A DNA stretch of 64,000 nucleotides. Source: Nitrospira sp. (GTDB lineage: Bacteria > Nitrospirota > Nitrospiria > Nitrospirales > Nitrospiraceae). The DNA lies in NCBI GenBank assembly GCA_030123605.1, contig CP126123.1, positions 1,902,001 through 1,966,000 of the forward strand. The letters are read 5' to 3'. Shown here piece by piece: positions 1 through 64,000 of the stretch. The position numbers were made by a program, and so were the translations under genes. Each line of letters opens with the position of its first letter. Position 1 is the first letter of the stretch. The notes under the pieces were generated by a model. It was given only the letters and a program-made list of their open reading frames with translations. It was not told where the DNA came from and ran no database searches.

Positions 1-34
1 TGGGTTGTGATCAGGTCCATGCCGGCATTCTAAC

Positions 35-75
35 AGGCTGCTGAAAAAGTCCGCCAGCGGCGTTCGATCAGGGTC
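35..75. repeat. Single arm of the AGGATGYTGAAAA palindromic repeat family
   Basis: AGGCTGCTGAAAAAGTCC starting at 35 matches the arms of the hairpin repeats at 11251 and 23700. The following bases (about 53-68) also resemble their interior, ending in the shared GTTC. Only one arm is visible, because the paired arm is absent or lies outside the window. No gene is seen in 1-161 apart from this. Confidence 0.5.
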
Positions 76-161
76 GGCTGAGGAGAAACAGGACGATCAT
101 CGGAACGTGGCGACCCGGTATAGAGCCATACTCCGCCGGGCCGCCAAGCCGAGTCGTCGGT

Positions 162-476
162 CTATCGTTGCTGGCGGTCGTGTTTTTGGCGGGCGATTTG
201 GCGGGAGGCACGATCTTGGGCGTGACCGATTTTGGTTCGTTCATTTTTCGTCACGACGCCGTCGGATTTCGCCTTGTCCTCCATCCTGTTGATATGCTCC
301 TGCTGATTGTTGAGGCGATCGGTTTCCCGCCCATTCAACTGTCCGCTCGCAATCCCCTGGTCGATCCGCTGCTCCTGGTTGGCCTGCCGCTGATCGATCC
401 TCGGCGTATTCGCCTGGGCGAACGCCGACGTGGCACACAACGACAACAATGCAACACCCCAGATCACCTTTTGCAT
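162..476 (-). CDS. Small exported Gln/Arg/Asp-rich protein
   Basis: This is a 104-residue protein with a signal peptide: a hydrophobic stretch at residues 4-15 and a predicted cut after SAFA. The mature part is hydrophilic and rich in Q, R, D and N. It carries repeated QxQRIDQG-like helices, which suggests a short helical periplasmic protein. The start at 476 has a strong Shine-Dalgarno (GGAGG) seven bases upstream; a longer reading frame exists but has no such site. It lies downstream of the glycosyltransferase on the same strand with a gap of about 147 bases. Function is unknown. Proteins of this look recur in Proteobacteria and Nitrospira as short exported helical proteins of no known role. 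Confidence 0.75.
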   Translation of the reverse strand: MQKVIWGVALLSLCATSAFAQANTPRIDQRQANQEQRIDQGIASGQLNGRETDRLNNQQEHINRMEDKAKSDGVVTKNERTKIGHAQDRASRQIARQKHDRQQR

Positions 477-623
477 AGAGCCTCCGTCAGTTGAGTTGAG
501 GAACGTGCTGCTGTTGCCCCTCACAACGTACAAAGGCTCCCGGCCGTTGACAATGAAAACGGCGTTTTCCATGTGGGCGATTTCCAAGACCGCCGCAAAT
601 AGAGGCTCGACAGGGAACAGCGG

Positions 624-1337
624 TCAACGAATATCCTGGAAAAAGACCTGCGGCAGGTACGGAAATCCAAACTCCACATGCAGGATGATGAACAGCACGC
701 GCAGGAAACTGCGCCAGACACCCATCTTGAGAAATTTGCGGGCATCCGTCACGACTGGGGGGGCAAGCAGTACCGGCGTCGTCACCCGAAGCAGTGTCTC
801 ACAGAATGCCACGTCTTCCAGGATCGGTCGATCAGGGAATCCGCCGAGCCGCTCGAACAGGGATCTGCGCACGAACAGGGCTTGATCTCCGTAGATGATA
901 CGGCTTCTTGCGCATCGAAAATTATCCAAACACGAGATCATCCGAAGTCGCCAGTCCGATCCCGAGAACCGGTGGCGAAACCCTCCGGCCTGAACCGCAT
1001 GATCCGACTCCAAGACGTTGAGCCGGCTCAACGCATGGGTCGGGAGGATCGTATCGGCATGGAGAAACAACAGCCATTCGCCCCTGGCCACCTTGGCACC
1101 GGCGTTCATCTGCAAAGCCCGTCCCTTGGGAGCGGTGAGTAAAATTCGTGAAGGGTGAGGCTTAAGGGGTGAGGGAGTCTGCTGAAATGATGCCCCTTGA
1201 AGAATCTCCTGCGTACGATCGGTGCTCCCGCCGTCGACGACGATCACTTCATAGTCGCCGGTCTGCTCGAACAATCGACGCAACGTGACAGGCAGTGCGC
1301 GTTCTTCGTTGTATGCGGGAATGACGACGGAGATCAT
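624..1337 (-). CDS. GT2-family glycosyltransferase, TIGR04283-like
   Basis: A 237-residue family 2 glycosyltransferase. The N-terminus is the nucleotide-sugar Rossmann start (SVVIPAYNEE, residues 3-12), then VVDGGSTD near residue 35 and the DxD-type metal motif LHADT near residue 91. ED in the ILEDVAF stretch near residue 185 fits the catalytic base region. The compact size and the motif set fit TIGR04283, the 'rSAM/selenodomain-associated transferase 2' group, whose acceptor is generally unknown. The ATG at 1337 overlaps the stop of the upstream ferritin-like gene by four bases, so the two are translationally coupled. It is the last gene of a four-gene operon. The hydrophobic C-terminus may touch the membrane. 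Confidence 0.85.
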   Translation of the reverse strand: MISVVIPAYNEERALPVTLRRLFEQTGDYEVIVVDGGSTDRTQEILQGASFQQTPSPLKPHPSRILLTAPKGRALQMNAGAKVARGEWLLFLHADTILPTHALSRLNVLESDHAVQAGGFRHRFSGSDWRLRMISCLDNFRCARSRIIYGDQALFVRRSLFERLGGFPDRPILEDVAFCETLLRVTTPVLLAPPVVTDARKFLKMGVWRSFLRVLFIILHVEFGFPYLPQVFFQDIR

Positions 1338-1969
1338 AGCGTCAACCAGTTTGGGAGAAAGCCACGGACATCCGCCGCCCAAACGGCAGCATCTTCATCG
1401 ATCGTCTCGAAGAGTTGGGCCAGGGTGAGTACCATGGTCTCCGTCAACTCCAGGTAGCCGTCCGCCTGCCGGCGCAACCGGTCCGGATCTGCCCTCCCAT
1501 CCATGAGGGCTTGTTCCAACCCTCGCCGTCCGAATCCATGATGCACCTCCTCCTGACGCAACAGAGTCCGCCGCAATTTTTGGAACGGCGCTCCACGTTT
1601 CTCCATCCCCGTTTCGATCCTCGTCAGAATCGCCTCGCCCAACCCCTCGAGGATTACCTGCTCCGCCAGAATACTTTCGAGCCAATCGCCACGCCGGATC
1701 GCGTCATCGAGCAGACGGCGATAGTCCTCCAACGCGGGCAGAAACGGCGCATCCCCGAGATGGCGTGGAGCAAGCCACGCAATCGCCCCCTGGAAAACCA
1801 TCGCATGCATGGCTTCCTGCTTGGCCTGGGTCGTCAGAAACCGTTGTGCCGTTGCATCCGGCGCCAAGGCCACCTGCGCCCTCGCACAGGTATGCGCCAT
1901 TCGTTCACCCTGTTCGAGAAAGGAGAGCAAGCGGGCGATCGGAACTCGTTCATCGGGCAAGACCAACAT
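1334..1969 (-). CDS. Ferritin-like diiron protein
   Basis: A 211-residue all-helical protein. Carboxylate/His motifs fit a ferritin-like four-helix diiron site: KQEAMH near residue 50 (ExxH), EQVILEGLGE near residue 103 and RQEEVHH near residue 138 (second ExxH). This spacing is typical of ferritin-like oxidases and oxygenases rather than of storage ferritins. No signal peptide is seen, so it is cytoplasmic. It lies 11 bases after the DUF547 gene and overlaps the glycosyltransferase start, hence the same operon. The substrate is not predictable; partnership with the radical SAM enzyme upstream suggests a joint modification pathway (inference). Confidence 0.7.
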   Translation of the reverse strand: MLVLPDERVPIARLLSFLEQGERMAHTCARAQVALAPDATAQRFLTTQAKQEAMHAMVFQGAIAWLAPRHLGDAPFLPALEDYRRLLDDAIRRGDWLESILAEQVILEGLGEAILTRIETGMEKRGAPFQKLRRTLLRQEEVHHGFGRRGLEQALMDGRADPDRLRRQADGYLELTETMVLTLAQLFETIDEDAAVWAADVRGFLPNWLTL

Positions 1970-1980
1970 GCCGTGCTCCT

Positions 1981-2757
1981 TTATCGCCCGGGCGGAGGCC
2001 CGTTGAGACTCCAGTCATAGTCGAGAAACTCGACGTCGTACCGCTGCGTCTGTAGATCCTGCTTCAGGGCGGCATCCTGCACATACTGCCGGACGAATCC
2101 GACCACCGACCCCGAATGCGTGATGAAATCTTTTTCGAACCATTTGAAGATCATCGACAGGGAAGCGACTTTTTTCGCTCGGTCGAACCGATTGCGTGAG
2201 GGGTCATTGATGAAATCCCGCGTGACCCGGTCCAGTTGGTGATCGAGTCGAGGCCCCTCGTAGGCCCACGGTTGAAGGGAAGGGCAGGAGGCCGAGGCAC
2301 AGACAATGGCAAAATGCATCCGCGGTTCGTGGAACCGGGCGATCAGGATTGCCCGCTCCAAATCGTATAGATTGATGGCCTGTCCCCCGACTTGATAGTC
2401 GCGCGAGATGAAGTATCGATACCGGCCGAACAGGGTCGCGGGCGAATAGCCGTCCAGAATTCCCTTCACCGCGAAGGCATTGTAGGCGTTGATCCAGAAG
2501 GCCTGTCGATCGTTGACCGGAAGTTGGTTCGGGTCCACGCGATCCAGCAACGCCAGGTAGGATGAGAGTCGTCCCTCTCGTTGGATGGCCGGATAGTCCA
2601 CCACACCGTCACGCACATGTGCGCGCAACAGATCCTGCCAGGCTTCGTGAGAAAACCGGCTGGACGGGACGGGGTTGGACGGAGCAAATGAGGTCGGTAC
2701 GGTCGTACAGCTCCCGAGCGCAAGGATCAGGAGACCGGCCATGAACCGTCGTATCAT
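1981..2757 (-). CDS. DUF547-domain lipoprotein
   Basis: A 258-residue protein with a lipoprotein signal: basic MIRR, a hydrophobic core and the lipobox LALGSC, putting the acylated Cys at about residue 17. The rest matches DUF547: FWINAYNAF near residue 90 and the CASASCPSL segment near residue 155, the Cys-bearing motif conserved in the family. DUF547 has no settled biochemical role, although its Asn/Cys/His conservation suggests a papain-like or transferase fold. The start at 2757 is preceded by TAGGAGAG. It follows the radical SAM gene by nine bases. A membrane-anchored DUF547 protein beside a TIGR04283 transferase and a radical SAM enzyme is a recurrent but uncharacterised association. 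Confidence 0.85.
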   Translation of the reverse strand: MIRRFMAGLLILALGSCTTVPTSFAPSNPVPSSRFSHEAWQDLLRAHVRDGVVDYPAIQREGRLSSYLALLDRVDPNQLPVNDRQAFWINAYNAFAVKGILDGYSPATLFGRYRYFISRDYQVGGQAINLYDLERAILIARFHEPRMHFAIVCASASCPSLQPWAYEGPRLDHQLDRVTRDFINDPSRNRFDRAKKVASLSMIFKWFEKDFITHSGSVVGFVRQYVQDAALKQDLQTQRYDVEFLDYDWSLNGPPPGR

Positions 2758-2766
2758 TCTTCTCTC

Positions 2767-3822
2767 CTACAGAAATGGTACCGGCGTGCGCCAAGCCGTG
2801 ACCGGATGCCGCAGGATCGTCCCGACCACCCGTCCATCAAGTCGGTTACAGGAAGAGCAATCGGAACAAGTTTGAATCTCGGTCCGGTCGAAGCGATCGA
2901 GGAGCTCTTGATAGGACGACTCCCGCAGATTTCCTACGGACGTCAGTGCCAAACAGGGAGACACATTGCCTGAAGCATCGATCGCAATGCTGTACCGCCC
3001 CGCATCGCAGGGTTCCAGCCGTCGACCGGTGAGCCACACAACACTGTCCTTGACGAATTGTCGGAAGTATCCGGGTGGGATCAGATCCTCATCAAGCAAC
3101 TGTTCGAATACACGAACGGCCGCCGAGCGCTCGTACATCAATCCCAGATCCTCTTTTCCATAGAGCCCCACCTTCCAGTGATAGGCTCCCACCACGGGAA
3201 TGAAGCCTCGTGATCCGGCAAATCGGACGAGATCAGGCACCTCATCGCGATTCACGTCGCTCACAATGCAGGTGATGAATTTTGGGAAGGCATACTGCGC
3301 AAGGAGATCGAGCCCGGACAGGACCTGTGGCAACTGATCGACTCCTCGAATCCGACGATAGCGGGCTCGATCGAGCGTGTCCAGGCTGATCGACAAGGGG
3401 AGGCGGAGTGCGGCAAACCTCGCCACCAGATCCTTCGTAAGCCTGGTACCGTTGGTGATCACTGTCACGTGCAACCCCAGAGAAAGCAGGTCCTCAAGAA
3501 CGTCGACCAGGTCGGGACGCAGGAGCGGCTCTCCACCTTGCAGAAGGACGAACCTGATGCCTTCGGCATGGAGGTTTCCAAAGATACGTCGGATCTCCTC
3601 CCGGCTGAGTTCGTAACGTCCCTGATTCAAGGGGAGGTCGCAATAGCCGCAGGCTGAATTGCAGCGAAGGTTGACCTGGAAGGTGGCCAATACCGGTCGC
3701 CCTCGCAAAAGATTTGCGATCGGCGTCACCAGGTCGGTGACCATCCTGCGGGAGTGGCCAGAAGCGACAACGCATCGCGTCAGGCCGGTGACCATATTTG
3801 AACAGGGCATGCCGTTTTTCAT
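2767..3822 (-). CDS. Radical SAM protein with SPASM-like C-terminus
   Basis: A 351-residue radical SAM enzyme. The [4Fe-4S] cluster motif CNSACGYC (CxxxCxxC) sits near residue 54, the GGEP motif (LLQGGEP) near residue 94 and the ITNG strand near residue 123. The C-terminus carries further cysteines: one in EPCDAG, one in VSPC about 15 residues later, then CSDCSSC. That fits a SPASM/twitch domain holding auxiliary clusters, typical of enzymes that modify peptides or make cofactors. It lacks the DUF3641 tail of the arsenosugar enzyme ArsS. The start at 3822 is the longest supported; an internal ATG at 3744 is the main alternative. It heads a tight four-gene operon, so the product may be a small molecule or a modified protein. 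Confidence 0.85.
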   Translation of the reverse strand: MKNGMPCSNMVTGLTRCVVASGHSRRMVTDLVTPIANLLRGRPVLATFQVNLRCNSACGYCDLPLNQGRYELSREEIRRIFGNLHAEGIRFVLLQGGEPLLRPDLVDVLEDLLSLGLHVTVITNGTRLTKDLVARFAALRLPLSISLDTLDRARYRRIRGVDQLPQVLSGLDLLAQYAFPKFITCIVSDVNRDEVPDLVRFAGSRGFIPVVGAYHWKVGLYGKEDLGLMYERSAAVRVFEQLLDEDLIPPGYFRQFVKDSVVWLTGRRLEPCDAGRYSIAIDASGNVSPCLALTSVGNLRESSYQELLDRFDRTEIQTCSDCSSCNRLDGRVVGTILRHPVTAWRTPVPFL

Positions 3823-3969
3823 CCGCGCCGCCTACTCCCCTCCGGCACGATACTCACGTAATCGGCATAAATCCAAGTGATCCTACACATCAGACCACTG
3901 TTTCTTCGGCATACTGCTTGCTGAATGATTCTCGGACACCCGGCTGTACCCATCCCAAGGAGGACCCTT

Positions 3970-4377
3970 ATGAACTCGAAACTCCCATCTTCAGTGCTCA
4001 CGATTGCAGCGGCGACCCTCACTGCCGTCGCCTTGATCGTCGCCCCGGCAGCGGCCAAAGAAAAGAGCAGCAAACAGTCGAAACAGCCGACCACCACCTC
4101 GGCAGCGGCAGCCTCTTCCCTCCTAAGCTCTGTCCCCGAATCATCTCCTGCCCCCAAACCGGGCCACCATGATTCCAAGCCAGGGACTGCCTGGAAGACG
4201 GTCGGCGGCACCGTCAAGAACATCCAGGGGGAAGTCTACACAGTCGAAGATTTTGACGGCAACCAAATGAAGCTGTATGTCGGGCAAGGCACCAAGCACC
4301 TACGAGGCAACAAAAAGGTGGGCGACAGCATCCGGGCTGAGATCACCCATGGCGGCTTCGCGAACTCCATCCAGTAG
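3970..4377 (+). CDS. Exported small protein with OB-like C-terminal domain
   Basis: A 135-residue protein with a Sec signal peptide (hydrophobic residues about 9-27, cut near APAAA). A Ser/Ala/Lys/Pro-rich linker follows, then a C-terminal domain of about 60 residues (VGGTVKNIQGEVYTVEDF onward) that reads as a small beta barrel of the kind found in periplasmic OB-fold proteins. The start has an AAGGAGG Shine-Dalgarno six bases before the ATG. It is transcribed divergently from the radical SAM operon. Function is unknown; the domain resembles that of the exported protein at 37892-38401. Confidence 0.8.
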   Translation: MNSKLPSSVLTIAAATLTAVALIVAPAAAKEKSSKQSKQPTTTSAAAASSLLSSVPESSPAPKPGHHDSKPGTAWKTVGGTVKNIQGEVYTVEDFDGNQMKLYVGQGTKHLRGNKKVGDSIRAEITHGGFANSIQ

Positions 4378-4481
4378 CCCACCGACGCTGCAAACCGAAT
4401 CGGTTCGTGGTGGTCATGGAGGGGCCGTCGACACAGGCCGGCCTCTCCACCTTCCTGATTGCCACCCCTCCACCCTGCCTC

Positions 4482-5216
4482 TCATTTCGATACTTTGACA
4501 AACACAATGTCACCGTAATAGGCGACGGCGCGCTCCTTGGTATTGTCCGTATCGCTCATGATGGCCACCCCGTTGATCGCAGGGGGCTCTTCGCCGAAAG
4601 CCGCTTTGTAATCCTCATAGACGTTCCGCTCTTCCTCAATCCAGGAACCGATCCGCTGCGCCCCACTCTCGACCACGATCATCTTGGCGAAGTCGGTGAA
4701 CGCATTATCCACGATCGTGCCGGCCAGACTCTTCGTGTCCCAGATGTAGTTGAGCGCCCCGATGGGAATATCCCCGAATAGCGCCTGCCCTGCCTTGTAC
4801 TTGAGCTTTTTTCCCAAACTCACCTTTTCCGGTTCATAGGCGAAGGTAATGTAGAGCCTTGCCGGATAGTCGTCGCCGTCCTTGCGGTTCACATCGCTCT
4901 TCTGCAGCAGGTTCTCCACTTTCCACCGCCAACGCACGATCTGATATTCATGCGGATCGATCGTCACTTCTTTGGTCAATCCGGACGCGGAAGCCTCGCT
5001 GACAGCCTTCACCACAGCGGTTGATCCCACTTTCACGACCTCATATGTTGTATGCCGTCCGACCTTCTTGAACGTCAGCGGCTTCCACCCGTCCGGCAAG
5101 GCAACACCCTCGGCGGCGACAGAAAACTTTCCGACCTCTAACAGCACCGGCCCCTGCGCAAATCCACTCACCGCAGGTCCCAGGAACAGCGCGAGCAGAA
5201 GAACCTTTGCATGCAC
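4482..5216 (-). CDS. DUF3047 exported protein
   Basis: A 244-residue protein with a signal peptide (residues 1-20, cut after SGFA). The remainder matches DUF3047: an N-terminal beta-rich part, the core IVRWRWKVENLLQKSDVNRKD, YPARLYITF near residue 120, and a C-terminal SDTDNT segment before a final beta strand. The family is predicted to be periplasmic with a jelly-roll-like fold and unknown ligand. It follows the flavoprotein gene by 11 bases and closes a three-gene operon (TVP38, flavoprotein, DUF3047). Confidence 0.85.
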   Translation of the reverse strand: MHAKVLLLALFLGPAVSGFAQGPVLLEVGKFSVAAEGVALPDGWKPLTFKKVGRHTTYEVVKVGSTAVVKAVSEASASGLTKEVTIDPHEYQIVRWRWKVENLLQKSDVNRKDGDDYPARLYITFAYEPEKVSLGKKLKYKAGQALFGDIPIGALNYIWDTKSLAGTIVDNAFTDFAKMIVVESGAQRIGSWIEEERNVYEDYKAAFGEEPPAINGVAIMSDTDNTKERAVAYYGDIVFVKVSK

Positions 5217-5227
5217 GATAGAGCCCC

Positions 5228-6814
5228 TTAACGTCTCAACCAGGCGAAGAGCCTGGCCAGCAACGCCTTAGTCCGCGGGGTGAAGTGCGCCTTGCGCCAG
5301 AGATTGACGACCTTCTTGTTGACTTCCGCTTGGGTGGGATAGGGGTGGATCGTGGCGGCGATCGTCTTGACGCCGGCGCCAGCCTTCATCAAGACTGAGA
5401 ATTCATTGATCATGTCGCCGGCATGGGCGGCCACAATGGTTGCCCCCAGGATCTTGTCGGTCCCTTTTTGAATGTGGACACGGGCAAAGCCCTCCTCCTC
5501 GCCGTCAAGGATCGCGCGGTCGACTTCATTGAGTTTGTAGGTGTAGGTTTCCGCCTCGATCCCCTTCTTCCTGGCATCAGTCTCGTAGAGGCCGACATGG
5601 GCGATTTCCGGCGCAGTGAACGTGCACCAGGGCATGATCAACGAGTCCATACTTGCATGCCCAAGCCCGAAGGGGTGCGGAAAGAGCGCATTCTGAATCA
5701 CGATCTGCGCCATTGCATCCGCGGCGTGCGTGAACTTGTAGCGCGAACAAATGTCCCCTGCGGCATAGATGTGCGGATTCGTCGTCTGTAGCCGATCGTT
5801 CACCTTCACCCCGGATTTGTCGTATTCGACCCCGATGGCCTCCAACCCCAACCCCTGCACGTTCGGCGTGCGGCCGACACCCACCAGAATCTCATCGACC
5901 GTCACGTCATACTGTTGCCCATGTGAATCGACGGAGAGTCGCTTGCCTGCCGCGTTTTTCGCGACCGTCAGATCCTTCCCGCAACAGAGGAGCGTAACCC
6001 CGTCGCGGACCATGGACTGATGGACGATGTCCGCGGCGTCCCGATCTTCGTTGGGCATGATGCCGTGCATCGCCTCGATGAGGTACACCTGGCTGCCGAA
6101 GCGAGCGAAGGCTTGCGCCAACTCACAACCGATCGGTCCCGCGCCGATGACACCGATGCGAGCCGGCAATTCCGTCAGCGAGAACACCGTTTCATTCGTG
6201 AGATACCCCGCTTCTCCCAACCCCGGAGTAGTAGGGGCGGAGGCCCTTGCGCCAGTGCAGATCGCTGCCTTCACGAAAGACAACGTCCGATTTCCGGCCG
6301 GTCCTTCCACGATCACCCTATCCTCTCCGGCGAAGCGAGCCTGACCGATGTAGACATCGACACCCAGCGATTTGTATCGGTGGGCGGAATCTGTATGGCT
6401 GATCCTGGCGCGCAGCGCTCGCATTCGAGCCATCGCCGCACCGAAGTCATACTGTACCCCCGGCGGAATCTGCAGACCGAACTTCGACGCACCGCGCAAG
6501 TCCGCCCAAGCATTGGCCGCACGAATCAGCCCCTTGGATGGCACGCAGCCTACGTTCAGGCAATCGCCCCCCATCAAATGACGTTCGATGAGCGCGACCC
6601 TGGCTCCCACTCCTGCCGCAATGACTGCGGTGACCAACCCTGCGGTACCTGCTCCGATCACGACGATGTTGTAGCGACCGACGGGCTCGGGATTCATCCA
6701 ATCGGACGGATGCACATTTTCAACCAACTTCCGGTTGTGCTCGTCATTCGGCAGCACCAGACTTTCGACAATAGTATTCACCTGATCCAGGTTCTCCGTC
6801 TGTGAAGTAGGCAT
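5228..6814 (-). CDS. Mercuric-reductase-like FAD/NAD(P) disulfide oxidoreductase
   Basis: A 528-residue class I pyridine nucleotide-disulfide oxidoreductase. After an approximately 45-residue N-terminal extension comes the FAD site VVIGAGTAGL, then the redox-active disulfide GGDCLNVGCVPSK near residue 85. Next are the NAD(P) site IGVIGAGPIGCEL near residue 218, a second FAD site YAAGDIC near residue 353, and the dimerisation domain with the base HPYPTQAE near residue 493 (H and E of the HPxxxE motif). There is no C-terminal CC pair and no N-terminal HMA domain, so it is unlikely to be a true MerA. Genes of this type commonly sit beside TVP38 genes, as here. A GGAAAGG Shine-Dalgarno precedes the ATG. 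Substrate is unknown. Confidence 0.9.
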   Translation of the reverse strand: MPTSQTENLDQVNTIVESLVLPNDEHNRKLVENVHPSDWMNPEPVGRYNIVVIGAGTAGLVTAVIAAGVGARVALIERHLMGGDCLNVGCVPSKGLIRAANAWADLRGASKFGLQIPPGVQYDFGAAMARMRALRARISHTDSAHRYKSLGVDVYIGQARFAGEDRVIVEGPAGNRTLSFVKAAICTGARASAPTTPGLGEAGYLTNETVFSLTELPARIGVIGAGPIGCELAQAFARFGSQVYLIEAMHGIMPNEDRDAADIVHQSMVRDGVTLLCCGKDLTVAKNAAGKRLSVDSHGQQYDVTVDEILVGVGRTPNVQGLGLEAIGVEYDKSGVKVNDRLQTTNPHIYAAGDICSRYKFTHAADAMAQIVIQNALFPHPFGLGHASMDSLIMPWCTFTAPEIAHVGLYETDARKKGIEAETYTYKLNEVDRAILDGEEEGFARVHIQKGTDKILGATIVAAHAGDMINEFSVLMKAGAGVKTIAATIHPYPTQAEVNKKVVNLWRKAHFTPRTKALLARLFAWLRR

Positions 6815-6872
6815 GGTCGTCGCCTTTCCATCGTGGGCTTTGATCCTTAAGAAGAGCCGCCGTTCCCTCTGC

Positions 6873-7610
6873 TCAGACCGCCTTGCCGGCGAATTTCTTA
6901 TAGAGAATGGGTACCAGCGCCAGGAGCCCCAGCAGCGTAAAGGCCATCAACACATTGGGCGAGGCGATTTCCTTGAGCGAGTTGATCGTACCGAGTTGGC
7001 GACCCGCATAGGCAAAGACGAAACTGCCTGGGATGATGCCGAGGGAGGTCGCCGCCATGTAGGTCCCGACGCTGACCCTGGTCAGTCCCGATACCATGTT
7101 GACCAGGAAAAATGGGAACAGCGGAATCAGACGCAAGGTCATGAGGTAACTGAACGCATTTCTGGCAAAGCCCTCTTGAATAGGGCCCAGCCGGCTTCCG
7201 AATTTCTGCTCGACCCAGTCCCTCAAGAGATACCGAGCCACCAGAAACGCCAATGTCGCCCCCACGGTCGCGCCGACATTCACATATAACGTCCCCAGCA
7301 CACTGCCGAATAGAAACCCGCCGGCCAGCGTCATGATCGCCCCGCCCGGCAACGACAGCCCGACGACCGTGCAGTAGGCGACCACAAAGATGGCCACCGC
7401 CGTCGTGTAATTGGCTTCCGTGAACGCGAGCAGATGATCCCGGTTGGACTTGAGCCCATCGAGCGATAAATACCGGCCGAGGTCGAAATAGAAAAAGGCG
7501 GCGATTCCGAGGCCGAATGCAAGCCCCAACAACAATTTGCCGAGACCGGCGTGTTTCGGAGCGGCGGACGATTCTACAGAAGTGGTCATTGCGCTTTGGA
7601 TCGGTATCAT
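6873..7610 (-). CDS. TVP38/TMEM64-family membrane protein
   Basis: A 245-residue integral membrane protein with about six hydrophobic segments. It matches the SNARE-associated/VTT (DedA-like) family: the G-rich motif GGAIMTLAGGFLFG near residue 89, and RLIPLFPFFLVNMVSGLTRV near residue 160, both hallmarks of TVP38 proteins. Eukaryotic relatives are lipid scramblases; bacterial ones are thought to support lipid carrier or lipid movement. The ATG at 7610 has a GAGGAG site. It is first in an operon with the flavoprotein, 58 bases downstream. The pairing suggests quinone- or membrane-linked redox work, but this is inference. Confidence 0.9.
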   Translation of the reverse strand: MIPIQSAMTTSVESSAAPKHAGLGKLLLGLAFGLGIAAFFYFDLGRYLSLDGLKSNRDHLLAFTEANYTTAVAIFVVAYCTVVGLSLPGGAIMTLAGGFLFGSVLGTLYVNVGATVGATLAFLVARYLLRDWVEQKFGSRLGPIQEGFARNAFSYLMTLRLIPLFPFFLVNMVSGLTRVSVGTYMAATSLGIIPGSFVFAYAGRQLGTINSLKEIASPNVLMAFTLLGLLALVPILYKKFAGKAV

Positions 7611-7868
7611 GGTGTCTCCTCACTCATGTGTCAATCTCTCACTGTTTCACACCGACTGTCTATGACCTTTGGTCCTAGAAAAGACACAGAGCTTACAGGA
7701 GGAGTGACTCCGTGCATGCATAGATATGGATAATCTACGAGCGAAGACCTGAAATGGATGGTCGTAAAGGCCGATGCCGAAGAAATCGTCTCGCTTCAAC
7801 TCAAGAACGAACCTCTTCCCGCCGAAAGGTCTATTGATGATGAGGCATGAAAGGAGGTAATGTGACAA

Positions 7869-8066
7869 ATGAATGTACCGATCCAACTCCTGGAGGCGGC
7901 CATGTTGAAGACAAGTACGGCTCTGAGCCAAATCCACACCTCCCACATCCCCTGCGACACCACTTCACATGTTTGGGTGCGACCCTGTCCCCGATGCTCT
8001 TCACTTCTGAGAAAAAAATCGCCCGAAGAATCATGGCGTTGCGGATGCGGTTGGCAAATTGATTGA
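7869..8066 (+). CDS. Putative small zinc-ribbon protein
   Basis: A 65-residue ORF with an AAAGGAGGT ribosome binding site 10-11 bases before the ATG. The C-terminal half holds a CPRC pair near residue 41 and a CGCG pair near residue 59, separated by a basic loop and a Trp. That layout fits a small zinc ribbon. The N-terminal half is unremarkable and has few conserved-looking features. No neighbour shares the strand closely, so context says little. It could be chance coding, but the four Cys and the strong Shine-Dalgarno favour a real gene. Confidence 0.5.
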   Translation: MNVPIQLLEAAMLKTSTALSQIHTSHIPCDTTSHVWVRPCPRCSSLLRKKSPEESWRCGCGWQID

Positions 8067-8098
8067 AGTGGTAGAATAAGGGCGTGGGAGGTGGCATA

Positions 8099-8248
8099 AT
8101 GGAGCCATTCTCGCTACACGATATGAAAGGCGGATTTTTTCTCATTGCGAGCTTTCTTCTGTTGGCGACGATCTGCGCCGTTGCTGCGTTGGGCACCTTG
8201 ATGCGTCCTCAGCGCTGGTGTGAGCGAGAGACTAGACTACACGTCTGA
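8099..8248 (+). CDS. 49-residue single-span membrane protein
   Basis: A short ORF with GGGAGG about five bases upstream of the ATG at 8099. The product has a short polar N-terminus (MEPFSLHDMKGG), one hydrophobic span of about 22 residues (FFLIASFLLLATICAVAALG) and a basic C-terminal tail. This is the layout of small membrane proteins such as accessory subunits of larger complexes. It lies 32 bases downstream of the putative zinc-ribbon ORF and in the same direction, so the two could be one unit. Function is unknown. Confidence 0.5.
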   Translation: MEPFSLHDMKGGFFLIASFLLLATICAVAALGTLMRPQRWCERETRLHV

Positions 8249-8495
8249 TCAATGCCGACAGGCGCAAAGGCAGGTGAATGCCGTAAGACGGTTGTCTCAC
8301 GGTTACCTTGCCCGAAGCTGCTGATCCTCAACTTCCCCGCCTCCGCAGAACCGTCCGTCAGGTCCAACCCGAAGAAAAAAACCGGCTTCATCTCTTGCTG
8401 AGCAGGAACCTGCCCGCTGGCAAGACGAACCGTCCATTGCATCGGCCTTGTAAGATCGTACCCTCTTGCCCTACTCTGCCCCAAGGAGGCCTGGG

Positions 8496-9140
8496 ATGGA
8501 TCAACACGATCGTTTGATAAAAGCCAAGGAAAATTGGGCGAAGGCTCGACGCGGGGGAGAAGAACGCGAGGTCTTCTACGAGGGAGACGACCGGCTCCCT
8601 CCCGGACAACACCTCGTGGAGACCTGGCCGGTGCTGGACCTCGGTCAGAAACCGGATATTCCACTCTCGGAATGGACACTGACCATCGGTGGCGCTGTCA
8701 CGACGCCTGTGATCTGGACTTGGGCGGACTTCCTCGCGCAACCTCAGTTCAAGGACGTGTCCGACTTCCACTGTGTGACGTCCTGGAGCCGCTATGACAA
8801 CCAATGGGAAGGAGTCAGTTTCAAACAGGTGATGGCTGTTGTCCGCCCGCTTCCCCTGGCTAAATTCGTCCTGTTTAAATCCTACGACGAGTACACCACC
8901 AACCTGCCCTTTGATGCCTGCGACGACAACGATGTGCTTCTCACCTACAAATGGAACGGTCGTCCCCTCACCAAGGAGCACGGCGGTCCGGTACGCACGA
9001 TCATCCCTAAACGCTATGCGTGGAAGGGTGCCAAGTGGATCAAGGAAATCACCTTCTCAGACCACGACGAAAAGGGTTTTTGGGAAGTACGTGGCTACTC
9101 CAACAGTGCCCTCCCCTGGCAAAACGACCGCTACGGGTGA
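8496..9140 (+). CDS. Sulfite-oxidase-type molybdopterin oxidoreductase (cytoplasmic)
   Basis: A 214-residue protein of the oxidoreductase molybdopterin-binding family (PF00174, sulfite oxidase/MsrP-like fold). The single Cys expected to coordinate Mo is in DFHCVTSWSRYDNQWEGV near residue 92. Other family marks are PLSEWTLTIGG near residue 56, HGGPVRTIIPKRYAWKGAKW near residue 170 and the end motif FWEVRGYSN near residue 195. It lacks a signal peptide and the C-terminal dimerisation domain of true sulfite oxidases, so it is a stand-alone cytoplasmic domain of unknown substrate. The ATG at 8496 is set by an AAGGAGG site. The epimerase gene follows closely downstream. Confidence 0.9.
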   Translation: MDQHDRLIKAKENWAKARRGGEEREVFYEGDDRLPPGQHLVETWPVLDLGQKPDIPLSEWTLTIGGAVTTPVIWTWADFLAQPQFKDVSDFHCVTSWSRYDNQWEGVSFKQVMAVVRPLPLAKFVLFKSYDEYTTNLPFDACDDNDVLLTYKWNGRPLTKEHGGPVRTIIPKRYAWKGAKWIKEITFSDHDEKGFWEVRGYSNSALPWQNDRYG

Positions 9141-9167
9141 GCAACCCCCTCGGACCACGACGACCTT

Positions 9168-9206
9168 GTGAATCTCAACACCATACACACCATCGAGATC
9201 TGACCG
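9168..9206 (+). pseudogene. Detached N-terminus of the epimerase, ended by an in-frame TGA
   Basis: Reading from GTG 9168 gives eleven residues (NLNTIHTIEI after the start), which look exactly like the first beta strand of an enolase-superfamily capping domain. Then TGA at 9201-9203 and PVDVPITDPF follow without any change of frame. The stop therefore falls inside what should be one protein. No clear Shine-Dalgarno precedes GTG 9168. A point mutation, a sequencing error or readthrough could each explain it. Confidence 0.55.
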
Positions 9207-10268
9207 GTGGATGTCCCGATCACCGATCCCTTCGTCGTCGCCACCGGAGCACGGACGACGGCACAGAACCTGTTCATGCGCGTCACGTTGTGCAGTGGGA
9301 TTCAGGGATATGGGGAAGCCGCACCCTTTCCTGAAGTCGGGGGTGAAGACCGCACCTCTTGCCTCGCCGCAGCCACAACATTGGCTCACAGCCTGATCGG
9401 GCAATCCGTCGTCGACTACCAGGTCCTCGCGGACCTCCTCCAGGAGCAGGCGCCGCTCCATCCAGCCGCCCGCTGCGGGCTGGAAACGGCGGTGCTCGAC
9501 GCTCATTGTCGGACGCTTCGCATCCCTCTCTGGCGGTTATGGGGCTCGGCGGATGTCAGACAGCGGGAAACCGACATCACCATTCCCATCTGTAGTGTGG
9601 AAAAAACATTGGAACTCTCGCGCGGCTGGTATGTCCAGGGATTTCGTCTTTTCAAAATGAAAGTCGGACAGGATGTCGAGCAGGATATTCGACGGCTGGA
9701 AGCCGTACATGACGCCCTTCCGGACATCGGCTTCATCGGTGACGGCAATCAGGGTTTCTCCCGCGAAGACTGCATCGTCTTCGCCACCGGCGTGAAAAAA
9801 TTCGGCGGTCGGCTGGTGCTCCTCGAACAACCGGTCGTCCGCGACGACCTTGAAGGCCTTCAGGCCATTCGCCACCTGACCGGTATTCCCGTGGCGGCGG
9901 ATGCGTCGGTCCGGTCGTTGGACGATGCACGCCTCGTCGCCCACCTACGAGCCGCTGACTACATCAACATCAAGATCATGAAGACCGGCGTAGTGGAAGC
10001 GATCCGAGTCGCCGCATTCGCCCGCTCTGCCGGCCTCCGCCTGATGGTCGGGGGTATGGTGGAAACACGCATTGCGATGGGCTGTTCTTTCAGTCTGGTG
10101 TTGGGACTGGGCGGATTCGACATACTGGACCTGGATACGCCGTTGCTCCTTTCGACCGATCCGGTTGTGGGTGGCTATCGCTACGGAGGTCCCCTGCTCC
10201 ACCCTTGGCAGGAAGCCGGACTCGCTATGCGGGTGCCCTCTCCAGCCGTCCGCGTCACGATCCAATAA
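9207..10268 (+). CDS. Dipeptide-epimerase-like enolase superfamily enzyme (N-terminus truncated)
   Basis: A 353-residue member of the mandelate racemase/muconate lactonizing group, closest in look to L-Ala-D/L-Glu (dipeptide) epimerases. The catalytic lysine motif KMKVG is near residue 151. Mg2+ ligands are in GDGNQG near residue 178, LLEQP near residue 205 and AADAS near residue 230; the opposite lysine is in NIKIMKTG near residue 256. GGMVET near residue 282 belongs to the substrate end of the barrel. The only start available after the in-frame stop at 9201 is GTG 9207, which removes the first strand of the capping domain. A likely role is recycling of murein peptides. All active-site residues are present. 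Confidence 0.85.
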   Translation: MDVPITDPFVVATGARTTAQNLFMRVTLCSGIQGYGEAAPFPEVGGEDRTSCLAAATTLAHSLIGQSVVDYQVLADLLQEQAPLHPAARCGLETAVLDAHCRTLRIPLWRLWGSADVRQRETDITIPICSVEKTLELSRGWYVQGFRLFKMKVGQDVEQDIRRLEAVHDALPDIGFIGDGNQGFSREDCIVFATGVKKFGGRLVLLEQPVVRDDLEGLQAIRHLTGIPVAADASVRSLDDARLVAHLRAADYINIKIMKTGVVEAIRVAAFARSAGLRLMVGGMVETRIAMGCSFSLVLGLGGFDILDLDTPLLLSTDPVVGGYRYGGPLLHPWQEAGLAMRVPSPAVRVTIQ

Positions 10269-10424
10269 AACCCGCATGCCGTGCTCCCGGCAGCCATCTG
10301 CAGTTTTCCTGAAATCTTTTGCCGTTTCTCTCCTTTTCTGAAAAATTAACCTGAAACAAGTGGCTCCGAACGAACGGATGCCTGTCGCCGATTCTGCACT
10401 GCATGTACCTGTGAGGAATGTCTC

Positions 10425-11249
10425 ATGCCATCGATGACATCACGCCGAACATTCGCCGCCTCTCATCCGATGAACAGTCGACGCATTGCGCTCAGTTGGA
10501 TGGTGGGAAGCGTTGCCTTGACACTAGGCTGTGTCTCCCACCAGACCTACAACAGCGTCAGGCAGGAGGTAAAGGAACAGTCCACCGCACTTGCCCAGAC
10601 TCAGGCCGAGATCCAGGTCTTGGAGCAACAGCGAGACGATGCCCACGCTGCCAACAAACGGGACGAGCAGACTCTGGCCGACTTGAGGAGCGAGATCGCG
10701 AAAATTCAGGCCTCGTACGACCAGATCCAGACGGCCAATCAAGCCAAGCTTGCCGCCCTCCGACACAACATCACCGCCTTACGCGCCCGGCATCAGGCCA
10801 TGTTGAAGGAAATCAGCGAGACGAAGCGCTACGAGAAGAAATTACAGGCGATCACCGAGCAGCAGGCGCGAGAAATAAAAAGACAGCCGGCCGGCCCTGA
10901 CGCCCATGTGATACCGGCGGATAACGTCTCGCCAGAGCAACATCTGGTCGCCGTCATCACTCCGCAATCGAGTGGAACGGACAACCACGCGACACTCCTT
11001 GGGACGACTCCCCCTCAAGCGGCAGATAAACAGACCGCCAACGTGATCCCACCGATAGTCGCTCCCCAGGCTACGCCGGCCATCGTGGCGACGTCGGCAG
11101 TGCCCGGCACTCCGGCAAAAATTACACCGGCGGCATCGGTCGCAACACCATCCCGGACTCCCGCAGCCCCATCGACGCCCCAGGACGATTCCTGGTTTTC
11201 GAGCCTGACCGGTTGGTTGACTTCCCTCTTCGACTGGCTCTGGACCTAG
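10425..11249 (+). CDS. Coiled-coil lipoprotein with Pro/Ala/Thr-rich tail
   Basis: A 274-residue protein. A lipobox (LTLGC) places the acylated Cys near residue 36, behind an unusually long basic N-terminus. A coiled coil rich in Q, E, K and A spans about residues 45-150. A low-complexity P/A/T/V-rich linker follows to about residue 250, and the chain ends with a tryptophan-rich amphipathic segment (DSWFSSLTGWLTSLFDWLW). The start at 10425 has TGAGGA nine bases upstream; ATG 10470 would give a normal-length signal but has no site. The layout suggests an outer-membrane or periplasm-spanning tether. Function is unknown. A hairpin repeat follows at once. Confidence 0.8.
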   Translation: MPSMTSRRTFAASHPMNSRRIALSWMVGSVALTLGCVSHQTYNSVRQEVKEQSTALAQTQAEIQVLEQQRDDAHAANKRDEQTLADLRSEIAKIQASYDQIQTANQAKLAALRHNITALRARHQAMLKEISETKRYEKKLQAITEQQAREIKRQPAGPDAHVIPADNVSPEQHLVAVITPQSSGTDNHATLLGTTPPQAADKQTANVIPPIVAPQATPAIVATSAVPGTPAKITPAASVATPSRTPAAPSTPQDDSWFSSLTGWLTSLFDWLWT

Positions 11250-11250
11250 C

Positions 11251-11313
11251 AGGATGTTGAAAAAGGCCTCCGGCTTTGTTCTCGCATCGCTGGACGGCCT
11301 TTTTGAACATCCT
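11251..11313. repeat. Palindromic repeat element, 63 bp, also a likely terminator
   Basis: Arms of 18 bp, AGGATGTTGAAAAAGGCC at 11251-11268 and its inverse at 11296-11313, pair with one mismatch at the ninth base. The interior (CCTCCGGCTTTGTTCTCG) recurs in the element at 23700-23821 on the other strand. It begins two bases after the stop of the coiled-coil lipoprotein and could stop transcription from either side. Confidence 0.75.
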
Positions 11314-11373
11314 ATAAGTGGTTCTAACCCTGCCCGTGACACACAGTGGTTCGATATTTCGAGGCTGCGGAAA

Positions 11374-11393
11374 TGATTTTTCAACAGCCTCCT
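11374..11393. repeat. Solo arm of the palindromic repeat family
   Basis: ATTTTTCAACAGCCTCCT is the inverse of the same arm (AGGAGGCTGTTGAAAAAT). It lies 60 bases from the complete element at 11251-11313, just beyond the end of the DUF3565 gene. No second arm is visible, so it looks like a partial or decayed copy. Confidence 0.5.
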
Positions 11394-11465
11394 AGATGCG
11401 GTGACTGTCGATCACCACCCAATCCTGCCGGGATTTTCCAAAAGGATCTCGGCGGGGCCAATCGT

Positions 11466-11657
11466 CTAAGTCTCCTCCTCGCATTTTTTGCAATTCAATT
11501 GGGTCCCGAGAAAGGCCCGCCGCCCCGCTTCCGTCAACACCCAAGGCCTGCTGGTCATGGGCGGTTGATGCCGCACATGTTGCCCATGACCACATTGAAG
11601 ATCGGCCACCCAATGGCCTTCTTCATCTTGATGATATCCAACGATGTTCTGTTGCAT
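11466..11657 (-). CDS. DUF3565 small protein
   Basis: A 63-residue protein that matches DUF3565 over its whole length: GYHQDEEGHWVADLQCGHGQ near residue 7, the HVRHQPP segment near residue 27, RPWVLTEAGR near residue 37 and a final CKKCEE pair. The two Cys pairs plus His residues suggest a small metal site. DUF3565 has no known function. The ATG at 11657 has only a G-rich stretch upstream as a possible ribosome site. It is flanked by repeat copies on its 3' side and is transcribed away from the dehydrogenase gene. Confidence 0.8.
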   Translation of the reverse strand: MQQNIVGYHQDEEGHWVADLQCGHGQHVRHQPPMTSRPWVLTEAGRRAFLGTQLNCKKCEEET

Positions 11658-11757
11658 GACCGCCCCCTTACGTGCATTCCTTCTCCATAGACCGAAGACC
11701 GACCGAGCGACGACCTCGAGTCCGACACAACATCACGACGCGACCGAGTCCCATGAT

Positions 11758-11786
11758 TTCTGCGGTCGAGAGGACTGTGCTACACT
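11758..11786 (+). promoter_or_regulatory. Extended -10 promoter of the beta-hydroxyacid dehydrogenase gene
   Basis: TG-C-TACACT at 11778-11786 is an extended -10. A weak -35 (TTTCTG, about 11757-11762) sits 18 bases upstream. Transcription would start near 11793, giving a leader of about 35 bases that includes the GGAGG site before ATG 11829. Confidence 0.45.
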
Positions 11787-11828
11787 CCCGCGCCATCACA
11801 AGGTACCACGTTTTCCAGGAGGTTGAGG

Positions 11829-12728
11829 ATGGCAAAGTCGGACTATCGCATCGGGATCGTGGGGGTGGGACGGATGGGGGCCAACATGGCTCGCAGGCTG
11901 CTCGACCGTCACTATCCGATTGTGGCGGTATACGATACCGACGCACAAAGGGCGGAAGCGCTGGCCAAGGAACTGAACTGTGAGGCCCAGCCGACAGCGG
12001 CAGCCCTCGCCATACAGGCCAACACCATTTTCACCGCAGTTTCCGACGATAGGGCCATGCGCCGCATCTATGCGATCGGTGAGCCGGACAGTCTGTTGTC
12101 CCATGGCTCGGACCGACTGTTCATCAATTGCGCCACCCTTTCTCCATCCATTCATTCGGAAGTCCAAACCCTGGTGGAGCAACAGGGCGGCCGGAGCCTC
12201 GAAGCCTGCATGGCCGGCAGCATCACCCAAGCGCGCGAAGGGACCCTGTGTTTGATGTGCGGCGGCCGTCCCGATGTGTTCGAACGCGCGAAACCGCTCC
12301 TGCAGGACCTGAGCATTCAGCTGCGCTATATCGGGCCCGCGGGCGAGGCTGCCAAGGTAAAGGCCCTGATCAACATGGTGATGAACGCCAACACTGCGGC
12401 GCTGGCGGAAGGCCTCGGCTTAGGAGCGGCCCTCGGGCTGGACCTCACGATGCTCCGCGAAGTCTTCTCTCAAACCGGCGCAGCCTCCCGAGTACTCGAG
12501 ACGGACGGCGAAGACATGCAGCAACGCGCCCATGATTGTTACTTCTCCGCCGCCCACGCGGCCAAAGACTCCGGAATCGCCCTAGACCTGGCTCATCAGG
12601 TCGGCCTTGATCTTCCCCTCGCGAAGGCGACCTACGATCAGTATCGACGGCTGATCGATCTCGGCAAGGGGGAACTGGACAAGTCTGCAGTTGCCGAACT
12701 GACCTTCAAGGACCGGCAGAGTCGATAA
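11829..12728 (+). CDS. Beta-hydroxyacid dehydrogenase (3-hydroxyisobutyrate dehydrogenase family)
   Basis: A 299-residue NAD(P)-dependent dehydrogenase. The N-terminal Rossmann motif GIVGVGRMGANMARRL is at about residues 8-23. The substrate-binding segment is EACMAGSITQAREGTL near residue 122 (in place of the usual DAPVSGG form), and the catalytic lysine lies in AAKVKALINMVMNAN near residue 175. An all-helical C-terminal domain follows. The family covers 3-hydroxyisobutyrate, tartronate semialdehyde and succinic semialdehyde (GLYR) enzymes; the altered substrate loop makes the exact substrate unclear. ATG 11829 has GGAGG six bases upstream and is preferred over TTG 11823. An IS5-family element is inserted about ten bases after its stop. 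Confidence 0.85.
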   Translation: MAKSDYRIGIVGVGRMGANMARRLLDRHYPIVAVYDTDAQRAEALAKELNCEAQPTAAALAIQANTIFTAVSDDRAMRRIYAIGEPDSLLSHGSDRLFINCATLSPSIHSEVQTLVEQQGGRSLEACMAGSITQAREGTLCLMCGGRPDVFERAKPLLQDLSIQLRYIGPAGEAAKVKALINMVMNANTAALAEGLGLGAALGLDLTMLREVFSQTGAASRVLETDGEDMQQRAHDCYFSAAHAAKDSGIALDLAHQVGLDLPLAKATYDQYRRLIDLGKGELDKSAVAELTFKDRQSR

Positions 12729-12752
12729 CGGCGCCCTAGGTTCTGTTGACAT

Positions 12753-13139
12753 TCATTTCAACCAGAGCATGGAAGCGGCAAGATAGATGAGACTGGCGAA
12801 GTTGCGAGCGCGCTTGGCGGAGCGGGTCGCGACGGCGCGGTAGTGCTTGAGCTTGTTGAAGCAGCATTCGATACGGTAGCGTTCGGCGTACATGGCGAAG
12901 TCGGTGTCGCGAGGGTTCTTGAGGCAGGAGCGTGGCGGGATGACGGCCTGTGCCCCCGAACGTCCAACGGCCTCGACGATCTTTGGGCTGTCGTAGCCCT
13001 TGTCGGCAATGACGTGTTGCGCGGGAAATCCCGCCAGTAACGGCTCGGCCTGCGTATAATCCGAGGCCTGCCCCGGCGTCAAGATGAAGCGGAGCGGATT
13101 GCCAAGACCATCAACAGCGGTGTGGATTGTGGTGGTCAA
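12753..13139 (-). CDS. IS5-family transposase, ORFB (C-terminal part, made by -1 frameshift)
   Basis: A 128-residue open frame from TTG 13139, extending upstream in frame through EALGRSKGGL to overlap ORFA. It carries the second catalytic Asp in VIADKGYDS near residue 43 and the catalytic Glu in YRIECCFNKLKHYRAVATR near residue 90, then the ASLIYLAA end typical of IS5 proteins. The conserved GRSKGGLTT block lies before the TTG, so the natural product is an ORFA-ORFB fusion of about 250 residues. Confidence 0.88.
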   Translation of the reverse strand: MTTTIHTAVDGLGNPLRFILTPGQASDYTQAEPLLAGFPAQHVIADKGYDSPKIVEAVGRSGAQAVIPPRSCLKNPRDTDFAMYAERYRIECCFNKLKHYRAVATRSAKRARNFASLIYLAASMLWLK

Positions 13140-13507
13140 CCCGCCCTTCGAACGACCAAGGGCCTCCGTCTCTTGAGTCCCCCTTTTGCGCCAGCGGAAT
13201 GCTGGTGAGCACGGACGCTGGTGGAGTCGATCATCACGTACGCAACGTCCGGATCACCGGACAGCTGGCGAAACATCCGCTCCCACACGCCCGCCCTCGA
13301 CCACCGGTTATACCGCTGGAATACGCTGTTCCATACCCCGAACTGCTTCGGCAACTCACGCCCGGGCGCACCGGTCCGTGCGATCCATAGCACGGCATCC
13401 ACACATGTTCGGTTATCCGTCGCCGTCCGCCCCGGATCGCTCGCCTTGCCAGGCAACAAGTCCTTGATGGGCCTCCATTGATCATCCCGTAACTCGCGTC
13501 TCGCCAT
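13136..13507 (-). CDS. IS5-family transposase, ORFA (N-terminal part)
   Basis: A 123-residue reading frame holding the N-terminal DUF4096-type domain (DDQWRPIKDLLPGK near residue 7; CVDAVLWIARTGAPGRELP near residue 35) and the first catalytic Asp in MIDSTSVRAH near residue 91. After GAKGG the frame runs into about 15 residues that do not resemble transposase and stops. Normal family sequence continues in the -1 frame, so ORFA is the unshifted product of a frameshifted transposase. An A4G5 run in the coding strand at 13179-13187 is the likely slip site. Confidence 0.9.
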   Translation of the reverse strand: MARRELRDDQWRPIKDLLPGKASDPGRTATDNRTCVDAVLWIARTGAPGRELPKQFGVWNSVFQRYNRWSRAGVWERMFRQLSGDPDVAYVMIDSTSVRAHQHSAGAKGGLKRRRPLVVRRAG

Positions 13508-13765
13508 TCACAACCCCTCCCTTGGGCGTTGAACAGTGAAGCACAAGTCACAGCGCGAGGGAAGCTTGAATGTCAACAGAACCTAGTGAACCGGCTGCAC
13601 AAGGCCGGCGACGATGGCGATTGACCTCTCGTGTCATACCACCTTCACGAGCCGGCTCCGTGGAGGATTTTCTAAGGGCATCGCTACACCGAGTGATCCT
13701 CCGGCGCCGCCTCTTCGCCATCGACCATCCGTGGGAAGCGATGTAAGCGCGATTCTCGATTCTGA

Positions 13766-14215
13766 TTATTGCTTTTCAAAGGGCCGTTCAGCCCGGAGGG
13801 ATGAGGAAACGTAGCGCCATCGCTTCTGCTCGTCGACGTCGAAGGAACCGAGAAACGTGGGCCGTCCATCCAGCGATCGAAACTCCACCAGCCTGATGGT
13901 GCAACTCTCCCGATCGACCACCCGCGCGTCATATTGTCCCAAAACGATGATGGCCCCTGACTCTTGCCGATACAGGTTACGTCGTCCGGCATACCCCGTA
14001 TCGGGAAAGAGCTCGGCCGTGGCAGTACAACCCTGAGCCCCGTCGATCCGAAGGATCAAACGGTAGCGGGAGAGGAAGGGGTGGGTTGCGACGCGGGTAA
14101 TGGTCAGGCGAAGTCCGGCGGTGGGAAGGTCGACCGCGGCCGGCTCGGGACGATCGCTGTTGCAGGCCGACAGGAGGAGGACCAGCCCGATCACCGTCCG
14201 GACCGGTCCTCGCAT
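13766..14215 (-). CDS. Small lipoprotein of unknown function
   Basis: A 149-residue protein with a lipobox (LLLSAC) near residue 18, then a beta-rich domain. The body has ITRVATHPFLSRYRLILRI near residue 40, two Cys in ATAELF and ESCTIRLVEF contexts, and a C-terminal strand GSFDVDEQKRWRYVSS. No domain is recognised. ATG 14215 has AGGTGA six to eight bases upstream; GTG 14224 is an alternative. It follows the heme-binding-type gene by five bases, so the two are cotranscribed. Confidence 0.75.
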   Translation of the reverse strand: MRGPVRTVIGLVLLLSACNSDRPEPAAVDLPTAGLRLTITRVATHPFLSRYRLILRIDGAQGCTATAELFPDTGYAGRRNLYRQESGAIIVLGQYDARVVDRESCTIRLVEFRSLDGRPTFLGSFDVDEQKRWRYVSSSLRAERPFEKQ

Positions 14216-14220
14216 CGCAC

Positions 14221-14772
14221 TCACCTGGCGGAAGGAATTTTTGAGGCGGCTCCGATCGCGTCGAGCCCTGCTTCGGCACAGGCATCATCCAGATGAGCTC
14301 CCGGTGCGCCACCGACCCCGATCGCTCCCACCACCTCACCGGCGATTTCGATCGGCAAGCCGCCACCGACCATCAAAATGCTGTCGTTCATATCGCGCAG
14401 TGATTGGAGTGCGGGCTGCTTGGCGATCATCTCTGCCAGATCGGTCGTTGGGCGTCGCAGACTGGCAGCCGTATAGGCTTTCTTTCTGCTGCTCTCGACC
14501 GTGTGCGGCCCCGCCCCGTCGGCACGCAACATCGCACGCAGCACCCCTGCACGATCCACCACCGACGCACTCACCCTGTACCCATCCTTCTTGCAGAACT
14601 CGAGCGCCGTCTGTACGGCCTTTCCCGCCAGCGCCGCCGGCAAGACGGATTCTTTCGGCAAATCTTCAGCCGCATGCGCCACAACAGACCATCCACCGGC
14701 CAACAGCACAATCCCGGCGATGACTCCCGCGCACTTCAACCCTCGTTCGTACAAGTACCTTGTCCTCACCAT
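14221..14772 (-). CDS. Exported GlcG/HbpS-family (DUF336) protein
   Basis: A 183-residue protein with a signal peptide (hydrophobic residues about 14-33, cut near AHAA) and a DUF336 domain. Family marks are ASVVDRAGVLRAMLRADGA near residue 69, SRKKAYTAAS near residue 94, and the glycine-rich VGGGLPIEIAGEVVGAIGVGG near residue 136. Relatives bind heme (HbpS) or sit in glycolate and cobalamin operons. An exported version suggests a periplasmic ligand sensor or carrier. It precedes a small lipoprotein gene in the same unit. Confidence 0.88.
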   Translation of the reverse strand: MVRTRYLYERGLKCAGVIAGIVLLAGGWSVVAHAAEDLPKESVLPAALAGKAVQTALEFCKKDGYRVSASVVDRAGVLRAMLRADGAGPHTVESSRKKAYTAASLRRPTTDLAEMIAKQPALQSLRDMNDSILMVGGGLPIEIAGEVVGAIGVGGAPGAHLDDACAEAGLDAIGAASKIPSAR

Positions 14773-14838
14773 CCTGTTCCTCCCTATTCGGCTGTCTGAA
14801 AGGTTTTCATTCCGACTGCGTACGACTACAGAGTCGAG

Positions 14839-14985
14839 GTGCGAGCCTACGGCCCTCGAAGCGATCTGTCAATACTCACCCCCTACGTATCAACCGAGGC
14901 GGGCAAGAAACTGTACGAACAGGAGATGGAACGGATCAGACCGAGTCCGGCAGATCAGGCATGTGAGGAAGATCAGCCCGGTTAG
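14839..14985 (+). CDS. Possible small or decayed coding segment
   Basis: From GTG 14839 to TAG 14983-14985 a 48-residue frame has a protein-like composition (VRAYGPRSDLSILTPYVS, then a charged helix KKLYEQEMERIR). The frame stays open upstream to about 14798 but finds no ATG, GTG or TTG with a ribosome site. It may be the 3' remnant of a gene, or chance. Its end touches the end of the convergent lipoprotein gene. Confidence 0.2.
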   Translation: MRAYGPRSDLSILTPYVSTEAGKKLYEQEMERIRPSPADQACEEDQPG

Positions 14986-15479
14986 TAACCGGAAGGGTGG
15001 CTCGAGATGGGATGGATCGCAGGACCGATGGGACCAGGACGACGGAGTTCCTCGATCCAGACCTTGGCCTGCGCGACATAGAAGGTGTAGTCGGTTTCGG
15101 GGTAACTCACCACCACGGCATGGAGGAGTTGCTCAGCCTCTTGCTCCCGTCCGGCGCTCAAACTGGTCCTCGCGGCCTGCAGTGTGCAAGAGGCGGCGAG
15201 AGCCTTGGGATCGACGGTCGTACGCACCGGTTGCCTTGTCACAAATCGATCGAGCGTCATGGGAAGATCGGGAGTCGGAACGACATGGGTATCGGCGGAC
15301 TGTTGAAGTTGCTTTGCCGCCGACAGGACCGTCTCGACATCGCCGCTGGCTTGACAATGTCGGTACAACTCCCACATCGACATCACGGAGATCGGGCGTG
15401 GAGCGGACGCGCGATCAAACGGCTGAACCAATTGGCAGCCGGACAACAGGATCGTGAACAATAGAAGAACGGCCTTCAT
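14982..15479 (-). CDS. Lipoprotein with TPR-like helices
   Basis: A 165-residue protein with the lipobox LLSGC near residue 15. The body is helical: MWELYRHCQASGDVETVLSAAKQL near residue 34 and a second repeat around ARTSLSAGREQEAEQLLHAVV near residue 103. The spacing resembles short tetratricopeptide repeats. It ends with a Pro/His-rich tail. No enzymatic motif is present. It is likely a small periplasmic scaffold of unknown partner. Confidence 0.8.
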   Translation of the reverse strand: MKAVLLLFTILLSGCQLVQPFDRASAPRPISVMSMWELYRHCQASGDVETVLSAAKQLQQSADTHVVPTPDLPMTLDRFVTRQPVRTTVDPKALAASCTLQAARTSLSAGREQEAEQLLHAVVVSYPETDYTFYVAQAKVWIEELRRPGPIGPAIHPISSHPSGY

Positions 15480-15617
15480 AGGGATTTGGTCGTCGAGACT
15501 TTCTTATCCTTACCGGATCATTTCTCTCACTGTCAAGATTTCCGAGCGGCAGGAAGAAGAAAAGCCGTCAAATAATGAAGCACTGTCTCAAATCGAGACG
15601 GGCGCGCGATGGAGGAA

Positions 15618-17603
15618 TCACTGCGCAGGCAACGAACGCTCTCGCTCCACTCGGATATCTTCGATCAACGCGCGCAACGGTTCCGCTACGGACCAGGCCT
15701 GCGCGAAACAACCACGCGGCAGATACGGCGCCTGCCCGTCGAAAATTTCCGACACCTGACCCAAGCAGGCCTCATCGAGGTGATCAAGCAGCCCGTCGAG
15801 AAACGTCCGCGCTTCGCGCCGCACCGCCGCGCCGTCCCCATGGGTCTTCACCCAGGCCGTCACGAACGGACCGAGGAGGAAGGGCCACACTGTGCCTTGA
15901 TGGTACGCGCCGTCTCGATCGGACACACTGCCGGCATAGGAGGCGCAGAACCGAACATCTTCCGGCGCCAGCGTGCGCAACCCGACCGGCGTGAGCAACC
16001 GCTCCTTCACCACCTGCAACACACGTATCGCCTGCGATTCACTCACGAGCTGATCGTCCAGAGCGAGTGCATAGATTTGGTTGGGACGGAGCGACGCATC
16101 GTCTCCGGTCGGCCCGTCCACGACATCGAACAGGTATCCTCCGGTCGGATACCAGAACCTGGCACGAAACGATTCCACGGCGCGCGCACGATCCTTTCGG
16201 CATTGTGCCGCATAGCCCGACTCCCCGAACTGCTCCGCCAATTCCGCCGCGACCGCCAAGGCCCGCACCCAGAGGGCCTGGATCTCCACCGGTTTCCCCT
16301 GTCGAGGCGTCACCACCCAGTCTCCGACCTTGGCATCCATCCAGGTGAGTTGGGCACCCTCCGCTCCGCCCGTGATCAGTCCGTCGGCATCCATATGAAT
16401 GCCGAATCGCGTGCCCCGGCGATAGCCTTCGACAATCTGTTTGACCGCAGGCCAGGCCGTGAGGCGCACTCCGACCTGGTCACGGCTATAGTGCAGGTAC
16501 CGATCCACGGCGTGGACGAACCATAGCGACGCATCGATCGTGTTGTATTCCGGTTGCTCGCCCACGTCGAGGAATCGATTCGGGACCATCCCCTCCGACA
16601 ACTGTGAAGCAAACGCCTCGATCACCTGCTTGGCCATGCCATACCGACCGGTCACCAGGCAGAGTCCCGGCAAGGCCATGAACGTATCGCGCCCCCAATC
16701 GGCAAACCAGGGATAACCGGCGATCACCGTCTGCCGATCCCCCCGTTTCGAAAGGTATGTATCTGTGGCGGTCCAAAGCCTGTGCGCCAACCGATCGTCC
16801 GTCTTCAGACACTCCGACGGCCTTGCACGACGACCTCGCTCCTCTGCCATGACCTGTGCGACATCGACGGAGGAAAGGTCCTCCGTGGTGAAGACGAGGT
16901 CCGCCGTCGTTCCAGGAGTCAGGATGAACAGCCACTCGCCGGGCGACCACCAATCTTCCGCATGATCGAGCCCCCGTTCGCGCTCGACGGGATAGCGAAC
17001 GGTCCTATACCAGTCCGGCTGATGGCGATACTGTCCGCTGTGAAGAGCATGGATTTGAGGCACACCGTCGTAGGGGTGCCAGGTCACCCGCCCCTCGCCG
17101 ATGTCGGCCTGGGTATGGACTCCGGTATTCTCATGGTGGGTCGCATGGTAATCGCGTCCCGACAGCATCGGCCTCACTCGCAGGACGATCCCCGGCGGTG
17201 CGTCGTCCACCAGACGCCACCGCACGACAACCATGTCGCGGCCGTGCGGGCAAAAGAGTTCCCGCTCAATGCGTATCCCGTGCGCCCCATAGCGCCAGAT
17301 CGGCCAGGGAAGCGCGGAGAACCCCTCGCAATGTCGGTAGCCCTCCGGATGGACCGCGCCTTCGTAGAGGTTCGTAGAGAGCGGAAACGTGTGACCACCG
17401 GTTTCCACCCATTCCTCCAGATGATTCACCAGGGCCACGCGATCGACCGGCGGATTCCTGGCGATCAGGAGCAACGCGTGATACCGTCGCGTATTCGCGC
17501 CGGCGACCGTCCCGGAGGCGGAACCGCCGCGCCCGTTCGTCTCCAGCCATTCGAGCGCAAGCGCCCGTTCGAGGTTCTGACAGTCTTGCGCACCGACGTC
17601 CAT
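15618..17603 (-). CDS. Glycogen debranching enzyme, amylo-alpha-1,6-glucosidase (GH133)
   Basis: A 661-residue protein with the archaeal/bacterial GDE layout. The N-terminal domain (about residues 10-230) starts with EWLETNGRGGSASGTVAGANTRRYHALLL, the GDE_N hallmark. The C-terminal (alpha/alpha)6 barrel (about residues 290-645) contains AGYPWFADWGRDTFMALPGL near residue 316, with the catalytic acid Asp, then EYNTIDASLWF near residue 368, QALWVRALAV near residue 448 and YHQGTVWPFLLGPF near residue 580. It removes alpha-1,6 branches of glycogen-like polymers in the cytoplasm. It lies 97 bases after the large glucosidase gene on the same strand. Confidence in family is high; the natural polymer is unproven. 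Confidence 0.92.
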   Translation of the reverse strand: MDVGAQDCQNLERALALEWLETNGRGGSASGTVAGANTRRYHALLLIARNPPVDRVALVNHLEEWVETGGHTFPLSTNLYEGAVHPEGYRHCEGFSALPWPIWRYGAHGIRIERELFCPHGRDMVVVRWRLVDDAPPGIVLRVRPMLSGRDYHATHHENTGVHTQADIGEGRVTWHPYDGVPQIHALHSGQYRHQPDWYRTVRYPVERERGLDHAEDWWSPGEWLFILTPGTTADLVFTTEDLSSVDVAQVMAEERGRRARPSECLKTDDRLAHRLWTATDTYLSKRGDRQTVIAGYPWFADWGRDTFMALPGLCLVTGRYGMAKQVIEAFASQLSEGMVPNRFLDVGEQPEYNTIDASLWFVHAVDRYLHYSRDQVGVRLTAWPAVKQIVEGYRRGTRFGIHMDADGLITGGAEGAQLTWMDAKVGDWVVTPRQGKPVEIQALWVRALAVAAELAEQFGESGYAAQCRKDRARAVESFRARFWYPTGGYLFDVVDGPTGDDASLRPNQIYALALDDQLVSESQAIRVLQVVKERLLTPVGLRTLAPEDVRFCASYAGSVSDRDGAYHQGTVWPFLLGPFVTAWVKTHGDGAAVRREARTFLDGLLDHLDEACLGQVSEIFDGQAPYLPRGCFAQAWSVAEPLRALIEDIRVERERSLPAQ

Positions 17604-17700
17604 GATCCACTTTCTGCGTCAGGGATCAGCGCCCGACATTCAGGAAGACCTTGCGATCACGCCTTCGGCTGAACCCCGAGAGCTGGCGGCCGACACCCCT

Positions 17701-20376
17701 TCACTCGCCGCTCTGTTGAATCAGCTTGGCCACGAGTCCGGTCCAACCGGTTTGGTGTCCGGCACCGATACCGGCTCCGTTGTCTCCATGAAAATATTCG
17801 TAGAACAGGATCAGATCCCGCCAATGCGGGTCCTGTTGGAACTTCTCGGTCTTCCCATAGACGGGGCGCCGGCCGTCCTGGCCGCGCAGGAACGTGCGCG
17901 CCAGACGCCGTGACAGTTCCGCCGCAATCTCTGCCAGGTTCATCTTCGTCCCGGATCCCGTCGGATAGTCGACCATAAAGTCGTCGCCTAAAAAATAATG
18001 GAACTTTTGGAGGGATTCGATCAACAGATAGTTCACCGGAAACCAGACCGGACCTCGCCAATTGGAATTGCCTCCGAAGAGGCCGGTCGTGGACTCCGCC
18101 GGTTGGTACTCGACGCAGTAGTCCATTCCCACCGTCGAAAGCACGTAGGGGTGCTCCTTGTGATGGCGGGACAGGGCCCTCACACCGTAGGGAGCCAGGA
18201 ACTCGTTCTCGTCCAACATGTACCGCAAGACCTGGATCAATCGGCGACGGTGGACGAGCGACAGGAACCGGCGCACCTCTCCGTCCTGCGAACGCGTTTC
18301 GATATGCAGACCGAAATCAGGGCGATTCTCGATGAACCACTGCATCCGGTGCTTGAACCGGGGCAATTGGTCGACGAGTTCGGAATTCAAGGTCTCCACG
18401 GCAAAGAGAGGGATCAAGCCGACCAGCGACCGGACCTTCATGGGGAACATCGTTCCATCCGGCAGATGCAACACATCGTAGAAGAACCCGTCTTCTTTGT
18501 TCCAGAGCTCGATCTTCTCATTGCCGATGTTGTTCATCGCCCGACAGATATAGACGAAATGCTCGAAGAACTTGCTGGCGACATCTTCGTAGGCCCGGTC
18601 CTCCTGCGCCAGTTCGAGGGCAATCGAGAGCATGTTCAGGCAATACATCCCCATCCAACTGGTCGCGTCGGATTGTTCGATATGCCCGCCGGTCGGCAAA
18701 GGAGCGCTCCGGTCGAAGACGCCGATGTTGTCCAGGCCGAGGAACCCGCCCTGAAAAATATTCTTTCCTCCGGCATCCTTACGGTTCACCCACCAGGTAA
18801 AATTCAACAGGAGCTTGTGGAACACCCGCGCCAGAAACACACGATCGCCGACGCCCTTGCGTTTCTTCTCGATCTTGTACACCCGCCAGGCCGCCCAGGC
18901 ATGCACCGGAGGATTCACGTCTCCCAAGGCCCATTCGTACGCGGGGATCTGCCCGTTGGGATGCATGTACCATTCACGGAGCAGAAGGATGAGTTGATCT
19001 TTGGCAAACCGCGAATCGACGAGGGCGATCGGCAGACAATGAAACGCCAGATCCCAGGCCGCATACCAGGGATATTCCCACTTATCCGGCATGGAAATGA
19101 CATCGGCATTGTAGAGATGCGTCCAATCGACATTTCTCCCCCGGAGCCGCTCGCGCGGCGGCTCAGGACCGGCAGGATCACCCTTCAACCACCGATCGAC
19201 ATCATAATGGTAAAACTGCTTGCTCCAGAGCAGTCCGGCAAAGGCCTGTCGCTGCACCGATCGCGCATCTTCGGACACATCCGGCGGCGCCAACCCGGCA
19301 TAAAACTCATCGGCTTCTCTGATCCGATCGGCAAAGATGGTATCGAACGTTTTGGGATCGAGGGCCCCGTCGGCCGCCCCGTTGGTGAACCGCAACCGAA
19401 TGGTCACGGGCTGCCCCGGCATCACCGACATATTATAGTGCGCCGCCGCCTTGGACCCGATGTGGTCGGGATTCACGGCCTCCTTGTCGCCATGGATAAT
19501 GTAGTCGTTGATGCCGTCCTTGACATAACGCGCCCCGTCGACATCGCCGTAGAGACGGCGCGTATTGGTTTCGTTCTCGGTGAAGAGCAGGTCCGGTGCT
19601 CCCTCGCAAAGAAGTCGGCGACGACCGTAATAGTTGTGGTCGAACTCGATCACGCTGACAGCGGGCATCGCGGCACCTTTCCGCATCCGCGGACGGCGCA
19701 CATCAAGCCCCCATGACCAGGTGTTGCGAAACCACAGGGTGGGCAAGACCGTCAACTCCGCCTGATCGGGACCGCGGTTGACCACCTGGATGCGCAGCAA
19801 CAGATCTTCGGGTGATGCCTTGGCATATTCCACGAACACGTCGAAGTACCGGTCGTCGTCGAAGACCCCCGTATCGAGCAATTCGAATTCCTGGTCGGTC
19901 CTGCCGCGTCGGTGGTTTTCTTCCACCAATCGCCCATAGGGGAACACTGCCTGGGGATATTTGTAGAGAAACTTCATGTAGGAATGGGTCGGCGTCGAGT
20001 CAAGATAGAAGTAGTATTCCTTCACATCCTCCCCGTGATTGCCTTCGTTCCCCGTGAGACCGAACAGGCGCTCCTTGAGAATCGGATCGCGCCCGTTCCA
20101 CAGCGCCAGGGCCAGGCAGATGAACTGGTGCCGGTCACATACTCCGGCCAGCCCGTCTTCGTTCCAGCGATAGGCTTTGGAGCGGGCGTGGTCATGGGGC
20201 ACCGCTTCCCATGCCGTCCCGCCGCGGCTGTAATCCTCCCGGACCGTCCCCCAGGCCCGTTCGCTGACGTAGGGCCCCCAGCGCTTCCAATGTTGCCGGC
20301 GCAAATCGTCCTCATCGAGACGTCGCTGCTCAGCCGATTGATGATGCGCAGGACGCTCTCCGACTGATTCCGCCAT
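17701..20376 (-). CDS. Large MGH1-type glucosidase (GH63-like)
   Basis: An 891-residue protein of the mannosyl-oligosaccharide glucosidase (GH63-like) group. An N-terminal beta domain (residues about 10-330, with [17 protein letters not shown] and [14 protein letters not shown]) precedes an (alpha/alpha)6 barrel. The barrel carries [21 protein letters not shown] near residue 429, [17 protein letters not shown] near residue 476, [21 protein letters not shown] near residue 562 and [17 protein letters not shown] near residue 777. ATG 20376 is set by AAGGAG nine bases upstream. Bacterial members of this clade hydrolyse small alpha-glucosides such as glucosylglycerate or kojibiose in some cases; the substrate here is open. 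It is upstream of the debranching enzyme. Confidence 0.88.
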
Positions 20377-20662
20377 CGCAGACACTCCTTGTCCACCAGA
20401 AAATCGGTCGCTCAGACTGGCGCAGCATGCACCGAGGTCCGGAAATATTCAACTGGGATTCGATGGGACTCTGTACCGGCGTCTCAGACCGCAGGCTCGG
20501 GAAAGACACGACGGCCGCCGTCTCATGGCAACAGTCGAAGGAGCAGGCCGGTCCTTACAGAATCCGAGAAACCGACAGGGGGAATTGAGAACGGATCGCG
20601 TACGGATAGCTGAGTGAGCCGGGGCACAATGGGGGAGAGCCTCGGAAACGAGCGGAAAAACC

Positions 20663-20848
20663 CTAACTCCAGACGACGCTTTCCTGATTCATGAGGTAGT
20701 CGATGACCTCGATGCTGTCCCGCAGCTGGAGTTGTGCCTGTTCAGACATCGGCAGAATCGCACCGACAAGCTTGCCGGATTCCACCTCCGCCAGGTTAGG
20801 AATCCCGTCGGTACGGCGCTTCTCCAGATCGGATCGATAGCTGGCCAC
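20663..20848 (-). CDS. Small conserved-looking protein, GTG start
   Basis: A 61-residue protein starting at GTG 20848 with GGGAGG six bases upstream. It is hydrophilic, with a basic first quarter (YRSDLEKRR) and an acidic helix at the end (DSIEVIDYLMNQES). There is no signal peptide or Cys. An extended -10 promoter lies 84 bases upstream. Function is unknown. No gene is seen in the 286 bases between it and the glucosidase start. Confidence 0.6.
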   Translation of the reverse strand: MASYRSDLEKRRTDGIPNLAEVESGKLVGAILPMSEQAQLQLRDSIEVIDYLMNQESVVWS

Positions 20849-20931
20849 CTGTTACCTCCCGTCCTTTGTCGGCTGTGGCGCAGCAATTCTTGAGCCACAC
20901 CATTGGATCGTCGATGTCATGTGTACTCTGA

Positions 20932-20940
20932 AGCATAGCA
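20932..20940 (-). promoter_or_regulatory. Extended -10 promoter of the 61-residue gene
   Basis: On the minus strand TG-C-TATGCT runs 20940 to 20932. The -35 region is poor, as expected for extended -10 promoters. A start near 20925 would give a leader of about 77 bases before GTG 20848. Confidence 0.5.
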
Positions 20941-20984
20941 CACGAGGGACATCGTCCAGGCACGGCGGCTAACCTCTCAATTTG

Positions 20985-22046
20985 TTATCGCATTGTCGTC
21001 GAATTTCCGTGGGATTCCACAAGAGGAGGCAGTGCACCGAGATAGGAAAATTCACCGATTTTGATCAGGGCAGTATCGGCACGGAGTCGGAAATCGTCCT
21101 GCGCACTGTCAACAAACCGTGGATCGACCGTCAAATCCGAATCAGGCTTCAGTTCGGGAGCAGGTTGGTTCGGCGTTCCGGGCCTGAGATAGTTGGATCC
21201 GGAGTTCTGCATGTCATTGTAGGACAGAGTGACAAGGCTGGACGGTCCCACGACAAATCCGTAGCCATTGAGACTCACGATGTTGCCGGTCGCTTCGTTC
21301 TGTGAAGTCCCCAGAAAAGCCGCTCCCCCGCCGTTTTTCACGAGCGTATTGCCGACCAAGGCCGCTCGCGATTGGTCGTTGACGATCACGGCCTCGAACA
21401 GGCTCCGAGTGATAATGTTTCGTTCGAGACGCACGTCGGACTTCCCTGCCACGCTGACCCCATGGTCGTTGTCGTGAATGAAGTTGCTGCGCAGGACCGC
21501 CTGGGAATTCGCGAATTGCACCCCGGTAGTTTCGCTGCCCCCGATGATGCAATGTTCGATACGAACATGCTCCACCTGCTGGGTGAACAGCATGCCCTTC
21601 ACGCGCGCGTGATGCAAGACGATGCCGTGCCCATTGAAGATGCCCATGGCATGACCGCCATGTTCGTTGATCGTGATGCCGGCAATTTCTACATCGGTCG
21701 CACCATAGGGCCACTTGCCGACGTGGAACACCCCCACCCGCTCACGCCCCAGGATCGTGACCTGATCCATGCCGGCCCCGATCAGGCGAATCTTCTCTTT
21801 GCTATGGATGGTCACATCCTCGGCATAGGCGCCGGGTTTGATGAAGATCGTATCCCCCTTCTTCGCGGCATCCACCGCTTCCTGGATGGATCGGTACTGA
21901 CCGGACCCGTCCAAGGCGACTACAATCTGTTGCGGCTCGGATCGGACAGGCTCTTCCGCCCGCAAGGGCGAAGGGCCCATCACCTCGACCGCCAGGCAGA
22001 GAAAAACGATCTTCAACATCCATTTCATCATGGTCAGCATGGTCAT
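20985..22046 (-). CDS. Exported right-handed beta-helix protein
   Basis: A 353-residue protein with a signal peptide (hydrophobic residues about 10-24, cut near LRA). It opens with the pectate-lyase/NosD type start QIVVALDGSGQYRSIQEAVDAAKKGDTIFIKPG, then shows regular beta-helix coils: NGHGIVLHHARVKGM, HCIIGGSETTGVQF, NFIHDNDHGVSVAG and GNTLVKNGGGAAFLG. The fold fits NosD/PbH1 repeat proteins that bind or cut polysaccharides. No pectinase active site is obvious. ATG 22046 is the first of three clustered starts and none has a clear Shine-Dalgarno. It is divergent from coaE. Confidence 0.85.
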   Translation of the reverse strand: MTMLTMMKWMLKIVFLCLAVEVMGPSPLRAEEPVRSEPQQIVVALDGSGQYRSIQEAVDAAKKGDTIFIKPGAYAEDVTIHSKEKIRLIGAGMDQVTILGRERVGVFHVGKWPYGATDVEIAGITINEHGGHAMGIFNGHGIVLHHARVKGMLFTQQVEHVRIEHCIIGGSETTGVQFANSQAVLRSNFIHDNDHGVSVAGKSDVRLERNIITRSLFEAVIVNDQSRAALVGNTLVKNGGGAAFLGTSQNEATGNIVSLNGYGFVVGPSSLVTLSYNDMQNSGSNYLRPGTPNQPAPELKPDSDLTVDPRFVDSAQDDFRLRADTALIKIGEFSYLGALPPLVESHGNSTTMR

Positions 22047-22085
22047 AACGCCGGGCAGGGAGAGAAGTCAATCTGCCGTCGTTGC

Positions 22086-22100
22086 GGGGGATGAACCCCC
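22086..22100. other. Short GC hairpin 5' of coaE
   Basis: GGGGG-ATGAA-CCCCC at 22086-22100 can form a five-base stem. It lies between the divergent beta-helix gene and the coaE promoter, overlapping the coaE -35 region, so it could modulate that promoter. It may also be trivial. Confidence 0.25.
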
Positions 22101-22101
22101 A

Positions 22102-22110
22102 TGGTATGTT
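22102..22110 (+). promoter_or_regulatory. Extended -10 promoter of coaE, probably leaderless
   Basis: TG-G-TATGTT at 22102-22110. The usual start point, seven to nine bases on, coincides with the A of ATG 22119. No Shine-Dalgarno exists upstream of the start, which supports a leaderless mRNA. Confidence 0.5.
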
Positions 22111-22118
22111 CCCGCCCC

Positions 22119-22721
22119 ATGATCCTCGTGGGCCTCACGGGCGGAATCGCGACCGGCAAGAGCACGGTCGCCAAGATGTTCGAACGATGCGGAGCTCATA
22201 CCATCGATGCGGATATCTTGGCTCGCCAGGCGGTGGAGCCTGGGAAGCCGGCCTGGCGCGCGATCGTCAGATCATTCGGCAAGGCCGTGCTGAACGCGGA
22301 TCGTACACTCAACCGTGCCGCCCTGGGGCAGATCGTCTTTCGCGACAAGACCAAGCTGCGTCGCTTGGAGCGCCTCATCCATCCTCACGTGGCAAGAATG
22401 CAAGAGCGAATCACCAAGACCATCGCACGCAAACACCCCAAAGCAGTCATCCTGTATGAAGCCCCGCTCTTGTTTGAAGCAGGGGTCGATAGGCGGATGG
22501 ATCTGGTCGTCGTCGTCACGGCGGACCGCCGGACGCAAATCGCCCGCCTCAAAGCGCGCAATGGCTTCAGTCGCTCCGAAGCGCTTCGCCGTATACAATC
22601 CCAGATCCCGATCAAACAGAAAGTCGCAGCGGCAGACTACGTCCTCGACGGGACAACTCCCCGTACTCGATTGCTGAGCCAGGTCAGGCGACTCTATCGC
22701 GAATTGCGCGACCTCGCCTAG
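22119..22721 (+). CDS. coaE: Dephospho-CoA kinase
   Basis: A 200-residue P-loop kinase that phosphorylates the 3' hydroxyl of dephospho-CoA in the last step of CoA synthesis. The P-loop is LTGGIATGKSTV at about residues 5-16, followed by the Asp-rich TIDADILARQAVEPGKPAW near residue 28. LIHPHV near residue 86 and the lid RLKARNGFSRSEALRRIQSQIP near residue 144 complete the set. Length is normal for the family. The N-terminus MILVGLTGG fits the family exactly. There is no ribosome site, and the promoter sits just upstream. trxB follows 44 bases on with its own promoter. Confidence 0.95.
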   Translation: MILVGLTGGIATGKSTVAKMFERCGAHTIDADILARQAVEPGKPAWRAIVRSFGKAVLNADRTLNRAALGQIVFRDKTKLRRLERLIHPHVARMQERITKTIARKHPKAVILYEAPLLFEAGVDRRMDLVVVVTADRRTQIARLKARNGFSRSEALRRIQSQIPIKQKVAAADYVLDGTTPRTRLLSQVRRLYRELRDLA

Positions 22722-22750
22722 TCCACGGCTTTTCCCTCGCCGCTCCTGTG

Positions 22751-22759
22751 TGGTAGCAT
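22751..22759 (+). promoter_or_regulatory. Extended -10 promoter of trxB, probably leaderless
   Basis: TG-G-TAGCAT at 22751-22759. The base seven downstream is 22766, the A of the trxB start codon. The -35 region is weak (TTTCCC). No Shine-Dalgarno precedes the ATG. Confidence 0.5.
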
Positions 22760-22765
22760 CCGCCC

Positions 22766-23692
22766 ATGCAGCACGTTGCCATCATCGGATCAGGCCCTGC
22801 CGGACTGACGGCTGCCATCTATGCCGCACGGGCAAACCTGTCTCCGTGGCTCATCGAAGGTTGGCAATCCGGCGGACAACTGACGACCACCACCGAGGTC
22901 GAGAACTATCCGGGCTTTTCCAAAGGCATCATGGGACCTGAATTGATGAAGGAGATGCGGGCCCAGGCTGAACGGTTCGGCACGGAATTCCTGACCGGCG
23001 ATGTCTCGGCGGTAGATCTGAACAAGCGCCCGTTCAGCCTGACCATCGACGGGGAACGGACGATCGAAACCGCCGCCTTGATTATCGCCACCGGCGCGTC
23101 GGCTATTCACCTCGGATTGCCGAACGAAGCACGGCTCACCGGACACGGGGTCTCGACCTGCGCGACCTGCGACGGGTACTTTTTTCGCGGCAAGGATCTG
23201 GTGGTCGTGGGCGGCGGCGACAGCGCGATGGAAGAAGCCATCTTCTTGACCAAGTTCGCCCGCACGATCACGGTGGTCCATCGGCGGGATAAGCTGCGAG
23301 CCTCGAAAATCATGCAGGACCGCGCCATGAAGAACGAAAAGATTTCCTTCGCCTGGAACTCCATTGTCGAGGACATCCTCGGGCAAGACCGAGTCACCGG
23401 CGTCCGGCTCAAGAATGTCGTGACCGGTGATTCGACGGAATCGGCCTGCGCCGGCGTTTTTGTTGCCATCGGCCACCGCCCCAACACCGACCTCTTCAAG
23501 GGACAGCTCGACATGGATGAAAAGGGCTACCTGCTCACCTTGCAAGGCACGACGACCAGCATCCCGGGAGTCTTCGCCGCAGGCGACGTACAAGACGCAA
23601 CGTACCGCCAAGCAGTCACGGCCGCCGGCTCCGGCTGCATGGCCGCCATAGATGCCGAACGATTCCTGGAAGCGAATGATCATCAGATGTGA
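22766..23692 (+). CDS. trxB: Thioredoxin reductase
   Basis: A 308-residue low-molecular-weight thioredoxin reductase that passes electrons from NADPH through FAD to thioredoxin. FAD motif [17 protein letters not shown] is at about residues 5-21, the redox pair CATC in [11 protein letters not shown] near residue 132, and the NADPH motif [13 protein letters not shown] near residue 148. [16 protein letters not shown] near residue 172 includes the NADPH-binding arginines, and the second FAD site [15 protein letters not shown] is near residue 270. All key residues are intact. It ends just before a large palindromic repeat. Confidence 0.95.
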
Positions 23693-23699
23693 CGCCTCC

Positions 23700-23821
23700 A
23701 GGATGCTCAAAATGGAAGTCCGACGAGACCGCAGGCGAGATAAAGCCGGAGGCGTACCCTCTGGGATACGTCCGGATTCTAGCGAGCCGAGAACGGAGTA
23801 GGTGGCCATTTTCAGCATCCT
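23700..23821. repeat. Palindromic repeat element, 122 bp, cruciform-like
   Basis: AGGATGCTCAAAATGG at 23700-23715 pairs with its inverse at 23806-23821, with one mismatch at the ninth base. A second hairpin lies inside (CCGGAGGCGTA against TACGTCCGG, about 23744-23774). The arms and the GTTCTCG interior match the element at 11251-11313, read in the opposite direction. It separates trxB from thiI and could act as a terminator. Confidence 0.75.
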
Positions 23822-23830
23822 GTCACCATT

Positions 23831-25009
23831 ATGAGATGTGCGGTCGTCCACTACCATGAATTGGCCCTCAAGGGGCGCAATCGAGATTTCTTCGAGCAAC
23901 GACTCGTCCGTAATCTCCGCCTGGCGCTGAAAGACCTGAAGATTCGGCGGGTCGAGTCCCTGCAGGGCCGCATCAGAATCACGATTCCCGAACCGGTATC
24001 GTCCGATCTCGTCGCGGAGCGATTGCGTCGGACCTGCGGCGTCTCGAACTTCCTGCTGACCGAATCCGTACCGCTGGACCTGAGCGCACCGGATTTGACG
24101 GCGCTGAAACAGGTCGCCGAACGGCAAGTCGCGGGACAGTCCTTCACCTCATTCCGCGTCACCGCGAAACGAGCCGACAAACGTCTGCCGCTGACCTCGA
24201 TGGATGTCGAGCGCGAAGTCGGCGGACATCTCTGCGCGGTCACGGGGAAAACCGTCAGGCTGAAACAACCGGACCTCACCCTCCACATCGAACTGCTCAC
24301 CCGTGAAGCCCATGTCGCAGCAAGGAAAATCCACGGGCCCGGCGGCATGCCGGTGGGAACCGGCGGCAAGGTGGCCTGCCTGATTTCCGGCGGAATCGAT
24401 TCTCCCGTTGCGGCCTACCGCATGATGAAACGAGGCTGTAAAGCGGTCTTCGTGCATTTTTCCGGCCGCCCACTGGTCAGCCGGGCGTCGGAAGAGAAAG
24501 TCCAGGAGTTGGTCCGGCTGCTCACCGAATACCAATACTCCTCGCAACTCTACGTCATTCCGTTCGGCGAGATTCAGCGTGAGATCGTGGCCCATGCCCC
24601 AGCGCCCTTTCGTGTCGTCCTCTACCGGCGGATCATGGTGAGGATCGCGGAGGAACTGGCGCGGCGTGAGGGTTGTTGGGCGCTGGTGACCGGCGATAGT
24701 CTGGGACAAGTCGCCTCGCAAACGCCGGAAAATCTCTCGGTGGTCGAAGCGGCGGCGGAACTCCCGCTCCTCCGTCCGCTGATCGGGATGGACAAGATCG
24801 AAATCACCGACCAGGCCCGGCAGCTCGGCAGCTTCGCCACGTCGATCGAGCCGGATCAGGATTGTTGCAAGCTCTTCGTGCCGCAACACCCGAGCACGCG
24901 CACCAGGCTGGAGAACATTCTTCGGATCGAGCGGAGTCTGGAGATCAGCACGTTCGTCAAACAAGGGGTGGAGAAGGCCGAATGCTCCACCGTCACTTTT
25001 CCCCTGTAA
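23831..25009 (+). CDS. thiI: tRNA 4-thiouridine synthase ThiI
   Basis: A 392-residue protein with the ThiI layout: ferredoxin-like and THUMP N-terminal domains (residues about 1-165; ELALKGRNRDFFEQRL near residue 9), then a PP-loop ATPase with SGGIDSPVAAYRMMKRG near residue 186. GDSLGQVASQTPENLSVVE near residue 290 and RPLIGMDKIEI near residue 315 follow. It adenylates and thiolates U8 of tRNA and may feed thiazole synthesis. The C-terminal rhodanese domain of the E. coli protein is absent, as in Gram-positive and many other ThiI. A Cys pair DCCKLF near residue 345 fits the short form. Its end overlaps the convergent SRPBCC gene by 17 bases. Confidence 0.93.
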   Translation: MRCAVVHYHELALKGRNRDFFEQRLVRNLRLALKDLKIRRVESLQGRIRITIPEPVSSDLVAERLRRTCGVSNFLLTESVPLDLSAPDLTALKQVAERQVAGQSFTSFRVTAKRADKRLPLTSMDVEREVGGHLCAVTGKTVRLKQPDLTLHIELLTREAHVAARKIHGPGGMPVGTGGKVACLISGGIDSPVAAYRMMKRGCKAVFVHFSGRPLVSRASEEKVQELVRLLTEYQYSSQLYVIPFGEIQREIVAHAPAPFRVVLYRRIMVRIAEELARREGCWALVTGDSLGQVASQTPENLSVVEAAAELPLLRPLIGMDKIEITDQARQLGSFATSIEPDQDCCKLFVPQHPSTRTRLENILRIERSLEISTFVKQGVEKAECSTVTFPL

Positions 25010-25586
25010 TGTAGTCCAACGCCTTCTGCCGCACGATGCGGAAGTGCGCGTTCAGCTCCCGTTCCATGGCGACCGCGACCAGCCAATCGGGGACGATGGT
25101 GTTCACCTCGACCAGCAGTTCAAACTCCGCCCTTGTTTGATTTCCGTCGCCGGCCGGTTGCAGCTTCCACGTTCGGTGGTAGCGCGTGAAATCTCCGCCC
25201 TTGAGGTCCGTGACGAGTCCGCCTCCAGGCAAGACGCGCGATTCACAGAGCAACCGGTGTTCGCCTGGCAACAGCGCATGGGAAATATAGAGATCCGTGA
25301 GAACCAGACCGTCCCTTTCTTCCAGATGCGCCAATCGCATCTTGGTCTCGAAGAGTTCGGGCCACTTGCGGTACTCGGACAGAATCGACTGGAGAACGGC
25401 CGGACTGCCGGGGAACAACAATGTCGCCGTCGCCCGCACACCACCCGCCGGATCCGGCTGAACCACGAGCGCTCGAAGCAGTTGGACCGAGCCGACTTCC
25501 CCGGCCGTCGCGATCGTGGCAGGACAGGCAACGAGGAGCATGAGACAGGCGGAGAGCAGCAGGAAAAAGGAGACGAGCCATACCAT
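24993..25586 (-). CDS. Exported SRPBCC/START-like domain protein
   Basis: A 197-residue protein with an N-terminal hydrophobic stretch (residues 3-25) acting as a signal or anchor. It is followed by a cyclase/dehydrase-type helix-grip domain: ATLLFPGSPAVLQSILSEY near residue 52, RLAHLEERDGLVLTDLYIS near residue 83, and a long C-terminal helix AVAMERELNAHFRIVRQKALDY. This fold binds hydrophobic ligands. No partner is evident. Its stop lies inside the last codons of thiI on the other strand, so the two mRNAs share a 17-base antisense overlap. Confidence 0.8.
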   Translation of the reverse strand: MVWLVSFFLLLSACLMLLVACPATIATAGEVGSVQLLRALVVQPDPAGGVRATATLLFPGSPAVLQSILSEYRKWPELFETKMRLAHLEERDGLVLTDLYISHALLPGEHRLLCESRVLPGGGLVTDLKGGDFTRYHRTWKLQPAGDGNQTRAEFELLVEVNTIVPDWLVAVAMERELNAHFRIVRQKALDYITGEK

Positions 25587-25745
25587 GGCAACGAGTCAAC
25601 GTGTGGAAAAGACCCAGGCGAATCGGACGAATCCCTTCGCCGTGGTCGTACGCAAAACCGCATCGCCGGCACTCGACACCATGAAAGAATTATACCGATC
25701 GGCCGGCTGCAGTGCGAGGAGATAGCGGAGAGAAGATCGTGATAT

Positions 25746-26501
25746 TTATGCGGGACGAAACACCACCACGACTCCTGAAAGCGTACCCTTCTCATCATGA
25801 ATCAACGCGGCGCTGTCGCTGATCAGGTGTTCGACCCCTCGGCGACTGACCAAGAGAAATGGACGCTGCCCCAGGTCCGACGACTTCCCCATATGCAGGA
25901 CGTGCAAGGCCGGATTCAGGACTGGCCTCCGGCTCCGCGGCTCCAGGAGAGTCATAATGTCCTCCACCGCCTTTCCTATGGCCTCCGATTGCTGCCAACC
26001 GGTCAACTCCTCCGCGGCAGGATTGAACATGGTGACCTTCCCCTGTCGATCGACCGTCACGACGGCGTCCCCCATCGCGTGCAATACGGCATCCAACCAC
26101 CGTCCGCGTTGTTCGGCGATTCGCGAGACCCGGTGCCGAAAAAGGGCCAATTCCACCGCGGCGCGCAAATCACTGCTCACAAAGGGCTTGATCAAATAGG
26201 CCAGCGGCAACGTCGGTCTCGCCCGCTCCAGGGTCTCCTCGTCCGCAAACGCCGTCAGGTAAATCACGGGAATGGCATACTGCGATTGGATCGTTCGCGC
26301 CGCCTCGATGCCGTCCATCGCTCCCTTCAGCTTGATGTCCATCAGGATCAAGTCCGGCAGGTGCTCTTCCGCCAGCCGGACCGCCTCGCTCCCTGAAGAC
26401 ACCACCCCGACGACCACATACCCAAGCGAGCGGAGCTGGCGCCTGATGTCTTCGGCCACCACCGATTCATCATCGACAATGAGAACTTTTGCCTGTGCCA
26501 T
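25746..26501 (-). CDS. Response regulator with PAS domain
   Basis: A 251-residue protein. The receiver domain (residues 4-120) has the acidic pair DDE near residue 10, the phospho-acceptor in LILMDIKLKG near residue 55, the Thr in YLTAF and the Lys in LIKPF near residue 105. A PAS domain follows (about residues 140-245; DAVVTVDRQGKVTMFNPAAEELTGW). There is no DNA-binding or enzymatic output, so it probably relays or senses within a phosphorelay. ATG 26501 begins MAQAKVLIVDDE, the natural family start; an upstream extension is not supported. Confidence 0.88.
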   Translation of the reverse strand: MAQAKVLIVDDESVVAEDIRRQLRSLGYVVVGVVSSGSEAVRLAEEHLPDLILMDIKLKGAMDGIEAARTIQSQYAIPVIYLTAFADEETLERARPTLPLAYLIKPFVSSDLRAAVELALFRHRVSRIAEQRGRWLDAVLHAMGDAVVTVDRQGKVTMFNPAAEELTGWQQSEAIGKAVEDIMTLLEPRSRRPVLNPALHVLHMGKSSDLGQRPFLLVSRRGVEHLISDSAALIHDEKGTLSGVVVVFRPA

Positions 26502-26838
26502 CGTACAGCCGTTTGGAGACGAGATCGTTCCAGATGCGTCATGCCTCAAGATCAAGGCGGTTCGACCCTCACGACCTGCCCCAGAAAATCTTCGAATCAC
26601 ACACCTATCCCGCTCCCTCAATGACGCACGGGAACGCAACTAACATGCCACTCCTTCCGCTGAGCATTGACAGCACGTTACGGGGAACAGGTCCCCTGTT
26701 CGTCCATACAAGGCGGTGGTTTTTGAACGGCATCCGAACAGAATCGGAGGACCTTTCGCTAAGAACTGTGGCCCCAGAAAGGGTCGCCCCTGAAATCATG
26801 ACTGTGGTACCATGCCCTCTCGTACAGGAAGCCCCCGG
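26502..26838. other. Intergenic region of 337 bp with a 17-bp dyad
   Basis: This stretch separates the divergent receiver-PAS gene and the six-Cys exported gene. It holds GAACAGG-TCC-CCTGTTC at 26685-26701, a perfect seven-base dyad that could be an operator or hairpin, and the extended -10 promoter at 26805. No coding frame in it is convincing. Confidence 0.5.
26805..26813 (+). promoter_or_regulatory. Extended -10 promoter of the six-Cys exported protein gene
   Basis: TG-G-TACCAT at 26805-26813 predicts a start near 26820 and an 18-20 base leader carrying a weak ACAGGA ribosome site. Confidence 0.45.
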
Positions 26839-27213
26839 ATGTTTCGATTCATACGTCGGTCTCTTTACGCGCTGCTCGGCACAACCATCGCACTCTGCAT
26901 GGTCCCAGACAGGGGACAGGCTCAGATGCCGACGGATTCCTCCGCGACGACCGAACAATCCTGCAGCTTCGGCATGGTCAAGGGTGATCCGACACACCAA
27001 TGCCTGGTGCCGATTCCGGCCGGTTGCGTCATCGCCCATTTCCCTGGGACCAAGAAACCCTGGACCACCGTCTCCAAAGCCGGCCGCACCTTCTGCAAGT
27101 TCGACGAAAACGCCACGGATTGGAAGACTCGCATTACCGGCCGTTGCAGCAAATGCGATTCCACCCAATGCACGGGGCAATTCATGGTGCGGTTCGATTG
27201 CTCGAAACCGTAA
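26839..27213 (+). CDS. Exported six-Cys protein of unknown function
   Basis: A 124-residue protein with a signal peptide (basic FRFIRR, hydrophobic core, cut near GQA at about residue 29). The mature part has six Cys (QSCSF, HQCLV, GCVI, FCKF, RCSKC) plus CTGQ and a last FDC, spaced evenly in a small beta-rich domain. Disulfide bonding in the periplasm is likely. ATG 26839 fits a signal peptide; a longer frame from 26812 does not add one. The stop TAA shares a base with the queG start, so queG is probably cotranscribed. Confidence 0.75.
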   Translation: MFRFIRRSLYALLGTTIALCMVPDRGQAQMPTDSSATTEQSCSFGMVKGDPTHQCLVPIPAGCVIAHFPGTKKPWTTVSKAGRTFCKFDENATDWKTRITGRCSKCDSTQCTGQFMVRFDCSKP

Positions 27214-28244
27214 TGTCCGCCGCGCTCACCACCGCCGTCAAACAAGCAGCCCGCGATCTCGGATTCGATACCGTTGGCATCAGCACCCTCCCTGCAAAAC
27301 CGGACCGAGACCCGAATCGCGATCAGCCTTCCCCGACCAGCCCCCTCCTTGGCCGGCTTCGTGAATGGCTCGGGCGAGGGTTCCACGCCACCATGGCCTG
27401 GATGGATCGTGACCCTGAGCGTCGGGCCGATCCGACCCGGGTGCTGCCGGGCTGCCGTTCCATCATCTCCGTCGGCATGAACTATTACACGGAGCATCGG
27501 GCTGACGAGCGTCCGGGGAACGGACGCATCGCCCGTTATGCCTGGGGCCTGGATTACCATCGAGTCGTCGGCGACCGATTGGCTCAATTGGCCGAACGGA
27601 TCTCAGCCTTGGCGCCGGGGAGCCGCAACCTCGCCTACGTCGATACGGGACCCGTCATGGAAAAGGCCTGGGCTCAGCAGGCCGGCCTTGGCTGGATCGG
27701 CAAACATTCCAATTTGGTCTCCCCGCAATTCGGTTCTTGGTTGCTTCTGGGGGAAATCCTCACGACCTTGGAGTTGGACCCGGATGAGGCGGGAACTGAC
27801 CTTTGCGGAACCTGCACCCTCTGTCTGCAGGCCTGTCCGACAGGAGCGATCACCGAACCCTACGTCGTGGATGCGGGACGTTGCATCTCCTACCTCACGA
27901 TCGAACTTCGTGGAGCTGAACCGCCGGTACCGGATGACCTGCGTCGAGGAATCGGCAATCGAATTTTCGGCTGCGACGACTGTTTGGACGTCTGCCCCTA
28001 CAACCTCCAGGCGGAACCGACGAGCGAACCGGGCTTCCAGCCCACGTCGCTGACCAATGCGCCTTCACTGCTGCAACTGACAAGGATGACCGAACAAACC
28101 TTCGCGGTCACGTTCAAGCAGAGCCCCATACGGCGCGCAAAATACATCGGGTTTCAACGCAACCTCTCCTGGGCAAGGGCCAATGAGGCAACGACGCCAC
28201 TCGGACAGGCCGCGACGGCTCCGTTGAACACCGTTCCCCACTGA
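27213..28244 (+). CDS. queG: Epoxyqueuosine reductase
   Basis: A 343-residue cobalamin- and iron-sulfur-dependent enzyme that reduces epoxyqueuosine to queuosine at tRNA position 34. The N-terminal cobalamin-binding domain carries LGRLREWLGRGFHATMAWMDRDPERRADP near residue 45 and the conserved YVDTGPVMEKAWAQQAGLGWIGKHSNL near residue 145. Two [4Fe-4S] motifs follow: CGTCTLCLQACPTGAI near residue 198 and CDDCLDVCPYN near residue 255. The C-terminal HEAT-like tail is shortened compared with E. coli. The start overlaps the stop of the previous gene by one base. Confidence 0.93.
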   Translation: MSAALTTAVKQAARDLGFDTVGISTLPAKPDRDPNRDQPSPTSPLLGRLREWLGRGFHATMAWMDRDPERRADPTRVLPGCRSIISVGMNYYTEHRADERPGNGRIARYAWGLDYHRVVGDRLAQLAERISALAPGSRNLAYVDTGPVMEKAWAQQAGLGWIGKHSNLVSPQFGSWLLLGEILTTLELDPDEAGTDLCGTCTLCLQACPTGAITEPYVVDAGRCISYLTIELRGAEPPVPDDLRRGIGNRIFGCDDCLDVCPYNLQAEPTSEPGFQPTSLTNAPSLLQLTRMTEQTFAVTFKQSPIRRAKYIGFQRNLSWARANEATTPLGQAATAPLNTVPH

Positions 28245-28275
28245 CACGGCACCCCTGTTTCTCCCCTGCCGATAG

Positions 28276-28284
28276 TGGTAGGCT
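28276..28284 (+). promoter_or_regulatory. Extended -10 promoter of the NtrC-type regulator gene
   Basis: TG-G-TAGGCT at 28276-28284. A start near 28291 gives a leader of about 47 bases before ATG 28338. It lies just after the queG stop and would drive the regulator-kinase pair. Confidence 0.4.
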
Positions 28285-28337
28285 ACGGCCTCAAGTCTTC
28301 GCTGTCCGACGGCTCACCTTCAACCTGGTGCAACGCC

Positions 28338-29720
28338 ATGCTGGCACCGACTCTCCTGATCGTCGAAGACGAAGAACGGATGCGACGGCTCTTCGAGCTG
28401 GTGCTGAAACCGGCCGGATATGAGTTGTTGCTCGCCCGTTCCGGGGTCGAAGCGATCCGCCTGATCCAGGACCACGGATCCTTCGACATGATCATCACGG
28501 ATCTTCAATTGGGCAGCCTGTCGGGAATGGACGTCTTGGAGGCGGCCAGGCAACGGCTGCCCGACGTACCGGTCCTCATCGTGACCGGCTACGGCACCGT
28601 CAAGTCGGCCGTCGAGGCCATGCAGAAAGGTGCTTACGATTACATTTCCAAGCCTATCGACAATGAAGAATTGAAAATCGTCATCGGCCGCGCGTTGCAA
28701 GTCCGTCAACTCGCCCGCGACAACCGGACCCTGCGGGCAGGGTTGCAGGAGCGGTTCGGCTTCAACCGGATCGTCAGCGTCTCCAAAGAGATGGAACTGG
28801 TGAAGCGGCTCGCCCAGGAGGTGGCGCAGACCGACGCCACCGTCCTCATTACGGGCGAAAGCGGCACGGGAAAGGATCTCCTCGCACACGCCATTCACCT
28901 CGTCAGTCCACGCGCTCAGGGGCCGATGGTGGCATTGAACTGCGCCGGCATTCCCGAGCACCTCCTCGAATCCGAGCTGTTCGGCTATGAGAAGGGAGCC
29001 TTCACCGACGCCAAGAATGCCAAGCCGGGACGTTTTCAGTTGGCAGATCGAGGCACCCTGTTCCTCGACGAAGTCGGCGAGATGAGTTTGACGGCGCAGG
29101 CCAAGCTCTTGCGGGTACTCGAACAGCATGTGGTGGAACCGCTGGGTGGCGTCCGCAGCCTCGCCGTGGATATCCGCGTCATCGCCGCAACCAACCAGGA
29201 ATTGCCGGACCTCATTAAGGCGGGGCGTTTCCGCTTGGACCTGTATTATCGCCTCAACGTGTATCAGCTCCGGATGCCGGCCCTGCGCGAACGTCCGGAA
29301 GACATCGAGCCGATCCTCCTCCAATTCCTGGATCGGGCACGCAGGGAACGAGGCAGCCGCATTCGAAGCGTGTCCGACGAAGCCATGGCCGTCATGAAGC
29401 ACTACCCATGGCCCGGCAACGTGCGGGAACTGCACAACGTCGTGGAGTGGTTGACCATTACCTGCAAACAGGAGGAGATTACCCCGAACCAGCTCCCTGC
29501 CTCGTTGACTCTTTCTCCGCGCCCCGCCGAAGCGCCGACGGGCTCCCCTTCGCTACTCTCCCTAGGGCTTTCGGTCGAAGAAGTCGAAAAGGCGATGCTC
29601 CAGGAGGCGTTGCAAAAGAGCGGCGGCAACGTGTCCGAAGCCAGCCGTCTGCTCAAGATCACCCGAAACACGCTTCGCTACCGGATGGCCAAACATAACC
29701 TGTCGCAGCCTTCAGGCTGA
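28338..29720 (+). CDS. Sigma-54-dependent NtrC-family response regulator
   Basis: A 460-residue regulator. The receiver (residues 5-120) has EDEE at 9-12, the phosphorylated Asp in MIITDLQLG and Lys in DYISKPID. The AAA+ domain (about 140-375) has Walker A GESGTGKDLL near residue 173, the sigma-54 contact loop as GAFTDA near residue 217, Walker B GTLFLDEVGEM near residue 238 and the arginine-finger region RPEDIEP. A Fis-type helix-turn-helix (NVSEASRLLKITRNTLRYRM) ends the protein. The loop is GAFTDA rather than GAFTGA, a tolerated variant. It overlaps the kinase gene by one base, so it is the kinase's partner. Confidence 0.93.
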   Translation: MLAPTLLIVEDEERMRRLFELVLKPAGYELLLARSGVEAIRLIQDHGSFDMIITDLQLGSLSGMDVLEAARQRLPDVPVLIVTGYGTVKSAVEAMQKGAYDYISKPIDNEELKIVIGRALQVRQLARDNRTLRAGLQERFGFNRIVSVSKEMELVKRLAQEVAQTDATVLITGESGTGKDLLAHAIHLVSPRAQGPMVALNCAGIPEHLLESELFGYEKGAFTDAKNAKPGRFQLADRGTLFLDEVGEMSLTAQAKLLRVLEQHVVEPLGGVRSLAVDIRVIAATNQELPDLIKAGRFRLDLYYRLNVYQLRMPALRERPEDIEPILLQFLDRARRERGSRIRSVSDEAMAVMKHYPWPGNVRELHNVVEWLTITCKQEEITPNQLPASLTLSPRPAEAPTGSPSLLSLGLSVEEVEKAMLQEALQKSGGNVSEASRLLKITRNTLRYRMAKHNLSQPSG

Positions 29721-31660
29721 TGCGTCCCGCACGACGAACCGGTGGGCTACAGAGAAAGTTTTTTTTCGCGTTGCTGATCGTCGGCATCGTACCCGGTATG
29801 GTGGCGCTCTGGGCGACCTACCGTTCCAGCACGGCAAGCCTCAAACAGGCGATCGGCGAAGGGTTTCAGGAAATTGCTCGCTCCACGGCCATCCGATTGG
29901 CCACAGCCGTGGACAATGAAATCGATCGCGCCGTTCGGCTGGCCCTCGTCCCCCAACACGTCAGACAACCGGTCCTGCTCGCGAATCAGCACGCACGTCG
30001 GGCTTCCGACTCCACCGACCTCAGTCGGAAGCCGATCGACTCTCCGCGCGACCGAGACGCACCGGACACCGACAACGCGACCCTGCGTTACCTCGAAGAA
30101 TGGATGCGTGAATCAGGACATTATGTCCGGGTGACCATTGCCGACCGGCAGGGCCTGGTCGTCGCCTCGACCGATCGGTTGCTGCCTCTGCGACAGGCAG
30201 ATCAGCACTGGTGGCGTGAAGTCATGCAAGCTGCCGGCAACGGCTATTATGTCAGCGGCCTGACGTCCGATTCCCGGGCCGGCGACTCAGTCTTTCACGT
30301 CGCAGTCCCCATTCTCGATGAAGCTCACGGCGACGCCGTCGGGGCGGTCGATCTCGTGATCCATCGTGCCCTGCTCACGGAGATGATCCTCCCGATTCAT
30401 ATCGGCGACACAGGTCACGGCATGCTCCTGGATACCCAGGGCACTCCGCTGATTTGTCCGGTGCTCCCGCCGACCGCGCACTTGATTCCGACGGCCTTGC
30501 TGAACCGACTGACATTGGACCACCCCCTGTGGCTGGTGGCGGACGATGACGCACACGGAGGCCGCGACGCGATCGTCGGGGCAGCGCCGGTTCGCTTCAG
30601 TCATACACTGACTCCGTCCAGCCTCGGAGGCGATCGGTGGTACGCCTTCGTCCGGCAGGCGCCTGAAGAAACCTATGCCCCGATCTATTCCCTGCTGTTG
30701 ACGGTGGGGGTGATCGGCTTCGGGCTCGTGATCGTCCTCTCCGCCTTCGGCTTTCTCGTCGGCTACCGCATCGTGAAACCGCTGGCGGCGCTCCAGCGGG
30801 AGGCCGAAGGGCTTCGCCGCGACCTGACGATACCTCCGAACGGCACGGCCGGCCCGCACAACACCGCCTTGCCGTCGGAATATCAAACCGGCGATGAGAT
30901 CGAAGACTTGGCGAAGAGCTTCGAGGCCATGAGACAGGTGCTGGAAGAAAACCTGCGGACGATCCGCTCCCAGCAACATGAGCTGATCCGGCAGGAAAAA
31001 CTGGCGTCGGTCGGCCAACTCCTTGCGGCGCTCGCCCATGATCTCCGGAATCCCCTGGGCATCATCCGGAGTTCGGCGCAAGTCGTGCTCGACGGGCCGC
31101 AGGAAGAGGCCATCCGACAGGAAATGGCCCGTTATATCATCGACGAGGTCGACAAGCTCTCCCATCGCCTGCACGACTTCCTGCGATACGCCAGGCAGAA
31201 ACCGCCGGACTTCAAGGTGTGCCCTGCGGAAGAGGTGGTACGCGGTGCCCTCCGACAGTGGCAAGCGCAGGGCGGGCATGAACACATCAGGGTCGAGCCG
31301 CGGTTCGCGGGCAACCTTCCTCCGATTCAGATCGACCCTGAACAGGTGAAGGAGGCCTTGATGAACCTCCTGATCAATGCGCGGGAAGCGATGCCGGAAG
31401 GCGGGAGACTCACCCTGACCACTCGCCTCACAGAAGCGGGCGATGTGGAAATCGACGTGGCCGATACGGGAAGCGGCATCGCCCCCGATCACCTGTCGCG
31501 GATCTTCGAGCCCTTTTTCACGACCAAGGAATTCGGAACCGGCCTCGGCCTTACGAACGTCAAGCGGCTTGTCGAAGACAATGGTGGAAGCCTGGCAATG
31601 ACCAGCAGCCTCGGCAAAGGAACCACCGGCACGCTCCGCTTCCGTCCTGCGGTGAGCTAA
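29720..31660 (+). CDS. Membrane sensor histidine kinase (Cache-HAMP-HisKA)
   Basis: A 646-residue kinase. TM1 spans residues about 13-32, then an extracytoplasmic double-Cache region to about residue 318 (HYVRVTIADRQGLVVASTDRL near residue 137; YYVSGLTSDSRAGDSVFHVAVPI near residue 175). TM2 spans about 325-350, HAMP about 350-415, HisKA at LAALAHDLRNPLGIIRSS near residue 435 (phosphorylated His) and the ATPase domain with NLLINAREAM, DTGSGIA and FGTGLGL motifs. It pairs with the NtrC-type regulator upstream (translationally coupled). Double-Cache sensors usually bind small organic acids or amines; the ligand is unknown. Confidence 0.93.
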   Translation: MRPARRTGGLQRKFFFALLIVGIVPGMVALWATYRSSTASLKQAIGEGFQEIARSTAIRLATAVDNEIDRAVRLALVPQHVRQPVLLANQHARRASDSTDLSRKPIDSPRDRDAPDTDNATLRYLEEWMRESGHYVRVTIADRQGLVVASTDRLLPLRQADQHWWREVMQAAGNGYYVSGLTSDSRAGDSVFHVAVPILDEAHGDAVGAVDLVIHRALLTEMILPIHIGDTGHGMLLDTQGTPLICPVLPPTAHLIPTALLNRLTLDHPLWLVADDDAHGGRDAIVGAAPVRFSHTLTPSSLGGDRWYAFVRQAPEETYAPIYSLLLTVGVIGFGLVIVLSAFGFLVGYRIVKPLAALQREAEGLRRDLTIPPNGTAGPHNTALPSEYQTGDEIEDLAKSFEAMRQVLEENLRTIRSQQHELIRQEKLASVGQLLAALAHDLRNPLGIIRSSAQVVLDGPQEEAIRQEMARYIIDEVDKLSHRLHDFLRYARQKPPDFKVCPAEEVVRGALRQWQAQGGHEHIRVEPRFAGNLPPIQIDPEQVKEALMNLLINAREAMPEGGRLTLTTRLTEAGDVEIDVADTGSGIAPDHLSRIFEPFFTTKEFGTGLGLTNVKRLVEDNGGSLAMTSSLGKGTTGTLRFRPAVS

Positions 31661-31710
31661 AGTTTCTCAGAATTATACGCGTGCCTCGGGCGGCCTGTTC
31701 CGGTCTCCTG

Positions 31711-32586
31711 CTAGACTCGCTTGGTCATGCGAGCGAACCGCTCCTGGAGCAACAGCCCCGTCGTCGTGAGGTGCTTGGTTCGAATCGTCTGTTGCACTGC
31801 GTCGATGCGCGAAGAAAAATCGGGATGGGTTTTGAAGAACGCGCGGTCGTCCCCCTTGAGGTCCCGCAATCTCGTCAACAAAGCGACATAAGCCTGGGCA
31901 TCGTAACCCACCCGTGCCGCGAACACCTCGCCCACCTGATCGGCCTCCGTTTCTTTGGCTTGATCGAGGCCTTCATCGAGCAGTTTCTTGACGGCGCCGT
32001 CGATCACGCCCTTGAACGCAGCGGGATTGCTGATGGCATAGGCCAGACCTGCTTCGGTCACACCTGCCAGGCGTTTGCTCCGCTGGATCACCTCGAGGAT
32101 ATGCTTTTCGCTCACGTGGGCGATTTCATGACCCAAGACCGCGGCCAGCTCCGCCTCGTTGCGGATGTGCTTGAGCAATCCACGGGTCACGAAGATGTAT
32201 CCGGCCGGGGCGGCAAACGCGTTGATCGACTCGTGGTCCAGGATGGCGACGCGGTAGGGAATGTCTGGCCGGTCGGACGTATTGGCCACCGCCCTGGCCA
32301 CCAGATTCACATATCGGACCAATTCAGGCTGATCCACCACACCGCCATAACGCGCCACGACCTGCAACGCGATCGCCTGCCCGATGGACGATTCTTCTTC
32401 ATATCCGATAGGGAGAAAACTGCCGACGACATTGCCCGCGCCGTGGATTGCGCCGGCCAAACGCGGATTGCCCGATTGTCTCGCGACATCCTCCGCCGCA
32501 CGCTGCACCTCGGCGCAACCGCCCACACTCATGGAAAGCGCAACCAGACCGGCCAGCAGGTTCCTATTATTGCTTGGCATATTCAC
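31711..32586 (-). CDS. M48-family metalloprotease lipoprotein
   Basis: A 291-residue protease with the lipobox SVGGC near residue 24 and the zinc motif GHEIAHVSEKHILEV near residue 151. The third ligand Glu is in KETEADQVGEVFAARVGYD near residue 216. It resembles the BepA/LoiP periplasmic M48 group that degrades or helps fold outer-membrane proteins. The start may be GTG 32586 (better spacing to GGAGG) or ATG 32580. It overlaps the SH3 gene end by 20 bases and is the last gene of the long minus-strand run. Confidence 0.9.
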   Translation of the reverse strand: MNMPSNNRNLLAGLVALSMSVGGCAEVQRAAEDVARQSGNPRLAGAIHGAGNVVGSFLPIGYEEESSIGQAIALQVVARYGGVVDQPELVRYVNLVARAVANTSDRPDIPYRVAILDHESINAFAAPAGYIFVTRGLLKHIRNEAELAAVLGHEIAHVSEKHILEVIQRSKRLAGVTEAGLAYAISNPAAFKGVIDGAVKKLLDEGLDQAKETEADQVGEVFAARVGYDAQAYVALLTRLRDLKGDDRAFFKTHPDFSSRIDAVQQTIRTKHLTTTGLLLQERFARMTKRV

Positions 32587-33082
32587 CGAGCCCTCCTTCC
32601 CGCATGAATTCCTCGACCTCCTGGTCGGGAATCTGGTAGGCCGTCATGCGGTCGACCGCCTCTCGATCCCGCGCGGAAATCCCGGTGCGGTTGGCATAAC
32701 CCTCCGATGCCTTGTCCAGCCCCCGCGCGCCGGCCGACGCCGTCGTGGAGGAGGCATCCCCGGACCTCATGCTTCGACCCAGTTTAGCCAAGGTGTCGTT
32801 CGTCCCGGACGGTTTCGACGGCGATGTCTTGTTGGCGAAGATCCATCCCCTCGCGCCGGTCGAGGTCTTCACCTCCATCCAACTGCCGTCCCGTCCGACC
32901 ACCTCCAGCGCGTCGCCGAACTTCACATTCACCACCACGGCATCCAGCGACGTTTTCCCGGCGCGGAGTTGCGCGGTCCTGGCCTGCACATAGACCGTTT
33001 CAGCCAGCGCTTCCGTCCCTAGGAAAAGCAGAGCAGCCCCTAGGCTCATGAGGGAGAACCAGAACGATCGTGATGTTGTCAC
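32567..33082 (-). CDS. Exported SH3-domain protein
   Basis: A 171-residue protein with a signal peptide (residues 1-27, cut after ALA). A bacterial SH3 (SH3b) domain spans about residues 28-85: VYVQARTAQLRAGKTSLDAVV, then LEVVGRDGSWMEVKT and GARGWIFANKTS. A helical, charged tail follows (about residues 95-165, with DREAVDRMTAYQIPDQEVEEFM). SH3b domains bind peptides or peptidoglycan. Coupling with the M48 protease gene suggests a shared envelope role, perhaps substrate recruitment. Confidence 0.85.
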   Translation of the reverse strand: MTTSRSFWFSLMSLGAALLFLGTEALAETVYVQARTAQLRAGKTSLDAVVVNVKFGDALEVVGRDGSWMEVKTSTGARGWIFANKTSPSKPSGTNDTLAKLGRSMRSGDASSTTASAGARGLDKASEGYANRTGISARDREAVDRMTAYQIPDQEVEEFMREGGLGEYAKQ

Positions 33083-33105
33083 AGCTTCCTCCCCTTCGGC
33101 ACAGC

Positions 33106-35250
33106 CTACTTTGACGTCAATTCATAGACCCCATCCCAATCCGACGGTGGTGGAGTCTGTCGATAGTTGGCGGACCGTTCCAGGTACACCCGTGAGGGCC
33201 CATCCGATGAATCCAACGCGACGGCCTCCGAAAATCTCGCGCAGGCAGTCGAGAAATTGCGCGTTTTATAGGCAGCCAGGCCCTCCAGGTACACCTCGAC
33301 GACCCGTCGTTTGTTCTCGTCCAGCTGTCCCTTCCGGGCCAGGAGTTCGAACACGACGACCGGCTCTTTTTTACCCTTCACTCGTAGCAGATCGATCTCC
33401 CGCACTTCAACGTCCTTCTTGGCCAGTTCCGCCGTCCGCTGTCCGATCAGAATCGACGTGCCGTAAAACTTGCCGGCACCTTCGAGGCGCGAAGCCAGGT
33501 TCACCGTGTCGCCGGTCACCGTATATTCCATCCGTTCCTCGGAACCCATGTTGCCGACGATGCAGGGACCTGAGTTGATGCCGATCCTGGCGCCGATCTC
33601 CGGCAATCCCTCCTGCCTCCAGATCCCGCGGAGCCGGACTAACTCAGCCTGGCAGTCCAACGCCGCGTAGCAGGCGAGCGACGCATGGGCGAGATCGTCC
33701 AGGGGCGCGCCGAAGAGGGCCATGATCCCGTCGCCGAGATACTTGTTCACATTGCCGCGATGGCCGTTCTTGATGATGGTCGTCATCGCCGACAGATACC
33801 GATTGAGCAGCATCACCAGATCCTCGGGAGACATCTTTTCCGAGATCGTGGTGAAGCCCGCGATGTCGGAAAAGAAGATCGAGATGTCCTTTTTCTCGCC
33901 GCCGAGCTTGATGGCCTCGGGATTCCGCATGATCTCTTCGACGACCTCGGCAGACATGTACTTATCGAAGGCCGCCCGCATCAGGCGGCGCTGTTTCCCT
34001 TCGGTGACATACTCGACGGTCGCAGCCGTGCCGAATGCCAACGCCAAGGCTGCTTCGGGGAACACCAGGTCCAGCCAGCGTTCATGCACGGAGAAGGCAT
34101 GCACGACCAAGACATAGTAGGCCGCCGCCAATCCGATCGTGACGCCGAACTTGATGACATAGGAGCGGAACAACATGAAGGTCCCGGCCGAAACCAGGCA
34201 GAGCAACAGTAGGGTCGCGAGCGAGACCCAGGCGGGAGCCGGTCGCAGCGCCTGCCCGTGCAGCAGGTTGTCCAACGCCGCCATGTGAATGAGCACACCG
34301 GGAGTCGACGCGGAGAACGGCGTGACACGCAGGTCGTAGAGACCAGCCGCCGTTCCGGCGATGAACACGACCTTGTCTTTGAATACCGACGGATCGAGCG
34401 ACGGCCGTTCGCCCTTCTGCTGTTGTGCGAAGGCCTGCAAGACCCTCCCGATCGAATACTTCCCGGCATGGTAGGTCTGTTCCAACGACCCATGCCATTC
34501 GAGCATGAGGTTGCCGTCCGCATCGAGGGGAATGTTGTTGGTGCCGATCTGCAAACTGCCGTCCCGAAACGATAGTCTGTCCGAACCAAGCAGGTATTGC
34601 GCCAAGGTCAGCGACAGGTGCGGCACCGGGCTTCCCTTCACCTGCCTCACGAGGGGAATTCGTCTCGTCGGTCCGTCCGCATCGGCTGAAAGGTTGATGA
34701 CACCCAAGCCACGCGCCTGTTGCGCCAGGACCGGAATCGGCAGCTTCACTCCGGCGTAGGTCTCAGCCGTCGTCGCGCGACCGGCATCCGGCCCCTCGAC
34801 CTTCACGGTTGCGTGGGCCTGCAGGTCAAGGGGAATCGGAGTGGGTTCCGACTGGAACAGCATGGGGAGGAAGACGTTGCCCGCCGCCTTCAGATCATCG
34901 GCGAAGGACTGATCGAACTCCTCGGCATTCTCATCCGGCTCGAAGAACATGACGTCGAACACGACAGCCCTGGCCCCCGCCTGTTTCAAATACCGCACGA
35001 CATAGCCGTGACGATCGCGCGGCCATGGCCAACGGCCGAAGGCTTCGAGGCTCGACTCATCGATCGCCAGCAAGACGAGGTCGGAATCGGCTTTGGCAGG
35101 ATCGGCGTAGCGCCGGACCAGGTGATCCAGCGCCTTGAGTTCCACCACGTCGAACCACCCGGTCATATGGAGGCCGGTGACGACGGCGAAGACCGCCAGT
35201 CCCACCCAGATCGCCGACAGGATTCTTTTTGCGCTTGTCGCGGATGCCAT
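33106..35250 (-). CDS. CHASE2-domain class III adenylate/guanylate cyclase
   Basis: A 714-residue membrane protein. TM1 is near residues 9-28, followed by a CHASE2 sensory domain (about 30-310; LDHLVRRYADPAKADSDLVLLAIDESSLEAFGRWPWPR). Three membrane spans (about 320-405) lead to the catalytic domain (about 445-600). The cyclase has FFSDIAGFTTISE (metal Asp), NKYLGDGIMALFGAP (second Asp and base-recognition Lys) and EYTVTGDTVNLASRLEGAGK (Asn and Arg for transition state). The C-terminal tail has TPR-like helices. It makes cAMP from ATP, or cGMP, on receipt of an extracytoplasmic signal. ATG 35250 is my choice; ATG 35331 gives 27 more residues and neither has a good ribosome site. Confidence 0.88.
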   Translation of the reverse strand: MASATSAKRILSAIWVGLAVFAVVTGLHMTGWFDVVELKALDHLVRRYADPAKADSDLVLLAIDESSLEAFGRWPWPRDRHGYVVRYLKQAGARAVVFDVMFFEPDENAEEFDQSFADDLKAAGNVFLPMLFQSEPTPIPLDLQAHATVKVEGPDAGRATTAETYAGVKLPIPVLAQQARGLGVINLSADADGPTRRIPLVRQVKGSPVPHLSLTLAQYLLGSDRLSFRDGSLQIGTNNIPLDADGNLMLEWHGSLEQTYHAGKYSIGRVLQAFAQQQKGERPSLDPSVFKDKVVFIAGTAAGLYDLRVTPFSASTPGVLIHMAALDNLLHGQALRPAPAWVSLATLLLLCLVSAGTFMLFRSYVIKFGVTIGLAAAYYVLVVHAFSVHERWLDLVFPEAALALAFGTAATVEYVTEGKQRRLMRAAFDKYMSAEVVEEIMRNPEAIKLGGEKKDISIFFSDIAGFTTISEKMSPEDLVMLLNRYLSAMTTIIKNGHRGNVNKYLGDGIMALFGAPLDDLAHASLACYAALDCQAELVRLRGIWRQEGLPEIGARIGINSGPCIVGNMGSEERMEYTVTGDTVNLASRLEGAGKFYGTSILIGQRTAELAKKDVEVREIDLLRVKGKKEPVVVFELLARKGQLDENKRRVVEVYLEGLAAYKTRNFSTACARFSEAVALDSSDGPSRVYLERSANYRQTPPPSDWDGVYELTSK

Positions 35251-35349
35251 GAGAGGACCGGCCGGAATAACGGTCACGCTGTTTGCGGGACTATCGTACT
35301 GGAGAACGAGGGAGAGAGAAAGGGGCTGCATCCACGTGGACCGGTGATG

Positions 35350-36966
35350 TTACGGGACGTCGTTCGCGCAGCGAAATCCCAGGGTCGGGCCCCAGTAGGT
35401 CATCTCATCCCAGCTTCGATAACCGGTCCGCAGTTCGAGGGGACGCTCCATCCAACCGCCGCCGCGCAGGACACGAAAGGTCCCTCGCAACGGACCCTGC
35501 GGATCCCGCGAGGGCGAGGTCCGGTAAAAATCTTCCGCATACCAATCTCGCACCCACTCCGAGACCATTCCCACCATGCCGGACACTCCATAGGGTGAGG
35601 CGGGGGCCGCCGGCATTCCCGTCGGTTCGACACCGTCGATCGATGTTTTCATGTCCGTCATCTTGACTCTGTTTTTTAGGATGGTCTCGTCGCTGTTGCC
35701 CCAGGGGTACCGCCGCCCATCGGTCCCCCTGGCCGCCTTTTCCCACTCCGCCTCCGTGGGCAACCGTTTTCCGGCCCATTGGCAATAGGCCTGAGCTTGA
35801 GTCCAGGTGACGTTCGTGACCGGATGCCGTACCAGCTGCGGATCATCGAATGCTTCACGGACTTTCGGAGGCAGACACCCTCCCCTGTCCACACATTGTC
35901 GATATTCACCATTGGTCACCCCATGCTGATCGATCCAGTAGGAACTCAAGTAGAGACGATGGAGCGGGCGGGCATCCGGAAGGCCGTCCTCCATCCCCAT
36001 CAAGAACTCACCGGCCGGAATCAGCGTCATCCCGGGAGGAGGCGTCAGCCCCTGGTCGAGAAGCCGTTTCAATTCCTCCTGTTGACTCGCCCGGAGATGA
36101 GCGTTCACGCGGTCGAGGTATTCGTCACCGGCCATGGGGGGTAATTCATGGGGGCGTGCTGGGAGCGTCGGGGCCGACGCCACCGACGGGTGACCACCTC
36201 GTTGACCGTCCGCCGGCGGAGAGGCCGGACCGGACGGGGCCGGCGGAGCCGATCCTTCGGACATGCGGACCGTTTCGATCCGCACCGACGTACGTGCCAG
36301 TTCCGTGACCAGATCTCCGTTTCCCTTCCCTTTCTTGGAGTCCTTTCTGGCCTTCCCGATGGAAGAAAAATCAAAATCCGGAATGTTGGCCAGCAGAGGC
36401 GTGGCGTAACTGATCGGGACGGCAAACGCCATGCCTTCAGGGACGATCCCGGAAGGATGGGTAAACTTCGTGGTGAGGATCCCCACGACTTCGCCCCGCC
36501 GATTGAATACCGGCCCCCCGCTGTTGCCGGGGTTCACCGCCGCATCCACTTGAAATACCCGCTGCACCCCCTTGGTCCGCACGGCGGCCACATGTCCGCG
36601 GGTGACGGTGATTTCGCGCAGCCCGAACTGAAATCCGACGGCGATGACCTCTTGATCCAATTTCACGGCACCGGCGTAGCCGAGGGATGCCTCGGACAAT
36701 CCGACCGTCTCGATCTTCAAGAGGGCCAAGTCATGTTCCGCGTCGACGCTGACCAGCAGGGCCGGCGCCCGGAATTCTCCGGAGGTCACGACCGTGATGC
36801 GCTTGGCGTTCGATACGACATGGTGGGCCGTCAGGATGTAGCCGTCATGGTGGACGATGACGCCGCTGCCGGCGGGCTTTTCCGCAGGGACCGGTTGGCG
36901 TTCACTCGCCCATACAATCCCGGCGGTCGCACACACGAGGCTCAGGAGGATCACGTAGATCTTCAT
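35350..36966 (-). CDS. Trypsin-like (S1C) protease fused to an FGE/SUMF1-like domain
   Basis: A 538-residue exported fusion. A signal peptide ends near residue 20. The protease (about 30-205) keeps the triad: His in LTAHHVV near residue 48, Asp in AEHDLALLK near residue 79, and Ser in NPGNSGGPVF near residue 148. A Pro-rich linker follows (about 240-290). The C-terminal FGE-sulfatase domain (about 310-535) has IPAGEFLMGMED, NVTWTQAQAYCQWAGKRLPTEAEWEKAARG, YPWGN and FRVLRGGGWMERP...GFRC. The reactive Cys pair of true formylglycine enzymes is missing (Met-Glu-Arg-Pro follows GGGW), so it is probably a binding domain. There is no PDZ domain. It overlaps the c-heme gene by four bases. Confidence 0.88.
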   Translation of the reverse strand: MKIYVILLSLVCATAGIVWASERQPVPAEKPAGSGVIVHHDGYILTAHHVVSNAKRITVVTSGEFRAPALLVSVDAEHDLALLKIETVGLSEASLGYAGAVKLDQEVIAVGFQFGLREITVTRGHVAAVRTKGVQRVFQVDAAVNPGNSGGPVFNRRGEVVGILTTKFTHPSGIVPEGMAFAVPISYATPLLANIPDFDFSSIGKARKDSKKGKGNGDLVTELARTSVRIETVRMSEGSAPPAPSGPASPPADGQRGGHPSVASAPTLPARPHELPPMAGDEYLDRVNAHLRASQQEELKRLLDQGLTPPPGMTLIPAGEFLMGMEDGLPDARPLHRLYLSSYWIDQHGVTNGEYRQCVDRGGCLPPKVREAFDDPQLVRHPVTNVTWTQAQAYCQWAGKRLPTEAEWEKAARGTDGRRYPWGNSDETILKNRVKMTDMKTSIDGVEPTGMPAAPASPYGVSGMVGMVSEWVRDWYAEDFYRTSPSRDPQGPLRGTFRVLRGGGWMERPLELRTGYRSWDEMTYWGPTLGFRCANDVP

Positions 36967-37745
36967 TTCGTAACCGGCAGCAGGACGCTGATGGCACCGG
37001 CATTTTGCCCCAACGTGAGGCCCTCCCGCGGATGCCCCGTGCGGTCGAGGCCTCCTTTGGGTCCTCCATGGCAGTCGAGACAGTGTCGCGTCGCATACAG
37101 CGGGAACATCAGGCGCAACGCAGAGCTGTTGGCCGCCATCTCGCTGATGACTTTCTCCCTGGGATAGGAAGCATCCGCAAAGGCCTCCAGCGCGATCCGT
37201 TCGTACGGATCCGGCCGATTGGCAGGATTCCGTGGAGCCAACGCCGTTTGTTTCAAGCGCACGCCGGTCTTGGCGGTAAATCTGGTGGCGACGCGCGCGC
37301 CGAACACGGCCGGAATGAATCCCTTGAATCCGGCGCCGTGGCGATTGAGGTTCGCCTGGTCGTCTGCGATCACTTGCTTGCTCACCGCCACCAGTTCCTT
37401 GAGCAAAACTTTGTCGCGGGAGGGCAGCTTGACCGTGTCGATCTCTTGCAGATCAATGCCGGCGCGGCCGCGAAACATGTCCAGCAATTGTCGTTCGAAA
37501 ACCTCCGGCGTGAATCCCTTGTCGGCCTTCGCCGGGTCGTCTAACAAGGTCTGGTTGTCATTGACGACCGCGCGGCCGGAGTCGAGCAGGATGGCCAGCA
37601 GACGGGCGATCTGCTCCAGTTCGAGAATCGTTTGAAAAGGAAGGGTGGAATGTTGAGACGGGTCGAGTGCCCACGTCGAAGGTGTGACGGTGAGCCATGC
37701 TCCTACTACCGGCCACGCCAGCATCCACGGCAGACGACGTCGCAT
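36963..37745 (-). CDS. Exported DUF3365 (Tll0287-like) c-type heme protein
   Basis: A 260-residue protein with a signal peptide (cut near TWA, about residue 26) and a DUF3365/Tll0287-like domain, a PAS-like extracytoplasmic fold that binds c-type heme. The heme motif CLDCHGGP is near residue 222, just after MFPLYATRH. GFTPEVFERQLLDMFRGRAGI near residue 76 and YERIALEAFADASYPREKV near residue 176 fit the domain. It probably senses redox state, NO or oxygen. Its stop overlaps the protease-FGE start (ATGA), a tight coupling that suggests the two act together. Confidence 0.87.
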   Translation of the reverse strand: MRRRLPWMLAWPVVGAWLTVTPSTWALDPSQHSTLPFQTILELEQIARLLAILLDSGRAVVNDNQTLLDDPAKADKGFTPEVFERQLLDMFRGRAGIDLQEIDTVKLPSRDKVLLKELVAVSKQVIADDQANLNRHGAGFKGFIPAVFGARVATRFTAKTGVRLKQTALAPRNPANRPDPYERIALEAFADASYPREKVISEMAANSSALRLMFPLYATRHCLDCHGGPKGGLDRTGHPREGLTLGQNAGAISVLLPVTK

Positions 37746-37891
37746 TGGTCGCCCCTGGTGCGTTCGCCTTGTGGGCTATGGGGAGCTGCGCGCCCCTGCC
37801 GGTTGCGTGATCGACAGAAGCGCGCTTCATGGAGGATGGTACGGGCCTCTCGTGACGAAGTCAAGACGACGAGACGCGTGACCTCACCTCG

Positions 37892-38401
37892 TCATCGAGT
37901 GGATTGAATGTCGATCATCACGTTATCCCCGTCCAACTCGATCGTCACGGGCATCCCCTCCTGGAACACCGACAATTTGCTCCCTGCCAGCGTATCGACC
38001 TCAAACCGCTCGAATCCCTCCGGAGTCGAGATCTGGATCTCTCCCCAATAGGGGTCCGTATAGTGAATCCGGCCTGCCAGCACTTTGTGGTTGGTGAAGG
38101 GCTCTCCGCCCGGTCTGGTCGCATCCAGCAACACATTTCCTGAATCGACCAACAACCACACCTCATCACCGATGCGGGCATCATGCAATCCGACTCGATC
38201 AGCCTTGTTCGGGCTGATCGTCCGAAACTGCAACCCATATGGCGTCTTGACGAACAACAGTCCACTTTCGATTTTGGCGATCTGACCGCTCAAGGCCAGA
38301 TGCGCGCCGATCATCGGGCCGTCCGCAGGCCCGGCTACTCCCGGCGTCAGCGGCCAGAACAGCCCCATTGCGCCGAGGATAAGGCACACCTTCCACTTCA
38401 T
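37892..38401 (-). CDS. Exported beta-barrel-like protein, unknown function
   Basis: A 169-residue protein with a signal peptide (cut near VAG, about residue 24). The mature part is all-beta: IAKIESGLLFVKTPYGLQFRTIS near residue 42, then RIGDEVWLLVDSGNVLLD near residue 76, and EGMPVTIELDGDNVMIDI at the end. It looks like small OB or SH3-type barrels and resembles the protein at 3970-4377. A strong AAAGGAGG site precedes ATG 38401. A 146-base gap separates it from the c-heme gene. Confidence 0.78.
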   Translation of the reverse strand: MKWKVCLILGAMGLFWPLTPGVAGPADGPMIGAHLALSGQIAKIESGLLFVKTPYGLQFRTISPNKADRVGLHDARIGDEVWLLVDSGNVLLDATRPGGEPFTNHKVLAGRIHYTDPYWGEIQISTPEGFERFEVDTLAGSKLSVFQEGMPVTIELDGDNVMIDIQSTR

Positions 38402-38444
38402 GATCGCCTCCTTTTGTGCCTGTCCGAGTTCCGAATTCCATCGC

Positions 38445-38852
38445 TCAATAGCCCGACTCGCTGCTTGCTCCCGGGATCGGCGGAACCGAAATGCCGTATT
38501 CCTGAATCGGCGTCACCATCAAGGCGAAATTGAACAGCTCGTCGGCCGCGACATCATGGATCCCCTGGTCGCGGGTCCTGAGCATCTTGAACCACTTCCC
38601 CATTTCGGTCTTGACGGTTTTGGCATCTCCACGACCCACCGCCTCTTTCACCACCTGTAGCCGCTGGCTGTAGGGCTCCCAATTGGAACCGGGGTAACTG
38701 CTCTTATAGAAATTGAGCGACGTATTGATATCATCGACCCACGATTGCTGCGCGAACGCGGTCCCGAGGACCAGACCGGAACCGATGCACAGCCCGAAGA
38801 ACAGTCCGAAGAACAGCCCGCGCACACCGTCACCTTTCCCCTCGCTCCTCAT
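38445..38852 (-). CDS. Exported small helical protein
   Basis: A 135-residue protein. ATG 38852 has AGGAGG seven bases upstream and is preferred over the start 30 bases earlier. Residues 13-35 form a signal peptide (GLFFGLFFGLCIGSGLVLG, cut near AFA). The mature part is mostly helical (WVDDINTSLNFYKSSYPGSNWEPYSQRLQVVKEAV) with two Trp. It is followed by a Pro-rich end. No domain is recognised. It lies 43 bases before the barrel-like protein gene and 42 after the next one, so all are probably cotranscribed. Confidence 0.7.
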   Translation of the reverse strand: MRSEGKGDGVRGLFFGLFFGLCIGSGLVLGTAFAQQSWVDDINTSLNFYKSSYPGSNWEPYSQRLQVVKEAVGRGDAKTVKTEMGKWFKMLRTRDQGIHDVAADELFNFALMVTPIQEYGISVPPIPGASSESGY

Positions 38853-38894
38853 GATGTGCCTCCTCTCATAAGACTGAACCATCCCGGCGATGAA

Positions 38895-39224
38895 TCAGAA
38901 GGAGACTGCAGATCGACTGTCCGACTCGCGCGCATTCTCCGCATCGGTCGTATCCGGCGTGTTCAACATTTTCATGTCCATGGTTCCGGAGGAGCCGGTC
39001 TCCGGCGCCATCATCGGACGATCAAACCCCTTCTCCAAATCGTCCGCAGCAGGCTCGTTGGGCTTGATGCCGCTCTCCGGAGGCGCCTCCTTGTGCGGCG
39101 CGGGAGAACCGATCATCTGGTCCGGATGTATGACTTGAGCCTGAACCGCAGAGGCGAACGACAACGCCATTCCCAACGCTCCGACAAAAAACAACTGGGA
39201 TGTTCTCTTCCATCCGTGCCTCAT
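38895..39224 (-). CDS. Exported Met/Pro-rich small protein
   Basis: A 109-residue protein. The start at 39224 has AGGAGG eight bases upstream; the frame from 39242 lacks one. A signal peptide covers about residues 10-29 (cut near VQA). The rest is disordered-looking: Pro-, Asp-, Glu- and Met-rich with MIGSPAPHKEAPP and MDMKML. His and Met residues might bind metal such as copper, but this is speculative. No fold is recognised. Confidence 0.65.
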   Translation of the reverse strand: MRHGWKRTSQLFFVGALGMALSFASAVQAQVIHPDQMIGSPAPHKEAPPESGIKPNEPAADDLEKGFDRPMMAPETGSSGTMDMKMLNTPDTTDAENARESDSRSAVSF

Positions 39225-39334
39225 AACGTGATCCTCCTGCATGAAATTGAGCCGCTCCGCACGGCATCGCCTGTAGCATGGAAAATGGTAACGGAAGGAA
39301 AACGATGGAGCCCATTGCCTGGAGGATGGATTTT

Positions 39335-39359
39335 CCCTCCACCCTTCGGGTGAGAGGGG
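39335..39359 (-). terminator. Hairpin between the NarL-type regulator and the small exported genes
   Basis: CCCTC-CACCC-TTC-GGGTG-A-GAGGG folds into a stem with one bulged A. On the minus strand it follows the regulator stop by about 28 bases and is not followed by a U tract, so it could attenuate rather than stop transcription. Confidence 0.35.
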
Positions 39360-39386
39360 ACAATCATGAATGAAGGTCGCTGGAGG

Positions 39387-40031
39387 CTAACCGTTACCCA
39401 GGTAGGTGAGCACCGCTTCCACCCGACCGCTCACCTTCAGCTTTTGATAGATGTGGTGGAGGTGCGTCTTCACGGTATCGAGGGACACGCAGAGTTGATC
39501 GGCGATATCCTTGTTGCTACGACCGGCCGCCGCGCAGGCCAGGATTTCCCGCTCGCGATCGGTCAGCATGGTCAAGCCGCGTGCGCCGGACTCGTCCTGC
39601 TTATTGGCCAGGGCCACCGCCTTCTTGGCAAACCCGTCCGGCATGAAGGCAGACCGAACCGGCTCGCCCTTGTAGGTGGCGCGAATGATCCGAAGGAACT
39701 CCTGATGATCCGCGTCCTTGAGAATGTACCCGCAGGCTCCCGCCTGTACGGCCGCCACGATGCGGGCATCGTCGTCATGCACCGAGAGCATCAGCACCTT
39801 GCTGTCCGGCACACAACTCCGGATCAACCGCGTGGCGGTGATGCCGTCCAGCCTAGGCATATCCACATCCATGAGCACGATCCCCGGCTTTTCTGCCACC
39901 GCGAGGTCGAACGCCTGCCGGCCGTCCATCGCCTCCCCGACCACGACAAGGTCCCGTTCGTGTTCGAGCAACATGCGCAGGCTCTGGCGGAACAGCCGCT
40001 GATCTTCGGCGATCAAGATGGTAATGGGCAT
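39387..40031 (-). CDS. NarL/LuxR-type response regulator
   Basis: A 214-residue regulator. The receiver (residues 4-120) has EDQ at about 9-11, the phospho-acceptor Asp in IVLMDVDMPRLDG near residue 55, and Lys in YILKDAD near residue 105. The C-terminal LuxR domain (about 150-212) has LTDREREILACAAAGRSNKDIADQLCVSLDTVKTHLHHIYQKLKV, a complete helix-turn-helix. It overlaps the end of the kinase gene upstream (40013) by 19 bases, so the kinase is its partner. Confidence 0.93.
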   Translation of the reverse strand: MPITILIAEDQRLFRQSLRMLLEHERDLVVVGEAMDGRQAFDLAVAEKPGIVLMDVDMPRLDGITATRLIRSCVPDSKVLMLSVHDDDARIVAAVQAGACGYILKDADHQEFLRIIRATYKGEPVRSAFMPDGFAKKAVALANKQDESGARGLTMLTDREREILACAAAGRSNKDIADQLCVSLDTVKTHLHHIYQKLKVSGRVEAVLTYLGNG

Positions 40032-42319
40032 AACTGCTCCTGCCTGACCGGCAAGGCGACCGTAAACAGAGCGCCGCCTTCCGGACGATTTCCGGCCCTG
40101 ATATTGCCGCCATGGGCTTCGACCACCAGGCGACAGAAGTGTAACCCGAGGCCGCGGCCGATCCGGTAGTCCTGTCCGTCCTTCTTCCTGAAGAACATTT
40201 CAAACAGATGCGGCAAGTCCTCCGGTGTGATCCCTGGCCCTTCGTCTTCGATCTGAACCGTCACCGTCGGACCGTGAGGGGACGCGGCGGCTCCTTCCCC
40301 TTGCGAAGCCTGTGTCTCATCGACCTGCAGGGTCACCATGATCGTGCCTTGCGGCGGCGAGTACTTCAGCGCGTTGTGGACGAGGTTGATCAGCACCCGT
40401 TGCAATCTTCGCCCGTCTCCCATGATCCGCACCTCGTCATCCGGAACCCGCAGGAGGAATCGGACGTCTTGCGCTTCGGCCTCGGAGCGAAAGAGCTGCA
40501 TCACGTCCTTCAGCAACAGAGCGGGCGAGACCGGTGAGGTGCTGAGCGGAAGGCCCGAATAGTTTTCCTGGTAGACGTCCAACATGTCGTTGATCATGCC
40601 CAGCAGCAGGTCGGTGGTGAACCGCAGATCCTCCAGGCAGCGGCGCGGCGGGTCCTGCTCCATTTCCGGACGCCGGCCCAGCCACTCCAGCGTCTTCTTG
40701 ATCCCGGCCAGCGGATTGCGGATGTCATGGGCGAACATCGAAGCGAATTGGCTCAAGGACGCCAATCGCTCGGACCGCAACAGCTGGCGCTCGAGTTCCT
40801 TCCGTTCGGTGAGGTCGCTGAGTTGCATCACGATCGATTCGATGCGACCGGATTTTCTGACCGGCACGAAATCCAATTCCATCGTCAGCTCGCCGCCCGG
40901 CGTCGGCACCTGAATCGTTCCGGCCGGAAGAGTGGCTCCGCTTTGCAGCACCAGCGCCAGCTGACTCAGCAGGCGGGGCCGTTCGAAGTCCGCCACGAGG
41001 TCGGTCACCGAACGATTGGCCATGGTGGCTGCCGGCCGCCCCAGCATGACCTCGCCGCGCCTATTGATGTCTTGGATGGCGCCGGTTGGATCGACCAGGA
41101 TTTTGGTATCCACCGAATGGTTCCACAGGAGACGATAATGCTCCTCCGAGGTGGCCAGGTCGAGATTGGCCTGCTCCAACCGGCCGACGTACTGTGCCTT
41201 GGCTCGCGATGCCTGCTCTAGTCGTTGGGATAGGTCGTCGAAACTTGCCGCCAGCGCATCGATCTCCACGATCCCGGAGGGCGGGCAGGGGGGCTGAGCC
41301 GGAAGCGACTCTGAAAGCTTGGCTGCGCCGAGTCGGTCGACGCGCTCGATCAGCCTGCCGATGGGACGCACGATGCGTCGCGCCAGCCTCCAGCGGAGCC
41401 AGGCGATGAAGCCGATCGCCCCGACCCAGAATGCCGCGAGTTTTTCGACCAGAGCCAATAACGGTTCGAAGGTTTCGGCCGGATCCTGTTGCATCAGGAT
41501 GTACCGCACCCGCGCCTGTGCGACCTCTGCTGGCAGGACGACGCGGGCCACCCCGACGATGCCTCCCCTCTCGCCATGGGCGTCCTGCTCGATCCGGAAC
41601 CATCGGGCGGCTGGTGTGTCCGTTCCCCATTGAGCAAGGATCGCAGGAAGGGCGGTATGGAGGGTCGGGGGCAGCAGGGAACAGACAAGCACCGATCCGT
41701 CGTCGGCCAGGACCATCATGTGACCGGTTCGGCCGATGCGGCTCCCCAGGATCGAGGACAGAATGCGATCCGTCCCGACGATGACCTTCAGGGCTCCGCG
41801 TACCGGCCCGCCCTGTTCACCGATCGGGACCGCCACTTCCCAGTACCCACGACCTTCCTCGTCGACCGTGAACGGACCGGCCCAGGGACGATGGTCTCGG
41901 AAAACGGCGGACCACCAGGGTTGCTGCGCATAGAAGATTCGCGTGTGCTCACTCGTCCGGCTTCCGACCAATTGCCCATCCGCCCGCACGATCGCCAGCG
42001 AGTGAAAATACCGGTTCTGCTCTTCACGCCACCGTTCGAACTCCTGCGCCACCGGCCCGACCTGCATCTCCCCTTCCACGGATGCCCGCATGCTCGGCAA
42101 CGCACTGAGCCGTTGCAGCCATTCGATTTCATTCACCAACATCAACGCCGCCTTATCGGCGCTTTGGCGGGCTATTTCCTGGAACGTGATGCCGACGGTG
42201 GTTTGAAGAGACTGTTTGGCATGCCAGTAGGCATAGGCGAGACCCACTGTGCCGGAGAGAATTCCCACCGACAGCACAGACAGGGTGATCAAACTCTGGA
42301 GGCTGACCCGCTGACTCAT
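40013..42319 (-). CDS. Membrane sensor histidine kinase with Cache, HAMP and PAS domains
   Basis: A 768-residue kinase. TM1 is at about residues 11-31. A double-Cache domain spans about 35-280 (FHSLAIVRADGQLVGSRTSEHTRIFYAQQPWWSAVF near residue 105). TM2 is near 290-310, then HAMP to about 370, PAS to about 500, HisKA at SQFASMFAHDIRNPLAGIKK near residue 525 (phosphorylated His), and the ATPase domain with NLVHNALKYS, EDEGPGITPEDL and GRGLGLHFC. It phosphorylates the NarL-type regulator 3'. It heads the ten-gene minus-strand run. No gene lies in the 216 bases upstream to mutS2. Confidence 0.93.
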   Translation of the reverse strand: MSQRVSLQSLITLSVLSVGILSGTVGLAYAYWHAKQSLQTTVGITFQEIARQSADKAALMLVNEIEWLQRLSALPSMRASVEGEMQVGPVAQEFERWREEQNRYFHSLAIVRADGQLVGSRTSEHTRIFYAQQPWWSAVFRDHRPWAGPFTVDEEGRGYWEVAVPIGEQGGPVRGALKVIVGTDRILSSILGSRIGRTGHMMVLADDGSVLVCSLLPPTLHTALPAILAQWGTDTPAARWFRIEQDAHGERGGIVGVARVVLPAEVAQARVRYILMQQDPAETFEPLLALVEKLAAFWVGAIGFIAWLRWRLARRIVRPIGRLIERVDRLGAAKLSESLPAQPPCPPSGIVEIDALAASFDDLSQRLEQASRAKAQYVGRLEQANLDLATSEEHYRLLWNHSVDTKILVDPTGAIQDINRRGEVMLGRPAATMANRSVTDLVADFERPRLLSQLALVLQSGATLPAGTIQVPTPGGELTMELDFVPVRKSGRIESIVMQLSDLTERKELERQLLRSERLASLSQFASMFAHDIRNPLAGIKKTLEWLGRRPEMEQDPPRRCLEDLRFTTDLLLGMINDMLDVYQENYSGLPLSTSPVSPALLLKDVMQLFRSEAEAQDVRFLLRVPDDEVRIMGDGRRLQRVLINLVHNALKYSPPQGTIMVTLQVDETQASQGEGAAASPHGPTVTVQIEDEGPGITPEDLPHLFEMFFRKKDGQDYRIGRGLGLHFCRLVVEAHGGNIRAGNRPEGGALFTVALPVRQEQLCPLPS

Positions 42320-42535
42320 AGCGGCAGGCCATGGGAAGCACAGCGGTTCGACCGATCACGCTCCCGTCGGAGAGCGATCTCTTCCGGCGGGAGAATCATG
42401 TCCGAATCGCAGGAGAGTGTACGTCATGTCACACTCCACAGATTTCACACCTCGCCCTGCGAATATCCGATTGCGCCCTCTTCAGCATAAGGATACAAAA
42501 ACTACGCCGCTGAACATAGGCCCTCTGCCCTCGAT

Positions 42536-44968
42536 TCATCGTAACGCCACAATCGTGACCCCGTCACCTCCCTCTGAACGATCGCCCGGTCTGAACGTCA
42601 CGACGTAGGGGGAGGCCTTCAGATACTCGCGCAACGCGGCCTTGAGCCGGCCGGTCCCATGTCCGTGAATGATGCGCACGAACGGACTCCCGCCCAGGGT
42701 GGCGCGATCGAGGCCGGCCACCACGACATCCAGGGCCTCATCTGCCGTCTTGCCGCGTACATCGAATGTTTCTTGAATATCCTCGGACGCCTGCGCCTGG
42801 CTGTCTCGTCTCGGCGGGGCTGAGGGTCCTTTGTTCGGATCGCTTCGGGAAGGCTGCGGGATCCGTGCGATCCCTGCCAGGCTCGCCACGTTGGCCAGGA
42901 TTTCCCCTTCCCCGACTTTCAACCGTACCCGCTTTTTCCCTTGCGGACTTTCGAGCAGTGTCCCGGTCATCCCCAACCCGACGACCTCCACCATGTCTCC
43001 GACCGACAGTTGCTCGACCGACACCGGCTCTTGAGGCTCCCCAACCTCACGCCTGACTTCCTGCTCCAATTCAATGAGCCGAACCTTGGTCTCCTTGGCC
43101 CTGAGCAATTTTTGATCGCGCTTCAACTCATCGAGGGTCGCTTGGACCGCCGCCCTGGCACGTTGAAATTCTTGGGACAGTTTTTTCTTCAACCCCTGCC
43201 GCTCGTCCCGTTCCGACTCTTGCAAGAACGCCAGCATTTGTCGGGCCTCCCGCGCCGCCTGTTCGGCCGCTTGCTTCGCCAGGCTCGCGGCCGCCATGTC
43301 CTCGCTCAACCGCCGCTGTTTGTCCTGCAAATCATTCAGCAGGGTCTCCAGAACCCGATTGTGCCCCTGCAGACGCGCTCGGGCATCCTGCAGCAGGGAC
43401 CGGTCCATACCCAGACGCCCGGCGATCTCGATCGCCGCAGACCCGCCCGGCTGTCCGGAGATCAACCGGTAGGTCGGCGAGAGGCTGTCCAGGTTGAATT
43501 CCACGCTCGCATTGGCGAAACCAAGCGTTTCTGTGGCCAGGCCCTTCAACAGGCTATAGTGCGTCGTGGCCACCACCTTCACTCCCACCGCCGCCAAGCG
43601 ACACAGCAACGCACTCGCCAGCGCGGCGCCCTCGGCGGGATCTGTGGAGGTCACCGGTTCATCCAGCAACACCAACGCCCGCCCTGGGTGCCGCGGCTCA
43701 GGTTCGACGTCGGCATCCGCTCCATTGGAAATTTCTTTCAGAAGTTGCACCATCTGGGTGATGTGGGCCGAAAAACTGGACAGGTCCCGCGCCAAGTCCT
43801 GCGCATCGCCGATGTCGGCATAGATCGATGGAAAGACGGCCATCTCCGAGTCGGGCGCACAGGGCAGATGCAGGCCGCAGCGCACCATCAGGGAGAACAG
43901 CCCGAGCAACTTGAGCACGACGGTTTTCCCGCCGGTATTGGGACCGGAAATAATCAGCACCCGCACCGTTTCATCGAACACCAAGTCGTTCGGCACGACC
44001 TGCTCTTTGGTCAAGACAAGAAACGGATGTCGCGCTTGTTTGAGCAGGATACGGCCCTCGTCGTTGAGATGGGGCGGCACCGCTTGCAGCCGCCGGCTCA
44101 ACTCCGCCTTGGCCGAGACGGCATCGAGTCGTCCGAGCAGCGCCAGGCCCTCGGCGATCGCCGGCGCATGGGGGACAATCATCGCCGACAGCTCCCGCAA
44201 GATCCTCCGCACCTCTCGCTCCACGTCCAGATCCACCACCTTGATGGAGTTGTTGAGGTCCACAAGCTCGCGCGGCTCCAGAAACACCGTCGCGCCGCTC
44301 GCCGACACATCGTGTACGATGCCGGGAATCCTGCCCTGCATGTCGACCTTGATCGGGACGACATACCGCCCTTCGCGCTGCGCGAAATAGTCTTCCTGCA
44401 GGACCTCCTCATAACGGCGTGAATGCAGGATCTGGTCGAGACGGTGCCGCATGTGCTGCTTGAGATCGTTGGCGCGATGCATCAGACGCTGCAATTCGGG
44501 ACTGGCCGATTCCCGCATGGACCCATCCGGGTCGACCGCGGCATGCAATGCGGCCGTGAGCCGGCGGTACCAGCCTACAGGCCCGAATTGTGCTGTCATC
44601 GCACCCATGGTCGGCGCATCGGCCTGGTGATGCAAGAGATAGCGCTGTACGTCCTCGATCAACTCCAACACCAGCGCGATATCCCGCAACTCATGGGCTT
44701 CTAAACAGGCCCCCTTGGTTGCACGGTCCAACAGGTCCGTCACGTCGGGAAACCTGAGCAGAGGAAAGGGATCGGTACCGGCGCACAACAGCAGCATATC
44801 GGAAGTTTCCTGCCGGAGTACTTGCGCCTCTCGAAGGTCTTGTGCCAACTGCAACGACCGACATTCTTCCGCACCGACCGTCGATTGGGCGTAGGAAGCC
44901 AACACCTCCAACAGCTTGGTCCACTCCAACACCTTGGCGGCCTCACGCCGAAGTCTTTCAGATTGCAT
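42536..44968 (-). CDS. mutS2: Endonuclease MutS2
   Basis: An 810-residue MutS2. The N-terminal part covers the core and lever domains; the ATPase has Walker A ISGPNTGGKTVVLK near residue 345 and the motif SSFSAHITQMVQLL near residue 400. Its Walker B reads LVLLDEPVTSTDPAEGAAL, where most MutS2 have DELGSGTDP or similar. A KOW-like segment and a coiled coil lead to the C-terminal Smr nuclease domain (IQETFDVRGKTADEALDVVV near residue 732, and VRIIHGHGTGRLK). MutS2 suppresses recombination and rescues collided ribosomes. The start is ATG 44968 (GTG 44971 also possible). Confidence 0.92.
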   Translation of the reverse strand: MQSERLRREAAKVLEWTKLLEVLASYAQSTVGAEECRSLQLAQDLREAQVLRQETSDMLLLCAGTDPFPLLRFPDVTDLLDRATKGACLEAHELRDIALVLELIEDVQRYLLHHQADAPTMGAMTAQFGPVGWYRRLTAALHAAVDPDGSMRESASPELQRLMHRANDLKQHMRHRLDQILHSRRYEEVLQEDYFAQREGRYVVPIKVDMQGRIPGIVHDVSASGATVFLEPRELVDLNNSIKVVDLDVEREVRRILRELSAMIVPHAPAIAEGLALLGRLDAVSAKAELSRRLQAVPPHLNDEGRILLKQARHPFLVLTKEQVVPNDLVFDETVRVLIISGPNTGGKTVVLKLLGLFSLMVRCGLHLPCAPDSEMAVFPSIYADIGDAQDLARDLSSFSAHITQMVQLLKEISNGADADVEPEPRHPGRALVLLDEPVTSTDPAEGAALASALLCRLAAVGVKVVATTHYSLLKGLATETLGFANASVEFNLDSLSPTYRLISGQPGGSAAIEIAGRLGMDRSLLQDARARLQGHNRVLETLLNDLQDKQRRLSEDMAAASLAKQAAEQAAREARQMLAFLQESERDERQGLKKKLSQEFQRARAAVQATLDELKRDQKLLRAKETKVRLIELEQEVRREVGEPQEPVSVEQLSVGDMVEVVGLGMTGTLLESPQGKKRVRLKVGEGEILANVASLAGIARIPQPSRSDPNKGPSAPPRRDSQAQASEDIQETFDVRGKTADEALDVVVAGLDRATLGGSPFVRIIHGHGTGRLKAALREYLKASPYVVTFRPGDRSEGGDGVTIVALR

Positions 44969-45062
44969 CACGCACCATAGAAGACCGGTTGAGGTTCAGA
45001 TCGTCAGACTCTACCCGACCCCTCAGGTCCAGGCAAGACGATCATTCCCTCTTTTTGTCCGC

Positions 45063-45091
45063 TTGACACACAGATGGTCGCTCAGTACTAT
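45063..45091 (+). promoter_or_regulatory. Sigma-70 promoter of the gap-pgk-tpiA-secG unit
   Basis: TTGACA at 45063-45068 and TACTAT at 45086-45091 are 17 bases apart. This is near-perfect and the strongest promoter match in the window. A start near 45098 gives a leader of about 45 bases. Confidence 0.8.
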
Positions 45092-45130
45092 CGCCCCAGA
45101 CCCACTCTGTTCAACCCGCTTAATTCCTGA

Positions 45131-46150
<1,020 letters not shown>

Positions 46151-46203
46151 CCAGGCCTGAGTACCGTCGCTCCATCCACGGACCAGAGGATTGAGGATCT
46201 GCC

Positions 46204-47403
46204 ATGAATCTTCGGAAACGAATCATCGAGGATGTCCAACTTCGCGGAAAACGCGTCATCATCCGCGCCGACTATAACGTCCCGCTCGATGATTCGCTGC
46301 AGATTACCGATGATACCAGAATCCGTTCGACACTCCCGACCATCAATCGCGCCGTCGATGAGGGAGCCAAGGTCATTCTCTGCTCACACCTCGGTCGCCC
46401 CAAGGGGAAATTCGACCCCAAATTCAGCCTGGCGCCGGTCGCAAAGCGCTTGCAGCGCCTGCTCGGCAAGGAAGTGATTTTCGCCCCGGACTGCATCGGC
46501 TCCGCGGTCGAAGGCCTCGTCGCCAAGATGAAGCCGGGCGATGTCATGTTGTTGGAAAACCTTCGCTTCCACGCGGAAGAGGAGAACAACGACGACGGAT
46601 TCTCCAAGGCCCTGGCCTCCCTAGCCGATGTATACATCAACGACGCGTTCGGTGCCGCCCATCGCGCCCACGCCTCCACGGTCGGCATTACCAAATTCAT
46701 TCCCGAGGCAGCAGCCGGCTACCTGCTGAAGAAAGAAATCGAATACTTGGAAGGGGCGGTTGAAAACCCGGTCCGTCCGTTCGTTGCCATCCTCGGCGGG
46801 GCGAAAGTATCGGGGAAGATCGGGGTGATCGAGAACCTCGGGAAAAAAGTCGACAAGGTCATCATCGGCGGCGGCATGGCCTTTACGTTTTTGAAGGCCA
46901 TGGGGCTCGAGATCGGCCTATCGCTTGTCGAGAACGACATGCTCGACTTCGCCAAAGGCGTCCAAGACCATGCCTTTTCCAGCGGTGTGAAATTCTACCT
47001 TCCGGTGGATTGCGTCGTGGCGGCAAGCCGGGAGCCTGGTGCCGAAACGAAAATCGTTCCGGTCCAAGAAATCCCCAAGGGATGGTATGGGTTGGACATC
47101 GGACCGGCGTCCGTCAAGCTGTTCTCAGAGGCCGTCCAGAATGCCAAGACCATTCTCTGGAATGGTCCGATGGGCATGTTCGAAGTCGATGCCTTCGCCA
47201 GGGGCACCCTTGCGATGGCCCATTCCGTGGCCAATGCCTATGCGCTGACCATCGTCGGCGGCGGCGAAACGGCGCTCGCCATCCATCGCGCCGGGGAGTC
47301 CGAAAGCATCTCGTTCATCTCAACCGGTGGCGGCGCGGCCCTCGAACTGCTCGAAGGCAAGACCCTCCCCGGCCTTGCGGCACTCCCCAATCGTCAACCG
47401 TAG
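46204..47403 (+). CDS. pgk: Phosphoglycerate kinase
   Basis: A 399-residue PGK catalysing phosphate transfer between 1,3-bisphosphoglycerate and ADP. Family signature KRVIIRADYNVPLDD near residue 16, HLGRPKGKFDPKFSL near residue 62, the hinge ENLRFHAEEENNDDGFSKALASLADVYINDAFGAAHRAHAS near residue 118, and the glycine-rich nucleotide site GAKVSGKIGVIENL near residue 199 and FISTGGGAALELLEG near residue 374. Length is standard. It lies 53 bases after gap and 40 before tpiA. Confidence 0.97.
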   Translation: MNLRKRIIEDVQLRGKRVIIRADYNVPLDDSLQITDDTRIRSTLPTINRAVDEGAKVILCSHLGRPKGKFDPKFSLAPVAKRLQRLLGKEVIFAPDCIGSAVEGLVAKMKPGDVMLLENLRFHAEEENNDDGFSKALASLADVYINDAFGAAHRAHASTVGITKFIPEAAAGYLLKKEIEYLEGAVENPVRPFVAILGGAKVSGKIGVIENLGKKVDKVIIGGGMAFTFLKAMGLEIGLSLVENDMLDFAKGVQDHAFSSGVKFYLPVDCVVAASREPGAETKIVPVQEIPKGWYGLDIGPASVKLFSEAVQNAKTILWNGPMGMFEVDAFARGTLAMAHSVANAYALTIVGGGETALAIHRAGESESISFISTGGGAALELLEGKTLPGLAALPNRQP

Positions 47404-47443
47404 CCACAACACCCCCATTCCCTTTCACGAGGACCGACGTTTT

Positions 47444-48223
47444 GTGAGAACGCGCTTTCTTGTCGGCAACTGGAAAATGAACAAGACCGCCTCTGAGGCG
47501 GCGGCATTCGTTCGCCGACTGCTCCAACAGGTGTCAAGCACCGCCGGGATCCAGGTCGGCCTCACTCCTCCGTTTACCGCATTGCAGGCCGTCCGTGACG
47601 CGCTCGGTTCTTGTCCTCTCTTCCTGCTCGGCGCACAAAACCTTTACTGGGAGGAAAATGGAGCCTTCACCGGCGAAGTGTCCAGCGCGATGCTGAAGGA
47701 TCTCGGCTGCCACTTCGTCCTCATCGGCCACTCTGAACGGCGGCAATACTTCGGAGAACAAGACGCCTGGACCAACAAAAAAGTGCTGGCAGCAATCCGA
47801 CATGGGCTTCAACCGATCCTTTGCGTGGGAGAAACCCTCCAGGACCGCGACGCCGGCAATACCGACACCGTCATCCAACGACAACTGCGGGCCGGGCTTG
47901 CAGGGATGGAAGCGACATCGCTCGAAAGCCTCACGATCGCCTACGAGCCGGTCTGGGCCATTGGGACGGGTCGGGCCGCATCGCCCGATCAGGCCGTTCC
48001 GGTCCATCGGTTGATCCGCCGTACCATCGATGGACTCAGTGGATCAGACAGCGGCGGCAAGGTCCGTATTCTCTACGGCGGGAGCGTCACACCGCAGAAT
48101 ATTGCCGACTTTCTCGTTTCCGAAGAAATCGACGGCGCACTCGTGGGCGGGGCTTGTTTAGATCCCGCCTCTTTTGCTACACTCATCTCGGTCGCTCTCG
48201 GGTCCAGACCCACCACGGCCTAA
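47444..48223 (+). CDS. tpiA: Triose-phosphate isomerase
   Basis: A 259-residue TIM barrel. VGNWKMNKTASEA near residue 7 holds the catalytic Lys, VLIGHSERRQYFGE near residue 94 the catalytic His, and TIAYEPVWAIGTG near residue 165 the catalytic Glu followed by the mobile loop. VRILYGGSVTPQNI near residue 208 and DGALVGGACLD near residue 229 bind phosphate. Start GTG 47444 gives the natural N-terminus (RTRFLVGNWK); GAGGA lies 11 bases upstream. The frame is open further upstream but that is inside pgk. Confidence 0.96.
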   Translation: MRTRFLVGNWKMNKTASEAAAFVRRLLQQVSSTAGIQVGLTPPFTALQAVRDALGSCPLFLLGAQNLYWEENGAFTGEVSSAMLKDLGCHFVLIGHSERRQYFGEQDAWTNKKVLAAIRHGLQPILCVGETLQDRDAGNTDTVIQRQLRAGLAGMEATSLESLTIAYEPVWAIGTGRAASPDQAVPVHRLIRRTIDGLSGSDSGGKVRILYGGSVTPQNIADFLVSEEIDGALVGGACLDPASFATLISVALGSRPTTA

Positions 48224-48229
48224 TCAAAC

Positions 48230-48583
48230 ATGTACACATTACTCGTCATCGTCCATGTCATTGTCTGTCTGCTGATGATCGGCGCGATCCTGCTGCAATC
48301 AGGCAAGGGGGCTGAAATCGGAGCGGCATTCGGCGGTTCGAGCCAAACCGTCTTCGGTAGTCGCGGCCCAGCGAACTTTCTCAGTAAGTTCACCGTCATC
48401 ACGGCCTTCGTGTTCATGTTCACCTCGTTATCTTTGGCTATCCTTGCCAAAGACCGGAACTTTTCCTCCACCGTCATCGATTTGAACAAGAAGCCGGCCG
48501 AGACCGCTCCAAATTCAACGCCGTCGGACAACGCCAAACCTTCCGCCACCGAGTCCCATCCCAGCGGCGAAGGTTCTCACTAG
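48230..48583 (+). CDS. secG: Preprotein translocase subunit SecG
   Basis: A 117-residue SecG. Two membrane spans (residues about 3-22 and about 55-75) frame the family motif LLQSGKGAEIGAAFGGSSQTVFGSRGPANFLSKFT at residues 21-55. The charged and Ser/Pro-rich tail is longer than in E. coli. SecG aids SecYEG protein export. It follows tpiA by six bases, the gene order common in many phyla. Confidence 0.93.
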   Translation: MYTLLVIVHVIVCLLMIGAILLQSGKGAEIGAAFGGSSQTVFGSRGPANFLSKFTVITAFVFMFTSLSLAILAKDRNFSSTVIDLNKKPAETAPNSTPSDNAKPSATESHPSGEGSH

Positions 48584-48710
48584 CCCCTCAGCTCTTTTCT
48601 TTCTTAGTCGCATGGGGCACCGCCGCAACCGGACGCATGTCGGCTTCGTCGACCTGCGCGGATTGTTGTGACGGGAGTGATCGTTGAGGGAAACGAAGTA
48701 GAGCAGAATC

Positions 48711-49637
48711 CTAGACGGCCGTCAGCCAGTGACGATGGGCGGGGTCAGTCCCGCCGACAATCTCAAAAAATGTTTTCTGTAGCGCCTGGGTAATCGGACC
48801 CGGCCTCCCGGTGCCGATCCGTCGTCGGTCGATTTCAGTCACGGGTGTGAGTTCAGCAGCGGTTCCCGTGACAAACACCTCATCCGCCACGTACATTTCG
48901 TCGCGCGTGAATCGCTCTTCAACCACCGGGATGTTACGTTCCTTGGCTAGCTGAATGATGGAGTTTCGCGTGATGCCTTCGAGGATCGACGTCAATGGGG
49001 TGGTCTTCAGGGCGCCGTGCCTCACGATGAACACATTTTCTCCGGTGCCTTCGGCCACATACCCTTCAGGATCGAGCATGATAGCCTCATCGTAGCCATC
49101 CGCCTTCACTTCACGCTTGGCAAGGATAGAATTCACATAGTAGCCGGATATTTTTCCGCGCGTCATAGACACGTTCACATGGTGGCGCGTAAATGAAGAG
49201 ACCCGGGCACGAATCCCCTTGGTCAAGGCCTCATCCCCCAGGTACGTCCCCCATTTCCATGCGGCAATGCACACCTTGATGGGGTTTTCGCCTGGATAGA
49301 GCCCCATGGCACCGTACCCTATATAGACCAGCGGACGAATGTAACAGGCCTCCAACCGATTGATTCTCACCGTCTCGACGATGGCGTCGAATAGTTGCTT
49401 CTTGTCATAGGGCATCTCCATCATGGCAATGTGAGCCGATTCGAAGAGCCGATCCACATGCTCAGGCAGCCTGAAGACAGCCGACCCGCCCTTGCCCTTG
49501 TAACAGCGAATCCCCTCGAACGCCGCCAATCCGTAGTGGAGCGAGTGGGTGAGCACATGCACCTGGGCATCGGCCCAGGCGACGAATTTTCCATCCATCC
49601 ATATTTTTTCGCTGGCTTGCAACATGCGCGGGATCAT
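48711..49637 (-). CDS. ilvE: Branched-chain amino acid aminotransferase
   Basis: A 308-residue class IV PLP aminotransferase. SLHYGLAAFEGIRCYKG near residue 32 is the family N-terminal motif and ACYIRPLVYIGYGAMGL near residue 90 the substrate region. GKISGYYVNSILAKREVKADGYDEAIMLDPEGYVAEGTGENVF near residue 158 holds the PLP Lys and the phosphate site. DEVFVTGTAAELTPVTEIDRR near residue 265 completes it. It makes Val, Leu and Ile from their keto acids. ATG 49637 has AAGG upstream; the ATG at 49625 is an alternative. Confidence 0.93.
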   Translation of the reverse strand: MIPRMLQASEKIWMDGKFVAWADAQVHVLTHSLHYGLAAFEGIRCYKGKGGSAVFRLPEHVDRLFESAHIAMMEMPYDKKQLFDAIVETVRINRLEACYIRPLVYIGYGAMGLYPGENPIKVCIAAWKWGTYLGDEALTKGIRARVSSFTRHHVNVSMTRGKISGYYVNSILAKREVKADGYDEAIMLDPEGYVAEGTGENVFIVRHGALKTTPLTSILEGITRNSIIQLAKERNIPVVEERFTRDEMYVADEVFVTGTAAELTPVTEIDRRRIGTGRPGPITQALQKTFFEIVGGTDPAHRHWLTAV

Positions 49638-49794
49638 AACAGCGCCTTGCGACAACCGTCAAGACAACGGGCTCATGAAGACCACCTCGGCGATTCTCCT
49701 TCATCCAGGCTCCGCATGGGTGTCCGAGCAGTTCTCCAATTCCGATCAGCGTCCAAACCGAAATACCTCGCGCCACACGACCATACACTTTACC

Positions 49795-49824
49795 TTGACA
49801 CTCTCTTTACCGCTATGATAGAGA
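49795..49824 (+). promoter_or_regulatory. Promoter of rplU-rpmA
   Basis: TTGACA at 49795-49800 with GATAGA (49817-49822) or TAGAGA (49819-49824) as -10, spacer 16-18. The leader would be about 30 bases. Confidence 0.55.
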
Positions 49825-49856
49825 TTCACGTTCTGCTGATGAGGAGAAGGACGAAC

Positions 49857-50171
49857 ATGTACGCTATCATTGAGACAGGTGGAAAACAGTATCGAGTGGA
49901 AGCGGGAACGGTGCTCCAAGTAGAGTCGCTCCCGGGCGACGTCGGTCACTCCATCCACCTCGATAGGGTCCGGTTGCTGCACGGAGACAGTGGGTTGGTT
50001 GTCGGTCAACCGATCGTCGCCGGCGCGCGCGTGACGGCGGAAATCATCCGTCAGGGACGCACCAGGTCGATCACGGTCTTTAAGAAAAAACGTCGCAAGA
50101 ATTATCGTCGAACCAGGGGTCACCGGCAGGGCTTTACCCAGCTGCGGGTCACTGAGATCGAAACGAAGTAA
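49857..50171 (+). CDS. rplU: 50S ribosomal protein L21
   Basis: A 104-residue L21: MYAIIETGGKQYRVEAG at the start, a beta-rich middle with GQPIVAGARVTAEI, and the basic end FKKKRRKNYRRTRGHRQGFTQLRVTEI, all family hallmarks. It binds 23S rRNA. It has GAGGAG then GACGAAC before the ATG, and forms a unit with rpmA. Confidence 0.97.
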   Translation: MYAIIETGGKQYRVEAGTVLQVESLPGDVGHSIHLDRVRLLHGDSGLVVGQPIVAGARVTAEIIRQGRTRSITVFKKKRRKNYRRTRGHRQGFTQLRVTEIETK

Positions 50172-50192
50172 CGGCTCGAAGGGGAGTTCGCC

Positions 50193-50456
50193 ATGGCAAC
50201 AAACAAAGGCGGCGGTTCGACAAGGAACGGTCGCGACAGCAACCCACAATACCTCGGCGTCAAGGCCTACGGCGGAGAAACGGTCAAGGCCGGTTCCATC
50301 ATCGTCCGCCAGCGTGGAACGAAGTTTTTCCCAGGGTTCAATGTCGGCCTCGGTCGTGACCACACCCTCTTCGCCTGCGTGACGGGAGTGGTCAAATTCG
50401 AAGGCGGCCGCGGGCGTTCGAAGGTCAGTGTCTATCCGGTCACGGCGAAGGCCTGA
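50193..50456 (+). CDS. rpmA: 50S ribosomal protein L27
   Basis: An 87-residue L27: [63 protein letters not shown] is typical. The N-terminus is the short Proteobacteria-like type without the cleavable extension of Firmicutes. It lies 21 bases after rplU with AAGGGGAG as ribosome site. Confidence 0.97.
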
Positions 50457-50542
50457 CCCCTCCTCAGTCCGCACAGTTGTTCCCACGGAACAGGGACCCT
50501 TCGCCCACGCAGCCTCCTTCCCTCAGGGATCGGCACATACGT

Positions 50543-50548
50543 TATACT
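50543..50548 (+). promoter_or_regulatory. Possible -10 (TATACT) for obgE
   Basis: TATACT at 50543-50548 lies 39 bases before ATG 50588. No good -35 is visible at 16-18 bases, so it is weak or activator-dependent. obgE may also be read from the rplU promoter. Confidence 0.35.
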
Positions 50549-50587
50549 GCTGCCCGTGAATAACCACAGCACCGGGGGATTGCCGCG

Positions 50588-51619
50588 ATGTCTGCGTTCG
50601 TCGATCAAGTTCGAATCCTGGTGAAGGCCGGCCGAGGCGGCAACGGCGCCTGCAGTTTTCGCCGGGAAAAGTTCGTCCCACGCGGAGGACCAGACGGCGG
50701 AGACGGCGGACATGGCGGCAGCGTGGCGGTCACGGCCACGACCCGCCTCAATACCCTGCTGGATCTCCGTTATCAGAAACATTACGAAGCACAGAACGGC
50801 GAGCCTGGCGGAGGCAGTAATTGTCATGGACGTACGGGGCTCGATGTCTGTATTCCTGTTCCCGTCGGGACCATGATTTTCGATGATGAGACCGAGGAAC
50901 TTCTAGCCGACCTCACCGTGGACGGCGAATCCTGCGTCGTCACACAGGGCGGCCGAGGAGGCCGAGGCAACTCTCACTTCGCCACTTCGACCAACCGTGT
51001 CCCGACCCACTTTGAACCCGGCACCCCCGGTGAAGAACGGTTCCTTCGTCTCGAATTGAAACTCCTGGCCGATGTCGGCTTGGTCGGATATCCGAACGCC
51101 GGGAAATCGACGTTGATCGCCGCCGTCTCCGCGGCGCAACCCAAGATTGCCGACTATCCCTTCACCACCCTCACCCCCAATCTGGGAGTCGTTCGATGGA
51201 CCGACGAGCAGGCCTTCGTCATTGCCGACATCCCGGGTTTGATCGAAGGTGCGCACGAGGGCAAGGGGCTCGGCTTTCAGTTTCTCCGCCACATCGAGCG
51301 CACCAGTCTCTTGCTCCATGTGATCGACATTTCCGAATGGGCCACGGAGGACCCTGTCACAAGCCTTGAGGTCATGCGCCATGAACTCACGGCCTACGAC
51401 GAGACGCTCGCCGCCCGTCCCTTTGCCGTCGTGGGAACCAAGCTCGACATCAAGGGCACGGGTGAACGTCTCGACCGGCTCCGCACCTATTGCCGACAAC
51501 GGAAGCTTCGCTTCTTCGCCATCTCCGCCGCCACTGGCGAGGGGCTGAACGACTGCGTGCAGCACATCGGCCAACAAGTGGCCCTCCTACGGAAAACCCC
51601 GTGCGAGACGAACTCCTAA
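50588..51619 (+). CDS. obgE: GTPase ObgE/CgtA
   Basis: A 343-residue Obg GTPase that acts in 50S assembly. The glycine-rich Obg fold covers residues about 1-158 (GRGGNGACSFRREKFVPRGGPDGGDGGHGGSV). The G domain has GYPNAGKSTLIAAVS near residue 167, switch DYPFTTLTPNLG and DIPGLIEGAHEGKGLGFQFL near residue 213, and NKxD replaced by GTKLD near residue 282, then SAATGEG. The typical C-terminal OCT extension is short. It overlaps proB by 19 bases. Confidence 0.95.
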   Translation: MSAFVDQVRILVKAGRGGNGACSFRREKFVPRGGPDGGDGGHGGSVAVTATTRLNTLLDLRYQKHYEAQNGEPGGGSNCHGRTGLDVCIPVPVGTMIFDDETEELLADLTVDGESCVVTQGGRGGRGNSHFATSTNRVPTHFEPGTPGEERFLRLELKLLADVGLVGYPNAGKSTLIAAVSAAQPKIADYPFTTLTPNLGVVRWTDEQAFVIADIPGLIEGAHEGKGLGFQFLRHIERTSLLLHVIDISEWATEDPVTSLEVMRHELTAYDETLAARPFAVVGTKLDIKGTGERLDRLRTYCRQRKLRFFAISAATGEGLNDCVQHIGQQVALLRKTPCETNS

Positions 51620-52737
51620 CACAAGCCAAACGTGTCGTCATCAAGATCGGGAGCAGCCTAGTCGCCTCACGCGAAACCGGCCTGAGCGCCGAACGGATCG
51701 AACGGCTCGCAGGTGAAATCGCCGACGTCCGGGCGCATGGACGCGAGGTGTTGGTGGTGTCGTCCGGCGCAGTCGTGTCCGGCATCAAGAAACTCGACCT
51801 GCGTGAATATCCCAAGAGCCTGCCGGTCAAACAGGCCGCCGCGGCGGTCGGACAAAGTCACCTCATGTGGGCCTACGAGAAGGCCTTCGAACGGTTGTCG
51901 CTGCGCGTCGCGCAGGTCCTCCTGACCCACGAAGACCTGGCCGATCGACGGCGTTTTTTGAACGCGCGACACACCCTCACGACCTTGATCAAGTTCGGCG
52001 TAATTCCCATCATCAATGAAAACGATACGGTTGCGGTCGAAGAAATCCGCGTGGGCGACAACGATACCCTCGCGGCCCAAGTCGCTCACCTGGTGGATGC
52101 GGACCTGCTCGTCATTCTTTCCGATGTGGACGGACTCTTTACCGCCGATCCCCGCAAAGACGCAACCGCCACGCTGATTCCACTCATCGAGCACATTACC
52201 GAGGACATCGAACGGCGGGCCGGGATGTCTTCCACCTTCGAAGGCACAGGCGGCATGGCCACCAAGGTGCGGGCGGCCAAGAAGGTGGGGGAATATGGGG
52301 TGGCAACCCTGATTCTCAACGGAACGCAGACCAGATTGCTCCCAGATGTCCTTTGCGGCAAACCAGGCGGCAGCCTGTTTCTCGCCCGGGAACGACGCAT
52401 GAACAGCCGGAAACATTGGATCGCCTTTACCCTGCGTCCCCGCGGCCAGGTTCAGTTGGATGAGGGAGCCGTGGAGGCGCTGGCGCGGAAAGGCAAGAGT
52501 CTGCTGGCATCGGGCATCCTCGACGTGACCGGCCACTTCGAGGCCGGCGACCCCGTGACCTGCATCACACCAGACGGAAAGGAATTTGCGAAGGGGTTGG
52601 TCAACTTCTCCTCAATCGTCCTGACCCGCATCAAGGGCCTCAAGACTGCCGACATTCAAAAAATTCCCGGCCTGCAGGAATATGAAGAAGTCATCCACCG
52701 GGACAACCTCGCCCTGCTCGCCCCGCACCGCTCCTAG
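51601..52737 (+). CDS. proB: Glutamate 5-kinase
   Basis: A 378-residue glutamate 5-kinase, first step of proline synthesis. The amino-acid kinase domain (residues 1-255) has RVVIKIGSSLVAS near residue 11, VVSSGAVVSGIKKL near residue 52, INENDTVAVEEIRVGDNDTLAAQVAHLVDADLLVILSDVDGLFT near residue 138 and GTGGMATKVRAAKK near residue 216. A PUA domain ends it (about 275-375). The GTG at 51601 is inside obgE and is the only start that gives the natural N-terminus. Confidence 0.95.
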   Translation: MRDELLTQAKRVVIKIGSSLVASRETGLSAERIERLAGEIADVRAHGREVLVVSSGAVVSGIKKLDLREYPKSLPVKQAAAAVGQSHLMWAYEKAFERLSLRVAQVLLTHEDLADRRRFLNARHTLTTLIKFGVIPIINENDTVAVEEIRVGDNDTLAAQVAHLVDADLLVILSDVDGLFTADPRKDATATLIPLIEHITEDIERRAGMSSTFEGTGGMATKVRAAKKVGEYGVATLILNGTQTRLLPDVLCGKPGGSLFLARERRMNSRKHWIAFTLRPRGQVQLDEGAVEALARKGKSLLASGILDVTGHFEAGDPVTCITPDGKEFAKGLVNFSSIVLTRIKGLKTADIQKIPGLQEYEEVIHRDNLALLAPHRS

Positions 52738-52772
52738 ATGGAGAACCGGAGCGATCATATGGACCGTGATCG

Positions 52773-53453
52773 ATGAAGCTCGGACTCTTGGGCGGCAGCT
52801 TTAATCCGATCCACCGGTGCCATCTCTCGATCGCGCACTCCGCTCAGCAGATCCTGCAATTGGATCGAATCCTCTTCGTCCCGACCGGGGATCCCCCCCA
52901 CAAACCATCCGGCACCTTGGCGGCCGCCCGGCATCGCTACCGGATGGTCCGACTGGCGATTCAAGACAGCCCGGGATTCGCCCTCACGGACTTAGAAATC
53001 CGACGTCCCGGCAAATCCTATTCGATCGACACCGTCCGATCGATTCAGCAGGAATACGGACCGGCGACCACCATCTTTTTCATCATCGGATTGGATGCAT
53101 TTCTGGACCTGCCGTCCTGGAAGGATGCCGAAACCCTGCTCGCGAGCTGCCATTTCGTGGTCATTTCGCGGCCTTCCGTCAGCTTTCGAACACTGACGTC
53201 GATCCCGTTGTTTCATTCGATTCCGGAAGACAGCGTGATCGCGCTGGATACGGCCAGGCAGGAGCGGGCAGATGTGATCTTTGCGAACGGCCGGACGCTG
53301 ACCTTCCTTCGACTGCCGCCCTGTGAAATCTCTGCGTCGGAGATCAGGAAACGTCTGCTGGAGGGCAGTCCTCTGGCAAATCTGTTGCCCCCCCCTGTCG
53401 AATCCTATATACTTCGCGAGGGGTTATACAGGGAGAACCACGATCGTACTTGA
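52773..53453 (+). CDS. nadD: Nicotinate-nucleotide adenylyltransferase
   Basis: A 226-residue NadD making deamido-NAD from nicotinate mononucleotide. The nucleotide motif at the N-terminus reads GGSFNPIHRCHLSIA (residues 6-20); the usual HxGH is HRCH here, a Gly to Cys change. TGDPPHKP near residue 36 and IIGLDAFLDLPSWKDAE near residue 103 follow, and the ISxSxIR motif is intact as EISASEIRKRL near residue 189. It lies 35 bases after proB. Function is likely kept, as family proteins vary at the third position. Confidence 0.92.
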   Translation: MKLGLLGGSFNPIHRCHLSIAHSAQQILQLDRILFVPTGDPPHKPSGTLAAARHRYRMVRLAIQDSPGFALTDLEIRRPGKSYSIDTVRSIQQEYGPATTIFFIIGLDAFLDLPSWKDAETLLASCHFVVISRPSVSFRTLTSIPLFHSIPEDSVIALDTARQERADVIFANGRTLTFLRLPPCEISASEIRKRLLEGSPLANLLPPPVESYILREGLYRENHDRT

Positions 53454-53862
53454 AGCAAAGGATAAGGCTCTCGCGGTGGCAAGCGCCATCCTGGATAAGA
53501 AGGCCACCGATGTCCTGATCCTGCATATCGCCACGCTGACTTCTGTCGCCGACTATCTGGTCATCGGTTCCGGGGAATCGGAGCGCCAAGCTCGGGCGAT
53601 TGCCGACCATGTTTGCGACTGCCTCACCGCTCAAGGAGAGGCCCCCCTCAGCATTGAAGGTACTTCATCGGCGAAGTGGGTCGTGATGGATTTCGGCGAC
53701 GTCGTCGTTCACATTTTTCAGAAGGATATTCGCGAACACTACGCCCTCGAACGGTTGTGGGGCGACGCGGGACAGGTTTCGTTGCCGGAAGAGCGCGCAC
53801 TGAAAGCCGGGCGGCCTGCACGGGCTACAGCACGTCCGGCTCGCACCCGGAAACGGGTCTAG
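53443..53862 (+). CDS. rsfS: Ribosome silencing factor RsfS
   Basis: A 139-residue RsfS, the anti-association factor that binds L14. Core motifs: ILDKKATDVLILHIATLTSVADYLVIGSG near residue 16, ADHVCDCLTAQGEAPLSIEG near residue 60, and WVVMDFGDVVVHIFQKDIREHYALERLWGDA near residue 82. The expected N-terminus falls at ATC 53443 (or ACG 53440), with GGGAG seven bases upstream; no ATG, GTG or TTG is there. GTG 53476 would drop the first helix and GTG 53323 would bury 120 bases inside nadD. It overlaps nadD by 11 bases. The C-terminal tail is Arg/Ala/Pro-rich. Confidence 0.9.
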   Translation: MVLEAKDKALAVASAILDKKATDVLILHIATLTSVADYLVIGSGESERQARAIADHVCDCLTAQGEAPLSIEGTSSAKWVVMDFGDVVVHIFQKDIREHYALERLWGDAGQVSLPEERALKAGRPARATARPARTRKRV

Positions 53863-53863
53863 C

Positions 53864-55264
53864 ATGTTTCGGCTGCTCTCCACGATCTTCCTCGTCAGCC
53901 TCGGCGTCTTTCTCTACAGCTACTTTCGTGAACTGAACCCCGGCACGATTGCCATCCGAACCAGCCCGGACGCCCTGTTCGAACTGAGTCCCGTGACCTT
54001 GGTGTTGTTGTCGATGGCCCTGGGCGCCGTGCTGGTGGCCCTCATCGTCACGATCAAAGAAACTTCTCATGTCTTCCTCAATTGGCGTACCAACCGCCTG
54101 GTCCGCCGCAAGGAAAAGGTCGATGCCTTGCACCGAGACGGCACGCACGCCTTCATGTCCAAACGGACCGAGGATGCCGTGCGCCTGTTCGAGCGGGCCC
54201 TCGTGATCGATCCCAACCGGACGGATTCGTTGCTGTGGCTGGGGAACATCTATCGGGCGGAAAACAACTTTACAGAAGCCATCCGTCTTCACCAGCAGGC
54301 CCATCGCATCGAAGACCGCAATGTGGAAGTCCTTCTCGAATTGGCCAAAGACCTGGAGGGCGCGCGACGGTACGAAGACGCGCTTCAAACGTTACAGGAT
54401 ATCCTCCGCATCGAGCCGGACAACCTGATGGCCTTGATCCGCAAACGCGACCTCTATATTCGCCTTGAAAAATGGAGCGACGCGCTCGAAATTCAACATC
54501 GGTTGGCCAAGGCCAATTTACCGGAAAGCGAACGGCGGGCCGAAGCCAATCTCCTGCTCGGCTGTATGTACGAGGTCGGACGCCAACTTCTGGAGCGCGG
54601 CCATCCCGACAAGGCGCGCCGCTATTTTCGGGGCGCGATCAAAAAAGACCGCACGTTTTTGCCGGCCTATATCGGCATCGGGGAGATTCTGGTGCGAGAA
54701 GGTAAAACCAAGAATGCGGTCGAAATTCTCAAGAAGATCTATGCCAAAACCCGCAGCGTCATCATTCTTCACCGCCTGGAAGAGCTCTTTCTCGAACTTG
54801 GAGAACCGGACGAAATCATCCGTGTCTACCAAGAGGCGCTTCGACAAGATCCCCACAATGCCGTGATCCAGTTCTACCTCGGCAAGCTGTATTATCGCCT
54901 TGAAATGGTAGATGACGCCTACGACGTGCTTTCAACCCTCGACGGAACGCAGGAACAACTCGTCGATTATCACAAAATCATGGCCAACCTGTACCTGCGC
55001 AAGCAGCGGATGGATGAAGCAGTGGGAGAACTCAAGAAGGCCCTCGGCTTCAGGAAGCGGGTGGTGGTGCCCTATCTCTGCACCCAGTGTCACCACGAAC
55101 TCGCCGAGTGGTCGGGCCGCTGCAAGCGATGTGGACGGTGGAACACCTACGTCGCCCTCCCCTGGCGAGATGCCAACAAGCCTGAGCCGGATCGGGACGG
55201 TCAGTCTTCACGCATCCGTGCCGTTCCCTATCAAGGCATTGCATCTCCATTTGAAACCGTGTAG
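53864..55264 (+). CDS. LapB/YciM-like membrane TPR protein with metal-binding domain
   Basis: A 466-residue protein. Two membrane spans (about residues 3-21 and 43-66, a LapA/DUF1049-like head) precede a soluble domain of at least six TPR repeats (about 95-400; ALVIDPNRTDSLLWLGNIYRAENNFTEAIRLHQQAHRIE). A C-terminal rubredoxin-type zinc/iron knuckle CTQCHHE...CKRCGRW is near residues 406-425, as in LapB. LapB controls LPS synthesis by steering FtsH to LpxC. Here the LapA-like membrane part and LapB seem joined in one chain. It starts one base after rsfS. Confidence 0.85.
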   Translation: MFRLLSTIFLVSLGVFLYSYFRELNPGTIAIRTSPDALFELSPVTLVLLSMALGAVLVALIVTIKETSHVFLNWRTNRLVRRKEKVDALHRDGTHAFMSKRTEDAVRLFERALVIDPNRTDSLLWLGNIYRAENNFTEAIRLHQQAHRIEDRNVEVLLELAKDLEGARRYEDALQTLQDILRIEPDNLMALIRKRDLYIRLEKWSDALEIQHRLAKANLPESERRAEANLLLGCMYEVGRQLLERGHPDKARRYFRGAIKKDRTFLPAYIGIGEILVREGKTKNAVEILKKIYAKTRSVIILHRLEELFLELGEPDEIIRVYQEALRQDPHNAVIQFYLGKLYYRLEMVDDAYDVLSTLDGTQEQLVDYHKIMANLYLRKQRMDEAVGELKKALGFRKRVVVPYLCTQCHHELAEWSGRCKRCGRWNTYVALPWRDANKPEPDRDGQSSRIRAVPYQGIASPFETV

Positions 55265-55317
55265 GGTTTTCCCCGCTCTTTTTTCTTGGTGGAGATTCAT
55301 CCTTCCGCCGAGGTCAT

Positions 55318-55335
55318 TGACCCCGACGGGGGTCA
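55318..55335. promoter_or_regulatory. Dyad upstream of bioB
   Basis: TGACCCC-GACG-GGGGTCA at 55318-55335 is a perfect seven-base inverted repeat 31 bases before the bioB ATG. It may be an operator or a 5' hairpin. It does not match the long BirA operator. Confidence 0.35.
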
Positions 55336-55366
55336 TTTGATGCCGTCTTTTTGAGGAGTCGCGTGC

Positions 55367-56401
55367 ATGATTGATTTCAAGGTCCTAACAGAGAAGGCAT
55401 TGCGTGATGAACTGCTCACCCGAGAGGAAAGTCTCGCGGCCTTGCAGGCACCGGATTCCCGCTTACTAGAACTCTTGCAAGCCGCTTTCCAAGTCCGCGA
55501 ACGGTACTTCGGCAAAACGGTTCGCCTCCAAATGTTGTTGAACGCCAAGAGCGGCGCCTGCCAGGAAGATTGCCACTACTGTTCGCAATCCGCGGTCTCG
55601 ACGGCCCCGATCGAACGGTACGGCCTGCTCCCCCATGATCAAATGGTGACCGGAGCCAGACGCGCGGCCGCCGCCAAAGCACAGCGGTATTGCATCGTCA
55701 TCAGCGGACGCAGTCCGTTGGATCGAGAGATCGCCGACATCGCCTCGGCTGTGCGATCCATCAAGCAGGAAGTGCCGATTCAAATTTGCTGCTCCTTAGG
55801 ACTCCTCAACGAACGCCAGGCGAAGGATCTGAAAGCGGCCGGTGTGGATCGCATCAACCACAACTTGAACACGAGCGAGGCCTATCACCCCTCGATCTGC
55901 ACTACCCATACCTTCCAAGACCGACTGGCGACGATCCGGCATGCGCGGACGGCCGGGCTCGAAATCTGTTCCGGCGGCATTGTAGGCATGGGGGAACGCG
56001 ACGAGGACCTGATCGATCTGGCGCTGGCGCTCCGCGAGGTCAAACCGGACTCGATTCCGATCAATACCCTCCATCCGGCTTCCGGTACCCCGCTGGAACA
56101 TTGTGACGCCCTCACGCCGCAACGGTGCCTGAAGGCACTCTGCCTCTTCCGTTTCCTGCATCCGCGGACGGAAATTCGGATCGCCGGCGGGCGGGAGCAC
56201 AATCTTCGGAGCTTGCAGCCGTTGGCACTCTACCCGGCGGATTCGGTGTTCGTGAACGGCTACCTCACCACACCGGGCCAGCCTGCGCCGGAAGTCTGGC
56301 GAATGATCGAGGACCTCGGCTTCGACATTCAGGTGGATGCGCTGCCCATCACACAGGGATCGGAGCAGGTCTCTCAGTCAGCCATCAGCCTTCATTCGTA
56401 A
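55367..56401 (+). CDS. bioB: Biotin synthase
   Basis: A 344-residue radical SAM biotin synthase, which inserts sulfur into dethiobiotin. The cluster motif GACQEDCHYCSQS is near residue 62 and the [2Fe-2S] ligands follow in CSLGLLNE and DRINHNLNTSEAYHPSICTTH (about residues 142-180), with the Arg ligand in the EIRIAGGREHNL region near residue 263. VNGYLTTPGQP near residue 300 is typical. Length is standard. It stands alone, not in a bio operon. Its end overlaps the convergent permease gene by 10 bases. Confidence 0.96.
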   Translation: MIDFKVLTEKALRDELLTREESLAALQAPDSRLLELLQAAFQVRERYFGKTVRLQMLLNAKSGACQEDCHYCSQSAVSTAPIERYGLLPHDQMVTGARRAAAAKAQRYCIVISGRSPLDREIADIASAVRSIKQEVPIQICCSLGLLNERQAKDLKAAGVDRINHNLNTSEAYHPSICTTHTFQDRLATIRHARTAGLEICSGGIVGMGERDEDLIDLALALREVKPDSIPINTLHPASGTPLEHCDALTPQRCLKALCLFRFLHPRTEIRIAGGREHNLRSLQPLALYPADSVFVNGYLTTPGQPAPEVWRMIEDLGFDIQVDALPITQGSEQVSQSAISLHS

Positions 56402-59046
56402 CGCAGGCCCTCGACCAGCGGTTGCCTGGCGGCCCAACGGGCAGGCCAGAACCCGGCAAGGAGTGATGCGATCAAGGCTAGGGCTCCGACTTCCGCCATG
56501 AGGCCGAGCGGCCACGAGACCTGAATCGTCCAGCCGAACGATTGGCGGTTGATGACCCTGATGAGGATCCACGCCAGAGCGAGCCCTCCGAGCAATCCCA
56601 TCACCGTCCCCAGCAGCCCGAGATACCCGGCTTCCCAAAGGATCAGCGCGGTAATCTGCCCACGACTGCTCCCCAACGCCTGGAGAGTGGCCAACTCACG
56701 ACGCCGTTCCACCACTGACGTGACCAGCGTGTTGATGATCCCCAACATGGCGATGATCACTGCAATGGCCTCCAGCACATAGGTCAGTGTGAAGGTTCGA
56801 TCGAAAATCCGGAGAATCTCCTGTCGCAATTCCGCATTGCTCAACAGGGTCGGTAACAGGTCACCTTGAGAGTCCTGAGCTAAGGTTCTGAGGATGTTGA
56901 TCCGAACCTGCTCCAGATCGGCGCCCGGCACGATGTAGACAGGGAACACCGTCACGCCTTCGTCGCCCCACCATTGTCGATAGAGGGATCGATCGATGAC
57001 GAGTTTCCCGCCGTCTGTGGCATAGTCGAAAAAGACCCCCAGGACGACCAGCGATTGTTCCCCCGCCGGCGTCATCACCGACAATCGGCTTCCGCTGGTC
57101 ACCTGCAGATGATCGGCCAACACCTCCGAAAGAATCGTCCCTTCTCCTGCCGCGGCACGAGCCAGAATGGCTGCCGATTCCCCCTCGACAAAGAGATATC
57201 GGCTCCTTGCGGCATGGAGGGCCAGATCCCGAGATACCAGCGAGACCGGTCGGCCCTGTAGCTCGATGCGAACATCGCGATAGGCATCGACCGCCGACAC
57301 CCCTGCCGTACCGTCCAACTTGGTCCGCCAGGCAGAAGGAAGGCTGTTATTCAACGTCCCACTCTGAACGGCATGCGGCCACCCGGTCGGGGCCACGATG
57401 AAATCCGCCATGACGGTTTGATCGATCCAGATCTCGACCGTGTCGCGAAAGCTCCTGATCATCACCATCACTCCGACCATGATGGCCACGCCGACAAGGA
57501 ACGCCGAGACGGTGACCGCATTCCGTCCGATCCCTCGCGTGGTTTGCTCCCGTGCGATGTGGCGGATCGTGCCCCCCAACGAAGGCGCGCGGACAGACGT
57601 TCCCAATTCTCGCGTGCGACAGAACTGTTGCATCAGGATCGGCACCAGACAGGAAAGCCCAGCCAGGACGCAGAAGGTCGCCACGTACCCAAAGACCGGC
57701 ACTCCGCCCACTGGCCCGGCAAAGACAGCCCCCAGGGCGATCACCAGCAAGAACCAGCCTGCGATACCCAGCGAAGCGGCACGCACCTGTTGCGCGACAT
57801 CGTATTCGCCCGGAGCAAGGGCTGCGACGATGATCGTCCGACCGGCATCCAGGCTGGGACCCAGCGCGCCCAACATGGAGACTCCGCTGCCGATCACGAC
57901 CGCTTCAAGAAACATCCGGCCTGATCCTGGAGGAAAACCGAATGTCTTGGGCAGATCTGTCAACGGAACATAGAGGTCTTGGACCGTCCGCCCGACCAGG
58001 CCGACGAGCACATTCCCCAACATCAACCCCAGCCCGCCTCCGAACAACCCTCCCGCCAGGCCGAAGAGACCGGCCTCTGCGAGAAAGAGCCCGACGACCA
58101 TAGATTCCGACATCCCGATTGCGCGCAGGATCCCCACTTCACGCCGTCGTTGCGTCACCGTAAAGGACACGGTGTTATAGATCAGGAATATGCCGACCAG
58201 CAGCCCGACCATGCTCAGCACGGATAAATTCAATTGAAACGCGCCGACCATGGATTCGACCTGCCGGCTGCGTTGAATCGGACGACGCACGGTCACAGCC
58301 GGAGGCAGGACCTGCTGTATCGCCTCCGCAACCTGTTCGACCGGCGCAGAGGTCCGGGTGACGATATCGATGCGATCCAAGCGACCGCTCAGGCCGAAGG
58401 TCCGTTGCGCGGCAGCGATGTCCATCACGGCCAAGCGGTCCCATATCGACGGCGGACCGGCCCGGCGGTCCATGACCGCCAGAATCGAGACGGAGACCTC
58501 GTGGCCGCCGGCTTGAAGGACAAGCTCTTTCCCTGCTCCGACCCCCATATCCGACGCAAGGGCCTGGCCCAGCAAGATGCCGTTCGGGGTCAGGAGGCCC
58601 TCCAAACCATCTCCCTTCCCTGAATTGTTGAACGCATCGAGCGTGGCGGGAATGCGATCCCGCATCGAGTTCAATTCTTCCAGCACATCCACTCCGAGAA
58701 TCAGGAACGAGTGGGTACGTCCGGCTTCTTCGGCCACCCGTACACCGACTTCAACCACCGGCCTGGCCGATTCCACCCCCTCGACGGTCCGTACGTCGGC
58801 GATCAGACGCTCATCCATGCCAGACTCTCCGGCCGACACCTCCAGCGTGACAGGACCGGCCACGCTCAAAACCGATTCCTCGAAGGAGCGGAGAACATCC
58901 ACATTGGCGGTCTGGACGGCGATCGTTGCCGCAACCCCCAGTCCGACCCCGATGATCGTGAGAAGCGTACGTCCGGGGCGCGTGGAAAGGTGCGCCCACC
59001 CGAGACGAGTGCAGACTGCGACTAAGGCAGAAGAGACCAGCGACAT
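56392..59046 (-). CDS. FtsX/MacB-type ABC transporter permease, two permease units
   Basis: An 884-residue permease with a duplicated FtsX core. Membrane span 1 is near residues 20-40, followed by a MacB-type periplasmic domain (about 45-265). Spans follow near 275-300, 320-350 and 385-405 (LLVGIFLIYNTVSFTVTQRRREVGILRAIG). A second half repeats this from about residue 480, ending with ELATLQALGSSRGQITALILWEAGYLGLLG near residue 790. FtsX family proteins move lipoproteins, lipids or peptides, or signal to cell-wall hydrolases. The start is ATG 59046; GTG 59058 also possible. Its ATPase is likely the gene at 60463-61167. Confidence 0.9.
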   Translation of the reverse strand: MSLVSSALVAVCTRLGWAHLSTRPGRTLLTIIGVGLGVAATIAVQTANVDVLRSFEESVLSVAGPVTLEVSAGESGMDERLIADVRTVEGVESARPVVEVGVRVAEEAGRTHSFLILGVDVLEELNSMRDRIPATLDAFNNSGKGDGLEGLLTPNGILLGQALASDMGVGAGKELVLQAGGHEVSVSILAVMDRRAGPPSIWDRLAVMDIAAAQRTFGLSGRLDRIDIVTRTSAPVEQVAEAIQQVLPPAVTVRRPIQRSRQVESMVGAFQLNLSVLSMVGLLVGIFLIYNTVSFTVTQRRREVGILRAIGMSESMVVGLFLAEAGLFGLAGGLFGGGLGLMLGNVLVGLVGRTVQDLYVPLTDLPKTFGFPPGSGRMFLEAVVIGSGVSMLGALGPSLDAGRTIIVAALAPGEYDVAQQVRAASLGIAGWFLLVIALGAVFAGPVGGVPVFGYVATFCVLAGLSCLVPILMQQFCRTRELGTSVRAPSLGGTIRHIAREQTTRGIGRNAVTVSAFLVGVAIMVGVMVMIRSFRDTVEIWIDQTVMADFIVAPTGWPHAVQSGTLNNSLPSAWRTKLDGTAGVSAVDAYRDVRIELQGRPVSLVSRDLALHAARSRYLFVEGESAAILARAAAGEGTILSEVLADHLQVTSGSRLSVMTPAGEQSLVVLGVFFDYATDGGKLVIDRSLYRQWWGDEGVTVFPVYIVPGADLEQVRINILRTLAQDSQGDLLPTLLSNAELRQEILRIFDRTFTLTYVLEAIAVIIAMLGIINTLVTSVVERRRELATLQALGSSRGQITALILWEAGYLGLLGTVMGLLGGLALAWILIRVINRQSFGWTIQVSWPLGLMAEVGALALIASLLAGFWPARWAARQPLVEGLRYE

Positions 59047-59082
59047 GACGAAACCCACCCAGGCAGAGGTCCAGTAATTGTT

Positions 59083-59111
59083 TTTACAGATTTACCCAAG
59101 TATGCTAGGAT
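59083..59111 (+). promoter_or_regulatory. Promoter of the LuxR-type gene
   Basis: TTTACA at 59083-59088, 17-base spacer, and TG-C-TAGGAT (59103-59111) extended -10. A start near 59118 gives a 27-base leader. Confidence 0.65.
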
Positions 59112-59144
59112 TACTCACAGTAGAATTTGGGGCACGCAACCACT

Positions 59145-59480
59145 ATGAAACCACGCAAACGAGTTCGCTCAAAGAAAACCGTGAAGGCGATCAAGACCGT
59201 CAAGTCGACCAAGGCCAGACGGGTCATAAAACCTGCCAAGCCGCATAAGCCGACCGGTAAACGATCGAACGGGTTGACGCCGCGGCAGCAAGAGATTCTG
59301 AAACTGGTATCGCAAGGCAATACCAACCGCGACATCGCCCGCCGCTTGGGGATCAGCGTGCGGACGGTGGAGGTGCATCGATTCAATCTGATGCGGCGAT
59401 TGAAGGTCCGTAACGTCGCCCAACTGCTCCGTCAAGCGCTGCAGCACGGTTTTCTCTCGAAGGACTTCGCGTTCAAATAA
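59145..59480 (+). CDS. LuxR-type DNA-binding protein with basic N-terminus
   Basis: A 111-residue protein. Residues 1-45 are very Lys/Arg-rich (KPRKRVRSKKTVKAIKTVKS), then a LuxR/GerE helix-turn-helix (about 46-108): LTPRQQEILKLVSQGNTNRDIARRLGISVRTVEVHRFNLMRRLKV. There is no receiver or ligand domain. The basic tail probably helps non-specific DNA binding, or the protein may be controlled by its own amount. It lies between the convergently and divergently placed permease and pyrD genes. Target genes are unknown. Confidence 0.85.
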   Translation: MKPRKRVRSKKTVKAIKTVKSTKARRVIKPAKPHKPTGKRSNGLTPRQQEILKLVSQGNTNRDIARRLGISVRTVEVHRFNLMRRLKVRNVAQLLRQALQHGFLSKDFAFK

Positions 59481-59521
59481 TCACGCCGGAAGACCGCTTG
59501 CCGGGCTCCCGCCACTGTCGG

Positions 59522-60448
59522 TTACAGCTCCTTCAAGGTCCCCCGGCATTCCTGAAGGGACTGCATGCCCCGCCTCGTCAGTTCTTCCGTCAATTCACGC
59601 TCCAGCCGCTCAAACACCGTCAGTCCCTCCTCAACCAGCACCGTACCCACCTGAACAGCCGTGGCACCGCAGAGCAGGTGCTCGAACGCGTCACCTCCCT
59701 GCATGACCCCACCGGTTCCGATGATGGGGATACGCCCAGCGAGCAACTTCCAAAATGCCCGAACATTGGCCAACGCAACCGGTTTGATCAACGAGCCTCC
59801 CAATCCTCCGAAGCCCCCCTTCGGCTTGATGACCGGCGTGGCACGCTGAGGGTCCACGACGAGACCGTTGCCGACGGAATTGATCAGATTGAGATAATCC
59901 ACCCCGGTGTGTCGTATGACCTCGGCCATGACTGCATGGTGAGCCGGATCAAAATAGGGCGGCAGTTTCACCCCCATCGGAACGGTAATGAGGGGCCGCA
60001 CCAACTTGAGGAGCCGTTCCGAGTCGACAGGATCGTAGGCGATCTGGGGTTTACCGGGAATATTCGGACAGGACAGATTGACCTCGATCAAATCGGGTCG
60101 CGCCTGATCGATGGTTCGTGCCATGGTGAGGAAGTCGTTCTCGCACAGGCCCGCAATACTGGCGATCACCGGCTTTCCAAACCGTTTAAGCTCGGGGATG
60201 AGTTCCGAGTAGGCTCGATAGCCGAGATTGGGAAGCCCCATCGAATTGATCGACCCGCCGGAAAAGCCAAAGTACCGCGGTTCTGGGTTCCCGGTCCGTG
60301 GCTCCAACGTCATCGACTTAGTGACGATGGCGCCGGCGCGCGAGCGGCCGAGCGCAAGCAATTCTTCACGGGTGACACAGAGCGCCCCTGATGCGTTCAT
60401 GAAACAGCTTGGGAACGTGACTCCGGCAATGGTAACGCTGAGATCCAT
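59522..60448 (-). CDS. pyrD: Dihydroorotate dehydrogenase, class 1A-like
   Basis: A 308-residue FMN enzyme of pyrimidine synthesis. It matches the class 1A (fumarate-type) signature: MGLPNLGYRAYSELIP near residue 76, VNLSCPNIPGKPQIAYDP near residue 120 with the catalytic Cys, VKLPPYFDPAHHAVM near residue 152, LINSVGNGLVVDP near residue 178 and GGVMQGGDAFEHLLCGATAVQVGT near residue 247. Cytosolic, with no membrane helix and no pyrK gene beside it, consistent with class 1A. Start ATG 60448 has AAAGGA upstream. It lies 14 bases after the ABC ATPase gene on the same strand. Confidence 0.9.
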   Translation of the reverse strand: MDLSVTIAGVTFPSCFMNASGALCVTREELLALGRSRAGAIVTKSMTLEPRTGNPEPRYFGFSGGSINSMGLPNLGYRAYSELIPELKRFGKPVIASIAGLCENDFLTMARTIDQARPDLIEVNLSCPNIPGKPQIAYDPVDSERLLKLVRPLITVPMGVKLPPYFDPAHHAVMAEVIRHTGVDYLNLINSVGNGLVVDPQRATPVIKPKGGFGGLGGSLIKPVALANVRAFWKLLAGRIPIIGTGGVMQGGDAFEHLLCGATAVQVGTVLVEEGLTVFERLERELTEELTRRGMQSLQECRGTLKEL

Positions 60449-60462
60449 GCTGATCCTTTCCT

Positions 60463-61167
60463 CTACGCCTCCCGTTTGACACAATTCACCAACCGACCGT
60501 CCCGCATGTGCCAGACGTAGTCGGCCACCTCTGCCGCGGCCTCGCTATGGGTCACCAGCAAGACCGAGTGACCGAACCGTTGCGGAAGCGTACGAAACAA
60601 TCCGACGATGTCGGCGCCCTGTTTGGAATCGAGGTTCCCAGTCGGTTCATCTGCCAGGATCAGCCTGGGTCGATGCACGATTGCGCGGGCAATGGCGACT
60701 CGCTGCTGTTCCCCTCCCGACAGCTCGCTCGGTCGATGTGACCGGCGAGCATCCATCTTCACGTCTCGCAACACCTCATCGACCCGCTCTGCGACCGCAG
60801 TTCCTTGCTCCCCTTTGAGCAACAGGGGCAATGCGACATTCTCCGCGACGGTCAAGCCCGGAATCAGGTGAAAAGCTTGAAAGACGATCCCGATCAATTC
60901 ACGTCGCAGACTGGTCCACTCCATGGCACTCGCATGGGTTACGGGCCGACTCTCGATCGCAATCATCCCGGAAGTTGGTTGATCCAGCCCCCCGATCAAA
61001 TTGAGAAGGGTACTCTTTCCACAGCCGCTGGGCCCCACGAAGGCACAAAAATCTCCCGCCTTCACATCGAGCGTGACATCCTGTAACGCCCGCACTACAG
61101 TTTGGCCGCGGCGGTACTCTTTCGAGAGATTCCGTACGGTCACCACCGTCTGGGCAGGATTTTGCAT
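60463..61167 (-). CDS. ABC transporter ATP-binding protein (LolD/MacB type)
   Basis: A 234-residue ATPase of the MacB/LolD subgroup. Walker [18 protein letters not shown] near residue 42, Q-loop [24 protein letters not shown] near residue 95, signature [15 protein letters not shown] near residue 145, Walker [18 protein letters not shown] near residue 163 and the switch His in [10 protein letters not shown] near residue 198. It should power an FtsX-type permease, most likely the one at 56392-59046. ATG 61167 begins just before [11 protein letters not shown]; no ribosome site is clear. It precedes pyrD in the same unit. Confidence 0.92.
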
Positions 61168-61387
61168 GATCGGGAAGAGGTAGCCTGAAGTATCGGGGAA
61201 CGCCCTGCAGCCTGTGTTGCGATAGCCTGATCTGCAGGACCACGCGAAGTCGCCCTGATACAGGTGGAATGGTCGTATACCATACCGGCTTTGCCCTCTA
61301 CAACCTTGACAGACAGAGCTGATTTCCGTACAAAGCCGGAACACAATTCCCTCCTCGGTTGAACCGGTAAGAAAAAAACGTCGTCCC

Positions 61388-62185
61388 ATGATCTTCGACA
61401 TCCTCCGACAGGCTTCACGGCTGTTGCTCCCGTCAGACTGCACCACCTGCGGGAAGCCTCTCACCGATGATCCTACACCGTTTTTCTGTCGTCGATGTTG
61501 GGACCTGGTTCGACCACTCCAGGGGCCGTCCTGCCCGCGCTGTCACCGCCCCTACGCATCGTCCGCCGCAACCCTCTATAGTCCGAACCATGAATGTCAT
61601 GACTGCCGCACCCGTGAGCCGCACTACAGTCAGGCTTGGGCCGCCTATGCCTATTGCCCTCCGCTGCAGGACGCCATCGCCCTCTTCAAGTACCGAGGGA
61701 AGGTGGCACTGGCGGACTCACTGGGAACACTGCTCGCCCAAGCCCTGCCTCGGAACTTGGATGTGGACCAGCTCATGCCGGTCCCTCTCCACCCCCATCG
61801 CCTTCGTCGCAGGGAATTCAATCAGTCCCTGCTCCTTGCCGACCACATCGCTCCCATCCTTCGGCGGCCTGTATCCTTTCGGAACCTGATGCGCATCCTC
61901 GATACCGATCCACAAACCACGCTCCCGCGCTCGACCCGCTTGCACAACCTTCGCAAGGCGTTTGCTCTGCGCCTGCCTCGTGAGGTCGAGGGTAAACGCA
62001 TCCTCCTGATCGATGATGTCTTCACCACCGGTGCGACGGCCAACGAATGCGCCAGGACCCTGTGCGAAGCCGGCGCCGCAGACGTCGCAGTCCTCGCGCT
62101 CGCCCGTTCGGTAGACGCCGGCATGGTGCCGGATACCACGCTTCCGCCGTCGGCCTTTCACCGGCAACCGGAACTGAGAGTGTAA
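61388..62185 (+). CDS. comF: ComF-family phosphoribosyltransferase
   Basis: A 265-residue ComF/GntX-like protein. The N-terminal zinc ribbon has CTTCGKP, CRRCW, CPRCHRP and CHDC (residues about 18-75). The C-terminal phosphoribosyltransferase domain ends in the PRPP-binding motif GKRILLIDDVFTTGATANECARTL near residue 200, preceded by RRREFNQSLLLADHIAPIL near residue 142. ComF helps DNA uptake in competent bacteria. Upstream (61168-61387) no gene is seen. It precedes an FmdB-like gene by three bases. Confidence 0.92.
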   Translation: MIFDILRQASRLLLPSDCTTCGKPLTDDPTPFFCRRCWDLVRPLQGPSCPRCHRPYASSAATLYSPNHECHDCRTREPHYSQAWAAYAYCPPLQDAIALFKYRGKVALADSLGTLLAQALPRNLDVDQLMPVPLHPHRLRRREFNQSLLLADHIAPILRRPVSFRNLMRILDTDPQTTLPRSTRLHNLRKAFALRLPREVEGKRILLIDDVFTTGATANECARTLCEAGAADVAVLALARSVDAGMVPDTTLPPSAFHRQPELRV

Positions 62186-62188
62186 CCG

Positions 62189-62533
62189 ATGCCGATTTAC
62201 GAATACCGCTGCCGACAATGTGGAAAACGAACCAGTCGATTGGTCCTGAGCATCAGTGCTCCTGAGCCACAATCCTGTGGTCATTGTCTCAGTCACGACC
62301 TGGAACGGTTGATGTCACGGTTTGCCTCTCCGAAATCAGAAGAGGCACGGCTCGACGCCCTGGCCGATCCGAGCCACTTGAGCGGACTGGATGAAAACGA
62401 CCCGCAAAGCATGGCCCGATTCATGAAAAAAATGGGGCAAGAAATGGGAGAAGATCTCGGGGACGACGTCGAGGCCGCGATGGAGGGAGGGAACCTGCCA
62501 TCGACCGATATGGACTCCACCGACTTCGACTGA
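62189..62533 (+). CDS. FmdB-family zinc-ribbon protein
   Basis: A 114-residue protein with the FmdB N-terminus MPIYEYRCRQCGKRTSRL and the second Cys pair CGHC near residue 30, making a zinc ribbon. The second half is acidic and helical (DENDPQSMARFMKKMGQEMGEDLGDD), ending in a Asp/Ser-rich tail. FmdB-like proteins were found as putative regulators of formamidase genes but their true role is unknown. It sits three bases after comF. Confidence 0.9.
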   Translation: MPIYEYRCRQCGKRTSRLVLSISAPEPQSCGHCLSHDLERLMSRFASPKSEEARLDALADPSHLSGLDENDPQSMARFMKKMGQEMGEDLGDDVEAAMEGGNLPSTDMDSTDFD

Positions 62534-62647
62534 CGTCTACTGTCATGAATATTCGCTTGACAGGATTACCCTTCTCTCCTACCATCGGTTCAGAAACGGA
62601 GAGGTTACTGGCTTCTATGTTCCTGCCCATGCCTCCATCGAGTCTTC

Positions 62648-62845
62648 ATGACCATCGATCCCAAGAACGAGCTGCTGACGGTGGCGGAAACCTGCCGCTA
62701 TCTCAAGATCAGCCCTCGCACGCTGTACCGCTATATTCAGGACCGACACTTGCCCGGTTTCAAGTTGGGGAAGGAATGGCGTTTCGCCCGTACCGATCTC
62801 GAACGGTGGCTCCAGGAACGTTCCGGCCCGACCACACGGCCATGA
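62648..62845 (+). CDS. Small MerR/excisionase-type helix-turn-helix protein
   Basis: A 65-residue DNA-binding protein (helix_turn_helix_17/excisionase family): LLTVAETCRYLKISPRTLYRYIQDRHLPGFKLGKEWRFARTDLERWL. There is no integrase or phage gene here, so it is a stand-alone regulator of the BldC type rather than an Xis. It lies 16 bases upstream of mraZ and probably shares its unit. Confidence 0.88.
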   Translation: MTIDPKNELLTVAETCRYLKISPRTLYRYIQDRHLPGFKLGKEWRFARTDLERWLQERSGPTTRP

Positions 62846-62861
62846 CCGGAGGATGCCGATA

Positions 62862-63302
62862 ATGTTCGCCGGAGAGTATCTCTGCAAAGTCGATGAAAAG
62901 GGGCGCTTCTTGATTCCCTCTCCCCTCCGGGAACCTCTGGAGACCGAAGGCAATCAGGTGATGTTCCTGAAAAACGCCGAGCAGTCTCTCTGGGTGTACT
63001 CCGCCAAGGAATGGGAAAAGGTGTTGGAGCGGACCAAAACCACGTTGGACGAGGACCAGAGCCGCCTATTCATGCATTATGTCGTGTCGGAAGCCGGAAC
63101 ATCGGAGATCGATAAAGCGGGGCGTGTGTTGATTCCAGGACGCCTTCGTAAACTCGTGCCGATGGATGAAGATCAGGAAATCATTCTCGTGGGCCTGTAT
63201 CACCGCATGGAAATCTGGAATCCGGCGGAATGGCGGCGGTACATCTCAAAAACCGAGGATCGGTACGAACAAAACATGGCCAAGATCCTCAATCTTCTCT
63301 AG
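62862..63302 (+). CDS. mraZ: Transcriptional regulator MraZ
   Basis: A 146-residue protein with two AbrB/SpoVT-type MraZ repeats: MFAGEYLCKVDEKGRFLIPSPLRE at the start, and TSEIDKAGRVLIPGRLRKL near residue 83, each with the DxxxR element. MraZ represses the dcw cell-division cluster in other bacteria. ATG 62862 is nine bases after GGAGG; ATG 62853 is too close. The next gene is a RusA-like nuclease and not mraW (rsmH), which is unusual. Confidence 0.9.
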   Translation: MFAGEYLCKVDEKGRFLIPSPLREPLETEGNQVMFLKNAEQSLWVYSAKEWEKVLERTKTTLDEDQSRLFMHYVVSEAGTSEIDKAGRVLIPGRLRKLVPMDEDQEIILVGLYHRMEIWNPAEWRRYISKTEDRYEQNMAKILNLL

Positions 63303-63387
63303 TGCAATAGGCAGGCCCTTGCGCCGCTTCTCCCGCTCTCGACAATCCCACAGTACCGTCCGATCGACCTCCTTTCGGCCGCAATCC

Positions 63388-63957
63388 ATGAAGACACCTC
63401 TTTCCAGGAGAGATCCCGTTCTGTCATGTCCGTCCTCCGGAAGCCGGAGCGTGCCGTTGCGAACCACCTCCCAAGCACCCGCTCCCAGGATCACAGCAGA
63501 CTCGATCGGGCTGACGTTACCTGTTCCTCCCAGCGTGAATCATCAATATGCCACCGTGAACGGCCGCCGCCTGCTCTCCGCCAAGGGACGAGCGTACAAG
63601 GCATTCGTCGGACAGCAAATTCTCGTTGCGCTTGCCCAATCGCCCCATCGTGATACCCTGAGACAGGCCTTGCGGCAGGCGAGCCTCTCATTGTCGATCC
63701 GTTTTTTCTTTGCTTCCGCGCTGCGTCGGGATACCGACGGAGGACTCAAAATCACACAAGATGCGTTGTGCGAAGGGCTGGGGTTGAACGATAACCGGGT
63801 AACGGAAACACATCTTTACAAGTATCAAGATCGGGACGATCCTCGCATGGAAATCCTGTTGTCTGTCGCGACGCCCGTATCACCGGGACCCACTCCCCCC
63901 ACGACCGTGGTTCCCGCTCTTCCAGGACATCCAGCTCGCGCGCCGCGAGACCGATAA
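63388..63957 (+). CDS. RusA-like Holliday junction resolvase
   Basis: A 189-residue protein whose middle (residues about 40-160) matches the RusA fold: LTLPVPPSVNHQYATVNGRRLLSAKGRAYKAF near residue 45, then RFFFASALRRDTDGGLKITQDALCEGLGLNDNRVTETHLYKYQ near residue 105. The Asp residues in RRDTDGG and LGLNDNRV are the expected metal ligands. RusA cuts four-way junctions as a dimer. The start is uncertain: ATG 63388 has no ribosome site, and in-frame GTG codons near 63450 are alternatives. The C-terminus is Pro-rich and low-complexity. Confidence 0.75.
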   Translation: MKTPLSRRDPVLSCPSSGSRSVPLRTTSQAPAPRITADSIGLTLPVPPSVNHQYATVNGRRLLSAKGRAYKAFVGQQILVALAQSPHRDTLRQALRQASLSLSIRFFFASALRRDTDGGLKITQDALCEGLGLNDNRVTETHLYKYQDRDDPRMEILLSVATPVSPGPTPPTTVVPALPGHPARAPRDR

Positions 63958-64000
63958 AACAGGGCCAGGACAAGGCGCGGACGAGACTGCGGCCCTCTCA

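Follow-up and report, generated by a model that had tools for sequence, protein, structure and literature searches.

A dipeptide epimerase gene of Nitrospira probably inactivated by a recent nonsense mutation

What has become of a gene whose frame meets a stop at its twelfth codon and is otherwise open to its end? Such a gene lies in the window analysed here, a stretch of 64,000 nucleotides (1902001-1966000 of contig C1) from the complete chromosome of a Nitrospira (G000, a single-contig genome of 4.32 Mb), whose near relatives are Nitrospira genomes including Candidatus N. defluvii (L036) and N. moscoviensis (L074). Read from GTG 9168, the frame gives VNLNTIHTIEI, meets TGA in frame at 9201-9203 and goes on unshifted with PVDVPITDPF to the stop at 10266-10268, exactly as the initial annotation had claimed. 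Three readings had been offered there, a restart at GTG 9207, read-through of the stop, and a recent mutation or sequencing error; a recent nonsense mutation is the one that our analysis favoured, whereas coded read-through found no support and the restart codon turned out not to be conserved. The features on which the argument turns are the following.

9168-10268, + strand: enolase-superfamily gene for a dipeptide epimerase (L-Ala-D/L-Glu type), its frame broken at codon 12; assigned from Pfam MR_MLE_N/MR_MLE_C, PDB relatives and orthologues.
9168-9170, + strand: likely ancestral start GTG; GTG in 22 of 26 genus orthologues, with the following residues conserved.
9201-9203, + strand: early stop TGA in place of codon 12, which is TGG (Trp) wherever an intact relative spans the site.
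9207-9209, + strand: possible restart GTG, not kept as a start codon in the genus by codon alignment of relatives.
9903-9905, + strand: second lesion, with Ala for Glu246 (ADAS for ADES) beside the third metal ligand Asp245, by orthologue alignment.

The codon aligned to TGA 9201 is TGG in every intact orthologue that covers the site, and TGA was found only in the source genome, which supports a recent mutation. Because TGG is present in 24 of 24 genus outgroups and also in the 94% identical sister genome (G001), the change is polarised to the source lineage; judged by the aligned codons, a single G-to-A transition at 9203 is what made the stop, and a stop where every intact orthologue has a sense codon is the mark of a nonsense pseudogene. 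The two sides of the stop had been said to join as a normal N-terminus, and the enolase-superfamily frame does continue across it, but the relatives always have Trp at this place, so that one residue became the stop. The codons 5' of the TGA are kept across the genus, roughly as (I)Q(R/T)(I/V)EI-W-P, and the frame upstream is therefore no chance reading of non-coding DNA.

The assignment of the gene rests on both of its domains. Even the product of a restart matched PF02746 (MR_MLE_N, 44 bits, cut-off 22) and PF13378 (MR_MLE_C, 116 bits, cut-off 29.4) in Pfam, so that the MR_MLE_N capping domain and the MR_MLE_C barrel of the muconate-lactonizing-enzyme (MLE) subgroup of the enolase superfamily are both present. 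The top NCBIfam model was NF041118, the L-Ala-D/L-Glu epimerase equivalog, yet the score of 236.8 bits is under its cut-off of 500, which sets the Nitrospira gene apart from that equivalog. Orthologues are about 60-94% identical across the Nitrospiraceae, and the PDB structures nearest to an intact one (L005) were 3s5s, 3ik4, 3u9i and the L-Ala-D/L-Glu epimerase 1jpm. The epimerases of the MLE subgroup (B. subtilis 1jpm/1tkk, T. maritima 2zad and the related 3s5s/3ik4/3u9i) have the same MR_MLE_N and MR_MLE_C domains, the same active-site order of KxK, D, E, D and K, and the DxD motif; unlike them, the Nitrospira gene has its strand 1 cut by a stop and Ala in place of Glu after the third metal ligand. 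Counted from GTG 9168, the KxK motif, the metal ligands D/E/D and the second catalytic Lys are all there (K163, K165, D192, E220, D245, K269), and the DxD residues D321 and D323, which we take to contact the amino group of the substrate as in the B. subtilis enzyme, are conserved. A protein search of the source genome for a compensating paralogue returned one match only, and no such paralogue.

It had also been claimed that all catalytic residues are intact, which is true of this canonical set but not of the Glu that directly follows the third metal ligand. Of 88 orthologue loci, among which some genomes count twice because two collections contain them, 87 have E at that position, and the source gene alone has A; the equivalent residue is Glu even in distant Ureibacillus/Lysinibacillus homologues of 28-29% identity. 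A Glu that is invariant in the clade is thus absent. At alignment columns where 95% or more of 36 other orthologues agree, the sister always conforms, and the source gene departs three times: a stop for Trp12, Ala for Glu246 and Val for Ile281. Literature searches turned up no account of pseudogenes in Nitrospira and none of what the residue equivalent to Glu246 does. When polarised against 24 outgroups, the source branch carries 14 non-synonymous changes, the stop included, and 12 synonymous ones, and the sister branch 7 and 7. The pairwise dN/dS is 0.24 against a regional median of 0.14, a value equalled or exceeded in 15% of 182 frames. These substitution patterns fit a relaxed constraint and do not prove it, dN/dS being only moderately raised.

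Nonsense codons in the same gene were found in three further members of the genus. These stops, and the two intact neighbours that served as controls, are listed below.

L008:1921 (L047:3421), genome G003: Trp154 to TGA in the orthologue of a Nitrospira MAG.
L021:1921 (L043:3421), genome G017: Trp154 to TAG in the orthologue of a Nitrospira MAG.
L012:2242 (L038:3670), genome G009: Gln261 to TAA in the orthologue of a Nitrospira MAG.
8466-9140, + strand of the window: upstream neighbour, an intact open frame of 224 aa, presumably sulfite-oxidase-like.
11823-12728, + strand of the window: downstream neighbour, an intact open frame of 301 aa, presumably 3-hydroxyisobutyrate/6-phosphogluconate-dehydrogenase-like.

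Since the three stops lie at different codons or were made by different bases, they are separate events. All of them lie upstream of some of the catalytic residues of the barrel, K269, D321 and D323 in each case, and these alleles should be null. Like the stop of the source gene, all three arose by a G:C to A:T transition. In neither control gene did we find a mid-gene stop among 27 genus genomes each; the upstream one has a single TAA in G012, necessarily within the first few codons since 219 of the 224 codons are open. Stops were therefore counted in 4 of 26 epimerase genes and in 0 of 54 control genes (Fisher p = 0.009), or in 3 of 25 and 0 of 52 when the source genome is left out (p = 0.03), a comparison in which there are only two control genes and most of the genomes are MAGs. 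Two of 29 genus members (G014 and G016) yielded no epimerase gene; both are also without the two control genes, so the whole region, and not this gene alone, may have been lost or have diverged there.

Taken together, it is quite likely that the stop is genuine and recent and that it breaks a dipeptide epimerase gene which Nitrospira can do without and loses repeatedly, most likely an ordinary kind of gene decay. The G-to-A transition at 9203 would have turned the Trp12 codon into TGA after the split from the nearest relative compared, and the full-length enzyme would no longer be made in quantity. Traces of product may still arise, whether through weak reinitiation at GTG 9207 by ribosomes halted at 9201 or through occasional misreading of the UGA by tRNA-Trp. 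Because a product restarted at GTG 9207 would lack most of strand 1 and carry E246A as well, the gene has probably lost all or nearly all of its function. Counting against decay, there is no further stop or frameshift in the frame and the canonical active-site residues are intact, so that any decay can only be recent and the gene may retain some function. The stop, the ancestral Trp codon, the second lesion and the independent stops in other species are observed, whereas we infer the loss of activity and the dispensability of the gene. Like other bacterial nonsense pseudogenes, this one has a one-base stop at a conserved codon in a gene that is otherwise recognisable, a second lesion at an invariant site and patchy loss in relatives. 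It is set apart from the usual ones by the potential restart GTG one codon past the stop and by the separate nonsense codons that three sister species have in the same gene. In annotation, the gene is best marked as a probable pseudogene, and its start should not be moved downstream to GTG 9207. Several independent nonsense alleles in a genus of autotrophic nitrifiers suggest that murein dipeptide recycling is dispensable there, which makes the gene a small testable case of parallel gene loss.

An error of sequencing or consensus would mean that the true base at 9203 is G and that the gene is intact. Only a single base would have to be wrong, the remaining frame is open, and the W12 stop and E246A both come from one assembly. 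However, when G000 was compared with G001 over the 400-kb region around the window, the region used for our codon and stop comparisons between the two, about 173 neighbouring coding-like genes yielded no more than a handful of stops. Several of these sit in the first codons of over-extended frames whose start was probably mis-called, and false stops are thus no general problem of the assembly. (In-frame stops were counted on coding-like frames; counts over all frames are dominated by antisense shadow frames.) Against an error also speak the nonsense codons of this gene in three other assemblies, and a second, unrelated departure in the same gene at the invariant Glu246. The error that the initial annotation had proposed beside mutation is accordingly the less likely of the two, and we regard it as unlikely.

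The repeated loss could mean more than decay. With four independent alleles, two of them at Trp154, inactivation of the epimerase in Nitrospira might be recurrent and perhaps selected, either as parallel adaptive loss of murein-peptide recycling or as leaky-stop alleles of low expression. That Trp154 was struck twice, by different bases, is compatible with chance, about one in four by a rough hand count, because each Trp codon offers two transition routes to a stop; selection of this kind seems to us rather improbable.

Another way out for the gene would be termination followed by reinitiation at GTG 9207, three bases past the stop, to give a functional shorter enzyme. This GTG is in frame and is followed by an open remainder of 353 codons, and reinitiation so near a stop does not strictly need a ribosome-binding site. 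However, we saw by eye no clear Shine-Dalgarno site before 9207, and the codon is GTG only in the source genome, the sister, L016 and some distant relatives, being GTC, ATC, GTT or GCC in most, where it is no start codon. As an ancestral start it was ruled out, most relatives having GTC or ATC there. The case named in advance as decisive against a broken gene, relatives that begin at the equivalent of GTG 9207, was thus not encountered, since most of them could not start there, and a restart at a codon that is not conserved would be at most an accidental rescue. When the protein of the sister was modelled with AlphaFold2 (mean pLDDT 87), residues 5-18 formed strand 1 of the capping domain; the stop at residue 12 falls in the middle of this strand, and a restart at 14 would retain the end of the strand only. 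The restarted product would also bear E246A. We therefore think a functional enzyme made in this way very unlikely.

We give hardly any credence to the remaining reading, in which UGA is decoded as an amino acid (Trp through a suppressor tRNA or reassignment, or selenocysteine) to give a full-length enzyme. In its favour, the UGA replaces an ancestral Trp codon and is followed by C, and tRNA-Trp with a CCA anticodon naturally misreads UGA at a low level. The tRNA-Trp of the source has, by our own numbering, A at position 24, the base of the E. coli Hirsh suppressor. It is the only tRNA-Trp that we found.

G000:C1:1701032-1701103 (L252:80-154, - strand): tRNA-Trp, identical in G001, G003, G018 and G023.

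The effect of the Hirsh suppressor change G24A in E. coli tRNA-Trp has been described (PMC13092985). In Nitrospira, A24 may lift the basal misreading of UGA; some of the four relatives with the identical tRNA have the gene intact, and since A24 is common to the genus, it is not a rescue that evolved for this stop. The anticodon stem of this tRNA-Trp has by eye the normal 5 pairs. The 44 tRNA genes over the Rfam cut-off, as read by ARAGORN, include one tRNA-Trp (CCA) and none with a UCA anticodon. A tRNA-Sec over the cut-off was not found, the best sub-threshold matches being Ser, Leu, Arg, Thr and Gly tRNAs by ARAGORN, and all matches to SelB were under the cut-off, so the genome did not yield the pair that a selenoprotein needs. 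RF2 is present, and TGA is the commonest terminator, ending 76 of 168 coding-like genes in the source and 82 of 168 in the sister. Among 880 Trp codons aligned between G001 and G000 in 173 coding-like genes, G000 has 851 TGG, one TGA, that of the epimerase gene, and one TAG at codon 4 of its frame. Stop-to-Trp recoding of UGA (code 4, with a tRNA-Trp of 4-bp anticodon stem; PMC13092985) resembles the Nitrospira case in the UGA at an ancestral Trp codon, but in Nitrospira UGA is the commonest terminator, RF2 is present, the anticodon stem has 5 bp and the region compared holds no further in-frame Trp TGA. The marks of such reassignment, recurrent UGA at Trp codons, a UCA or altered tRNA-Trp, and loss of RF2 or rarity of UGA, were not seen. 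We thus searched for reassignment, selenocysteine and a suppressor tRNA, none of which was supported, and read-through as a coded mechanism is left unsupported by RF2, the tRNA set, tRNA-Sec/SelB and the Trp-codon counts alike.

In the family as a whole, the epimerase gene was found in 67 of 114 good genomes and not in the other 47, and the two control genes in 85 and 103. Outside the genus, one orthologue of 50% identity (G109:C4:52594-53613) has two in-frame TGA codons, and another, in a single-contig genome (G119:C1:1515972-1516553), appears truncated to residues 1-194; by their sequences, both suggest that the gene is decaying elsewhere in the family too. In the source window, about 2.5 kb downstream of the epimerase gene, two overlapping frames on the - strand (13136-13507 and 12753-13139, together 12753-13507) presumably encode an IS5-type transposase, and the stretch that holds them is not collinear with the sister G001.
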